From a virus, in IMG/VR virus record IMGVR_UViG_3300042361_000666, positions 1 to 39,499 of that record: a DNA stretch of 39,499 bases; one strand, 5' to 3'. The notes beneath the pieces are model-generated. The model was not told where the DNA came from. It made no database searches and saw only the letters and a list, made by a program, of their open reading frames with translations. Position 1 is the stretch's first letter. The number at the start of each line of letters is the position of its first letter. Below are positions 1 through 39,499 of the stretch, in pieces. Made by a program: the position numbers and the translations under genes.

Positions 1-22
1 TATTCTTTTCGAATATTCCAAA

Positions 23-505
23 TTATGCTAGAATATTTTTTAGAACTTTAATATTCTCGTCAATCTCAAGGTCCATCACTTTAAGTAACTTCTCCTTGGC
101 TAACTCCATAAACTCTACACTGTTACCCAGTAAATCTATGTCCGTCCCGTGCACATCCGTCTTCCCGACGATAACCCTGATGTCCTTAGTACCTTTACCC
201 TCTCTATAGAATAGAGCTCGAGCATAGATGTACTCACGAACCAAAGACAGTTTGATTTCATCTGCCACAGATTCCTTAGAACGGAGTTGCATAATGATTT
301 CTTCTAACTTGGCTAACATCTCGAAGTTGGTCTTCATCATACGGATGCTGTTCTTATACTGATTACAGTACTTCACCAGCTCATCAGTGTGAGGAATACT
401 TAAGTCGATGTCCACATTAAGGAAACGATCGTATGAACTAATTCTATCTCGGGTACCCACTATCTCAGTGAATACTCCTCCCGTTAAACGATTTTCTCTA
501 CCCAT
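23..505 (-). CDS. Uncharacterised 160-aa protein
   Basis: Last gene of the first leftward unit (1342 to 23). I do not recognise the family. The protein is soluble, with no signal peptide or membrane segment. Residues about 40-100 look alpha-helical and charged, and the C-terminus is a further predicted helix. The start lies inside the end of the preceding gene (22-nt overlap), which suggests translational coupling. No function can be assigned. Confidence 0.75.
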   Translation of the reverse strand: MGRENRLTGGVFTEIVGTRDRISSYDRFLNVDIDLSIPHTDELVKYCNQYKNSIRMMKTNFEMLAKLEEIIMQLRSKESVADEIKLSLVREYIYARALFYREGKGTKDIRVIVGKTDVHGTDIDLLGNSVEFMELAKEKLLKVMDLEIDENIKVLKNILA

Positions 506-705
506 TTTATTTTTGTTTTTAATTTGTTTAAAATCCCAGTAAACTTGTCCCCATCCTGGCTCACCTCAGGTGCGAACTCATATCTCGTGTTCATTGTACC
601 CCCCAAATAACCAGTAAAGTATTTGGTTGGTTCAACATATTGACTCGATACTCTATATCTTTCCACCCACTCATTAAATGATAATGGGGTTTGGAATGTG
701 CTCAT
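484..705 (-). CDS. Small uncharacterised protein (73 aa)
   Basis: Starts at the ATG (MSTFQTPLSF) one nucleotide after the TAA stop of the upstream Api92-like gene. An ATG eight codons earlier would overlap that gene, so I prefer the coupled start. The protein is Lys- and aromatic-rich with no recognised domain. Its coding strand contains one copy of the local TTACTGGG motif, read as FTG. Confidence 0.6.
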   Translation of the reverse strand: MSTFQTPLSFNEWVERYRVSSQYVEPTKYFTGYLGGTMNTRYEFAPEVSQDGDKFTGILNKLKTKIKWVEKIV

Positions 706-706
706 C

Positions 707-1342
707 TTACATTTCAGTTTCTTTTCCATATATCTCTTTTAATTCGTTAAAAATTTCTTCTAATTTTTTAAGGTCTTCGTCCCCAGTAATAAAATGGAAC
801 ATTTCCTTCACCGACTCGAAGGTTACATCTTCATCACTCTCGAACAAATAGTCAATGTCCCCGTCGATAGATTCAAAGAAGTTCTCCTTGTCGAAAAGAT
901 ATCTACCCTCATTGTATGAATAATCTTCTTCGGTTAATCCATTCTCATTGTCAAAATAAGATTTACCACAGAAGTCACAACCTGGTTCTTCATAATATAA
1001 CTCACACTTCACATTGAATAACCTACCCAAGTGTTGAATGAAGTTTATTGGTGGTGACCAAGCTGAATCGAACGACATTGTTATTGATTCGTCATCATAA
1101 GTGATATTAGCTTCGTTGTATGACACATCCCACTTACAACCCCAGTAATTAATGTTGGCATCGTACCATCCTCCGTGTTCGTATTCATTTAACTCAATAG
1201 ATTTGTCACGACCAACAAGAGCCATAAAAATACCAGGGGATGTGTTATCCTTACTCTCGATATCTTCGAGATAAAATTTAATTCTGTCCAAGTTTTCGTT
1301 ATCACCTGTAATAGTAAGGTGATTGTTGCACCAATTTGGCAT
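707..1342 (-). CDS. Api92-like / DUF1281 ferredoxin-like-fold protein
   Basis: The N-terminus MPNWCNNHLTITG is the hallmark of the Api92-like (YubB-type, DUF1281) family found in phages and plasmids. I start the gene at this Met rather than eight codons upstream, because the longer form begins almost on the promoter -7 box. Residues about 60-105 carry the family's Trp-rich stretch (YWGCKW, AWSPP). The remainder is acidic. The biochemical role is unknown; homologues are typically accessory genes of mobile elements. It is the first gene of its unit, with a host-type promoter at 1364-1395. Confidence 0.85.
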   Translation of the reverse strand: MPNWCNNHLTITGDNENLDRIKFYLEDIESKDNTSPGIFMALVGRDKSIELNEYEHGGWYDANINYWGCKWDVSYNEANITYDDESITMSFDSAWSPPINFIQHLGRLFNVKCELYYEEPGCDFCGKSYFDNENGLTEEDYSYNEGRYLFDKENFFESIDGDIDYLFESDEDVTFESVKEMFHFITGDEDLKKLEEIFNELKEIYGKETEM

Positions 1343-1363
1343 AGTTGTATGATTTATGTTTAA

Positions 1364-1395
1364 CAAAGATATAACAGGGATATCATTATTCCAAA
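1364..1395 (-). promoter_or_regulatory. Bacteroidetes-type promoter for 1342-23 unit
   Basis: Leftward TTTG (1392-1395), 20-bp spacer, TATCTTTG (1364-1371). It lies inside the terminator hairpin of the upstream unit. Confidence 0.75.
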
Positions 1396-1412
1396 TAATA
1401 TCCCCGTTATTT
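1370..1412 (-). terminator. Hairpin terminator of the MGLDMYLYK gene
   Basis: Leftward stem AACGGGGATATTATT / AATAATGATATCCCTGTT, just after the stop at 1417. The U tract is weak and the element overlaps the next promoter. Confidence 0.55.
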
Positions 1413-1416
1413 TATT

Positions 1417-1899
1417 TTACCAAGAAGCTCTGTATTCAAAGTCACCAGAGTACAATCCGTGTTCTTTGGATTGTTCGTGTTCTTCTAACAACTCCTCAAT
1501 GATTTTGATAGTTGAGTTTACATCTTCTTTGTAATACTCATCAATTTCATCACCACCGAAAAAGAAACCCTGTACTGGTGGAAGAAGTTCTTTAGCCTTA
1601 TCAAAGTTGGAACTAACTTCTTTTAGTGTTTCAAATAACTCTTTCAGCTTGTCCTCATCAACATTGATGTTTTGACATTCATCAATACCACCACCACAAT
1701 TCTCAACGAACCATCCGTGAAGTGCATTGAACTTTCTCCAATACGCCACCTGTTCGGTGATGTAACAAATACGATTTGGTTTAATGTCGTTACGAACTAC
1801 ACCATTCTTTTTAACTTCGATTTGGTGTTGTTGTTCAGGTGGGTTGTGTTCCCAATTTTGTACATAAGTTCTTTTGTACAGATACATGTCTAGTCCCAT
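1417..1899 (-). CDS. Conserved phage/plasmid protein of the MGLDMYLYK type
   Basis: The N-terminal MGLDMYLYK and the internal motif AYWRKFNALHGWFVENCGGG (residues about 51-70) are typical of a widespread uncharacterised family of phages and bacterial mobile elements. A glycine/phenylalanine run (GFFFGGDEID, about 111-120) and a closing acidic helix follow. The length matches relatives I remember. The function is unknown. It is a single-gene unit with its own promoter (1931-1962) and terminator. Confidence 0.8.
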   Translation of the reverse strand: MGLDMYLYKRTYVQNWEHNPPEQQHQIEVKKNGVVRNDIKPNRICYITEQVAYWRKFNALHGWFVENCGGGIDECQNINVDEDKLKELFETLKEVSSNFDKAKELLPPVQGFFFGGDEIDEYYKEDVNSTIKIIEELLEEHEQSKEHGLYSGDFEYRASW

Positions 1900-1930
1900 G
1901 ATTTTTTAGTTTAAGTGTTAATTAATAATG

Positions 1931-1962
1931 TAAAGGTATTACAATAATTTTATTATACCAAA
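1931..1962 (-). promoter_or_regulatory. Bacteroidetes-type promoter for the 1899-1417 gene
   Basis: Leftward TTTG (1959-1962), 20-bp spacer, TACCTTTA (1931-1938), one base off the -7 consensus. Confidence 0.6.
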
Positions 1963-2286
1963 TTATTTTATGAAAAGTTTACTATCGATTGTAAATAATT
2001 CTTTGTACTCACTTCCGTCAGCATTCTGTCCGTTTAAATTCCAGAATGGCAACACTCTTGGATTGTATTTTAAATGTGCGGTAGTTTCAGGAATAAAATC
2101 TTCGGTAAGAATTTCTATTTCTTTACAAAGAACATAAGCACAAACGACTTTGGTGGTTTCCCCAGTAAATATTTTCTGCGCTGCTGTCCTGTTGTTTTTC
2201 AGAACGCAATCAGTTAGTATTAACTGAACTTCAGCTGGGTGATAATATTTCACCCAGCCGTTGTTATATTCAATTTTCCATTTCAT
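1963..2286 (-). CDS. Uncharacterised 107-aa protein
   Basis: The start is MKWKIEYNNGW at 2286, 34 nt after the stop of the upstream gene and preceded by a purine-rich GGGAGAGAA. The upstream-extended frame is rejected because it runs antiparallel in frame through that gene. Middle residues (VVCAYVLCKEIEILTEDF) are hydrophobic beta-strand-like. The end resembles a short single-domain phage protein. One TTACTGGG copy lies in the coding strand at about 2162. No function is recognised. Confidence 0.65.
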   Translation of the reverse strand: MKWKIEYNNGWVKYYHPAEVQLILTDCVLKNNRTAAQKIFTGETTKVVCAYVLCKEIEILTEDFIPETTAHLKYNPRVLPFWNLNGQNADGSEYKELFTIDSKLFIK

Positions 2287-2320
2287 ATAGTTCTCTCCCT
2301 TTCCGAGATTGAACCTAACT

Positions 2321-2773
2321 TTATGCTTTTTCAACTTCTTCCTTTTTATATTTTTTAACAAATTGGGATGGAGTACCACGAAACAATTCAGTTTTATTTC
2401 CGTCGTTCTCATAACAAACAAACTCAATGGAGTAATCTTCTTTAACGATAACATCATAAAGATAATCTTCCCAAGAATTTCCACGACTTGACAAAGATTG
2501 TACATAGGTGTTTCCTGTTTCGCCACCTTTTAATTTCCAAATGAGTTGAGCAGCTAAGCAACCAGCGCCGTTGAATACTAATTTCTTTTCATTAGCACCA
2601 TACCCATTAACGACTTTTCCTGTTGATAACCATTCAGCGGTTTCAAGTGGATGACCTGTTGGGTATCCGTCGTACTGACGATAGATTAAACAGATTTCAT
2701 TCTGTTTTACTTTTTTTACTTTTTTACCTGTTGAGTATTCCTCAATGATGCGGTAAGTTGAACGAGTTCCCAT
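2321..2773 (-). CDS. Conserved phage protein of the MGTRSTYR type
   Basis: Starts at MGTRSTYRIIEEYS. Motifs RQYDGYPTGHPLETAEWL (about 31-48) and NGAGCLAAQLIWKLKGG (about 66-82) mark a family common in phages and Bacteroidota mobile elements. No catalytic assignment is known to me. First gene of a two-gene unit with the gene ending at 1963. The promoter is at 2807-2837. Confidence 0.8.
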   Translation of the reverse strand: MGTRSTYRIIEEYSTGKKVKKVKQNEICLIYRQYDGYPTGHPLETAEWLSTGKVVNGYGANEKKLVFNGAGCLAAQLIWKLKGGETGNTYVQSLSSRGNSWEDYLYDVIVKEDYSIEFVCYENDGNKTELFRGTPSQFVKKYKKEEVEKA

Positions 2774-2806
2774 AATAAATTTTTTTTTGTGATTAATATT
2801 ATGATA

Positions 2807-2837
2807 CAAAGATAATACTTTTTTATTACCTGCCAAA
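2807..2837 (-). promoter_or_regulatory. Bacteroidetes-type promoter for 2773-1963 unit
   Basis: Leftward TTTG (2834-2837), 19-bp spacer, TATCTTTG (2807-2814), with AAATAAA directly upstream of the -33 box. Confidence 0.85.
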
Positions 2838-3008
2838 TTTATTTTCAACTTTTTTAAAAAAATATTTGCCGGCGTCATGCATAATCCTAAACATTACTGG
2901 GGTGTAATACGGATCTGATCGGCGCACGATCTGCAAAACTGGCTAAACATTACTGGGATGTACCCCAGTAAACTTTCGCCTCAGGCCTGTGCAGATACAG
3001 TGCACAGC
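2838..3008 (-). repeat. Non-coding spacer with TTACTGGG motifs (spacer 1)
   Basis: Lies between the 3044 gene's terminator and the 2807-2837 promoter. Motif copies are at 2893 (followed by TGTAATACG), 2949 and, inverted, 2963. The last two form TTACTGGG-ATGTAC-CCCAGTAA. It is locally GC-richer than its surroundings and has no gene. Confidence 0.85.
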
Positions 3009-3037
3009 AAAAAAAATCCCCACCTTTCGGTGAGGAC
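3009..3037 (-). terminator. Intrinsic terminator of GP88-like gene
   Basis: Leftward TCCTCACC-GAAA-GGTGGGGA hairpin followed by eight T. Confidence 0.9.
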
Positions 3038-3043
3038 ATTAAA

Positions 3044-3802
3044 TTAAAGTTGTATGACAAACTTATTCTTTGTTAACTTATTTCGAACTCGTTTATATTT
3101 TAGTCCGACAATTACATTCTTTTTATCTTTATACCTCATATCGTATAAATCCCCATCGATTACTTTCCTATCCCAAAATGTTTTAGGTACTTTATTAAAA
3201 ACAACCGCCACCCTTACATTCTTATTTAACATTGAGTGACACTCATTTAAATTGTGACCGCTATAAGAGAAAGTTAAATCGTAGTTCTTATATTTTTTAA
3301 GTAGTTCGATTCTTTTAGGAACCTTCGTATAATCGTAGAATTGAATATGTTGAAAGTATTGTAAAATATTAACGGGTTTATCATTTACATGAAGATAAAA
3401 CGATTCGGGTGTTATATCTGATGTGTTATTCAAACGAACTGAAAATTTATAACCTAACTTCTTAGCCTTCAATTCAGTTGCTTTAATTTCATCGAATAAC
3501 CAACTGACAAAAAATTCTCTGTGTTCAAAAAACAATTTAGTTTTTGCAATTCGTGAACGATTAATTTTATCGTCCTCCATGTTCATCGTGTTCATCCCTG
3601 ATTCATTCAAACATAACTTTGTACATTCTTTTGTTCTCATAGGGCAAACCTCGTAACCGCTCATTTTTGCAGGAGCTAAGTACAAACTATATGTTAATTC
3701 ATCGTACTTGAATGCCTTCTGATGTTTGGTTGTCATATTAACGGAGCCTAAATAAGATATCCCTGTTAATCTTTTTGCTTGAGCTTTAGTAGTGTAAATC
3801 AT
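3044..3802 (-). CDS. GP88-like phage protein (gene product 88 family)
   Basis: The pattern LYLAPAKMSGYEVCPMRTKECTKLCLNESG (about 40-69), then SRIAKTKLFFEHREFFVSWL, matches the phage GP88 family. That family has a conserved Cys cluster followed by an R-x-x-KT-FF-R helix. The Cys cluster could bind a metal or an Fe-S cluster, but the function is unknown. The start is MIYTTKAQAKRL; the longer frame would use a TTG lying in the -7 box. It forms a single-gene unit with promoter and terminator. Confidence 0.8.
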   Translation of the reverse strand: MIYTTKAQAKRLTGISYLGSVNMTTKHQKAFKYDELTYSLYLAPAKMSGYEVCPMRTKECTKLCLNESGMNTMNMEDDKINRSRIAKTKLFFEHREFFVSWLFDEIKATELKAKKLGYKFSVRLNNTSDITPESFYLHVNDKPVNILQYFQHIQFYDYTKVPKRIELLKKYKNYDLTFSYSGHNLNECHSMLNKNVRVAVVFNKVPKTFWDRKVIDGDLYDMRYKDKKNVIVGLKYKRVRNKLTKNKFVIQL

Positions 3803-3823
3803 TTGTTTATTTTTTAGTGTACA

Positions 3824-3855
3824 CAAATATACAACTAATACTTTTATATTCCAAA
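3824..3855 (-). promoter_or_regulatory. Bacteroidetes-type promoter for the GP88-like gene
   Basis: Leftward TTTG (3852-3855), 20-bp spacer, TATATTTG (3824-3831). Confidence 0.85.
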
Positions 3856-4026
3856 TTTATTTTTAAATATTTTTTTGAGTCAGCGCATGCGCGCAGCACT
3901 GGCCTAACTTTACTGGGGTAATACGACACAGATTTTGCATGCAGATTACAGGTGAATAATTACTGGGATGTACCCCAGTAAACTTGTGCGCTGGTCCGAG
4001 CTGCGTTTGCGCTGAGGGTAATACGC
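3856..4026 (-). repeat. Non-coding spacer with TTACTGGG motifs (spacer 2)
   Basis: Motif copies are at 3909 (TTTACTGGGGTAATACG), 3959 and, inverted, 3973. The block 3959-3985 is identical over about 27 bp to 2949-2975 in spacer 1. A small frame here only translates the repeats. Confidence 0.85.
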
Positions 4027-4056
4027 AAAAAAAAGGGTGAACATTTCTGTCCACCC
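4027..4056 (-). terminator. Intrinsic terminator of 5323-4078 operon
   Basis: Leftward GGGTG / CACCC hairpin followed by eight T. Confidence 0.85.
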
Positions 4057-4077
4057 AATCGTTCACACTAATAAACA

Positions 4078-4392
4078 CTAATCACTAATTCGTTTTTCTG
4101 TTCTAATACACTCAGCTTCCCACTGCTCACATAGAAGTAATACATCTTCCAACACATTCTCATTCAACTCCCAATAACTTTCTTCGTAGGTGTCGATAGC
4201 GTCAGAACTACTTGAACGAGGTTCGTACACATTTACTTCGATATAATCTTCTGTGAAATATTCACCCAACCCAACATAGTTACCTAGTGTACCAACGAGA
4301 ATACTATTCTCACCTTCTAATTCTCCAATACTAAAACATCCGTTGACTTTTAGTATGTCTGTAATACGATTAATGATTTCTGAATTTTCCAT
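4078..4392 (-). CDS. Acidic uncharacterised protein (104 aa)
   Basis: Last gene of a six-gene leftward operon. It is acidic, with two predicted N-terminal helices, a serine/acid-rich middle (EPRSSSSDAIDTYEESYWELNENV) and a C-terminal helix. Unrecognised; soluble. It starts 2 nt after the preceding gene. Confidence 0.7.
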   Translation of the reverse strand: MENSEIINRITDILKVNGCFSIGELEGENSILVGTLGNYVGLGEYFTEDYIEVNVYEPRSSSSDAIDTYEESYWELNENVLEDVLLLCEQWEAECIRTEKRISD

Positions 4393-4394
4393 TT

Positions 4395-4667
4395 TTAAAT
4401 TGATTTAGTATTATCCCAAATTATATTACCTTCCTCGTCATACAACTCCTCCGTAGGTTCTCCACCATTTTCGTCAGGCATTATACGCTCAAGAGTTTCG
4501 TCAATATGTTCCCACGGCAGTTCAGTGGTTCCCATTTCTAAATGAAATCCAATTGCTAATTGTTTAGCCTCCTCCATTGAGTTAGCCTCGATTTCAAATT
4601 CGGTACGATACCAGGTCGTAACCTTTGTGTCCAAATGAAAGTTAAATGTTGTTAGGGTCTGTTCCAT
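4395..4667 (-). CDS. Small acidic protein (90 aa), possibly DpnD/PcfM-like
   Basis: The N-terminal half (TKVTTWYRTEFEIEANSMEEAKQLA) has the beta-hairpin-then-helix pattern, with an EA-x-S-x-EEA helix, seen in small DpnD/PcfM-like domains. This is only a resemblance. The C-terminal half is acidic. Its start overlaps the small membrane protein upstream by 26 nt. Confidence 0.6.
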   Translation of the reverse strand: MEQTLTTFNFHLDTKVTTWYRTEFEIEANSMEEAKQLAIGFHLEMGTTELPWEHIDETLERIMPDENGGEPTEELYDEEGNIIWDNTKSI

Positions 4668-4767
4668 TTTCTATTGATTTTTTAATTGATATAATAAGTA
4701 ATACAACCATTACCGAAAACAATACAATAACTCCGAATCCTAAAAGTAGACAATATAAGACATTCAT
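4642..4767 (-). CDS. Small single-pass membrane protein (41 aa)
   Basis: A short ORF reading MNVLYCLLLGFGVIVLFSVM, then VVLLIISIKK and a polar tail ending in DPNNI. It has one strongly hydrophobic segment (about residues 3-27) followed by Lys, giving a predicted N-out/C-in single-pass topology. It fills the gap between the genes at 4779 and 4667 and overlaps the latter. The function is unknown; small membrane proteins of this kind in early phage operons can act on host envelope functions. Confidence 0.6.
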   Translation of the reverse strand: MNVLYCLLLGFGVIVLFSVMVVLLIISIKKSIENGTDPNNI

Positions 4768-4778
4768 AGTTTTAATTT

Positions 4779-4976
4779 TTAAAGTTCACGAATATACATA
4801 TAATCTTCTAATTCTTCCAAAGGAATTCTTCCGTTATTAGAACTATAATATCCTTGTCTTCGATATCGTTCTTTCCACTTGTCAAATGCCTCAAATGCTT
4901 TTTCCTTTGATGTGTAATAAGGTCTATCGAATTCAATCGTAAACCCGTCGGGGGATAATACTTCGTACTTTGTCAT
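4779..4976 (-). CDS. Conserved small protein, YEVLSPDGFTI type
   Basis: 65 aa. The motifs YEVLSPDGFTIEFDRPYYTS, KAFEAFDKWKERYRRQGYYSS and RIPLEELEDY form a compact pattern I associate with small hypothetical proteins of Bacteroidota and their mobile elements. No function is known. The start overlaps the upstream stop (ATGA), which is classical translational coupling. Confidence 0.75.
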   Translation of the reverse strand: MTKYEVLSPDGFTIEFDRPYYTSKEKAFEAFDKWKERYRRQGYYSSNNGRIPLEELEDYMYIREL

Positions 4977-5323
4977 AGTCCTGCATTTTTAATGATACAA
5001 TCTAATTTATATTCAAATTCTTCCCTCATACCTTCAATGTCATATACCTTTCTATTTTCATCCACTTCATTATCTTCATTAATGTAAGGATGATAAAAAG
5101 CAACATCCACTTCAATTACATTCGGTTTAAATTCCTTAACCATACTAATTGAATATTCGTGTTTAATTAAGGTATCTTGGTGTTGTGAACCACTATACCT
5201 ATTTTGTCTATGTTGTTCCACAACTTGGTGTGAACCCATAGGTTTCCAACCATTTTTAATTAGGTTGTTAATTTTCTCCGTCAATCCTTCGGGGGATGAA
5301 CTTGTTAATACTTTGTACTCCAT
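4973..5323 (-). CDS. DUF1737-domain protein
   Basis: The N-terminus MEYKVLTSSSPEGLTEKINN, then LIKNGWKPMGSHQV, fits DUF1737, a small domain recognised by the spacing of YKV, E-x-V/I-N and GW-x-x-x-G. Residues about 50-116 are not assigned. The start at 5323 is chosen over a longer frame that crosses the promoter -7 box. First gene of the operon. Confidence 0.75.
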   Translation of the reverse strand: MEYKVLTSSSPEGLTEKINNLIKNGWKPMGSHQVVEQHRQNRYSGSQHQDTLIKHEYSISMVKEFKPNVIEVDVAFYHPYINEDNEVDENRKVYDIEGMREEFEYKLDCIIKNAGL

Positions 5324-5345
5324 AATATTTTTGTTTAGTGTAAGA

Positions 5346-5377
5346 CAAAGATAAAACAATAATATTATTTTACCAAA
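5346..5377 (-). promoter_or_regulatory. Bacteroidetes-type promoter for 5323-4078 operon
   Basis: Leftward TTTG (5374-5377), 20-bp spacer, TATCTTTG (5346-5353). Confidence 0.88.
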
Positions 5378-5596
5378 TTTATTTTGAAGAATTTTTTTTC
5401 AGCCCGATCATCCTAAACATTACTGGGTTGAATTGTTAGCCAGCGCAAATTTCCTGATCAGCGCGCGCAAATCTGGCTAATGTTTACTGGGGTGTCCCAG
5501 TAATAATCACTTGCGCACAATGCCTGGTCCATGAGTTATTTGTAATACCCCAGTAAACTTCATGATCAGCGCACAGTGTGACGGGTTCTTCTAAAC
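5378..5596 (-). repeat. Non-coding spacer with TTACTGGG motifs (spacer 3)
   Basis: Motif copies are at 5419, 5483, inverted 5496 and inverted 5548 (the last as GTAATACCCCAGTAAAC). The pair 5483/5496 is nearly a perfect palindrome. TGATCAGCGC recurs at about 5456 and 5564. No gene. Confidence 0.85.
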
Positions 5597-5628
5597 AAAA
5601 AACCCCCGAACCAAAAGTCCGAGGGTTT
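5597..5628 (-). terminator. Intrinsic terminator of 6821-5655 unit
   Basis: Leftward AACCCTCGGACTTTTGGTTC / GGGGGTT hairpin followed by T6. Confidence 0.88.
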
Positions 5629-5654
5629 CACCAATCTAATCTTTAACCTTTGTC

Positions 5655-5933
5655 TTATCTTAGTCTTTCATCAACAACTAAGTTATAATATCCGTTTAAG
5701 AAATTAATTATTTCTGTAATACTTTCTTTTGACACTTTATGTTCTAATAACAATGATTCGATAAATCGTTTATTATCCGTCAAACCTAAACAATAAATAA
5801 AACCATTATCATCGTTTTTAGTATTAAAAAAAGTAAAATCAATTTCAATCGGTTTTAATTTAATTCTTACTTTCTGATAATTCTCAGAATCAATTTTCAA
5901 AGTTTTAGTTTTAATAACTTTACTTGTGTCCAT
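5655..5933 (-). CDS. Uncharacterised 92-aa protein
   Basis: Second gene of the DUF932 unit, starting 27 nt after it. Beta-rich N-terminus with Lys/Ile alternation (KVRIKLKPIEIDFTFF), then a helical C-terminal half. No family is recognised. Its constant position next to DUF932 would need comparison with other genomes. Confidence 0.65.
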   Translation of the reverse strand: MDTSKVIKTKTLKIDSENYQKVRIKLKPIEIDFTFFNTKNDDNGFIYCLGLTDNKRFIESLLLEHKVSKESITEIINFLNGYYNLVVDERLR

Positions 5934-5960
5934 ACTTTTATTTTTTTAATTATTAATGTC

Positions 5961-6821
5961 TTACACTAAATGTACAAGTTCCTTAAAGATTTGTCTCTCA
6001 CGATTTCCGTAAGTTCCGAACATCTTATTTTCAGAATTGTCACCTTTACCCATACTATGAGTTGTGTATTTTGTTACACCACTAAATAAACCCCAAATGT
6101 TATCACCCTTTTCGTTAATCTCACCATTAAGGTCGACATAGAATCTACTTAATTTGTTTCGTGTTACGATATGTAACGAATCAACATCCTTAATATCAAC
6201 ATTCTTTTCGATATTGAATAATGATTTGATTACTCTATCCTTGATAATATCATCGAAACGAGTTTCACTCATTTTAACGATAGAACCGAACACATTCTTT
6301 TCTTCTTGTACTACACCCTCAATTTGTCGACAGATATCTTCTATCTTTAATTCCATATTCTTTGTATGACGTACCTTTGAATCTAAATCCTTGTACACAC
6401 CAAAGAATGTGTTTTGACAACTGATAGTTTTAGAACTAGGTCCGAACGATAATGAAGTCGAACCATCAAAAGAATTAATCCCAGTAACATAACCCTCGAT
6501 TCTATCCGTCCCCAAGGTTAAGTCGTTTGATTTTAATTGAACGAATACTTTTCGTCCACCACCGAACAAACCACCTCTGTGAACATCAAGTCCAGTTTGT
6601 TGTGATACTTTGAATAATAGTTCCATCATTTGGTCATTCTGATATGGTACATAACCATTCGAGTGAATACCCAAGATTGTACTATCATCCTCACGAACGA
6701 TACCAATTTTATCAGGGATAATAATTCCTGACGAAGTTTGAAGTCCTTCGGTACGGACTTTCCAATTTAAACCAGTTCTATCCAAGAACTGATTAACCCG
6801 ATTGTTTTCTACGATTTCCAT
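5961..6821 (-). CDS. DUF932 phage/plasmid-like protein
   Basis: 286 aa. Shows the family landmarks: an N-terminal helix then WKVRTEGL, a beta strand with DDSTILGIHSNGYVPYQNDQ (residues about 44-63), GGGRKVFVQLK and SFGPSSKTISCQNTF. DUF932 proteins (phage/plasmid-like, TIGR03299 group) are widespread on phages, plasmids and integrative elements. Their role is unproven, though some sit near anti-restriction genes. The length is near normal. First gene of its unit. Confidence 0.88.
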   Translation of the reverse strand: MEIVENNRVNQFLDRTGLNWKVRTEGLQTSSGIIIPDKIGIVREDDSTILGIHSNGYVPYQNDQMMELLFKVSQQTGLDVHRGGLFGGGRKVFVQLKSNDLTLGTDRIEGYVTGINSFDGSTSLSFGPSSKTISCQNTFFGVYKDLDSKVRHTKNMELKIEDICRQIEGVVQEEKNVFGSIVKMSETRFDDIIKDRVIKSLFNIEKNVDIKDVDSLHIVTRNKLSRFYVDLNGEINEKGDNIWGLFSGVTKYTTHSMGKGDNSENKMFGTYGNRERQIFKELVHLV

Positions 6822-6858
6822 CTGTTTAATTTTTATGGTTTAATAAATGATTGTATGA

Positions 6859-6890
6859 CAAAGATAAATCAATTTGGCATATAATCCAAA
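6859..6890 (-). promoter_or_regulatory. Bacteroidetes-type promoter for DUF932 unit
   Basis: Leftward TTTG (6887-6890), 20-bp spacer, TATCTTTG (6859-6866). Confidence 0.88.
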
Positions 6891-7024
6891 TTTATTTTTA
6901 AGAAATATTAATTAATTTTTTCTCCTGATCCACCTGTGATCAGAGCTCCCAATATTACTGGGTAATACTTGATGATACCCCAGTAATTTTATGGGATGAT
7001 CAGGGACGAGAAATCTGTGGACAT
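6891..7024 (-). repeat. Non-coding spacer with TTACTGGG motifs (spacer 4)
   Basis: Shortest spacer. It holds the perfect palindrome TATTAC-TGG-GTAATA at about 6953 and an inverted copy at 6978. TGATCAG-type palindromes flank them. Confidence 0.85.
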
Positions 7025-7052
7025 AAAAAAACCCCCGACAGAATCGGAGGTC
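7025..7052 (-). terminator. Intrinsic terminator of the 7395 gene
   Basis: Leftward ACCTCCGA-TTCTG-TCGGGGGT hairpin followed by T7. Confidence 0.88.
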
Positions 7053-7071
7053 TTTAATATAATAAGGGATT

Positions 7072-7395
7072 TTACTCCCCTAATAAATTTAGTACAAGGT
7101 GTTCGGAAGTTTCCTCCTCCCACACATCATCATTCCAATCCTCACCGACTTGTGTACAAGTCTTGTAGTCAAGGTAGACAATACCCATTTTAATTGTGAC
7201 AATTCCTTCGGTTCTTTCGTTGATGGGAACCAACTCTTTTTCCACAAGGAATAAAAGTACGGTTTCGTAGACAAAAAATTGGTCGGTATTTTCCGACTCA
7301 ACATATTCAACTTGACCTTGGAAGTCAAGGGAGAATTCGAATTCCATGTCAGAACTCAAAATCTTTTTAATCTCGGATAAGTATGTAGTATCCAT
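7072..7395 (-). CDS. Acidic uncharacterised protein (107 aa)
   Basis: Very acidic (WNDDVWEEETSEH near the C-terminus), with a hydrophobic core stretch (QFFVYETVLLFLVE, about 39-52). Soluble. A DNA-mimic or nucleic-acid-mimic role is conceivable from charge alone, but no family is recognised. A second frame over the same DNA (7089-7328) is a shadow. Single-gene unit. Confidence 0.65.
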   Translation of the reverse strand: MDTTYLSEIKKILSSDMEFEFSLDFQGQVEYVESENTDQFFVYETVLLFLVEKELVPINERTEGIVTIKMGIVYLDYKTCTQVGEDWNDDVWEEETSEHLVLNLLGE

Positions 7396-7426
7396 AGTGT
7401 GTAGGTCTATTGGTTAGTAGACAATA

Positions 7427-7457
7427 CAAATATAAAAAAGAAATTCCGTTTTACAAT
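7427..7457 (-). promoter_or_regulatory. Bacteroidetes-type promoter for the 7395 gene
   Basis: Leftward ATTG (7454-7457), 19-bp spacer, TATATTTG (7427-7434). The -33 box is one base off consensus. Confidence 0.7.
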
Positions 7458-7679
7458 ACATTTATGAAAAATTATTTTACTTTTTTTCTGACCCTGGTAA
7501 TCCAAATATATTACTGGGTAATACAAGAATTCCAGTTCGGGGACCTACTGGAAATTAATACTGGGTAAACTCCCCAGTAAAGTAATACGTCCGAACCGTC
7601 GCGTCGGAAATTCTAACACACACTATAAACTCCCCAGTAAAGTAATACACCTAACCGGTCGAGGACCTGAGGTATGAAC
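7458..7679 (-). repeat. Non-coding spacer with TTACTGGG motifs (spacer 5)
   Basis: Holds TATTACTGGGTAATAC at 7510 and a degenerate ATACTGGG at 7557. A 23-bp perfect direct repeat follows at 7566-7588 and 7626-7648 (TAAACTCCCCAGTAAAG, then TAATAC), exactly 60 bp apart. Confidence 0.88.
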
Positions 7680-7709
7680 AAAAAAAAAAGGATAGTCTTT
7701 CGACTACCC
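7680..7709 (-). terminator. Intrinsic terminator of the 8297 gene
   Basis: Leftward GGGTAGTC-GAAA-GACTATCC hairpin followed by about ten T. Confidence 0.9.
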
Positions 7710-7736
7710 TTCTTCACCTTTCCAACCTATGTATTT

Positions 7737-8297
7737 CTACACAACTACTCCTTCTAAATGTCGTAATACGGACTTACCTTCATCCCAACAATCGTCCTCA
7801 CTATAATAACTTCCACAACATTCAACTAATGTTTTGTGTTCGTGACCTTTATTACAAGTTTCAATTTCATAAACTTTGTATTGATAAACTTCACCCGTTA
7901 AGTATTCATCATAAATTCTAACTTCACTATTCATAATCAAACTTAACTTTTCTTCACCCCTTTCAAAATCTTTACCACACATTAAGTTCAATTGTTTTTC
8001 ACTAATGAAAATCCAACCAACTTGTCCACTATCCCATTGACAACTGAACGGACTTGTGGATATAGTTATACCACTATGGTCGTACATATACAAAGGTTTA
8101 ATCAAAAGGACTTTATGGTCACTTTCAATTTGTGACTTCAATTCATCCCAACTATCAAAGTCAACACTTTTGTAGTCAGTTTTGTCACCAATATCGTACC
8201 TTTTGTGAAAACAAATCATTGTAGTAATGTTATCCCACTCGGTACGAGGATTCATTGGGTCGTTATCGTGTTCGACAACTAATTCATACTTTCTCAT
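7737..8297 (-). CDS. Conserved phage protein, YDHSGITISTSPFSCQWDSGQ type
   Basis: About 186 aa. The order DPMNPRTEWDNITTMICFHKR (residues about 12-32), GDK, SWDELKSQI, LLIKPLYMYDHSGITIST and WDSGQVGWIF is the signature of a widely distributed phage and plasmid family of unknown function. The C-terminal half has two Cys (VECCGSYY) before an acidic Trp stretch. The start is MRKYELVV, because the longer frame begins in the -7 box. Single-gene unit. Confidence 0.85.
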   Translation of the reverse strand: MRKYELVVEHDNDPMNPRTEWDNITTMICFHKRYDIGDKTDYKSVDFDSWDELKSQIESDHKVLLIKPLYMYDHSGITISTSPFSCQWDSGQVGWIFISEKQLNLMCGKDFERGEEKLSLIMNSEVRIYDEYLTGEVYQYKVYEIETCNKGHEHKTLVECCGSYYSEDDCWDEGKSVLRHLEGVVV

Positions 8298-8318
8298 TTT
8301 AATGTTTTTTAGTGTACA

Positions 8319-8348
8319 CAAATATACAACTAATTCGGTTATATCAAA
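8319..8348 (-). promoter_or_regulatory. Bacteroidetes-type promoter for the 8297 gene
   Basis: Leftward TTTG (8345-8348), 18-bp spacer, TATATTTG (8319-8326). Confidence 0.75.
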
Positions 8349-8527
8349 AATAAATTTGTTAAAATATTGTCAAAGAATTTTGGATACCCGTGAAGGTAAA
8401 ATAATTTACTGGGATGTATGACAAGGATACCCCAGTAATTTTTCGACTCTGTCTTCCTGATGATGAGGTTCTTTTTGTATTACCCAGTAATAAAAACAGA
8501 TGGACGGAGATGGAGAAATTTTTGAAC
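8349..8527 (-). repeat. Non-coding spacer with TTACTGGG motifs (spacer 6)
   Basis: Copies are at 8405 (TTTACTGGGATGTATGAC), inverted 8430 and inverted 8483 (GTATTACCCAGTAAT). No gene. Confidence 0.85.
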
Positions 8528-8556
8528 AAAAAAAATCCACCCCTTTCGGAGTGGAC
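8528..8556 (-). terminator. Intrinsic terminator of the 9111 gene
   Basis: Leftward TCCACTCC-GAAA-GGGGTGGA hairpin followed by T8. Confidence 0.9.
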
Positions 8557-8580
8557 TTCGGTTAGTAGGGGAACTAACCT

Positions 8581-9111
8581 TTAAATGAACTCGTAAATGT
8601 TTCCGTTGTATGACACTTCTTTAACATTATCCAAACTTACCGATAAGGTTTGTACCTTTCTTTCACTCGGTTGATTTTTGTAATTGTTGGACTTCACTAA
8701 CCAACTATCAAACAAAGTTTGGTCAATAGGGTTTCCCTCAAATTCAAATTCAACTTTTGGTTTCACTTCCATAAACCACTCGTATTGAAGATAATACTTT
8801 TTTGTATTTTCGTTGTAAAGGATAACATTGTTGATATGGTTACCAACTTTATTTTCACTTACTTGAAAATTACCTTCACCACCACCCTTAATTTCGTTAC
8901 CCTTTACTCGTTGTTCGTACTCACCACCGATTAAAACTCTAACCGATTTTTTCTTCACAACTTTTCCATAATACTTGTTCAAACCTTCCCTACCCCCTTT
9001 GTTCATTTTTGGGATAGTGTGTGTAACTAAATTCATAAATGTAGGATTTTTAACCTCGTTCATCATTTTGATAAACTCACCTTGTTGGATTTTGAAACGA
9101 TTTTTTTTCAT
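8581..9111 (-). CDS. Uncharacterised phage protein (176 aa)
   Basis: Basic N-terminal half (RFKIQQGEFIKMMNEVKNPTF, then KMNKGGREGLNKYYGKVVKK). A beta-rich middle contains VRVLIGGEYEQRVKGNEIKG, the layout of a small phage family with the order K-V-x-K and IG-x-Y. It ends with a beta hairpin (VSLDNVKEVSYNGNIYEFI). The role is unknown. Single-gene unit with weak promoter and strong terminator. Confidence 0.7.
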   Translation of the reverse strand: MKKNRFKIQQGEFIKMMNEVKNPTFMNLVTHTIPKMNKGGREGLNKYYGKVVKKKSVRVLIGGEYEQRVKGNEIKGGGEGNFQVSENKVGNHINNVILYNENTKKYYLQYEWFMEVKPKVEFEFEGNPIDQTLFDSWLVKSNNYKNQPSERKVQTLSVSLDNVKEVSYNGNIYEFI

Positions 9112-9140
9112 AACATTATTTTGTTTATTTTTTCAATACT

Positions 9141-9171
9141 CTAAATTACAACTTTTATCCAATATAACAAA
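9141..9171 (-). promoter_or_regulatory. Probable Bacteroidetes-type promoter for the 9111 gene
   Basis: Leftward TTTG (9168-9171), 19-bp spacer, TAATTTAG (9141-9148), a weaker -7 match. Confidence 0.5.
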
Positions 9172-9530
9172 ATATATTTAATATTTTTTTATCCACATTC
9201 TTAATTTTTTTTTGTGGACAAATTGTGGATAACTTTTTCCCCCTGATCCAGAAATAAATTACTGGGGACTCTCTGAGAAAAAATCTGTCCCGTTCAGGAA
9301 AACAATACTGGGGAAAACGAAAAAACATGTATCGATGTGTTGATGCAGGAAAACAATACTGGGGACGTAAAGAAAAAAAATCTGTAAATCTACCTGTTCG
9401 ATATTACTGGGGTGTAATACGTTTTACCCCAGGAAACTTTTCCTGGATGATCAGATTCAAGGTTCATTGTTGTGTAATACCCCAGTATAGTTTTCCTGGA
9501 GACTCGGTTCCACCCACACTTCTTAAAAAC
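9172..9530 (-). repeat. Long non-coding spacer with TTACTGGG motifs (spacer 7)
   Basis: About 360 bp. Exact motifs are at 9258 and 9403 (with TGTAATACG). The direct repeat AGGAAAACAATACTGGGGA occurs at about 9296 and 9348. CCCCAGGAAA is near 9427 and GTAATACCCCAGTAT near 9475. A rightward open frame (9327-9548) only reads through these repeats and is not a gene. Confidence 0.85.
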
Positions 9531-9562
9531 AAAAAACCCCACAACTAAAAGTCGTAGGGTTT
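9531..9562 (-). terminator. Intrinsic terminator of 10007-9583 unit
   Basis: Leftward AACCCTACGAC-TTTTA-GTTGTGGGGTT hairpin followed by T-rich tract. Confidence 0.88.
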
Positions 9563-9582
9563 CAAAAATAATCGTGTCGAGT

Positions 9583-9795
9583 CTAATATACTATTTCAAA
9601 CTTATCTTCATCGGGAATTACGGATAGTTTTCTTCCGTTATCCCAATTCACACCATAATAACCCATATCATCAACGAATACAATCGTACCCATTGTGTTA
9701 GGTTGAATAGGGTTTGTCTTTGGGTCATCATCCATTAGAATCAATCTAATTCTTTTACCAACTAATTCTTTTCTAATTTTTAATAGTTCAAACAT
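9583..9795 (-). CDS. DUF4314-domain protein
   Basis: 70 aa, a complete small domain. GKRIRLILMDDDPKTNPIQP, TMGTIVFVDDMGYYGVNWDN, G-x-x-L-x-V-I-P and DKF follow the DUF4314 pattern. That pattern resembles a small SH3-like barrel with the conserved order MxDDP, GT-G-V-x-D and VNWDNG. Found on phages and mobile elements; function unknown. It follows the upstream gene by 11 nt. Confidence 0.88.
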   Translation of the reverse strand: MFELLKIRKELVGKRIRLILMDDDPKTNPIQPNTMGTIVFVDDMGYYGVNWDNGRKLSVIPDEDKFEIVY

Positions 9796-9806
9796 TGTTA
9801 TAGGTT

Positions 9807-10007
9807 TTATTCGTGAGAAAATAACATTTCCAATAAACCTAAAACGATAGGATGTACCTCATTATTGTTTGAGTCCCCCCATTGTTTGACTTCCCCATTT
9901 TCTTGGATGTGAAAGTTTGTCTTTGTACCATCGGTCAGTTTGAACCAACCCTTAACTTCATTGTGTCCAATGAAATTGAATTTTTGTGTTGTGATTTGTG
10001 TAGTCAT
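9807..10007 (-). CDS. Small uncharacterised protein (66 aa)
   Basis: Starts at MTTQITTQKFNFIGHNEVKG; the longer frame begins at the promoter. The sequence alternates beta strands with polar turns (GWFKLTDGTKTNFHIQENGE) and ends in a helix (HPIVLGLLEMLFSHE). Paired with the DUF4314 gene. No family is recognised. Confidence 0.65.
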   Translation of the reverse strand: MTTQITTQKFNFIGHNEVKGWFKLTDGTKTNFHIQENGEVKQWGDSNNNEVHPIVLGLLEMLFSHE

Positions 10008-10028
10008 TTTGTTTAAATGTTTAGTACC

Positions 10029-10060
10029 CAAATATACAAATATTATTTTTATATAAAAAG
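10029..10060 (-). promoter_or_regulatory. Probable promoter for 10007-9583 unit
   Basis: Good leftward TATATTTG (10029-10036), but no clear TTTG at -33. Confidence 0.45.
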
Positions 10061-10263
10061 TTTTTTTGTTAAAATTTTGTGAAAGAATTTTCCCGTGTTG
10101 TTACATTGCTTTTATTACTGGGGTAATACGAAGATGTGGTTTTTTATAAGCAGACGACACGACATTACTGGGAAATGTCATACGTTCATCCCAGTAAAAT
10201 TGTCCCATCTGCATTGTTGTAACGGCAGTTGCGTTTGAGCTGATTCGGTAATACACCTAAAAA
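10061..10263 (-). repeat. Non-coding spacer with TTACTGGG motifs (spacer 8)
   Basis: Copies are at 10114 (ATTACTGGGGTAATACG, a palindrome ATTAC-TGGG-GTAAT), 10164 and inverted 10190. A lone GGTAATACACC is at about 10250. No gene. Confidence 0.85.
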
Positions 10264-10292
10264 GAGAAACCCCCACCATTTCTGATGAGGGC
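10264..10292 (-). terminator. Intrinsic terminator of 10837-10330 unit
   Basis: Leftward CCCTCATC-AGAAAT-GGTGGGGG hairpin followed by TTTCTCTTTTT. Confidence 0.8.
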
Positions 10293-10329
10293 TCACTTAC
10301 TAACCACACTATTAAACAAAACTATTGTC

Positions 10330-10476
10330 TTACATATCGTATGCAAATGTAGGGATAAAAAACCAAAACATAAAGTAAAATGTTCCAATTATTAATATCA
10401 AACTAAAAATTGCATCCCAAAATTCCCTTTTGTCTTCCTTGTAGACCTCAATAATCGTCTTTATCATATCTTTCAT
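10330..10476 (-). CDS. Small membrane protein (48 aa)
   Basis: Starts at MKDMIKTIIEVYKEDKREFW, one nucleotide after the upstream stop (TAAG-ATG). An upstream extension would overlap that gene in another frame, so it is rejected. It has a charged amphipathic N-terminus, then one hydrophobic segment rich in aromatics (about 24-43), ending in AYDM. Role unknown; compare the 41-aa membrane protein at 4642-4767. Confidence 0.6.
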   Translation of the reverse strand: MKDMIKTIIEVYKEDKREFWDAIFSLILIIGTFYFMFWFFIPTFAYDM

Positions 10477-10477
10477 C

Positions 10478-10837
10478 TTAATATGTGTTTTGATTATAGG
10501 TATCATACGTGTTATAATTTCTTTGTCGATTGTTTTCTCGATACTCATTACGAGGAACACGTTGAGGATATCTTGGTCGTTGTATGAAGGAGTTTTCCAT
10601 TTGTTCATCAATCGGTTGAACATTCCAATCTAAATCCATTTGTTTAGAATTTGCCCAATGAATGTTATAAATTGTTTCAAGTCGTTCAGTTACAATGATA
10701 TAACTATTCTCGTTGAAGTGAACTTTGGTTACAGGCTCGCCCGTATTCTTGTCAATGATTTCATACATTGAGTGCACATTTTGTGGATTCATTACCACTG
10801 GTCTTTTTGAATTTGAATTTGTCAGTTTAATTAACAT
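10478..10837 (-). CDS. Protein with FlbD-like N-terminus and disordered tail
   Basis: 119 aa. Residues 1-60 (MLIKLTNSNSKRPVVMNPQN, then TKVHFNENSYIIVTERLETI) follow the compact MIKLT / N-x-x-x-I / T-x-I / V-x-E-x-x-E-x-I layout of small FlbD-like proteins. This is a loose similarity, not a firm call. Residues about 85-119 are an Arg/Asn/Tyr-rich low-complexity tail, probably disordered. First gene of its unit. Confidence 0.65.
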   Translation of the reverse strand: MLIKLTNSNSKRPVVMNPQNVHSMYEIIDKNTGEPVTKVHFNENSYIIVTERLETIYNIHWANSKQMDLDWNVQPIDEQMENSFIQRPRYPQRVPRNEYRENNRQRNYNTYDTYNQNTY

Positions 10838-10886
10838 AACATTTACATTTTAGAGTGAATAAAATACTATTTCCTTTTTGTTGATA

Positions 10887-10918
10887 CAAAGATATAACAA
10901 TAATATTAAACCACCAAA
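10887..10918 (-). promoter_or_regulatory. Bacteroidetes-type promoter for 10837-10330 unit
   Basis: Leftward TTTG (10915-10918), 20-bp spacer, TATCTTTG (10887-10894). The 5' leader is about 45 nt and includes an AAGGAAA. Confidence 0.88.
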
Positions 10919-11077
10919 TTTATTTAAAGAAATTTATCTAATGGTTCCGACGCTGTAAATGTATTACTGGGGAAATGAAGATGATGTAAAATCTGTGGTT
11001 CCTCCTGAAATCAATTACTGGGTAATACGTCCCAGTAATAAATTCGAATCGATGGGAGAACAAGAAATCTTGGGCAT
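10919..11077 (-). repeat. Non-coding spacer with TTACTGGG motifs (spacer 9)
   Basis: Copies are at 10963 (ATTACTGGGGAAATGAAGAT), 11014 (ATTACTGGGTAATACG) and inverted 11031. The 11014/11031 pair encloses GTAATACG. Confidence 0.85.
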
Positions 11078-11103
11078 AAAAAAACCTCCGTAGATACGAA
11101 GGT
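11078..11103 (-). terminator. Intrinsic terminator of the 11791 gene
   Basis: Leftward ACCTTCG-TATCTA-CGGAGGT hairpin followed by T7. Confidence 0.85.
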
Positions 11104-11122
11104 CTTTATTTAAAGGTTAATA

Positions 11123-11791
11123 CTATTTTATCCGTCTTACAACGACTAATACCATTGCCGCCCCCTTTTTAGTTCCGTCATTGTTGTCGAGATATTCGAA
11201 AATGTTTTCAATGTCATACTTGTAACCACCCTCACGATTAATAAAAGTTTTGATAACCCTCATAGTTTTACCATTGTCTTGACCTTTCGGTATTTGATAA
11301 GTGTTTAACTTATCGATAGTATTACAAAAAATTGTAGAAGGTCCTGGTGTAATTCGTTTGTTGAATGTTAGGGATATAGTACCATCCACCTCGATAATAT
11401 CGTTTCTAAAAATGTATTGGAGTTCCTGGTGAAATGTACCAATTTGACCACAATAGTCCAATATCAAATGGCTATACTCCCCTTTGTTTGCATTGTATAT
11501 AATATCCCCGATTGAACCAAAATAAAGTGAAGGAGTTTTCCCAACGAAATATTTCGTTTTTTGTTTCTTGATATTACGTTTTAACTTGTCGAAGGTTAGT
11601 TCATCTCGTTCACACATAACATATCGATACTTTCTGGATACATCCTGGTAAATTGTTTTTTCAATTTCAAAATGTTCAGCTGGCAAAGATAGGATTTTGT
11701 AGTTCTTTGTGTCCGAGTTGTGAATAGCGTGCACCATTATATTTCGTGCCGTGTTCTTGTTCGTTCCTTTGTGATTGGTGAAGGTGTTCAT
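11123..11791 (-). CDS. Uncharacterised protein, possibly methyltransferase-like fold
   Basis: 222 aa. The middle part (GEYSHLILDYCGQIGTFHQE, about 103-122, followed by EVDGTISLTFNKR) resembles the later strands of a class I Rossmann methyltransferase: a strand ending in D-Y-C-G, a helix, then G-T-I-x-L-T-F. The SAM-binding glycine motif expected near the N-terminus is not evident, so activity is doubtful. It ends with KGAAMVLVVVRRIK. Single-gene unit. Confidence 0.6.
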   Translation of the reverse strand: MNTFTNHKGTNKNTARNIMVHAIHNSDTKNYKILSLPAEHFEIEKTIYQDVSRKYRYVMCERDELTFDKLKRNIKKQKTKYFVGKTPSLYFGSIGDIIYNANKGEYSHLILDYCGQIGTFHQELQYIFRNDIIEVDGTISLTFNKRITPGPSTIFCNTIDKLNTYQIPKGQDNGKTMRVIKTFINREGGYKYDIENIFEYLDNNDGTKKGAAMVLVVVRRIK

Positions 11792-11818
11792 ATCATAACA
11801 TTAAGGTTAAAGAATACA

Positions 11819-11849
11819 CAAATATAAAACTAATTCCATTATATACAAA
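11819..11849 (-). promoter_or_regulatory. Bacteroidetes-type promoter for the 11791 gene
   Basis: Leftward TTTG (11846-11849), 19-bp spacer, TATATTTG (11819-11826). Confidence 0.82.
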
Positions 11850-12073
11850 ATAAATCTGTTAATCTTTTCTAAAAATTTATTTCCCGTTATAAATGGAAAA
11901 TATTTTACTGGGGAAATGAAGATGAAGAATTTCTGTAAGAGTAAAAAATCATTTACTGGGACACTCCACCCAGTAATTTAATACTGATGATCATCGGAGA
12001 TTTCTTCAGACTTCACGGAGCGTAACCCAGTAAATTATCCGGATGGGAAGATGCAGGTAAAATTCTTGGACAC
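11850..12073 (-). repeat. Non-coding spacer with TTACTGGG motifs (spacer 10)
   Basis: Copies are at 11905, 11952, inverted 11969 and inverted 12026. ACTGGGGAAATGAAGATGAA from 11907 recurs in spacer 11, and GATTTCTTCAGACT-type sequence also recurs there. The two spacers therefore look like duplicates. Confidence 0.85.
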
Positions 12074-12101
12074 AAAAAAGGGGTACCATTTCTGATACCC
12101 C
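12074..12101 (-). terminator. Intrinsic terminator of 13022-12125 unit
   Basis: Leftward GGGGTATCAGAAATGGTACCCC hairpin followed by T6. Confidence 0.88.
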
Positions 12102-12124
12102 AATTTTCACTAACACCACAAATA

Positions 12125-12385
12125 CTAATCTTTATAAACGATTTTATTTGTAATGTCTTTTATTATCTCTCGTATTGTATTACCCTTAACCCCATTCTCA
12201 ACCATACAACCATAAATGTTGGTTATCATTGTATAAACGTGTTTAAAGTCACGATACACCTCACGATTACCCCAACCATTACCTTTCTTAATTGTTAATC
12301 TCGTGGATTCCCAACCTTTCTTATTGTTAACGTAAATTGTTATGTTGAAATTAGTATCGTAATACGTCTTTCTATATGTTTCCAT
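12125..12385 (-). CDS. Small uncharacterised protein (86 aa)
   Basis: Basic, Tyr-rich N-terminal beta strands (METYRKTYYDTNFNITIYVN), then a helical C-terminal half. It starts 1 nt after the AT-hook protein's stop. Not recognised. Confidence 0.65.
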   Translation of the reverse strand: METYRKTYYDTNFNITIYVNNKKGWESTRLTIKKGNGWGNREVYRDFKHVYTMITNIYGCMVENGVKGNTIREIIKDITNKIVYKD

Positions 12386-12386
12386 A

Positions 12387-13022
12387 TTACTTAGTTAAGA
12401 TACCCAACTTATGTAGGTCGTTGTAATTAAATGTGTTATTCAACTTCTTACCGAATATGTTTTCGTAAATGATTTCCATATTAACCTTATTCAACTTCGG
12501 TTTCTTAATTCCGTACTTCTCACAAAGTTTAACAAAGTTTCGTGTATCACAAACGATTTCAACATTCCTACTTTCTTCGGTATTAAACCATTGATTACCC
12601 GACTTGGTACCAACCCCACTCACACCAATAGTACAGAATTTAAATCCACCACAATCTCCCCACCAATTATCTTTCATATCCATTTCATACACTTTGGTAA
12701 TTAGAACAAAGATATTCTCATTGTTCCAATGTTTTCTAACCACGATTTGACCTTCAACGAATTTTTTAGTGTCCTTCTTAACAATCTTTTTAGTTAATCT
12801 TTCCACTTCTTCCTCGTAGATTCTTCTCCTCATCATATAATCACTATACATACTATCCTTGATTTTATCCACTCTACTAACGAAAGAGGTTTCACTTTGG
12901 TAGTACTTGTTCTCCAATTCTTTGATTTTTTCCTTTGTCATTAAGATTTCATTTTCGAAATTTCTTAATGTTGTCGTTTCGTCTTTACGAGGTCGACCAA
13001 CCTTTCTTTTTAATGTTTCCAT
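12387..13022 (-). CDS. AT-hook DNA-binding protein with coiled coil
   Basis: 211 aa. Residues 4-14 (LKRKVGRPRKDE) contain a canonical AT-hook core, GRPRK, which binds the minor groove of AT-rich DNA. Residues about 20-80 are a long charged helix, probably a coiled coil (dimerisation). Residues about 90-160 form a beta-rich segment with several Trp and Cys (WWGDCGGFKFC). A regulatory or nucleoid-like role is inferred. First gene of its unit. Confidence 0.75.
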   Translation of the reverse strand: METLKRKVGRPRKDETTTLRNFENEILMTKEKIKELENKYYQSETSFVSRVDKIKDSMYSDYMMRRRIYEEEVERLTKKIVKKDTKKFVEGQIVVRKHWNNENIFVLITKVYEMDMKDNWWGDCGGFKFCTIGVSGVGTKSGNQWFNTEESRNVEIVCDTRNFVKLCEKYGIKKPKLNKVNMEIIYENIFGKKLNNTFNYNDLHKLGILTK

Positions 13023-13044
13023 TTGTTTTGTGTTTTAGTGTTCA

Positions 13045-13075
13045 CAAATATAACACTAATTCCATTATATACAAA
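13045..13075 (-). promoter_or_regulatory. Bacteroidetes-type promoter for 13022-12125 unit
   Basis: Leftward TTTG (13072-13075), 19-bp spacer, TATATTTG (13045-13052). Confidence 0.82.
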
Positions 13076-13362
13076 ATAAAAATGTTAATCTTTTCTAAAA
13101 ATTTATTAACCGGTAAACGGGGGATAATGTATTACTGGGGAAATGAAGATGAAGAATTCCTCAAGAGGTGAAAACGATTTTACTGGGATGTATTACCCAG
13201 TAATTGATTTACGTCCATGATGGTCCCACGACTCGTAGTTTTCTTCACATATCCCAGTAATGTAATACCGGTGATCGTTATAAATTTCTTCAGACTCTAT
13301 CTTCAATATCCCAGTAATATGTCATACCTGTCCAACAGTGTGACGGAGATTCTTCCACAAAC
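13076..13362 (-). repeat. Non-coding spacer with TTACTGGG motifs (spacer 11)
   Basis: Copies are at 13131 and 13178, and inverted at 13195, 13252 (with TGTAATACC) and 13309 (with ATGTCATACC). The 13178/13195 pair is a close inverted repeat. Shares ACTGGGGAAATGAAGATGAA with spacer 10. Confidence 0.85.
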
Positions 13363-13394
13363 AAAAATCCCCCGAACTAAAAGTCCGAGGGATT
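13363..13394 (-). terminator. Intrinsic terminator of the 13761 gene
   Basis: Leftward AATCCCTCGGAC-TTTTA-GTTCGGGGGATT hairpin followed by T-rich tract. Close in sequence to the 5597-5628 terminator. Confidence 0.88.
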
Positions 13395-13422
13395 CAACCA
13401 AAAAACCTATGAAAACATAAAC

Positions 13423-13761
13423 CTAACTCTCAATCAACTTATCGATAACATCAACCAATTCATCAAACATAATATCGTGGTCAATCGTTTCGTGTACCAC
13501 CATCATATCATTTAACAATCGAACTTCATAATAATCTAAACCATTTAAAGTAATCAATACGAATTGTTTCCACTTCATACCATTAACTTTCAAAAGAATA
13601 CCTTTAACATAACCATCCTCGGTAAGACCAATTCGGATAAGTTTTTTAACACCCCAACACATATAAGGTACACCCCCTTGTGTTCTTGTCAATACATACA
13701 AAGTTTCGTTTGGGTCGAACTCTCGTACACCCAACTCCATTAGTGTTTGTTCCGTTGTCAT
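13423..13761 (-). CDS. Uncharacterised protein (112 aa)
   Basis: Soluble protein with a beta-rich core (ETLYVLTRTQGGVPYMCWGV, then KGILLKVNGMKWKQFVLITL) and an acidic C-terminal helix. Not recognised. Single-gene unit directly left of the largest motif cluster. Confidence 0.65.
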   Translation of the reverse strand: MTTEQTLMELGVREFDPNETLYVLTRTQGGVPYMCWGVKKLIRIGLTEDGYVKGILLKVNGMKWKQFVLITLNGLDYYEVRLLNDMMVVHETIDHDIMFDELVDVIDKLIES

Positions 13762-13783
13762 ATCATTTTGTTTTTAGTGTATA

Positions 13784-13815
13784 CAAATATAACATTATTA
13801 CCAGTTTATTCCAAA
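13784..13815 (-). promoter_or_regulatory. Bacteroidetes-type promoter for the 13761 gene
   Basis: Leftward TTTG (13812-13815), 20-bp spacer, TATATTTG (13784-13791). Confidence 0.85.
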
Positions 13816-14377
13816 ATAAATCTGTTAAACTTTTGTGAAGGTGAGGTCCCCCTGAAATATATTCCTGGGGTAACACCCCAGTAAGGTTTTTTTGAAAACC
13901 AGGAAAAATTTTTTTTTTCATCATAAAAATAATATTACTGGGGTGTTGAAATAAAAAAAACCTAAAAAAAATTTGGATGTACTGGAATTAGTAAAAAATC
14001 GGAGAAAAGTAAAACTATATTACTGGGGTGACGGAATGAATATTTTTTTTTTTAGAATATAAAGATAAAAATTTTTTTTGTTGTTTACAAACTTTTTTTA
14101 TTACTGGGGTAACTTTTTCTGATCGTCGGAAAATTTTATTAATAACCTTACTGGGTTGTTTTCCAGTTGAGTCGTAATCCTGGATGTCGTGAAAAACATT
14201 CCTGGGGTAACAACCCAGTAACCAATTTCTTACAACCTTGTAATTTTTTTTTATACTCCTTGGCATTACCCCAGTAAACAAAAACAGGGATCAGGGAAAA
14301 AATCAGGTTTCCTTCCAAAACAACCCAGTAATATTTCTCCCTTCGTTACCGTGTCGTGGACGAGGAGTGGGAGAAAT
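13816..14377 (-). repeat. Largest non-coding TTACTGGG cluster (spacer 12)
   Basis: About 560 bp with no credible gene. Forward motifs are at 13933, 14019, 14100 and 14147; inverted ones at 13876, 14214, 14268 and 14324. Two near-identical 24-bp blocks at about 13862 and 14200 contain CTGGGGT-AAC-ACCCCAG, a perfect palindrome in the first copy. Long A and T runs separate the motifs. An open frame at 14015-14281 is made of the repeats and is rejected. Confidence 0.85.
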
Positions 14378-14410
14378 AAAAAACCCCCACCGAATTAACG
14401 ATGAGGGTTA
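14378..14410 (-). terminator. Intrinsic terminator of the lipoprotein gene
   Basis: Leftward AACCCTCAT-CGTTAATTCGG-TGGGGGTT hairpin followed by T6. Confidence 0.85.
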
Positions 14411-14433
14411 GGGGGAGGGGGAGAACTAATCTT

Positions 14434-14553
14434 TTATTTCCACAAGTTTACTTTACCAACAACACAATGAGGTGTCTTCGGTCTGTGATAACGATTCATC
14501 ACACAAGACGAAAACAATACGATGACCATAACTAAACTGAAAACCTTTTTCAT
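14434..14553 (-). CDS. Very small lipoprotein (39 aa)
   Basis: MKKVFSLVMVIVLFSSCVMN is a lipoprotein signal peptide with lipobox FSSC; the mature peptide is about 23 residues and basic. The start at 14553 is fixed by the promoter just upstream; the longer frame runs through non-coding GC-rich DNA. Probably membrane-anchored. Phage lipoproteins of this type can act in superinfection exclusion, but that is only a possibility. Confidence 0.75.
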   Translation of the reverse strand: MKKVFSLVMVIVLFSSCVMNRYHRPKTPHCVVGKVNLWK

Positions 14554-14571
14554 ATCATTTGATTTAGAAGA

Positions 14572-14603
14572 CAAAGATATAACATTAGTTTCATTATACC
14601 AAA
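14572..14603 (-). promoter_or_regulatory. Bacteroidetes-type promoter for the lipoprotein gene
   Basis: Leftward TTTG (14600-14603), 20-bp spacer, TATCTTTG (14572-14579). Rightmost promoter of the leftward block. Confidence 0.88.
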
Positions 14604-14966
14604 TACTAATGTTAATGTTTTCATAAGGTTCATGGGACCTCAGGATACACAGGGGACTTATTACTGGGTAGACCTCCCTATACCCATAGGTGGGGGGTCC
14701 CCCCTCCCCGTATCCCCCCTTATATAGGGGGTATTTTGACATCCTAATAGGGGGGTCAATGCCACGACAGAAATTTTTCCGGAAATTTTTTGGAAAATTT
14801 GGGTTTTCTATTGCGCACATTTAAGACTTTTTACTGCGCACATTTTAGAACTATATTTCTAATTCCTACAATATCCCTATACATTCGGGGGGTAAAAACC
14901 TGTAAATGGAAATATATGTCTAAAAAGTCAAAAAAAAATTTCCAGAAAATTTTAGGGAATTTTGGA
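14604..14966. other. Divergent boundary region with G/C-run hairpins
   Basis: No gene over about 360 bp. Holds the last TTACTGGG copy (14659). A perfect GGGGGG-T-CCCCCC palindrome is at 14691-14703, and a CCCCCC-TTATATA-GGGGG hairpin at 14714-14731. TGCGCACATTT is directly repeated at 14812 and 14835. Between them lie A/T-rich GGAAATTTT-like repeats. It separates the two arms of opposite polarity. Confidence 0.75.
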
Positions 14967-14974
14967 TATTTATA
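14967..14974 (+). promoter_or_regulatory. TATTTATA box, 17 nt before the 14992 gene
   Basis: GATATTTATATAG upstream of the first rightward gene, with no host-type promoter present. Candidate late-promoter box. Confidence 0.55.
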
Positions 14975-14991
14975 TAGAAAACAACTAAACA

Positions 14992-15705
14992 ATGTATAAG
15001 AACTTTACAATTACAGAATCAGAAAGGGAACAAATCCTTAATATGCACAAAGATAAGGGTTATAAGAAACCATTAAACGAAAGTAACGAACTAAGTGAGG
15101 GTGATGACGAAGATTACTTCGCTCGTCACGGTGAAAAGAACGTTTGGACGGGTAGTTCAAATAAAACATACAAAGAATTACCAGATTTTGATTTCGATGA
15201 TGAAACATATGATGACTTTGATTCATTACACACTACCTATCCTAATTTCCACAGTCATTATAGTGGGTCAGGTAATACAGAACATGCAAAAAGTATGTTC
15301 AATACATACAAAAATATGGAGGGACCTTTACAGATTAAAAAGAGAAGACGTGTCGATAATCAATTAAATGAATCAGCATCAGCAATGGCGGCAGATGCAA
15401 TCGCAAAGGCGAAGAGTGGTCAGGGAAACTCATCAATTGCAGGTGAAATTACAAACTGTATTACAAGTAATGGTTATACTCACTTAGCAATTTTAACTAC
15501 AGGTGCTGGAGCAACAGCACTAGGAGCGTTAGCCGCTCTATTTGCATCAGGTGCGGGTACCATTCCAGCATTAATTATCGCAGCTGCGGGTGCAATCATG
15601 GTGACCATTGAAGGATTTTTAACATCAAGTGGTAGTGGTTCTGCAAGTGTTACTTCAGAATTGACTGATTTACATAGTTGTTTAAAAAGTAAAAAGGTTA
15701 TTTAA
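14992..15705 (+). CDS. Tagged protein with two C-terminal membrane helices
   Basis: 237 aa. N-terminal tag-like MYKNFTITESEREQIL, then KPLNESNELSEGDDEDYF, an acidic linker, a KKRRR patch and NQLNESASAMA. Three LxE or IxE tripeptides (ITE-S, LNE-S, LNE-S) are candidate T4-type prohead-protease sites. Residues about 160-215 are a Gly/Ala-rich hydrophobic hairpin of two membrane-length segments (AILTTGAGATALGALAALFA, then IPALIIAAAGAIMVTIEGFL). An internal head protein that inserts into membranes during DNA entry is inferred; no homology is recognised. Confidence 0.75.
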   Translation: MYKNFTITESEREQILNMHKDKGYKKPLNESNELSEGDDEDYFARHGEKNVWTGSSNKTYKELPDFDFDDETYDDFDSLHTTYPNFHSHYSGSGNTEHAKSMFNTYKNMEGPLQIKKRRRVDNQLNESASAMAADAIAKAKSGQGNSSIAGEITNCITSNGYTHLAILTTGAGATALGALAALFASGAGTIPALIIAAAGAIMVTIEGFLTSSGSGSASVTSELTDLHSCLKSKKVI

Positions 15706-15731
15706 TATCTAAAACTAACTCCTTATATGAA

Positions 15732-15759
15732 AAACCCTCCTACACGGAGGGTTTTTTTA
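15732..15759 (+). terminator. Intrinsic terminator of the 14992 gene
   Basis: AACCCTCC-TACAC-GGAGGGTT hairpin followed by T7. Confidence 0.9.
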
Positions 15760-15761
15760 TG

Positions 15762-15769
15762 TATTTATA
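15762..15769 (+). promoter_or_regulatory. TATTTATA box, 4 nt before the FeoA-like gene
   Basis: TATTTATACTATATG; the same arrangement occurs before 22953. Confidence 0.55.
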
Positions 15770-15773
15770 CTAT

Positions 15774-16004
15774 ATGACATATCAAGTGGTAGATGTTCCC
15801 AAATCAATTAACTGTGAGAACTGTGTTCCATGTATGAGAATTAGACTTATGGAGATGGGATTTATATCAGGACAAGACATTGAGGTTGGAGAGAGGAAGT
15901 TGGGTCTTCACGTAGTTCATATGGTATCAGAAAACGGACATATTGAACAGACCTTTGCACTAAGACCAGAAGAATTGGGAAGAATTTGTTTAAATCAAAA
16001 ATAA
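15774..16004 (+). CDS. FeoA-like SH3-fold protein
   Basis: 76 aa, starting at MTYQVVDVPK; an ATG five codons earlier lies in the TATTTATA box. Residues about 17-70 (CMRIRLMEMGFISGQDIEVG, then ALRPEELGRICLNQ) match the FeoA fold: R-L-x-x-M-G-hydrophobic-x-x-G-x-x-I-x-V, a variable loop, then A-L-R-x-E-x-x-x-I. Bacterial FeoA is a small cytosolic partner of the FeoB ferrous-iron transporter. An N-terminal C-x-x-C (CENCVPC) is unusual. A role in phage iron handling, or a recruited SH3 domain, cannot be decided from sequence. Single-gene unit. Confidence 0.75.
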   Translation: MTYQVVDVPKSINCENCVPCMRIRLMEMGFISGQDIEVGERKLGLHVVHMVSENGHIEQTFALRPEELGRICLNQK

Positions 16005-16035
16005 TTTATTTTTATACAAATTTTAGATATTTATT

Positions 16036-16094
16036 CTAGTATACTAGCTTCTAGAGTACTAGAACTAGAATAAAGAAACTAGAAATAATACTAG
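16036..16094. repeat. CTAG-dense block (7 CTAG in 59 bp)
   Basis: CTAG occurs at 16036, 16044, 16051, 16059, 16065, 16079 and 16091, several within TTCTAG or ACTAGAA. Overlapping inverted repeats result, for example TTCTAG followed by CTAGAA. Lies between the FeoA-like gene and its downstream terminator. Function unknown. Confidence 0.8.
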
Positions 16095-16117
16095 AATATA
16101 CTGGGCACAAATTTAAT

Positions 16118-16142
16118 CCTCTCAACGTAGAGGTTTTTTTTT
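16118..16142 (+). terminator. Intrinsic terminator after the FeoA-like gene
   Basis: CCTCT-CAACGT-AGAGG hairpin followed by T9. Confidence 0.88.
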
Positions 16143-16145
16143 GCA

Positions 16146-16153
16146 TATTTATA
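16146..16153 (+). promoter_or_regulatory. TATTTATA box, 4 nt before the 16158 gene
   Basis: CATATTTATATACAATG, directly after the terminator of the previous unit. Confidence 0.55.
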
Positions 16154-16157
16154 TACA

Positions 16158-16688
16158 ATGAGTCAAACATTAAACGAACAAATCCAAAGAATTAAATCCG
16201 TGATGGAACAGGTTTCAGAACCTGTAAGTGGTAAATGTGATTTAACCAAACTTCAAGGTGCTGGTAGTAATAATAGAGAAGCGAGATTGTGGGATAAAGA
16301 ACTTGCTAGACAAAACAAGGCCGAAGAGAAAGAAAGAATCCAACAGAGTAAGAACTTTATGTCACTTGCCTATGATAGGGATGCGTTCCCGTTGGATAAA
16401 TCTGCAAGAAAGGAATATTATACACAATACCAAGAATTCATGAAATCCAATCCATCTTTGTTATCCAACTCGGGTGGGTATAGTGCAGAACAAAAATATG
16501 CAATCACTTCCAAAACATTGGACTTTTTAAGAAATACTCCAAGAATGTCCTATACCATTAACTTAGGGTCTAAGTTTGGACTCAACTCTAAGAGTACCAT
16601 TCAAAACGTCAACGACGTTATTGAGAAAATGGGTGGGTATGATGTTTACATGGAATGGTTTAATGCTGGAGGACCAAAATTTAAATAA
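16158..16688 (+). CDS. Uncharacterised tagged protein (176 aa)
   Basis: The N-terminus MSQTLNEQIQRIKSVMEQVS is a short amphipathic helix with an LNE tripeptide. This is a third flavour of the leader peptides shared in this region. The rest is helical and charged (EARLWDKELARQNKAEEKER), then a globular C-terminus rich in aromatics. No domain is recognised. First gene of a three-gene operon (16158-18376) that contains the lipase. Confidence 0.7.
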   Translation: MSQTLNEQIQRIKSVMEQVSEPVSGKCDLTKLQGAGSNNREARLWDKELARQNKAEEKERIQQSKNFMSLAYDRDAFPLDKSARKEYYTQYQEFMKSNPSLLSNSGGYSAEQKYAITSKTLDFLRNTPRMSYTINLGSKFGLNSKSTIQNVNDVIEKMGGYDVYMEWFNAGGPKFK

Positions 16689-16689
16689 T

Positions 16690-17421
16690 ATGACAAAAGA
16701 CGAAGTAATCTATAACGTACAATTATGTGACGTTGTATATAAAGACCAAAAAGACATTGACTTCAAATCACTTGGATTAACATCCGTTAAGTGGATTGAT
16801 GATAAGAAATCAGATACCCAAGGATTTGTTGCCCTGAAAGGGAAGTCACTCTATGTGGTCTTCAGAGGTACGTCATCAAAGAAGGATGCTCAGAACGATG
16901 TATCTATTGACAAGGTTCCATTCATCCTCGAGGGTGATAAGGTACACATAGGTTTCAAATCTTCTTGGGATGCTGTTAAGAACACCATTCTCAAAGATAT
17001 CACCAAGATGAGTGGGTATAATAAGATTGTTGTATGTGGTCATAGTCTTGGAGCAGCGGTTGCTACTCTATGTGCTTATAACCTTTCCCACGTATTTGAG
17101 GATACCACTATTGAATGTTGTACCATAGGAAGTCCAAGGGTCGGTAATAAGACCTTTAAGAACAACTATGACAGTCGTAAGATTAAAACCCTCAGAATCG
17201 TCCATAATAACGACGTGGTGACACGTTCTCCCAACATAGGGTACTATCACGTCAATCACATGTTACGAATCGACCACGAGGGTAATATTAAGAAATTTAT
17301 GATTGATTGGGAACGTGCTTGGAATTTCCTTAAATCTATGGTTACCGGAAAGAACATTAAGGACCATATGACTGCTGGTTATATGAGTTCATTAAAGAAG
17401 TGGTACGATAAACAACCTTAA
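16690..17421 (+). CDS. Class 3 lipase (alpha/beta-hydrolase)
   Basis: 243 aa, starting at MTKDEVIYNVQLCDVVYKDQ, 1 nt after the upstream stop. It has the lipase class 3 layout. The oxyanion region is VVFRGT (56-61), and the nucleophile elbow GHSLGAA has Ser119. GSPRVG is at 147-152. The catalytic Asp175 lies in HNNDVVTR, and His226 in DHMTAGY. The full Ser-Asp-His triad suggests an active esterase of triacylglycerol or phospholipid type. There is no signal peptide and no leader tag of its own. Lying between two tagged proteins suggests a virion or entry role; envelope damage at lysis is the alternative. Confidence 0.9.
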   Translation: MTKDEVIYNVQLCDVVYKDQKDIDFKSLGLTSVKWIDDKKSDTQGFVALKGKSLYVVFRGTSSKKDAQNDVSIDKVPFILEGDKVHIGFKSSWDAVKNTILKDITKMSGYNKIVVCGHSLGAAVATLCAYNLSHVFEDTTIECCTIGSPRVGNKTFKNNYDSRKIKTLRIVHNNDVVTRSPNIGYYHVNHMLRIDHEGNIKKFMIDWERAWNFLKSMVTGKNIKDHMTAGYMSSLKKWYDKQP

Positions 17422-17422
17422 T

Positions 17423-18376
17423 ATGAAAGTCATTATATCGGAGTCTCAACTAAGGACAATTATAGAACAACAAATTTTTAAACTTACCACACCCGAGCAA
17501 ACCCTATTGGGTTTCCTAAATCGTTTCCTTAAAGGGGAAGATGGTGAATTTGAGAAGACACCAGCTGGTCAGTTAAAAAAGACCATGTTGTTCAATTCTA
17601 AGACCATATACCCTATGGTACAGAAGTTAATTGAGAAGAAAAACACCGGTAAGAAAACCTACGACGATAAGACTTTTAATTCCCTGTTTATGGCCATGGA
17701 TAAATCCATCACAAAGGAACAACGTTATCTATTCTTCACCGAAGGTGGTAAAATAACAAATGTAAAATATAATTCCATTTACGAACAGATGAATGATCTG
17801 GCCTTCGATAGAAGATACGGGACGGTGGATGCCGCAGAGAAATCTAATAGAGCAAATCGTGAGTTAATTGATGCAATTGGTGGACCACATAGAGTGTTGG
17901 AGTTGATGTCCATTGGGTCCATATTCATTCCAGTGGTTGGTCCATTAATATCCATGGGACTTGGGTTTGCTGATTCAGCATTATACATGAAAGAAGGTAA
18001 GAAGAAGGAAGCTGCGGTTGCTGCAATCTTATCCATATTACCACAGGTTGGTGAGGTGGTTAGTTCCATCCCTGCGGTAAAACAACTTGGACAGAAAGGG
18101 ATGCGAGCCCTTGCAAATAAACTTGCCTCTAATATGGAACTTGGGATGCTTGAAAAACGTGCCCTTGAGGATATCCTAAGAAAGAAATCTATGGTCTATA
18201 AGGCCGTTCAGGATTATACAAAGAAAGCGGTTCATAACGGTTCACAGAAACTTGCAACACTTCCTCCCACTCAGCAAGTAATATTAAAGACCGTGGCTGA
18301 TGGTGGTATTGGACAATTGAAAACAACTGTTAGAGCTGCAGCTGTTGGTGGGATTGCAAATACGGTAACAAAATAA
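17423..18376 (+). CDS. Tagged protein with pore/toxin-like hydrophobic domain
   Basis: 317 aa. The leader MKVIISESQLRTIIEQQ belongs to the MKxxxTESQLxxII group. After a helical middle, residues about 155-215 contain ELMSIGSIFIPVVGPLISMG, then LGFADSALYMKEGKKKEAAVAAILSILP. This hydrophobic layout with a G-(K)-x-x-E-A-A helix is seen in the pre-toxin regions of some polymorphic toxins. The tail (about 250-317) is helical and Ala/Thr-rich. Inferred to be a head-packaged, membrane-active protein. Third gene of the lipase operon, 1 nt after the lipase. Confidence 0.7.
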   Translation: MKVIISESQLRTIIEQQIFKLTTPEQTLLGFLNRFLKGEDGEFEKTPAGQLKKTMLFNSKTIYPMVQKLIEKKNTGKKTYDDKTFNSLFMAMDKSITKEQRYLFFTEGGKITNVKYNSIYEQMNDLAFDRRYGTVDAAEKSNRANRELIDAIGGPHRVLELMSIGSIFIPVVGPLISMGLGFADSALYMKEGKKKEAAVAAILSILPQVGEVVSSIPAVKQLGQKGMRALANKLASNMELGMLEKRALEDILRKKSMVYKAVQDYTKKAVHNGSQKLATLPPTQQVILKTVADGGIGQLKTTVRAAAVGGIANTVTK

Positions 18377-18470
18377 ACCTCGTATATCCCCGTTCACGGT
18401 TTTTGTACTCCGGTACCCCCGTTCGCAATTTGTGACCCTTTAATTTTTGTGTCCCTTAATAATTGTGGGA
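18377..18470 (+). other. Short intergenic with degenerate CCCCGTTC repeats
   Basis: CCCCGTTC occurs at about 18388 and 18419 (the second within CCCCCGTTCGC). Each is followed by a G/T-rich stretch ending in TTTGTxxCCC-like sequence. No clear terminator hairpin is seen. Confidence 0.45.
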
Positions 18471-18478
18471 TATTTATA
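18471..18478 (+). promoter_or_regulatory. TATTTATA box, 7 nt before the 18486 gene
   Basis: GATATTTATATGTGTATATG. Confidence 0.55.
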
Positions 18479-18485
18479 TGTGTAT

Positions 18486-19931
18486 ATGAAACTAATTGAT
18501 ATTTTATTTGAAGCTGTTGTTGACGAAGGGTTAAAAGTCACTCAAGACGAATTTATACAAAGACTCAAGGATAAATTCAAGAATGATTTAGTTGTACTAC
18601 CTAATGGTTCAAAGGTTCCTCGTTATGATTTTTCCAATACAGTTTACAGAGGTGCAGCAAAACCATTTAATTTTTATTGTAATAAAATAGGTAATGACGG
18701 TAAACCACATGGTATACAACAAGTGGCCGCATTAAACAATATGTTACGTAGAAACGATGGTTGTAAATTATGTGGTGCTGAGAACACATCATCTCGTTTT
18801 GGTCATAATCAAGATAAGTTTATAAAAAAGGCGGAAGAAAGATGGGGGAAGGGTAGATGGGACTATTCTAACTTAAAATACAAAGGGAGTGAAGAACCTG
18901 TAGATATTATCTGTCGCAAGAAAGATGAAAATGGAGTGGAACATGGACCATTTACTATTAATAGAGCTCAGTGGTTCTTGGCAAAGAATAACCCCATGTA
19001 TTGTAAACAATGTTCCAATGAATATCGTGCAAATGCATTTACTCAAAAAGCACGTACGCGTGAGGAATTTATAAAGAGGGCCGAAGAATTACACGGTAAG
19101 GGTACATACGATTATAGTCAAATGATTTATAAACAAGGTAAAGGTAAGGAACCTGTAATGAATATCATGTGTCATAAAAAAGATGAGGATGGTATAGAAC
19201 ATGGATTATTTGGTTTGAAAATGGCACAGGGTTTAATTACCAAAGAAAGACCTTTAGGTTGTCCCAAATGTGCGAAACTTAATAAAACAGAAAGAGTATC
19301 ATATAAAAAAGACGAATGGGTTGATTTCGCTCGTAGCATACATAAATTTAAAGATGGGACACCAAAATATACCTACGAGAAAATTGACTTAATAAAATCA
19401 CCCTATATAAAAGCCATTGATCATGTGATTGTAAACTGTCCGAAAAAAGGACATGGTGATTTTTATATTAAATCTGCCTCCCATTTATATAGTAAATCAG
19501 GTTGTCCCAAATGTGCAACATCCAAAGGTGAGGATGCTATGGCACAATATCTTTATTCTTTAGGTTATGACACAATAAAAGATAAAAAATTTGATGACTG
19601 TACAAACTCTTGGAAAGGGGTTAAATGTTACAGATATAAATTTGATGCGTATTGTCCAAAATTAAATACCATATTTGAATTTGATGGTGGGTTTCATTTT
19701 ATAAAAACCTTTAAACAAACTGATGAACATTTTAAATTACGTGCAATGGATGATATATACAAAAACAACTATTGTAAGAGGAAAGGTATTAAAATGGTAA
19801 GAATTGCATATACCGATATAAAAGATATCAAAGGACAAATTGATAAAGCATTAGAGAGTAATGAAATGTTATGGTTATCTGATAACTATCCAACGGATAA
19901 GGGGTGGAGAGATAAGAGTATTAAATTTTAA
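18486..19931 (+). CDS. Tagged Vsr-like endonuclease with zinc-binding repeats
   Basis: 481 aa, starting at MKLIDILFEAVVDEG; an upstream ATG would include the promoter box. Residues 20-350 hold four repeats of about 80 aa. Each has F-x-x-x-A, a G-x-x-x-YDYS-like segment, (P)V-x-I-x-C and HG-x-F, and ends in C-x-x-C (CKLCG, CKQCS, CPKCA, CPKCA). These are the DUF723-type repeats that often accompany phage endonucleases. The C-terminus (about 355-460) is a PD-(D/E)xK/Vsr-like nuclease: GEDAMAQYL, YKFDAYCPKLNTIFEFDGGF, then a K-rich helix and GIKMVRIAY. The LFE-A leader site suggests packaging; a homing or host-DNA-cutting role is inferred. Confidence 0.8.
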   Translation: MKLIDILFEAVVDEGLKVTQDEFIQRLKDKFKNDLVVLPNGSKVPRYDFSNTVYRGAAKPFNFYCNKIGNDGKPHGIQQVAALNNMLRRNDGCKLCGAENTSSRFGHNQDKFIKKAEERWGKGRWDYSNLKYKGSEEPVDIICRKKDENGVEHGPFTINRAQWFLAKNNPMYCKQCSNEYRANAFTQKARTREEFIKRAEELHGKGTYDYSQMIYKQGKGKEPVMNIMCHKKDEDGIEHGLFGLKMAQGLITKERPLGCPKCAKLNKTERVSYKKDEWVDFARSIHKFKDGTPKYTYEKIDLIKSPYIKAIDHVIVNCPKKGHGDFYIKSASHLYSKSGCPKCATSKGEDAMAQYLYSLGYDTIKDKKFDDCTNSWKGVKCYRYKFDAYCPKLNTIFEFDGGFHFIKTFKQTDEHFKLRAMDDIYKNNYCKRKGIKMVRIAYTDIKDIKGQIDKALESNEMLWLSDNYPTDKGWRDKSIKF

Positions 19932-19939
19932 TATTTATT
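19932..19939 (+). promoter_or_regulatory. TATTTATT box, 15 nt before the 19955 gene
   Basis: AATATTTATTTAAAAC, a one-base variant of the TATTTATA box. Confidence 0.45.
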
Positions 19940-19954
19940 TAAAACAACTATAAT

Positions 19955-20077
19955 ATGGGAACAGCAGCAAAAAAACCACGTGCAATGAGAAGTGTACGTT
20001 CAGGAAGAAAGAAAATGGAAATCTATAAAAAGAATCAAGAAATTCTTAAGAAGTATTTGAAATTAGTTAAAGAGTAA
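19955..20077 (+). CDS. Very small basic protein (40 aa)
   Basis: MGTAAKKPRAMRSVRSGRKK, then MEIYKKNQEILKKYLKLVKE. It is strongly basic: an Arg/Lys-rich N-terminal half and an amphipathic Lys-rich helix. The stop overlaps the next start (TAATG), and a TATTTATT box lies 15 nt upstream, supporting a real gene. A nucleic-acid-binding or DNA-condensing internal peptide is inferred from charge; no homology is recognised. Confidence 0.65.
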   Translation: MGTAAKKPRAMRSVRSGRKKMEIYKKNQEILKKYLKLVKE

Positions 20078-21774
20078 TGAAATTAGTTGATTTAATTTTT
20101 GAAATTGTAATTAATGAAGGAGTATCAAAAGGTAATATCCCACATAATAAGGGAGTGTCGAAATATTCCTTAGAATACCTTAACAAAATAAAAGAAAAAT
20201 ATAATGGTAAACCTCTATATGATTTTAAAAATGGGGAAGATAAAAATGTTTATAAATATGTTGTAAGACAGGGTGAAAATTTTAGATTAAATTTTACCAA
20301 AGATATGGTTAGGGAAGCATATACGGACAAACAATTAGAAGATATAGCCAAAAAATATAACACAAAAAATGAATTTAGAGTAAACGATGAAGGTGCGTTG
20401 AAGGCTGCAATAAAAAGAGGTCCATTTGTTATAGATTCTATTAGTGGAAAAAAAATTAATACCTACGAATTTTATGATAAGATAACATCACACATGCAAA
20501 CACCTCACAATTATTCCAAAAGACTCGTTTATGTGTTTGAATTCTATGATGAAAATAATAAACCAATCGCGTCGTATATCGGTTTAACAAATAATAGTGA
20601 TAAGAGAAAAGACGAACATTTACATGGAGTAAATCGCTTAAAAAAACAAAAATTAACTTCAGTAACTAAATTTTTAATCAAAAATCCAAAATTACATTAT
20701 CAGTATAAAGAATTAAGTGGTTATGTTGATTCATCTGAGGCGGTTGAATTAGAGAAGTATTGGGAAAATAAATATAGAAATGTGGGATGGGAAATATTAA
20801 ATATACAAAAAACAGGCGCTTTAGGACCCACAGGTATTAGTGTTAAAAAATTAAGAGAAATTGTGGATTATGCTTATGAAGTTGATGGAATTAGAACTTT
20901 AAAAGATTTTAGAGCTAAGTATAAACATGTTGAACATAGAATACGTATTAAAGGGTTAGATTTACCTCCATTTAATTTATTAGATAAATTTGAAAGAAAA
21001 TTTAAAGTAACAAAACTAAAAAATATTGATGATTTAATAAAATCCGCATTGGAATATAAAACATATGACGAGTTAAAAAAAGATGTTGTATTAGTGGGAA
21101 AATTAAAATATAGAAATTTAATTGACGACGTTAAAAAATTATTTATAGAGAGAGAATTAAATCAAACCAATAAACAGGTTGATGAGATTGCAACGAAAGA
21201 AAAAGAACTCGTTGGTAAAGGTGCATTTCATAATGTATATCCATCCAATAAGAACCCAAACATGGTTTATAAAATTGGATTTGATGAAGACGTTAATGGT
21301 TGGGTTGATTTATTTAAAAGTCGTCCTGACATATTCCCAAAGGTATATGGTACGGGTTATGTTAATATTAAATTAAAAAAACAAGTAACCAACTTCTCTT
21401 GGAGAACTGGTGAATTTAAACCAATCACATATAATCCGGGCGATACCGTTAAAGTAAAATATGTAGGTGTTGAAAGATTGAATACGGAGAAAGCAAAACA
21501 ACATTGGAATTCATTGGCAAATGTTGTTTCTGTAATGTCAGGTAAATCTTTACAAACATATCTTACAAGTTTAGGAATAGATGAGGAGATGGAGGAAGAA
21601 TTTTTATCTATTGGTGAGAAAATAAAAGAAACGGGTAACGATTTCATTTACAACATCTTTGTTGAATTTTATAATCTTATTCATTCCGTATATGAATTGA
21701 AACCCGTCGCAGACGTTCACGTCGGTAACTACGGGTATGATAAGGACGGTAATTTAAAATGTTTAGATATTTAA
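20077..21774 (+). CDS. Tagged GIY-YIG nuclease fused to kinase-like domain
   Basis: 565 aa, leader MKLVDLIFEIVINEG. A GIY-YIG-like nuclease lies at about 148-245: RLVYVFEFYDENNKPIASYI, GLTNNSDKRKDEH, a basic helix and the Glu in VELEKYWENKY. A linker of about 130 aa follows. The C-terminal part (about 375-565) resembles a protein-kinase-type fold: glycine loop LVGKGAFHNVY, strand MVYKIGF, PKVYGTGYV, VGVERLN, and the end ADVHVGNYGYDKDGNLKCLD, which looks like catalytic loop (D-x-H-x-x-N) plus the metal-binding Asp. The protein stops right after that Asp, so the activation segment and C-lobe are missing. Inferred to be a packaged effector. Confidence 0.75.
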   Translation: MKLVDLIFEIVINEGVSKGNIPHNKGVSKYSLEYLNKIKEKYNGKPLYDFKNGEDKNVYKYVVRQGENFRLNFTKDMVREAYTDKQLEDIAKKYNTKNEFRVNDEGALKAAIKRGPFVIDSISGKKINTYEFYDKITSHMQTPHNYSKRLVYVFEFYDENNKPIASYIGLTNNSDKRKDEHLHGVNRLKKQKLTSVTKFLIKNPKLHYQYKELSGYVDSSEAVELEKYWENKYRNVGWEILNIQKTGALGPTGISVKKLREIVDYAYEVDGIRTLKDFRAKYKHVEHRIRIKGLDLPPFNLLDKFERKFKVTKLKNIDDLIKSALEYKTYDELKKDVVLVGKLKYRNLIDDVKKLFIERELNQTNKQVDEIATKEKELVGKGAFHNVYPSNKNPNMVYKIGFDEDVNGWVDLFKSRPDIFPKVYGTGYVNIKLKKQVTNFSWRTGEFKPITYNPGDTVKVKYVGVERLNTEKAKQHWNSLANVVSVMSGKSLQTYLTSLGIDEEMEEEFLSIGEKIKETGNDFIYNIFVEFYNLIHSVYELKPVADVHVGNYGYDKDGNLKCLDI

Positions 21775-21778
21775 TATT

Positions 21779-22090
21779 ATGAAACTAACAGACATATTAA
21801 CAGAATCGAAGTCATTCGATGAGTTTGCTGAAAAAAGAATGGGCGGAGCAACTAAGATTGCTAATAATGCCAAAGAAAAGGGTGGCCCATCAATGTTGAC
21901 TTATCATCATTTTAAAGTAAAACTTCCTTACTATAAGAAAGCATCTGAAGGTAAATTTGATATGGAAGAATCTAAAAAAGAATTTATTAAAACATTAAAA
22001 AGTATATCTTTAGAAATGAACCAAACCGAATTTCAAACAGAGGTGGGTCGTTTAGAGGTACTTGGTGAACTTATAATCAAACACAAATAA
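21779..22090 (+). CDS. Tagged small conserved protein (103 aa)
   Basis: Leader MKLTDILTESKSFDEF with LTE-S as a candidate cleavage site. The remainder (GGATKIANNAKEKGGPSMLT, then YHHFKVKLPYYKKASEGKFD) looks like a compact helical domain with an aromatic/basic core. The function is unknown. It follows the GIY-YIG/kinase gene by 4 nt, so the two are co-expressed and perhaps act together. Confidence 0.7.
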   Translation: MKLTDILTESKSFDEFAEKRMGGATKIANNAKEKGGPSMLTYHHFKVKLPYYKKASEGKFDMEESKKEFIKTLKSISLEMNQTEFQTEVGRLEVLGELIIKHK

Positions 22091-22180
22091 AGATACCTCC
22101 GGTTTGAAGACCGGACTTAGGGCCGGGACTAGTTACTAATCCCGTTGGGACAAGAATTCGCTACTCTTGTCCCTTTTTTA
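22091..22180 (+). ncRNA. Three-hairpin RNA element ending in a terminator
   Basis: Three consecutive stems: TCCGGT/ACCGGA (22098-22115), CGGGA/TCCCG (22124-22144), and the 9-bp GGGACAAGA/TCTTGTCCC (22147-22173) followed by T6. The last is an intrinsic terminator. The first two are GC-rich and conspicuous in this AT-rich DNA. It could be a 3' UTR stabiliser or a small RNA processed from the operon end; it does not fold as a tRNA. Confidence 0.5.
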
Positions 22181-22205
22181 TTTAAATTATTTTAACAAAT
22201 CCGTA

Positions 22206-22213
22206 TATTTATA
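22206..22213 (+). promoter_or_regulatory. TATTTATA box, 16 nt before the 22230 gene
   Basis: GTATATTTATAGAG upstream of the tagged gene. Confidence 0.55.
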
Positions 22214-22229
22214 GAGATATAAAATCAAA

Positions 22230-22595
22230 ATGGGAAAAAAAATCAAAATCACAGAAGAACAATTAAAGAAAATAATTGCGTCTAAACAAGTAAACGAACA
22301 ATCTGCTGGTGCAGTTGGTGTTGAAAATGGTATGGATGTTGCTAGCGAAACAGAAAGAATGATTGATAGTTTTGTTAGTCAATATAAGGATTTGGTTGCG
22401 GGTTCAGAATTCGATAGTGAAGAGGCTTTATTAAATGCTTGTGACATATTAAAAAATAAGTTATGTAGTAATAATGAACCAGTGGATTACACTATGGGTA
22501 GTGATGATGAAAACATGATGCCAAACCCACCTTCAGAAATTAATATGAACGAGTCGGTAATCAAAATAAAATCAGAATTTAATAGATTTTTATAG
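22230..22595 (+). CDS. Tagged acidic protein with NES...EFNRF tail
   Basis: 121 aa. Leader MGKKIKITEEQLKKIIASKQ, then VNEQ. The body is acidic and helical and carries two Cys (NACDILKNKLCSN). The C-terminus MNESVIKIKSEFNRFL resembles the C-terminus of the next protein. It is thus framed by candidate processing sites (ITE, MNE). No domain is recognised. Confidence 0.7.
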   Translation: MGKKIKITEEQLKKIIASKQVNEQSAGAVGVENGMDVASETERMIDSFVSQYKDLVAGSEFDSEEALLNACDILKNKLCSNNEPVDYTMGSDDENMMPNPPSEINMNESVIKIKSEFNRFL

Positions 22596-22849
22596 TGGCA
22601 GATAGTTTAATGAAGCAATTTGGTGGGATTAGTAAGTTACTAACTTATATGTTGAATAACCCAACCGTTAAGGAAAGGGAATTTGTTATTCACACATTAA
22701 AAACCGATGATTCTTTTTCACCCGAAGTTGTTAATTTAATTTTAGGGGAATTAACTGATAAGACAGAATACCCAAAAGATGACGATTTAAGATTTCAATA
22801 CAGTCTAAACGAATCTATTAAAAAAGAATTCAATAGATTTATTAAATAA
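22595..22849 (+). CDS. Small protein with NES...EFNRF tail (84 aa)
   Basis: Starts with GTG overlapping the previous stop (TAGTG). An ATG five codons later (MKQFGGISKLL) is the alternative. Helical and acidic; ends in LNESIKKEFNRFIK, echoing the upstream protein. Lacks the N-terminal leader. Co-translated with the 22230 gene. Confidence 0.65.
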   Translation: MADSLMKQFGGISKLLTYMLNNPTVKEREFVIHTLKTDDSFSPEVVNLILGELTDKTEYPKDDDLRFQYSLNESIKKEFNRFIK

Positions 22850-22855
22850 ATTTAA

Positions 22856-22882
22856 AACCCTCAATTATGAGGGTTTTTTTTT
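22856..22882 (+). terminator. Intrinsic terminator of 22230-22849 unit
   Basis: AACCCTC-AATTAT-GAGGGTT hairpin followed by T9. Confidence 0.9.
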
Positions 22883-22940
22883 GACTGATGACTTTTACGT
22901 GTTCTTTAAGGAGAATATAGAGAAATGTTATCATGTATAG

Positions 22941-22948
22941 TATTTATA
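22941..22948 (+). promoter_or_regulatory. TATTTATA box, 4 nt before the 22953 gene
   Basis: AGTATTTATACTATATG. Confidence 0.55.
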
Positions 22949-22952
22949 CTAT

Positions 22953-23561
22953 ATGAAAATAGTATTAACCGAAAATCAATACAAATCTATTATTCTTGAA
23001 GAGACGAATGGTATCGACTCGTTTATTGATGAGTTATTGACTGCTTACCCAAGATTGGAGTCTCACATTGATTTAGTTAAGAAATTCATAGAAGAATCAA
23101 ATTGTCAAGATATTGAATTTGGTACCTTTAAATTACCAGCTGCGGGTATATCATTACACAATAAAGTCGTTATTAATAAAAAGGTATTACAATATACATT
23201 AGAAAATACCCTATTTGTTATTTTCCACGAAGTGGCTCATCAATACCAATATAAGAAATATGGTTCAAGTATGATGCACAGATTTTATGTTGGGGAGGTT
23301 GACATGGATGAGGCGGTTAGATTTTTAAAATATACAGAAAATGTTGCGGATCAGTTTGGGTTGAGAAAGTGTAGGGAATTTGTTAAATTAGGTTTATTAA
23401 CCAAAGAATACATACCTAAAATGGGGGGATATGACAACTATAGTGATATGATGTTTGTTAACTATCTTAACACTCTTAGAAATAGGATAAAAGAAAGTGG
23501 TGAGACAGATGATGAAAAAATAAGTGAATCTCTTTATAACTGGGCTATCGTAAAATTATAA
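22953..23561 (+). CDS. Tagged zinc metallopeptidase-like protein
   Basis: 202 aa. Leader MKIVLTENQYKSIILEE. Residues 92-96 are HEVAH (HExxH), preceded by a hydrophobic helix (TLFVIF). YTENVADQFG (127-136) supplies a plausible third zinc ligand (Glu129) and the E-x-x-A-D pattern of gluzincin-type peptidases. The catalytic set therefore looks complete. The substrate is unknown; cleavage of a host or envelope protein after entry is one inference, virion maturation another. Coupled to the next tagged gene (1-nt gap). Confidence 0.75.
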   Translation: MKIVLTENQYKSIILEETNGIDSFIDELLTAYPRLESHIDLVKKFIEESNCQDIEFGTFKLPAAGISLHNKVVINKKVLQYTLENTLFVIFHEVAHQYQYKKYGSSMMHRFYVGEVDMDEAVRFLKYTENVADQFGLRKCREFVKLGLLTKEYIPKMGGYDNYSDMMFVNYLNTLRNRIKESGETDDEKISESLYNWAIVKL

Positions 23562-23562
23562 C

Positions 23563-23910
23563 ATGAAAATAGTATTAACCGAATCACAATTAAAGTACAT
23601 TATTGAATCAGAAAAAAACGGAGTCGTACATTGTGATGGTTGTGGATGGGAATGGAAGAAATCTGAGGGTGGTAAAGACCCATATACTTGTCATAAGTGT
23701 GGACATGACAATGAAAAATTGAATGAGGATGACGGAGAAAGAAAGGATGTTTATAGTTCATTGACCGATAAACAAATTAAAAGTATTGACGATTTAAATA
23801 AGGACGCAAAATTCTTAAAATGTAAGGCCTGTAGAAAATTATATACCCAAACAACATACAAAAAGAAAAAATCACTACCTATTTGTCCTTGGTGTGGAAA
23901 ACATAATTAA
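23563..23910 (+). CDS. Tagged double zinc-ribbon protein
   Basis: 115 aa. Leader MKIVLTESQLKYIIESE. The first ribbon (about 23-46) is CDGCGWEWKKSEGGKDPYTC, then HKCGHDN. The second (about 86-113) is CKACRKLYTQTTYKKKKSLP followed by ICPWCG. Four CxxC knuckles give two predicted zinc sites. I recall similar CxxCGWxW...CHKCG ribbons in virion-type proteins of marine Bacteroidota phages (memory only). LNE lies between the ribbons (KLNEDDG). The role is unknown; nucleic-acid or protein binding is likely. Confidence 0.75.
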   Translation: MKIVLTESQLKYIIESEKNGVVHCDGCGWEWKKSEGGKDPYTCHKCGHDNEKLNEDDGERKDVYSSLTDKQIKSIDDLNKDAKFLKCKACRKLYTQTTYKKKKSLPICPWCGKHN

Positions 23911-23919
23911 AAATAATTT

Positions 23920-23950
23920 TTTGGGATATTGAAAAATATCATTACTTTTG
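23920..23950 (+). promoter_or_regulatory. Bacteroidetes-type promoter for the 23978 lipoprotein
   Basis: TTTG (23920-23923), 19-bp spacer, TACTTTTG (23943-23950). One of only two host-type promoters seen in the right arm. Confidence 0.75.
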
Positions 23951-23977
23951 TAAGAAATATACTAAAATATACCAATT

Positions 23978-24202
23978 ATGAAAAAAGTATTAGGATTACT
24001 AATCATAGTGTTGTTAGTCATATCTTGTACAACAACGAAAAACCAAACCTATTCTTGGGGGGGTAAACAGGTTTCCAAAAGACAATATGATTTGTTACTT
24101 TACAAATATACGGTGGATTTTGTAAACAACTACCCTAAAAAAGAAGACCTCAAAACTTTTGAAAATCTTGAGGTCATTTATGATACTATTGGGAAAAAAT
24201 AA
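23978..24202 (+). CDS. Small lipoprotein (74 aa)
   Basis: MKKVLGLLIIVLLVISCTTT is a lipoprotein signal peptide with lipobox VISC, cleaved before Cys17. The mature part is about 58 residues, Lys/Tyr-rich and polar. Its host-type promoter sets it apart from its neighbours, so it may be expressed early, like the lipoprotein at 14434-14553. Superinfection exclusion is conceivable but unproven. It ends 11 bp from a convergent gene. Confidence 0.8.
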   Translation: MKKVLGLLIIVLLVISCTTTKNQTYSWGGKQVSKRQYDLLLYKYTVDFVNNYPKKEDLKTFENLEVIYDTIGKK

Positions 24203-24213
24203 TTATTACTTCT

Positions 24214-25446
24214 TTATTTGATTGGATTACCACACAAATCGGTAGTCAAAAGAACGGTTTCAGTTGTTGAACCCCTCTTCATACCTATATTTGGTTCACC
24301 ATCAAATAAAGATTTTTCCGATTTTCTACTATTGATTGTAACCCAAGGTGTATCCGCGTGTGTCCCAGTGGTATAAAATATTTTGTACTCCCCTTCTTTT
24401 GTAACTAGTGGTACAATTGATAATACTATTTTATCCGAAGGTGCGTTATCAATAATACTTTTAGCCTTTGCTCCATCCAAAATAAATGTTTGAGACCTGT
24501 TACCACCGCTTTTACCATCGGTTTTTCTACCGTACTCCTTAAAGGAATTATTAACTTTATCCAATACCTCTATAAATGGTTCAATTGTCTCATACCCAAG
24601 TTGGGATGCTCGTAATCTCATAGATTGAGGCCACGCTATTGTAGGTTCCTCGGGAATCATTTTTTTTCTGTCTCTTTCTTTGTAAACACCAGAACTCAAA
24701 AGTCTTTCAAATTCTTTAACTGATTTTTGATGTGACTCTTGTTTCTTTTTGTACATATTTCTAGCATAATCAGCTCCCATATCTAAAGATGAATTATTTA
24801 AATTCACAATACCTAACCTAACACCATTCATTCTAATTTCAAAAATTGCCTCATCACATTCGTGACTAGATTTGTTTTTACCTTGGTAATAACCAATAGT
24901 AATTTCAAGGCCTACAAGACATTCGTAATCTTTTTTTGCTGAAATAATTGCTCTAACAAATTGCTCTTTTTGATATAAATCTTTTTTTGTTTGTAAATCT
25001 GTTGTTCCCGCTTTATATGGAGTTGTACCTATTTTAGTAATTGGTGCCGGTATTTCTGGCATCTTATCAATTGCTCCATTAGTTACTAATCCTTGAAAAT
25101 ATTGAGTTAGAAAATTAACCATTGATTCACCTCTTCTTTGAGATAGGACACCTGGTTGTAATTTTGGTTTAGACGAGTCTTCGTTATCTACGTTTGTTAC
25201 TTGACTCTCTCCCGCCTCAATTTGAATTGTAACAGCACTTCCTTTGTTTTTATTGATAAAATCAGTTACTCCCATTAATTTTTGTATAATTGGACCTGAT
25301 TGTTGTGATGTTAATTTCCACATACCCATAGACCAAACTGCATCAAAATTAACAGTTAACGCTTCTGCCCTAACCTCATTTTGTTCAGATATGATTCTAT
25401 CTATAACGTTCTTTACCTGTGATTCTAATAAGATTACTGTCTTCAT
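24214..25446 (-). CDS. Tagged OmpA-like-domain protein
   Basis: 410 aa, starting at MKTVILLESQVKNVIDRIISEQ; the upstream extension crosses the TATTTATA box. Residues about 60-120 (VTIQIEAGESQVTNV, then LSQRRGESMVNFLTQYF) match the OmpA/MotB C-terminal pattern (I-x-I-x-G, then LS-x-R-R-x-x-x-V-x-x-x-L), which usually contacts peptidoglycan. The C-terminal half is not assigned. A cell-wall-contacting virion or injected protein is inferred. Divergent from the endolysin gene. Confidence 0.7.
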   Translation of the reverse strand: MKTVILLESQVKNVIDRIISEQNEVRAEALTVNFDAVWSMGMWKLTSQQSGPIIQKLMGVTDFINKNKGSAVTIQIEAGESQVTNVDNEDSSKPKLQPGVLSQRRGESMVNFLTQYFQGLVTNGAIDKMPEIPAPITKIGTTPYKAGTTDLQTKKDLYQKEQFVRAIISAKKDYECLVGLEITIGYYQGKNKSSHECDEAIFEIRMNGVRLGIVNLNNSSLDMGADYARNMYKKKQESHQKSVKEFERLLSSGVYKERDRKKMIPEEPTIAWPQSMRLRASQLGYETIEPFIEVLDKVNNSFKEYGRKTDGKSGGNRSQTFILDGAKAKSIIDNAPSDKIVLSIVPLVTKEGEYKIFYTTGTHADTPWVTINSRKSEKSLFDGEPNIGMKRGSTTETVLLTTDLCGNPIK

Positions 25447-25462
25447 TAAAGTTTCTCTTTTA

Positions 25463-25470
25463 TATAAATA
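25463..25470 (-). promoter_or_regulatory. Leftward TATTTATA box, 16 nt before the 25446 start
   Basis: Read leftward as AGTATTTATATAAAAG. Confidence 0.55.
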
Positions 25471-25489
25471 CTTAATAAAGGATAAGTAG

Positions 25490-25497
25490 TATTTATA
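25490..25497 (+). promoter_or_regulatory. TATTTATA box, 32 nt before the endolysin gene
   Basis: AGTATTTATAATTAA. Forms a divergent pair with the box at 25463-25470. The gap is longer than usual. Confidence 0.45.
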
Positions 25498-25529
25498 ATT
25501 AAATAAAGACTTTAAACACAAAACATATT

Positions 25530-26372
25530 ATGTTACTAAAATTAGGATCTGAAGGAGAAGATGTAAAAAAACTCCAAGTTAAATTGGGTGTTGACCCAAT
25601 AGGTAAATTTGGACCAAAAACAGAAGCAGCGGTTAAAACGTGGCAATCTGCTAATGGTTTAACTGCAGATGGTATTGTTGGTGATGGCACTTGGAGTAAG
25701 TTATTCTCTGAAGGTGTTGTAAGCGCTCCAACAATTATAACTGAACCAGCACCTGTTGCTTCAGTTGGTGGGTTAAAATTAGAAAAACTAAAGGGTCATA
25801 TTCCTGATGCGGTTATTCGTCAAATTCCCGACACGGCCGCTAAATTTCAAATTAATACACCGTTAAGATTAGCACACTTCTTGGCACAATGTGGTCATGA
25901 ATCAGGAGGGTTTAGAGCCACAAAAGAAAATTTAAATTATTCAGCTAAGGGATTAGTGGGTACGTTTAAAAAGTATTTCCCAAATGAAGCGGCAGCAAAA
26001 CCATACGAAAGACAACCTACTAAAATTGCAAATAAAGTTTACGGAAATAGAATGGGTAATGGTCCCGAATCTTCAGGTGAAGGTGCAAAATTCTGTGGAC
26101 GTGGATATATCCAATTAACTGGTAAGGAAAACTACACTGCGTTTGGTAAATCAATTAATGAAGATATCCTATCAAATCCTGACAAGGTTGCATCAGATTA
26201 TGCATTATTATCAGCGGCTTGGTTCTTCTCAAAGAACGGTCTTCATAAAATGGCTGACGGCGGAGCAACTGATGCTGTTGTTACTTCAATTACAAAAAGA
26301 GTAAATGGAGGTACGATTGGATTAGCGGATAGAATTAAACACTTTAAAGAATATTATTCATTATTATCATAA
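25530..26372 (+). CDS. Endolysin: peptidoglycan-binding domain + GH19
   Basis: 280 aa. Residues 1-60 are a peptidoglycan-binding type 1 domain (GSEGEDVKKLQVKLG, FGPKTEAAVKTWQ, GLTADGIVGDGTW). After a Pro-rich linker, residues about 85-280 form a GH19 chitinase/lysozyme-like domain. The HFLAQCGHESGGF motif carries catalytic Glu124, and Glu180/Glu184 lie in NGPESSGEG ahead of GRGYIQLTGKENY. Expected to hydrolyse glycan strands of peptidoglycan at lysis. There is no signal peptide, so export needs a holin. Terminator follows directly. Confidence 0.93.
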   Translation: MLLKLGSEGEDVKKLQVKLGVDPIGKFGPKTEAAVKTWQSANGLTADGIVGDGTWSKLFSEGVVSAPTIITEPAPVASVGGLKLEKLKGHIPDAVIRQIPDTAAKFQINTPLRLAHFLAQCGHESGGFRATKENLNYSAKGLVGTFKKYFPNEAAAKPYERQPTKIANKVYGNRMGNGPESSGEGAKFCGRGYIQLTGKENYTAFGKSINEDILSNPDKVASDYALLSAAWFFSKNGLHKMADGGATDAVVTSITKRVNGGTIGLADRIKHFKEYYSLLS

Positions 26373-26374
26373 AT

Positions 26375-26402
26375 AAAAAAGGGACTTTAAGTCCCTTTTT
26401 TT
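26375..26402. terminator. Bidirectional terminator between convergent genes
   Basis: AAAAAAGGGACTTTAAGTCCC with flanking A and T runs serves both the endolysin (+) and the 26401 gene (-). Confidence 0.88.
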
Positions 26403-28167
26403 ATATCTCTTCTTGACCACCCTGTTCAGGTTCTTGTGGTACCTGAGGATTTGGTTGTTGTACTTTTTCTTTTTTCTTCTTAGGAGACAACCCGTGTTGA
26501 ATATCACCATATTTCCCACCTTCGTAACCAACCATAGTAGGTACTCTTTTTCCTTCGATTACAGTTAACCTATGAGATAAATCTTCTTCCCACATTTGTT
26601 TACTAACTAAATAACCTAACGCTTCACCACCGTCAGATAATGTTGGGTTATCGATTATTACGTAGAAAGCATCTCCATTATCTGCAGAATAAGATTTAAC
26701 GGCATATCTTTTACCTTGCTCATCTTCAGTTCTCATCATTTTTTCTTCAGAGAATCTGTCATTATATTCTATTTTAGTTGTACCATCCATTACCCATTCA
26801 AATGAACTGATATGATAGATACCAAATAAATGAGAAGACTTGCTTTGATAAATTCTATAATTGTCGTCTTTTTGTCCTTTTCTAACAAGAATATAATCTT
26901 TTTGCATAAAATCATTAACGAGGTATTCAATACCGGGTTTTCCGATTTGTTTTAATTTTCTATCTAATTTTTCACGATATGGAAAATCGGGAGGACTTGT
27001 TTTTAATATTGCAGTTAATAACTTACTATTTGAAATTCTTGATGTTGCATCGTGTAATTGCATCATCGTAATGTAAGTTGTTTTTAATTCAGGAGTCATT
27101 GCATTCCAAGAATCAACTTCTTTAATTTTACCTCCGATACTAATGTACTCTGTCATTCTTTGTGGTGTCTGTGCTGAGAATTCATTTGGATCACCAGGAG
27201 TTTCATTAATCACATCCGTAACTTTTGCGGATTCTAATTCATCTTGAGATAATGCTCTCCATTCAAATTTTTCCCTTTCTCCATCCAATTGAGGCCAAGT
27301 ACTAACAATAAAATCCCAACTTTTGGTTTCGTCCCCGTCATTAAACATTGAACTTACAGTATAAGAACCATAGTTGTTTATTTGGATTGCAGCCATATGA
27401 AATCTTGCTTCATTGACATCATCACTTAAATAATTTCTGTTATCATCAATAAGGAAATAGAATGTTTTCTTATCACTTCTTCTATAATATCCATACTGAT
27501 TGGTACCGTTACCGTATAGATAGTTACCTTCATCATCCGTTATTTTTACATCACCTCTCCACGTAACACACCACGGTGAATTTATTCTACCGTTTCTTCT
27601 AAATTTCATGTATTGTTGTCTATGTAAAGATTGGTAATAATATCCCATTCTTTTTGCGTGAGTTTCACTCAATACTTTATAGACTCTTACACCACCTTTA
27701 TTTATAACACAATTTTCATCGCTAAACCACATTGGTTTCGATGTTTCAATTTTAAGCTCATTTGGTTGATTGCCGTCCGATGCAAATATGGCATCAAGTC
27801 TAGCTTTTTCATCCTCAACATCGTTTTCCTTATCTTCACCACCCATTTCAAATTTTCCAAATTCAACTAAAAATGAAACAAGATCCGCAAATTTAAAGAC
27901 TTGAATTTGTTTTAAATCGTTTAATGAATATTTCTGTTTGTCTGGAAATCTACCGTCATGTCTTTTTAAGAATCTTAAAACACCGGAATTTTCAATGGAA
28001 ATTTGATTTTTAATATTGTTGTGTCTATTAAAAACTTTTTCTCCTTGATCGTCTGTTAATTGGGGCATTTCAGCTCTCCATTTAACCATTAGTTCGTTGA
28101 AAAAGGTTTTTTGATTTGCTTTTATCTCCTCAAAAACCATATCAAATATTAAATCATTAATCTTCAT
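26401..28167 (-). CDS. Large tagged protein with WCVT...FYFLID motif
   Basis: 588 aa. Leader MKINDLIFDMVFEE belongs to the MKxxDxIF group. Residues about 190-275 carry INSPWCVTWRGDV, YYRRSDKKTFYFLIDDNRN and MAAIQINNYG. This WC-x-T / FYF-(I/L)-x-D layout recurs in large phage proteins I have seen, but no function is established. The C-terminus is a Pro/Gln/Glu-rich tail after KKKKEK. Abundance and position suggest a virion component. Two TATTTATA boxes precede it in tandem. Confidence 0.7.
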   Translation of the reverse strand: MKINDLIFDMVFEEIKANQKTFFNELMVKWRAEMPQLTDDQGEKVFNRHNNIKNQISIENSGVLRFLKRHDGRFPDKQKYSLNDLKQIQVFKFADLVSFLVEFGKFEMGGEDKENDVEDEKARLDAIFASDGNQPNELKIETSKPMWFSDENCVINKGGVRVYKVLSETHAKRMGYYYQSLHRQQYMKFRRNGRINSPWCVTWRGDVKITDDEGNYLYGNGTNQYGYYRRSDKKTFYFLIDDNRNYLSDDVNEARFHMAAIQINNYGSYTVSSMFNDGDETKSWDFIVSTWPQLDGEREKFEWRALSQDELESAKVTDVINETPGDPNEFSAQTPQRMTEYISIGGKIKEVDSWNAMTPELKTTYITMMQLHDATSRISNSKLLTAILKTSPPDFPYREKLDRKLKQIGKPGIEYLVNDFMQKDYILVRKGQKDDNYRIYQSKSSHLFGIYHISSFEWVMDGTTKIEYNDRFSEEKMMRTEDEQGKRYAVKSYSADNGDAFYVIIDNPTLSDGGEALGYLVSKQMWEEDLSHRLTVIEGKRVPTMVGYEGGKYGDIQHGLSPKKKKEKVQQPNPQVPQEPEQGGQEEI

Positions 28168-28171
28168 AGTA

Positions 28172-28190
28172 TATAAATATCCTATAAATA
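28172..28190 (-). promoter_or_regulatory. Tandem leftward TATTTATA boxes (28172-28179, 28183-28190)
   Basis: Two boxes 11 bp apart, 4 and 15 nt before the start codon, showing both spacing classes at one gene. Confidence 0.6.
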
Positions 28191-28218
28191 TCTTTTTTTA
28201 GTGTTAAAATCAAGACTT

Positions 28219-28560
28219 TTATTGGGTTAATTGAGATTCTGATTTAATATATGTTTGTTTTAAATTGTCCAATTCATCTAAAATAGATTTACACATTTTT
28301 TCAATCATTAATATTTTCATGAAATTATCCGCATTAGACTTGTCAAACTCAGAATTGTAGTTATTTAAAAGAACCATTTTCATGAGATTGTCATTCTCCG
28401 ATTTTAATGTTCTTTCCTTTTTTCTTTGGAAATACTTCTTAGAATTTTCACGTGTACAATCAATACAGTAGTTACTGTGACCATCTAAAACTAACTTGTT
28501 TTTGTAAAAATTGTCAATTGTTTTGGTTGTCTTACAACCCGAACATTTCTTTTCGTCCAT
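28219..28560 (-). CDS. Zinc-finger protein (113 aa)
   Basis: Residues 5-45 (KKCSGCKTTKTIDNFYKNKL, then GHSNYCIDCTRENSKKYF) form a CxxC...CxxC finger with the K-x-x-x-x-F-x-K-N / C-x-x-C-x-R layout common in phage and bacterial small zinc-finger proteins linked to DNA binding. The C-terminal 70 residues are helical. It uses a host-type promoter, unlike its neighbours, consistent with early expression. A DNA-binding or regulatory role is inferred. Confidence 0.75.
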   Translation of the reverse strand: MDEKKCSGCKTTKTIDNFYKNKLVLDGHSNYCIDCTRENSKKYFQRKKERTLKSENDNLMKMVLLNNYNSEFDKSNADNFMKILMIEKMCKSILDELDNLKQTYIKSESQLTQ

Positions 28561-28584
28561 CTTTTTATTGGTTTATTTATGATG

Positions 28585-28616
28585 CAAAAGTATGTATATT
28601 AAAAAAGATTACCAAA
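28585..28616 (-). promoter_or_regulatory. Bacteroidetes-type promoter for the zinc-finger gene
   Basis: Leftward TTTG (28613-28616), 20-bp spacer, TACTTTTG (28585-28592). Confidence 0.8.
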
Positions 28617-28656
28617 TATTCTAAAAAATATTTGTGTATAACTAAAATTACGTTAT

Positions 28657-29226
28657 ATGGGAGACCCAATACTAAAAATAGGTTACTATTCAATTTATCA
28701 AATAAAGACCACTAGAGGGGTAAAATATAAAGTTGATAGTGGTAAGACCATATACATTGAAAGGTTTAAAAAACACATCGTAAATCCGTATAGAGACACT
28801 AAGGAGTTTACTTCTCTTGAGAAGGCTAAAGAATATATAGGTCTTAAATTGGTAAAAAGGGGTCAGGACAAAAAGAAAAAACTAGCAAAATTACCAAAAT
28901 CATTATATCTCGTATTAATAAAAGAAGAATCTACAGGTAAAACATTTGTTAAGGTTGGTATAACATCTAAAAGATTCATAATGAGACGTTTTAGTAAAGC
29001 GTATGGGTATGAGGGATATATTATTGAGTCGATATTAAGAAGGATTGAAACACCAAATGCAGAAAAATTAGAAAGTGATATTAAAGAAAAACTTAATAAA
29101 AAAAGGTCTGTAAAAAAATACAGACCAATTTTAGAATCTTTTTCAGGTTATTCTGAATGTTTCAATTATAATGGATTAGAGGAAATTGTTAAAATTTTTG
29201 ACGAATTAGTTACCAGAGGGTCTTAG
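28657..29226 (+). CDS. GIY-YIG/T5orf172-like nuclease candidate
   Basis: 189 aa. Basic N-terminal region, then LYLVLIKEESTGKTFVKVGI, TSKRFIMRRF and AEKLESDIKEKL. This is the strand / K-V-G-I-T-x-x-R / catalytic-Glu layout of the GIY-YIG relatives grouped as T5orf172. The first GIY tyrosine motif is degenerate. KKYRPILESFSGYSECFNY closes the domain. DNA cleavage is likely but not certain. Its 3' end overlaps the convergent LysM gene by 21 nt. Confidence 0.65.
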   Translation: MGDPILKIGYYSIYQIKTTRGVKYKVDSGKTIYIERFKKHIVNPYRDTKEFTSLEKAKEYIGLKLVKRGQDKKKKLAKLPKSLYLVLIKEESTGKTFVKVGITSKRFIMRRFSKAYGYEGYIIESILRRIETPNAEKLESDIKEKLNKKRSVKKYRPILESFSGYSECFNYNGLEEIVKIFDELVTRGS

Positions 29227-29595
29227 ACTATAAGCAATAATCATACCAGGTTGTAACCCTTTAGGATTACCTTTTAATAAATCGTTATCGTGTAATATAT
29301 TGTAATCTGAGTTTGCACCTAATTTTTGAACTAATCCACTTATTGTGTCACCATCTTTAACAACGTATAATTTGTTAGTTTTGTCTTGGTCTAACATTTT
29401 AATCATTCCAGATGAAAATGCAAATCTACCTTTTGGGTATTTTTTCATTTGTTGTGAAATTGGGGGATTACCGTATACTGCATTAAAACTAGCGTCCATT
29501 CTTTTTTGTTCACGGTCTTCTGGACTCATTTGTTCACTTATTTGTGAATCTATAATTTTTTTTAGTTGACCTTCTGTGAATATATATTTTTTCAT
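29206..29595 (-). CDS. Tagged LysM-domain protein
   Basis: 129 aa. Leader MKKYIFTEGQLKKIIDSQ, then ISEQ. Residues about 77-125 form a LysM module (YVVKDGDTISGLVQKLGANS, then NPKGLQPGMIIAYSL), which binds peptidoglycan N-acetylglucosamine. The intervening region is polar. A leader on a cell-wall-binding protein fits either an injected/virion wall-binding factor or a lysis accessory. It follows the TM/coiled-coil gene by 1 nt. Confidence 0.82.
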   Translation of the reverse strand: MKKYIFTEGQLKKIIDSQISEQMSPEDREQKRMDASFNAVYGNPPISQQMKKYPKGRFAFSSGMIKMLDQDKTNKLYVVKDGDTISGLVQKLGANSDYNILHDNDLLKGNPKGLQPGMIIAYSLRPSGN

Positions 29596-29596
29596 G

Positions 29597-29902
29597 TTAC
29601 TTTGTTCTTGGGATTCTTGTTGTTTTATGTAATGTTTCGTTTTCTTTGGTTAAGTATTCAACTTTAACAGATAGTGCTGCAACTTCTTTAGTTAATGTTA
29701 AAACCATATTTCTCAAATCATCCTTCTCTTTAGATGATGATTCTAATAACGCCTCTAATTTGGTGATTCTATCCTTACAATCGTGTCGAATAAAATCTTC
29801 GTCTCGTTCTTTATTTAAGGCTCTTTTTTCATAGTACCTCCAAGCACCAGTACCTCCAAGTACTGTAATTGCGGTTATCAAAACTGAATAAATGTTTTCC
29901 AT
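29597..29902 (-). CDS. Membrane-anchored coiled-coil protein (holin/spanin-like)
   Basis: 101 aa, starting at MENIYSVLITAITVLGGTGA; the longer frame includes the TATTTATA box. One N-terminal membrane segment (about 4-22) is followed by a basic stretch (WRYYEKRALNKERDEDF) and a coiled coil (about 45-90). This architecture is frequent near phage lysis genes (inner-membrane spanin or accessory holin). The link to lysis rests on the LysM neighbour and is an inference. Confidence 0.65.
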   Translation of the reverse strand: MENIYSVLITAITVLGGTGAWRYYEKRALNKERDEDFIRHDCKDRITKLEALLESSSKEKDDLRNMVLTLTKEVAALSVKVEYLTKENETLHKTTRIPRTK

Positions 29903-29907
29903 ATTGA

Positions 29908-29915
29908 TATAAATA
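29908..29915 (-). promoter_or_regulatory. Leftward TATTTATA box, 5 nt before the 29902 start
   Basis: Read leftward as CACTATTTATATCAATATG. Confidence 0.55.
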
Positions 29916-30127
29916 GTGTAATACAAAATAAAATTTCAAAGTTTTTAAGGTTAGTCGACCCTAAATCCCAAATTAATTTTTTCCTGACAAATAGACATAC
30001 TTTTTTTTGGTATTTTTAGACTCTATAACTTATTTATTTTTGTTGTCGGGGGACAAAATAAACTTATTTAAATTTAATATACGGGAGATTTCACAAACTC
30101 CCTTTTTTTATGTATATTATGTAACAT
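29916..30127 (+). other. Divergent intergenic with hairpin and orphan terminator
   Basis: No gene. Contains TTGTC-GGGG-GACAA near 30043 and a complete rightward terminator (30083-30109) directly upstream of a rightward gene. A short terminated RNA or an attenuator is possible. Confidence 0.5.
30083..30109 (+). terminator. Orphan terminator upstream of the P-loop gene
   Basis: GGGAG-ATTTCACAAA-CTCCC hairpin followed by T7, 18 nt before a start codon in the same direction. Confidence 0.75.
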
Positions 30128-30679
30128 ATGAGCAAGATAATTAACTTTTTTGGTGGTCCTGGTATAGGTAAATCAACACAAGCATCAGGTTTATTTACCG
30201 AGATGAAAAAACGTCACATGAGCGTCGAATATACGTATGAGTTCCCTAAAGAAGTTGCATGGGAAGGTAACATATCTCAATTAAAAGATCAATTTTTTAT
30301 TACCGCAAATCAACATAGAAACATTAGTCGTCTTTATGGTAAGGTTGATTATATAATTGTAGATTCACCAATCATTCTTGGATGTTTTTATGAACAAAGG
30401 TATGGTGATGATTATCCCGCGTCGTTTTATGGAATGACAGGTTTAGGTGACTTTATATGGAAGTTATTTAAACAATATGAAAATATAAACATAATATTAA
30501 AGAGAAATAATGAGACATATGACCCTAACGGTAGGATACAAGATTTACAAGAGGCTGAAGAAATTGATAGGGATATTAAACTCACATTGGATATTAATAA
30601 TATACCTTATAGTGAATTTAGTGTTCATAATGACACTCCTTTGGAGATTTACAAATATTTAATAGAAAACAATTTATGA
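30128..30679 (+). CDS. P-loop ATPase/kinase (AAA_28-like)
   Basis: 183 aa. Walker A GGPGIGKST (residues 9-17), a Walker B-like strand DYIIVDSP (about 75-82) and a lid-like Arg helix region (IILKRNNETYDPNGRIQD) suggest a small nucleotide-binding kinase of the AAA_28 / nucleoside-kinase-like type frequent in large phages. Substrate unknown; a nucleotide or cofactor kinase is the best inference. The stop overlaps the next start by 4 nt. Confidence 0.82.
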   Translation: MSKIINFFGGPGIGKSTQASGLFTEMKKRHMSVEYTYEFPKEVAWEGNISQLKDQFFITANQHRNISRLYGKVDYIIVDSPIILGCFYEQRYGDDYPASFYGMTGLGDFIWKLFKQYENINIILKRNNETYDPNGRIQDLQEAEEIDRDIKLTLDINNIPYSEFSVHNDTPLEIYKYLIENNL

Positions 30680-31278
30680 AAAAAGGTTTACTATTAATCG
30701 TCTTTATTTTATTCAGTACAGTATTATTTGCACAAGACACTATAAGAGTTAAAAATCAAGTATTTGAGGTACTTTACTCTCAAAAATTAGAATCACCTTT
30801 ATGGTTAAAGTACCGTTCAACTAATAGACCTACAAACGTAAATAGAGGGTCAATGGACTTTTATACTGAAAAGAATATACACACGTCTAACGCCGAAGAT
30901 TATGCTAAAAACATATACGATAAGGGACATTTGGCGCCGGCAGCATCATTCTCTGATAATATGGAAAATCTTAAACAAACATTTTCATATTTGAACTGTA
31001 TGTTACAGGATCAACACATGAATAGAGGTGAATGGAGATTACTTGAGGAGCAGGAAAGAAAATGGGATGACAATGGGAATTTGACAATTATCATCAAAAT
31101 ATTTTTTGACAAACCTGTAAGAAGATTACCAACAAACGCAGCAATACCATCACACATGCAGAAACACATATATTTTGAAAAACAAAATGTGTGGAAATGC
31201 TTTGTTTTTTTAAATGAAAAGCCTAAATTTAAATGGGATGAACTTGAGATGGTGTGTCCACCTAGTGACCACAAGTAA
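30676..31278 (+). CDS. Secreted DNA/RNA non-specific endonuclease (NUC1 type)
   Basis: 200 aa. MKKGLLLIVFILFSTVLFAQ is a Sec signal peptide with expected cleavage near residue 20. The core YDKGHLAPAASF (81-92) is the (D)RGH motif of endonuclease NS with Lys for Arg and catalytic His85. QDQHMNRGEW (111-120) supplies the metal-binding Asn116, and LLEEQER adds the conserved acidic helix. The enzyme is Mg-dependent in known relatives and would act in the periplasm or outside the cell. Translationally coupled to the P-loop gene (ATGA). Confidence 0.88.
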   Translation: MKKGLLLIVFILFSTVLFAQDTIRVKNQVFEVLYSQKLESPLWLKYRSTNRPTNVNRGSMDFYTEKNIHTSNAEDYAKNIYDKGHLAPAASFSDNMENLKQTFSYLNCMLQDQHMNRGEWRLLEEQERKWDDNGNLTIIIKIFFDKPVRRLPTNAAIPSHMQKHIYFEKQNVWKCFVFLNEKPKFKWDELEMVCPPSDHK

Positions 31279-31281
31279 ATT

Positions 31282-31482
31282 ATGTTAAACAAAGAATTAG
31301 TAAACTATCAAGATAAACTATATTGGGTTTATAGAAGAATTAAACATTCACAAGTAAAGGAAGGTTCAGTTAATGATTTAAAGGAATTTTGGTATTGTGA
31401 TATGGTAGTAAGAAATAGAAATCAACAAAACGATATTTTATTGTTTTTAAGGGAGATTGAAGAGGCTAAAATAGTTTCTTAA
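31282..31482 (+). CDS. Small uncharacterised protein (66 aa)
   Basis: Basic, aromatic-rich N-terminal half (YQDKLYWVYRRIKHSQVKEG) and a C-terminal helix. Third gene of the P-loop/nuclease operon, 3 nt downstream. The 3' end overlaps the convergent metallopeptidase-like gene by 17 nt. Not recognised. Confidence 0.65.
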   Translation: MLNKELVNYQDKLYWVYRRIKHSQVKEGSVNDLKEFWYCDMVVRNRNQQNDILLFLREIEEAKIVS

Positions 31483-31858
31483 TTTCTTTTAAACATAATT
31501 TAGTATATCTATCTTCATTTCTTTTCGCTTGTCTTTCCATCGGATTATGGGAATAATATCTTGATAATTCATATTCCCTATATTTTCTACGAACTTGCAA
31601 ATAATGCGTGTACTCATGGATTACGGTCGCAACTAAATCGTATATTGTATTATTATTTGGTAGATAGATTATAATTTCATTTCGATAAAAACAATAATTA
31701 CCAAAAATGTCAAAATTATCCATTTTACGTTTTCTTTCACTAAATCTAAACAATAATTTACGTTTTTTTCTATCACATATGCCAAAATACGATTCACACC
31801 ACTTTAAAGCTAGTGTGGCGTAACGTTTTTTGGATTCTATGTCAATAGTTCTAGCCAT
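31466..31858 (-). CDS. Zinc metallopeptidase-like protein with HEYTH
   Basis: 130 aa. HEYTHYLQ (81-88) is an HExxH zinc motif, following a hydrophobic helix (YDLVATVI). NPMERQAKRNE (106-116) offers the third ligand (Glu109 or nearby) in the N-P-x-E-x-x-A pattern of small SprT/M48-like peptidase domains. Basic overall, with no signal peptide and no leader tag. It differs from the tagged HEVAH protein at 22953. It overlaps the upstream gene by 8 nt. Confidence 0.75.
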   Translation of the reverse strand: MARTIDIESKKRYATLALKWCESYFGICDRKKRKLLFRFSERKRKMDNFDIFGNYCFYRNEIIIYLPNNNTIYDLVATVIHEYTHYLQVRRKYREYELSRYYSHNPMERQAKRNEDRYTKLCLKEIKKLF

Positions 31859-32210
31859 TATTTTGGTTATCGGTTTTTATCGTTCTTTTTGTCCTTTTAG
31901 GTGGTTTAACAAAATCGTTAATTGCGTCAAAATTGTTAGAAATGTCTTTTAAAACTGCAGCAAATTCGTAATTTTCATTGTCTTCATGTTTTTTCCACAA
32001 AACAGTAAGAAAACTTTTTAATTCCATGTCAGTTAATTGTGCTCTGGATTTTACGGAATTTTTCATTAATTTAAAAACCATATAAAGTACTGACATTTTT
32101 TTTTCTTGGGGTAATGAGAAGTAATTCTCAATGGTAACGTTAGATAAAATATTGTTACTCACAGTTTCCAAGAATTGGATAAAAGATGGATGATTTACGT
32201 TTACTTTCAT
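31851..32210 (-). CDS. Uncharacterised helical protein (119 aa)
   Basis: MKVNVNHPSFIQFLETVSNN, followed by an all-helical middle and a Lys/Arg/Pro tail (KPPKRTKRTIKT). No family recognised. It precedes and overlaps the HEYTH peptidase-like gene, so the two probably function together. A TATTTATT box (32227-32234) lies 16 nt upstream. Confidence 0.65.
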   Translation of the reverse strand: MKVNVNHPSFIQFLETVSNNILSNVTIENYFSLPQEKKMSVLYMVFKLMKNSVKSRAQLTDMELKSFLTVLWKKHEDNENYEFAAVLKDISNNFDAINDFVKPPKRTKRTIKTDNQNNG

Positions 32211-32226
32211 TATTATTTCGTTTTTA

Positions 32227-32234
32227 AATAAATA
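32227..32234 (-). promoter_or_regulatory. Leftward TATTTATT box, 16 nt before the 32210 start
   Basis: Read leftward as CTATTTATTTAAAAAC; one-base variant of the box. Confidence 0.4.
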
Positions 32235-32256
32235 GTAGATGGTTTATTATAATAAA

Positions 32257-32297
32257 TAAAAAAAGGGATAAAATTTTAGTTTTACCCCCTTTTTTTG
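32257..32297 (-). terminator. Terminator of the 32674 gene
   Basis: Leftward GGGGGTAAAACTAAAATTTTATCCC hairpin followed by T7. Confidence 0.8.
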
Positions 32298-32314
32298 AAT
32301 GGTAAAAAATTAAA

Positions 32315-32674
32315 TTATTTGGCCCATTTACCTCTAACAACAATTTGAGCAATTATGTTATATACTGATAAATCTTGATATGTATCCTCAATAGCCTCAC
32401 CGACTGTATCTGGCTTACCTAATAACACCAATTGTTTTAATCTCTGAATCTTATCATTCATTCTGAACCAAAGTCCTGTTTGAGATAATTTAATCTCGTC
32501 AGGGGTCTCTAAACGAGTCCCTACGGATATATTATCGGGTCCATAGTTAAGTTGTTTCCTGCAAAAGGTTTCGTACTGTTCTTTTAGAATCTTTTTAAAT
32601 TCTGCAGTTGTTTCTGGGTACTTTTCCTCACATAATTTGATTGGGGAAAGTTGTGGAGTGGTATCTTCTGACAT
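32315..32674 (-). CDS. Nmad1/DUF1599-like protein
   Basis: 119 aa. Residues about 67-112 (LWFRMNDKIQRLKQLVLLGK, then EAIEDTYQDLSVYNIIAQI) match the nucleotide-modification-associated domain 1 (DUF1599). That is a MazG-like helical domain with the order R-M-x-D-K-x-x-R, ESI-x-DT-x-x-DL-x-x-Y. The family is associated with phage nucleotide metabolism and base modification; the reaction is unproven. Single-gene unit with strong terminator. Confidence 0.82.
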   Translation of the reverse strand: MSEDTTPQLSPIKLCEEKYPETTAEFKKILKEQYETFCRKQLNYGPDNISVGTRLETPDEIKLSQTGLWFRMNDKIQRLKQLVLLGKPDTVGEAIEDTYQDLSVYNIIAQIVVRGKWAK

Positions 32675-32722
32675 ATTTTTGTGTTTTTTATTAATATAAT
32701 GAATTTTATTTGTAATACAAAA

Positions 32723-32730
32723 TATTTATA
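32723..32730 (+). promoter_or_regulatory. TATTTATA box, 15 nt before the 32746 gene
   Basis: AATATTTATATAAAAAAC in the divergent region. Confidence 0.55.
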
Positions 32731-32745
32731 TAAAAAACACATATC

Positions 32746-32994
32746 ATGGCATCAGACGCATATAAAGAAATGCAATCATCGAACGACAAACCAAGCTCAA
32801 GTCAACCAAAACATAAGCAATTGATAAAAATGTTAACATTTAGAGTTGTTCCTGCTTATTATAAGGAGATTGAGAAAGTTGCAAATAACCAAGAAGTAAC
32901 TGTATCTAAATTAATTAGAAATTACATTAAAGAAGGTATGAAAAGAGATGGTGAATTAACGGATAGAGAAGAAAAAGACTTTGGTTTAGAATAA
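32746..32994 (+). CDS. Ribbon-helix-helix-like DNA-binding protein
   Basis: 82 aa. After a polar N-terminus, residues about 29-66 (KMLTFRVVPAYYKEIEKVAN, then EVTVSKLIRNYIKEGMK) give one beta strand followed by two helices with the V-S-x-L-I-R-x-(Y/A)-I pattern of ribbon-helix-helix regulators. Probably dimeric and DNA-binding. The divergent promoter region is a candidate operator. Co-transcribed with the tagged protein 3 nt downstream. Confidence 0.72.
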   Translation: MASDAYKEMQSSNDKPSSSQPKHKQLIKMLTFRVVPAYYKEIEKVANNQEVTVSKLIRNYIKEGMKRDGELTDREEKDFGLE

Positions 32995-32997
32995 TAT

Positions 32998-33327
32998 ATG
33001 GAAAAAAACATCATATCAGAAAATTTAGTCAAAGAGGCGGTTGATAAGGTCTTATTTGAGCAAATGTCAAAAGTATCTAGACAGGATTTTAGTAGAGTGC
33101 AGTTTAAAATAGAAGAATTACAAAATTCTTTAGGTGAAACAGTAAAAGAATTGAGAAAGTTGGAGGATTCCATACCTTCTGGCTTAAAAAGCACGTCAAA
33201 TGCGAGAATTTCGGGAATAACTGTTAGTTTATCTAATGCTCAAAAATTGTTAACCCAACTTAAAGACAAAGTTAGACAGTATAAAAAGTCTATATACTCT
33301 CAATCTTTGGACGAGAAGAAAAAATAA
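32998..33327 (+). CDS. Tagged coiled-coil protein (109 aa)
   Basis: Leader-like MEKNIISENLVKEAVDKVLF, then EQMSK (ISE and LFE triplets). The remainder is helical with heptad-like hydrophobics (FKIEELQNSLGETVKELRKL) and a basic C-terminus, probably a coiled-coil oligomer. Head-targeting is inferred from the leader only. Second gene of the RHH unit; ends 3 nt from a convergent gene without an obvious terminator. Confidence 0.65.
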   Translation: MEKNIISENLVKEAVDKVLFEQMSKVSRQDFSRVQFKIEELQNSLGETVKELRKLEDSIPSGLKSTSNARISGITVSLSNAQKLLTQLKDKVRQYKKSIYSQSLDEKKK

Positions 33328-33330
33328 GAG

Positions 33331-33687
33331 TTATTTTAGTTTTTCATCATTTTTTAACACTTTTTTACCTTTTTCAGTTAAGAAAAACATCTCTTCGGTG
33401 TTATCGTCTTCGTATGAATTTACTAAACCTTTTGTTTTTAGTTCATTTAGTATTGTACCCGCCACAATTTCACGCAAAAGAGTTTCAAACTCATCTTCAC
33501 TAAAAATTTCATCTTCAGTAAGGTCAGTATCACCATTTATGAACTTTTCGGTTAACATGTCGGATATGTGATTTTTAGCAAAATCCGTAACTTCAATTTC
33601 GTAATCGAAAAAGAAATTAGTTTCCACCAAAGTTTCAATGATTTCTTTTGTTCTTTCAATAACAATAGGTTGGTATATTTTTGACAT
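33331..33687 (-). CDS. Uncharacterised protein, possibly winged-helix
   Basis: 118 aa, acidic. The C-terminal stretch AGTILNELKTKGLVNSYEDD, then EEMFFLTEKGKKVLK, fits the recognition-helix/wing end of small winged-helix regulators (L-T-E-K-G-K). The N-terminal half is an acidic helical domain. A DNA-binding role is tentative. Single gene; divergent from the glycosyltransferase operon. Confidence 0.6.
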   Translation of the reverse strand: MSKIYQPIVIERTKEIIETLVETNFFFDYEIEVTDFAKNHISDMLTEKFINGDTDLTEDEIFSEDEFETLLREIVAGTILNELKTKGLVNSYEDDNTEEMFFLTEKGKKVLKNDEKLK

Positions 33688-33749
33688 AATATGTGTTTGA
33701 TTTTTATTAAAATATATGTAAAAAACACCGATAAAAAAAATTATTTACT

Positions 33750-33780
33750 TGAAAGTATCCACATTTTTTTATATATTATC
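33750..33780 (+). promoter_or_regulatory. Possible promoter of the glycosyltransferase operon
   Basis: TTGAAA, 17 bp, TATATT resembles a general sigma-70 promoter. Neither the TAnnTTTG nor the TATTTATA box is present. Weak, AT-rich context. Confidence 0.3.
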
Positions 33781-33796
33781 GTATAATTAAAATATA

Positions 33797-35047
33797 ATGG
33801 GTAACAACAAAATTTTCATTCAAATTGCATCTTATCGAGATCCGCAATTAGTACCAACAATAAAAGACTGTATAAAAAACGCAAAAAAACCGGAAAATTT
33901 AGTTTTTTCAATTGCATGGCAACGTTCGGTCGATGACGAATGGGATAATTTAGATGAATTTAATGGTGACGAAAGATTCAAAATTTTAGACATCAACTAT
34001 AAAGATTCAAAAGGTGCTTGTTGGGCTAGAAATACTTTACAACAACAATACGATGGTGAAGAGTATACTTTACAATTAGACTCTCACCATAGATTTGCCG
34101 AGAATTGGGATGATGATTGCATAAAAATGATTAAACAACTACAAAAGAAGGGACATAAGAAACCATTGTTAACTGGTTACGTTTCATCTTTTGATCCCGA
34201 TAACGATCCCGCCGGTAGAATACAACAACCTTGGAAAATGAATTTCGATAGATTCATTCCAGAAGGTGCTGTGTTTTTCTTACCAGCAACAATTGACGAT
34301 TACAAAGAAAGAACTGAACCTATACCTGCTAGATTTTATTCGGCACATTTTTGTTTTACTTTAGGTTCTTTTGTTAAAGAAGTTCCACACGACCCTGAAT
34401 ATTATTTTCATGGAGAAGAAATTTCAATTGCGGTTAGAGCATATACGTGGGGTTATGATTTATTTCATCCTCACAAAACCGTTGTGTGGCACGAGTATAC
34501 TCGTAAAGGTAGAAAAAAACAATGGGATGATGACAAACAGTGGGTTACCAAAAATGTAAGTTGTCATAAAAGAAATAGAAAATTATTTGAGATGGATGGT
34601 GAGGTAAAAGATATTGATTTTGGAGTTTATGATTTTGGTAAAGAAAGAACTTTAGAGGATTATGAAAGATACGCTGGTGTTTCATTTAAAAAACGTGCCG
34701 TTCAAAAATATACGGTAGATAATAATTTAGCACCTAATCCACCCTTATATGGTGATGAATTTAATAGTTCATTCTTGTCAATTTTTAAACATTGTATAGA
34801 TGTTACCTTCGATAGGGTACCTGAAAATGACTATGATTTTTGGGTTGTTGCATTTCATGATGAAAAAGATGAAACTCTTTTTAGAAAAGATGCTGACAAG
34901 GACGAAATACGAAGATTAAAAAATGACCCCGATGGATATTGTAAAATTTGGAGGGAATTCACGGTTGAAACAAAACCAAAATATTGGGTTGTTTGGCCAC
35001 ATAGTGAATCTAAAGGATGGTCAGAAAGAATAATTGGAGATTTATGA
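33797..35047 (+). CDS. Skp1-type GlcNAc-transferase-like glycosyltransferase (GT60-like)
   Basis: 416 aa. KIFIQIASYRDPQLVPTIKD (5-24), ARNTLQQQYDGEEYTLQLDS (with the metal-binding LDSHHRF) and the following NWDDD reproduce the Skp1 GlcNAc-transferase-like family (Pfam 'GlcNAc', GT60). Later come YFHGEEISIAVRAYTWGYDL and a metal/acceptor-site HEYTR. In eukaryotic relatives the enzyme adds GlcNAc to hydroxyproline. The C-terminal 110 residues (from about 305) are an extra uncharacterised domain. First gene of a seven-gene operon. Confidence 0.88.
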   Translation: MGNNKIFIQIASYRDPQLVPTIKDCIKNAKKPENLVFSIAWQRSVDDEWDNLDEFNGDERFKILDINYKDSKGACWARNTLQQQYDGEEYTLQLDSHHRFAENWDDDCIKMIKQLQKKGHKKPLLTGYVSSFDPDNDPAGRIQQPWKMNFDRFIPEGAVFFLPATIDDYKERTEPIPARFYSAHFCFTLGSFVKEVPHDPEYYFHGEEISIAVRAYTWGYDLFHPHKTVVWHEYTRKGRKKQWDDDKQWVTKNVSCHKRNRKLFEMDGEVKDIDFGVYDFGKERTLEDYERYAGVSFKKRAVQKYTVDNNLAPNPPLYGDEFNSSFLSIFKHCIDVTFDRVPENDYDFWVVAFHDEKDETLFRKDADKDEIRRLKNDPDGYCKIWREFTVETKPKYWVVWPHSESKGWSERIIGDL

Positions 35048-35868
35048 TGAAAGGAAAAATTATATTAGAAACTTGGTTTGAAACAGGGTTAGGTGATTTT
35101 TATGCTTGTCTCATCTCATTAAAAGAGGGATATGATAAATTAATATCATTAGGTTACGATGTTCATGTAAGGATTAATTCTAAAGTTTCATTTTATCATG
35201 ATTTAAAATCACAAAATACTTTATTAGAAGAATGTCTTGATTTCTCACTTTTTAATGAGAACTTAAAATTAAATGTTTCCATTGACGAAGATTTTATAAA
35301 ATTACCAACAGTTGCATATGCGTATAACATATATGTACACAAAGAAAATGAAAATTTGTTGGAAATTCAATCTTTAGATTTGTATGGATATTCTGTTGAA
35401 AACATTGCAAAGGGAGGTCCTTATCCAAGTATTAATAATAGAAAAAGATTGTTATTTAATCATAAATTTTTAAATGAAATTGAAAATATAACAATACCGT
35501 TTGGTAAGTTTATAATGATTCATTTAAGATATGATGATTCACATTTAACATCTGAAACTGAAATAAATCAGATTAAACAACTAATATTGGACATCCATAA
35601 TAATGATAAAGACTTAAAGGTTTTTTTATCATGTCATGTCAAGGAGATAAATGATATTACGGTTGAGGGAGTTGATATGGTTACATTTAATTATGAGGTA
35701 AATAACAACTATGATAGAATGAAAAGAGATTTATTAAACATGGCGATTTTTGCTTATTGTGATAAATTATATACAAGAACTACTCTTTGGTCGAATTATC
35801 AAACATTAGGTTTAATACACAATATAAATGGTAAATCATACGAAGATTACATCGAAAAAATACGATAA
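35044..35868 (+). CDS. Uncharacterised protein of the glycosylation operon
   Basis: 274 aa, starting at MMKGKIILETWFETGLGDFY with an ATGA overlap of the upstream stop; the second ATG (35047) is equally possible. TGLGDFYACLISLKEGYDKL looks like the donor-loop start of a GT-B-type or fucosyltransferase-like fold. KFIMIHLRYDDSHL and AIFAYCDKLYTRTTLWSNYQ resemble the R-x-D-D and C-terminal motifs of such enzymes. Assignment as a glycosyltransferase is plausible but not certain. Confidence 0.7.
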   Translation: MMKGKIILETWFETGLGDFYACLISLKEGYDKLISLGYDVHVRINSKVSFYHDLKSQNTLLEECLDFSLFNENLKLNVSIDEDFIKLPTVAYAYNIYVHKENENLLEIQSLDLYGYSVENIAKGGPYPSINNRKRLLFNHKFLNEIENITIPFGKFIMIHLRYDDSHLTSETEINQIKQLILDIHNNDKDLKVFLSCHVKEINDITVEGVDMVTFNYEVNNNYDRMKRDLLNMAIFAYCDKLYTRTTLWSNYQTLGLIHNINGKSYEDYIEKIR

Positions 35869-36611
35869 TGAATAAAAAATATACAATTGTTATAACAACA
35901 TTCTCTAAAAGATTTGATTTAGTTACAAATTTAATAACTCAAATTAGAGAGGTTACTACAAATCCAATAATACTAACAATTAATGGAGAAAAGGACGGAA
36001 TATTAAATGAGAAATATAGAAAAGATATTTTAAGTTTTTGTGTTAAATTTGATTCAATATATCCCGTATTTTTTACGGAAATACGTTCATTATCTAAACT
36101 ATGGAATATCGGAACAATGAATTCAAATTTAGATAATGTGTTATTATTAAATGATGATATTAAAATTTTAAACAACGATTTTTTTAATCAATGTGATGAA
36201 ATTTTAGAGGAGGATGTGAAAATGGTGTTATTTAATGATAGTTTTTCACATTTTTTTGTAAATAAAATTTTCCTAAATGAAATAGGTTATTTTGATGAAC
36301 GTCTTTTAGGTTTTGGTTGGGAAGACACTGATATGTGGATGAGATTTAAAGAATTGACTGGAGATAAAATAAAAACAGTTAATACCACATCAATTTATAA
36401 CGAATCGTCAGATTTAATATATGATGATGTTAAAACCACGTGGGGAAAATATTCTACATATAATTATGAATATATAAAAACAAAATATAGTAATCCTGCC
36501 GCTGAGAGATATACGTGCGGTAAAAAACTAAAAGAAGATGTTAATCCATATCCAACGGAATCGTACTTTTTAAGTGACAAAAATTTAATTTTTAACAATG
36601 AAAATAATTGA
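35868..36611 (+). CDS. Family 2-like glycosyltransferase
   Basis: 247 aa GT-A protein. N-terminal strand TIVITTFSKRFDLVTNLI, nucleotide-binding DxD-type LLLNDDIKI (about 92-100), and the acceptor-side motif YFDERLLGFGWEDTDMWMRF (about 141-160) are typical of GT2. The sugar donor is not deducible. Overlaps the previous gene by 1 nt (TAATG) and the next by 14 nt. Confidence 0.85.
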   Translation: MNKKYTIVITTFSKRFDLVTNLITQIREVTTNPIILTINGEKDGILNEKYRKDILSFCVKFDSIYPVFFTEIRSLSKLWNIGTMNSNLDNVLLLNDDIKILNNDFFNQCDEILEEDVKMVLFNDSFSHFFVNKIFLNEIGYFDERLLGFGWEDTDMWMRFKELTGDKIKTVNTTSIYNESSDLIYDDVKTTWGKYSTYNYEYIKTKYSNPAAERYTCGKKLKEDVNPYPTESYFLSDKNLIFNNENN

Positions 36612-37353
36612 TACGTTTATTTTTTATAATGAGTTAGAAATGCTCAAATTTAGACTAACAGAATTAAACGAACAAGTCGATTATTTTGTTCTTGTCGAAA
36701 TGACTAAAACATTTGCGGGTAATGATAAGGAATTATATTATGATGCAAATAAGGATATGTTCTCTGAATTTAATGATAAAATTATCCATATCGTTGTAAC
36801 GCCTCCTGAAAATTTAAGTGCGTGGAACAATGAATACTTTCAGAGAAACTCAATAATGAAAGGTTTGGATAAATTGGATTTGAGTGATGATGACATAATC
36901 TTAATACATGATACTGATGAAATACCTGATATTGATAATATCTTAACACTCGATATTGAATTAGTAAAGAAAGGTATGAGAAGTGCGTTTGATAATTATT
37001 ATTATAACTTAAACAATAAAATAGAAGAACATAACCCCTGTGGTATAATATGTTCTTATAAAGTTTTAAAAAACAACTCCCCTCAAAATTTAAGAAGTAA
37101 TTGGAATACCTTTAATAACTCATATAGGGGATGGCATTTTAGTTTTTTCGGTGACGAATATTTTATATCAAATAAAATAAAGAATTTTGCACACCAAGAA
37201 TATAACGATGACTATTATACCGATGTTGAGAGGATTAAAGACGTGGTTGAAAACAATAAAGATATATTTGATAGGGGTAAAGAGAATTCTATTATGAAAA
37301 GAATCGAATTATCAGATTATCTACCTAAAAATTATAAAATGTTATTAAAATGA
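36598..37353 (+). CDS. Glycosyltransferase family 17-like
   Basis: 251 aa. IDTFIFYNELEMLKFRLTEL (4-23), VDYFVLVEMTKTFAGNDKEL and LIHDTDEIPD (about 102-111, DxD-like), then YRGWHFSFFGDEYFISNKIK, follow the GT17 family. The best-known member is the bisecting-GlcNAc transferase MGAT3 of animals. The full set of family landmarks is present, so activity is likely; donor probably a UDP-sugar (inference). Tightly overlapping neighbours. Confidence 0.9.
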   Translation: MKIIDTFIFYNELEMLKFRLTELNEQVDYFVLVEMTKTFAGNDKELYYDANKDMFSEFNDKIIHIVVTPPENLSAWNNEYFQRNSIMKGLDKLDLSDDDIILIHDTDEIPDIDNILTLDIELVKKGMRSAFDNYYYNLNNKIEEHNPCGIICSYKVLKNNSPQNLRSNWNTFNNSYRGWHFSFFGDEYFISNKIKNFAHQEYNDDYYTDVERIKDVVENNKDIFDRGKENSIMKRIELSDYLPKNYKMLLK

Positions 37354-38342
37354 AACAAACAATAAAAGTATCAAGAAGTGGTTTCCCTGGTGTGGGTAAT
37401 TTCTCATGGATGAATTATTTCGTGGGAGTTTTATCTTTAAAATATGATGTGGTTATCACATCAGAAAACCCCGATGTTGTATTTTACAGTAACTTACATT
37501 ACAATCAAGGAGAATATGACTATTACACTAAACAAACAATAAAAGGTTTAAATGAATATGATGAAAGTGTAAAAAGAGTTTTCATAAGTGGGGAGGCGAG
37601 TCCAGGTTATCACGGAAGATTATCAAATAATGAGTATTGTTTAGGATATGAACATATAAATCATCCAAATTATTTAAGATTCCCAACATATGTGTTAGAC
37701 GCATTTGTGTTACACAATGAAGGAGGACTTTTTGATAGTCCGTTCGGATGGTTAACATCAAAGAGAGATGTCGACTCAATAATTTCTAAGAAAAAACATT
37801 TTTGTTCAGTTGTACAATCAAGTGTCAATAATGATAGGGGATTACTTTATGATGAAATAATTAAAAAACATCACATTAAATCTTCAGGTCCTTGGAGAGG
37901 AACTGTGGGTGCAGATGAGGCTTTGAATTACCACAAATACCACAACTATTCAAACCCTGATTATATGGGTAAAATCGATGGATTAGTTTACAGAGATAAG
38001 ATTAAATTCTTCGAAGACTCTCATTTTAACATTGCGTTTCAATATACAAACACAATAGATTTAACACAAGAGAAGATTATACATGCATATGCTGGAGATT
38101 CGATACCAGTTTTTTACGGTAACTCAAACATTTTAAAGGAAGGATTTAACCCTAACGCATTTGTAAATGGACATAGTTTTGAGTCATTTGCAGATACCGC
38201 TGATTTTATGGATGAAGTGTATAGTGATAAAAATAAACTCAAAGAAATGTATTCTGAACCATTTTTTGTTAATAATGAATTACCTATTTATTTTAATGAA
38301 GAATACTTACTTTCTTTTTTTGAAAAAATAATAAATGACTAA
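37350..38342 (+). CDS. GT10-like (alpha-1,3/4-fucosyltransferase family)
   Basis: 330 aa. The C-terminal half carries the GT10 donor-binding order: KHFCSVVQSS, then YRDKIKFFEDSHFNIAFQYT, the TQEKIIHAYAGDSIPVFYG segment (family form Y-x-T-E-K-x-x-x-A-x-x-x-G-x-x-P-V-x-x-G) and NPNAFVNGHSFESF. GT10 enzymes transfer fucose from GDP-fucose. The N-terminal acceptor half is divergent, as usual. Overlaps both neighbours (4 and 8 nt). Confidence 0.88.
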   Translation: MKQTIKVSRSGFPGVGNFSWMNYFVGVLSLKYDVVITSENPDVVFYSNLHYNQGEYDYYTKQTIKGLNEYDESVKRVFISGEASPGYHGRLSNNEYCLGYEHINHPNYLRFPTYVLDAFVLHNEGGLFDSPFGWLTSKRDVDSIISKKKHFCSVVQSSVNNDRGLLYDEIIKKHHIKSSGPWRGTVGADEALNYHKYHNYSNPDYMGKIDGLVYRDKIKFFEDSHFNIAFQYTNTIDLTQEKIIHAYAGDSIPVFYGNSNILKEGFNPNAFVNGHSFESFADTADFMDEVYSDKNKLKEMYSEPFFVNNELPIYFNEEYLLSFFEKIIND

Positions 38343-39006
38343 AGGAAAAATATCTTTCTCACTATACGGTGGACATGACAAATATAATTTAGGTGCCATA
38401 AAAAATTTCGACTTATGTAAAAAATACTTACCTGATTGGGAGGTACATTTTTTCGCACACAGTCACATGACAAATATGGAACTGATGAGTAAATTAAAAT
38501 CGGAAGGTGCAATTGTCAATGTTATGGACGGAGTGACAATGTCCGGTAGAGAATCCACATTTTTCCCAATGTTTTGGAGATTCTTTACTTTTTTTAATAA
38601 TGTACCGTCTATTTCAAGGGATTTAGATTCCAGAATGACATTAAGAGAATCGGAATACATTAGAAAATGGGAAGAGAGTGATAAGTCTATTTTTATTATT
38701 AGGGACCATCCGTGGCATTCTTTGGTGCCGGGAGGTTTAGTTGGTATGAAAAATATTGGGGATGAGTTTAAACTATATTTTGAAAATTACATGATTAATG
38801 GAGGTACCGGATACGGAGATGACCAAGACATGTTATCAAAATTTGTAACCAATCACGGTGAAGAAGATACCTTTAAATGTATTTTTGGTAATGAAAATTA
38901 CATTCCAAGAGATGATAAAGAGTTTTTTATTGGTATTCAATTAAATGAAAACGATGAACCTGAATCGCCAGTTGCAATAAAATATTTAAAAGAAATTGGT
39001 TATTAA
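38335..39006 (+). CDS. Glycosyltransferase-like protein with RDLDSR motif
   Basis: 223 aa. ISFSLYGGHDKYNLGAIKNF (6-25), FFPMFWRFFTFFNN, SRDLDSRMTLRESEYIRKWE (about 93-112), FIIRDHPWH and GGLVGMKN match a phage and cyanobacterial family with GT-A-like features, in which DLDSR replaces DxD. The acceptor and donor are unknown. It overlaps the next gene by 1 nt. Confidence 0.78.
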   Translation: MTKGKISFSLYGGHDKYNLGAIKNFDLCKKYLPDWEVHFFAHSHMTNMELMSKLKSEGAIVNVMDGVTMSGRESTFFPMFWRFFTFFNNVPSISRDLDSRMTLRESEYIRKWEESDKSIFIIRDHPWHSLVPGGLVGMKNIGDEFKLYFENYMINGGTGYGDDQDMLSKFVTNHGEEDTFKCIFGNENYIPRDDKEFFIGIQLNENDEPESPVAIKYLKEIGY

Positions 39007-39499
39007 TGGAAAATGTAATGTTCTGCTCGTTAGCGGTAGGTGAAAGTTATTTAAGGAATTTTATTAACTTATGTAATGAAAAAAGAAAAAAAGATAACTC
39101 CAAAAGTTTAGCTGTTACAGACAAAGACACATTTGAGTTACTTTCTGATTTAATTAAAGAAAATGACCATATTGAGTACGTGGTAATCGGTGATAACTAT
39201 GTAATCAACGAATGGCCGTTGGGGTTTAATTTTAATTTAAAATATCTACCAATCAAACATTCAATCAAAGAGGATATTGATTTTATCATTTATATTGATT
39301 CTGATTTTAGAATTATTGATGGGTATCATCCTGATAAATTCAAAAATTTATTTGATCAGATGATTTCCAATAATATTGATTATGTGTTTGAAAGACCTTA
39401 CTTTATTAGACACGGTAAACAACATCACCATGATAATTTTTGGAGACATAAAATTGAACCGTATGGTTTAATGGAAACGTCGAAATATGACGATTATCA
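39006..39499 (+). CDS. Glycosyltransferase-like protein, 3' end outside window
   Basis: Partial (164 codons shown, still open). Starts MENVMFCSLAVGESYLRNFI with a TAATG overlap of the previous stop. DFIIYIDSDFRIID (about 97-110) is a DxD metal-binding motif in a strand, and ERPYFIRHG follows. This order fits GT-A enzymes of the GT6/GT8-like type that act on short oligosaccharides. The end lies beyond 39499. Confidence 0.75.
   Translation, partial: MENVMFCSLAVGESYLRNFINLCNEKRKKDNSKSLAVTDKDTFELLSDLIKENDHIEYVVIGDNYVINEWPLGFNFNLKYLPIKHSIKEDIDFIIYIDSDFRIIDGYHPDKFKNLFDQMISNNIDYVFERPYFIRHGKQHHHDNFWRHKIEPYGLMETSKYDDY

What the first reader, a model, noticed from the sequence alone, without database searches (positions are those of the whole stretch)
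33797..39499. Overlapping glycosyltransferase operon with eukaryote-like families
Seven genes overlap by 1-14 nt. They include relatives of Skp1-type GlcNAc transferase (GT60-like), GT2, GT17, GT10 fucosyltransferase, an RDLDSR family and a DSD-motif family. GT60 and GT10 together recall the hydroxyproline-GlcNAc-Gal-Fuc pathway on Skp1 in protists. The set is large enough to build a branched oligosaccharide on a virion protein, on DNA or on host surface glycans, perhaps for immune or receptor evasion.
Basis: partly seen in the sequence, partly recalled or inferred. Interest (0 to 1): 0.7.

Follow-up and report, generated by a model that had tools for sequence, protein, structure and literature searches.

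The report
Phage sugar-coating operon for tail proteins
A large phage carries a ten-gene operon that most likely decorates one of its own tail proteins with a variable sugar chain; the first enzyme resembles those that start mucin glycosylation in animals and protists, and in related phages and in bacterial type VI secretion systems its gene travels with proline- and threonine-rich repeat proteins that are its likely targets.

Summary
Seven overlapping genes (33797-39499) encode glycosyltransferases; a near-identical contig shows the operon has ten genes, ending near window position 42606 with a methyltransferase. The first gene (g1) is a true PF11397/GT60 protein (E 3e-71) with every catalytic residue kept. 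Its predicted structure matches polypeptide GalNAc-transferases, the starters of mucin-type O-glycosylation, best of all solved structures. The Skp1 analogy is weak: prolyl hydroxylases (PF13640) occur in only 2 of 43 related records, and the Skp1 fucosyltransferase is GT74, not GT10. What travels with g1 instead is Thr-Pro-rich repeat protein. TP arrays lie near g1 in 58 of 80 IMG/VR loci. All three cultured phages with a g1 relative have them; ten related jumbo phages have neither. In Burkholderiales the same enzyme sits in T6SS clusters beside VgrG spikes, and 15 of 15 intact spikes end in Pro-Ser/Thr repeats, against 0 of 5 control VgrGs. XacN1, which encodes the closest cultured relative, has published virion glycoproteins. 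I conclude: a phage-encoded O-glycosylation system for tail proteins, with conserved first and last enzymes and swapped tailoring genes between. Weak point: the window's own clade mostly lacks TP arrays in the DNA seen, so its acceptor is unproven.

The parts
33797..35047 (+). g1: GT60 / PF11397 'GlcNAc' transferase, predicted polypeptide O-glycosylation initiator (D95-S96-H97, E208, R214, H232)
35044..35868 (+). g2: GT-B protein resembling fucosyltransferases (NodZ/POFUT/FUT8 fold, HxRxxD); in-frame upstream ATG at 35017
   Evidence: model pLDDT 70, so tentative
35868..36611 (+). g3: GT2-like glycosyltransferase (weak family match, NDD motif)
   Evidence: PF10111 3.3e-5, below cut-off
36598..37353 (+). 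g4: GT17 family glycosyltransferase (HDTDE)
   Evidence: PF04724 2.6e-30
37350..38342 (+). g5: GT10 alpha-1,3-fucosyltransferase-like (EKI..AYAGDSIPVFYG)
   Evidence: PF00852 2.3e-6; 5zoi/2nzw 5e-12
38335..39006 (+). g6: SRDLDSR-motif protein, putative GT-A; related genes (26-45% identity) recur in other GT60 loci
   Evidence: no Pfam or PDB sequence match
39006..39499 (+). g7 (cut by window edge; 245 aa in L002): IDSD-motif putative glycosyltransferase
33688..33796 (.). intergenic stretch before the operon with a -35/-10-like pair TTGAAA-17-TATATT at 33749-33777 (no more promoter-like hits in the region than in shuffles)

Best explanation
The operon is a phage-encoded O-glycosylation system for one or more of the phage's own tail or adhesin proteins. 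Proposed mechanism: g1 (GT60, fold of polypeptide GalNAc-transferases) transfers the first sugar, probably alpha-GlcNAc, to Thr/Ser in a disordered Pro-Thr/Ser-rich stretch of a tail protein. The following glycosyltransferases (g2-g7, with g2 and g5 probably adding fucose) extend or branch it. The last genes, seen in L002 (CmcI/Rha-type methyltransferase, HtrL_YibB-GT2 fusion, Methyltransf_24 protein), finish and cap it. g1 and the HtrL_YibB fusion are the constant ends of the cassette; the middle genes are swapped between relatives, so each phage would wear a different glycan. Shown here: gene order, family membership, kept catalytic residues, fold similarity, cassette swapping, and association of GT60 with TP-rich proteins in phages and with VgrG tails in bacteria. 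Inferred: that the TP/PS repeats are the acceptor, the sugar identity, and that this particular virus uses such an acceptor.
For: g1: PF11397 E 3e-71. D95, H97, E208 and R214 invariant in 116/116 homologues, H232 in 115. AF2 model pLDDT 92; the 29 best PDB entries are all ppGalNAc-Ts (Z 19.6-22.6), next group Z 18 and 17. TP arrays within flanks in 58/80 GT60 loci, median 0.8 kb from g1, 1078 matches on the g1 strand against 31 on the other. Reverse test: 16/38 contigs of 50 kb or more picked only for a TP repeat carry PF11397 against 1/28 control contigs, p=0.0004, and that control contig has TP repeats too. DNA-polymerase-picked relatives: 35/36 GT60+ records have TP arrays, 1/4 GT60- do. 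Cultured phages: XacN1, CM1 and RAS14 have GT60 and 22-51 TP matches, ten other jumbo phages have neither. XacN1 virions contain at least two glycoproteins, and its paper names the g1 homologue ORF334 as one of two candidate GTs (PMC5852040). Bacterial GT60 genes lie in T6SS clusters; 15/15 intact adjacent VgrGs have Pro-Ser/Thr tails against 0/5 control VgrGs. HtrL_YibB partner in 71/80 phage loci, XacN1 and 18/80 cellular loci. Some GT60 phages carry GDP-fucose synthesis genes.
Against: The window's own clade mostly lacks TP arrays: the L005 (131 kb) and L016 (181 kb) records have none, the window and L002 have none, and only L007, L008/L009 and L012 do. At 90% identity 13 of 35 g1 clusters show no TP array in the DNA seen. 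In this clade the locus is not beside tail genes. In long records TP arrays are only mildly denser around GT60 than elsewhere (0 of 596 near GT60 in L080). Many contigs are near-duplicates, and the cultured-phage contrast rests on one clade. The two IMG/VR contig sets of the reverse test differ in length (TP set 50 kb or more, control set 26 kb or more), which favours finding a gene in the TP set. No biochemistry or glycoproteomics exists for any of these enzymes.
Confidence: 0.6

Rival explanations
1. Skp1-like pathway: g1 adds GlcNAc to hydroxyproline made by a prolyl-4-hydroxylase, and the other GTs add Gal and Fuc.
For: GT60 includes the Skp1 HyPro GlcNAc-transferase Gnt1 (PMC6939170); TP repeats contain proline; L016's record has three PF13640 oxygenases and L078's two; some TP loci carry a short 2OG-oxygenase-like protein with an HYD motif (cluster 89; no Pfam match).
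Against: PF13640 is missing from 41/43 GT60 records, including those of 242, 272 and 288 kb. Skp1's FucT is GT74 in a bifunctional protein, while g5 is GT10. The collagen-like tail fibre of the L016 record has no proline in its repeats.
Confidence: 0.1
2. Host surface modification: the operon alters host LPS or capsule to block superinfection or receptors.
For: Variable GT cassettes in jumbo cyanophages have been read this way (PMC7824862); HtrL_YibB, CmcI-type methyltransferases and GT10 occur in LPS loci (general knowledge).
Against: The conserved first gene belongs to a family whose characterised members act on polypeptides, and it has a ppGalNAc-T fold. It lies in tail operons or T6SS clusters next to Pro-Thr/Ser proteins. 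No flippase, polymerase or undecaprenyl-phosphate transferase matched among the operon genes.
Confidence: 0.12
3. DNA hypermodification: the GTs glycosylate hydroxymethylated phage bases.
For: Known in other phages; thymidylate-synthase-family genes occur in 9/29 related records, but these may be ordinary thyA.
Against: No link between g1 and DNA-modification genes was seen; ten genes with two sugar-type methyltransferases is more than base glycosylation needs; bacterial g1 relatives sit with secreted spikes.
Confidence: 0.05
4. The TP association is only lineage hitch-hiking: large phages of certain groups have both GT60 and TP linkers without a functional link; the operon glycosylates something else in the virion.
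For: TP arrays are scattered over phage genomes, enrichment near GT60 is modest in long records, and the window clade often lacks them.
Against: The association recurs in Burkholderiales T6SS VgrGs with unrelated, fast-changing repeat units that share only Pro plus Ser/Thr, in Jiulongibacter beside a GT60-carbamoyltransferase-HtrL cassette, and in a contig set picked blind to GT60.
Confidence: 0.2

Closest known systems
GT60 mucin-type polypeptide alpha-GlcNAc-transferases (T. cruzi TcOGNT-2, Dictyostelium Gnt2)
   Same: Same family (PF11397/GT60) and DxH motif; would start O-glycans on Thr-rich protein stretches
   Different: Phage or bacterial, in an operon with its own tailoring GTs and methyltransferases; putative targets are tail or spike proteins
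Skp1 glycosylation pathway (Gnt1/PgtA)
   Same: GT60 first enzyme; a fucosyltransferase in the set
   Different: No conserved prolyl hydroxylase partner; GT10 rather than GT74 fucosyltransferase; no Skp1
Mycobacteriophage virion glycosylation (Che8, Corndog, Myrna; Freeman 2023, known here only through PMC10877033 and PMC12363180)
   Same: Phage-encoded GTs glycosylating structural proteins
   Different: Different phage group; no GT60 initiator or ten-gene swapped cassette is described in those summaries
Xanthomonas phage XacN1 ORF334 locus (PMC5852040)
   Same: 49% identical GT60, HtrL_YibB partner, virion glycoproteins detected, TP repeats
   Different: Carbamoyltransferase and other tailoring genes instead of g2-g8; targets not identified

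Membership tests
GT60 (PF11397) | PF11397 domain above curated cut-off | tested here: met
   241 bits against 21
GT60 (PF11397) | Catalytic/metal-binding DxH and further conserved polar residues | tested here: met
   D95, H97, E208, R214 invariant in 116 homologues, H232 in 115
GT60 (PF11397) | GT-A fold of the polypeptide GalNAc-T type | tested here: met
   top 29 PDB entries are ppGalNAc-Ts, Z 19.6-22.6
GT60 (PF11397) | UDP-GlcNAc-dependent transfer to a polypeptide | not testable with these tools
   needs enzyme assay
Skp1 glycosylation pathway | Prolyl-4-hydroxylase partner | tested here: not met
   PF13640 in 2 of 43 GT60 records; records are fragments and other 2OG families were not searched
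Skp1 glycosylation pathway | GT2-GT74 bifunctional Gal/Fuc transferase | tested here: inconclusive
   no such fusion in the operon; g5 is GT10 and g2 a GT-B fucosyltransferase-like fold; GT74 itself not searched
GT10 fucosyltransferases | PF00852 domain above cut-off | tested here: met
   27.8 bits against 23.9; H. pylori FucT 5e-12
GT17 | PF04724 domain above cut-off | tested here: met
   106 bits against 26
GT2 | GT2 Pfam domain above cut-off in g3 | tested here: not met
   PF10111 24.0 bits against 27.3; GT2-like only
Phage virion glycosylation systems | Glycan shown on virion protein and dependent on the phage GT | not testable with these tools
   only the published XacN1 glycoproteins (PMC5852040)

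The most novel reading that the evidence does not exclude
GT60 enzymes define a prokaryotic mucin-type O-glycosylation system dedicated to contractile injection machines: in large phages and in T6SS clusters a ppGalNAc-T-like initiator glycosylates hypervariable Pro-Thr/Ser repeat tails of adhesins and VgrG spikes, and in the phages a swappable cassette of tailoring enzymes sets the glycan.
Probability: 0.45. Interest if true: 0.85.

Novelty: new variant of a known kind. Interest (0 to 1): 0.66.

Why it matters
If true, mucin-type O-glycosylation, mostly known as a eukaryotic trait, has a widespread prokaryotic and phage branch aimed at virion tails and type VI secretion spikes. It would explain the Thr-Pro repeat tracts in large phage proteins and VgrG tails, give an identifiable acceptor for many phage GT genes now annotated only as 'glycosyltransferase', and offer enzymes for making O-glycopeptides in bacteria. 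Cultured phages (XacN1, RAS14) and non-pathogenic Paraburkholderia make it directly testable.

Tried and rejected
Skp1/hydroxyproline reading: weakened by the P4H search and by the GT74 literature. A TP target inside the window: none exists; the closest repeat proteins in the same virus are a Thr-rich linker protein in L002's contig and, in clade mates L005 and L016, GSS/GTS-rich repeat proteins (the L016 one a collagen-like tail fibre with an S74 chaperone). The density of TP arrays around GT60 within single long records gave only weak enrichment. A lineage test on loci alone was uninformative until whole records were searched. PDB sequence search with the GT60 profile found no relative; g4 and g6 also had no PDB sequence match. 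Literature searches found no report of VgrG or T6SS spike O-glycosylation by GT60 in the held library, and none tying GT60 to phages. Thymidylate-synthase-family genes could not separate DNA modification from ordinary thyA. Promoter-like hits were no more frequent than in shuffles.
Full report
1. What is there. The window is a 39.5 kb virus record. Genes g1-g7 lie at the given coordinates and overlap by 1-14 nt. L002, a contig identical to the window apart from 2 bases in 15.7 kb, shows the rest: g7 is 245 aa, g8 a CmcI/rhamnosyl-O-methyltransferase-like protein (PF04989 1.5e-7), g9 an HtrL_YibB domain (PF09612 2e-15) followed by a GT2-like stretch with an EDD motif, g10 a Methyltransf_24 protein (2e-17). 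L006 has the same ten genes.

2. The enzymes look active. g1 is a full PF11397/GT60 protein; the DSH motif and E208, R214, H232 are kept in essentially all of 116 homologues. Its AlphaFold model (pLDDT 92) is closest to polypeptide GalNAc-transferases, which fill the first 29 places (Z 19.6-22.6) before a drop to Z 18 and 17. g4 is GT17, g5 GT10 with the H. pylori FucT match. g2, unassigned by sequence, has a modest model that resembles NodZ/POFUT/FUT8 fucosyltransferases and carries HxRxxD; that is a lead only.

3. Constant ends, swapped middle. g1 relatives occur in at least 124 IMG/VR contigs, but g2-g7 are shared as a set only by L002 and L006. A g9-like HtrL_YibB protein lies downstream in 71 of 80 loci, in XacN1 and in 18 of 80 cellular loci, while the genes between differ: many other GT-like and methyltransferase-like proteins, and a carbamoyltransferase in XacN1 and RAS14. 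This is what one expects if first and last steps are fixed and the glycan itself varies.

4. What does g1 act on? In 58 of 80 loci a (TPTx)n repeat protein is encoded within 10 kb, median 0.8 kb from g1 and almost always on the same strand. These proteins are modular: BspA-like LRR, LamG lectin and other domains joined by TP linkers. Picking contigs by a TP repeat alone, 16 of 38 long contigs carry GT60 against 1 of 28 (shorter) controls. Picking relatives by DNA polymerase, 35 of 36 GT60-bearing records have TP arrays; of four without GT60 one does, a 27 kb fragment. Among cultured jumbo phages, XacN1, CM1 and RAS14 have both features and ten relatives neither. Counts include near-duplicates and shared ancestry; at 90% identity 22 of 35 g1 clusters show TP arrays.

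5. An independent setting. Chromosomal GT60 genes of Burkholderiales lie in T6SS clusters with TssF upstream, and the nearby VgrG spike ends in a long tail of (TP)n, (PPPSEE)n, (TPDE)n, (STPEP)n, (PPQTEE)n and so on: 13 of 13 chromosomal and both intact plasmid cases, against 0 of 5 control VgrGs from Burkholderiales plasmids without GT60. The repeat units are unrelated to each other apart from holding Pro and Ser/Thr. VgrG is the counterpart of the phage gp27-gp5 spike (general knowledge). Jiulongibacter sediminis carries TP-protein, GT60, carbamoyltransferase and FkbM-HtrL-GT2 together. In a GT60 tree the Burkholderiales T6SS members group apart from the phage members, so the link to Pro-Thr/Ser repeats appears in more than one branch.

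6. Published support. XacN1 virions contain at least two glycoproteins, and ORF334 (the g1 homologue) was named as one of two candidate enzymes (PMC5852040). Virion glycosylation by phage GTs is established in mycobacteriophages. GT60 contains both the Skp1 hydroxyproline enzyme and the Thr-directed mucin initiators.

7. Prolyl-4-hydroxylase (PF13640): 2 of 43 records. Nucleotide-sugar genes: 16 of 43 records have PF16363 genes; the L055 record has an adjacent pair resembling GDP-mannose dehydratase (TIGR01472, 399 bits, just under its 415 cut-off) and GDP-fucose synthase (NF047922 3e-73, under cut-off) plus a sugar aminotransferase. Thus fucose supply is plausible and hydroxyproline is not general.

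8. Limits. For the window's own virus no TP protein was found; its close relatives L007, L008/L009 and L012 have one, while L005 and L016 do not and carry GSS/GTS-rich repeat proteins instead. The acceptor in this clade is therefore open: a TP protein in the unsequenced part, a Ser/Thr-rich fibre, or something else. No activity has been measured.

Noticed in passing
L349/L350 (G025, 288 kb record behind L080), about 108-110 kb and on: 595 forward TPTxTPT matches in one phage record, starting at a dense array near 108 kb; the record also has two tandem GT60 genes (64% and 42% identical to g1).
   Followed up: partly
L047:10001-12507, L077:10001-12557, L080:10001-12503: Tandem GT60 duplication in some window-clade phages; the second copy is only 38-42% identical to g1.
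   Followed up: no
L503:13078-15567 and related Burkholderiales loci: Hypervariable Pro-Ser/Thr repeat tails on VgrG spikes next to GT60 and RHS genes in T6SS clusters; no published explanation found in the held library.
   Followed up: partly
L342:8144-11248: Collagen-like (GSS/GTS)n tail fibre with Peptidase_S74 chaperone in the L016 record, which lacks TP repeats but has three PF13640 oxygenases near 33 kb.
   Followed up: partly
L038:19576-20055 (also L035, L037, L061): Short protein with HYD..H..R motifs like 2OG-Fe(II) oxygenases next to TP-rich genes; no Pfam match.
   Followed up: partly
L452 (G020:44000-56000): Second glycan locus in the L055 phage: GDP-mannose dehydratase-like, GDP-fucose synthase-like, RfbH/PseC-like aminotransferase and several GTs.
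   Followed up: partly
window 16576-17421, 18447-19931, 25530-26372, 30128-30679, 30676-31278: Esterase/lipase-like, HNH homing-endonuclease-like, endolysin with chitinase-like part, nucleotide-kinase-like and nuclease-like genes in the rest of the window.
   Followed up: no
L535: VgrG relative on a Cupriavidus campinensis plasmid appears frame-broken before its tail.
   Followed up: no
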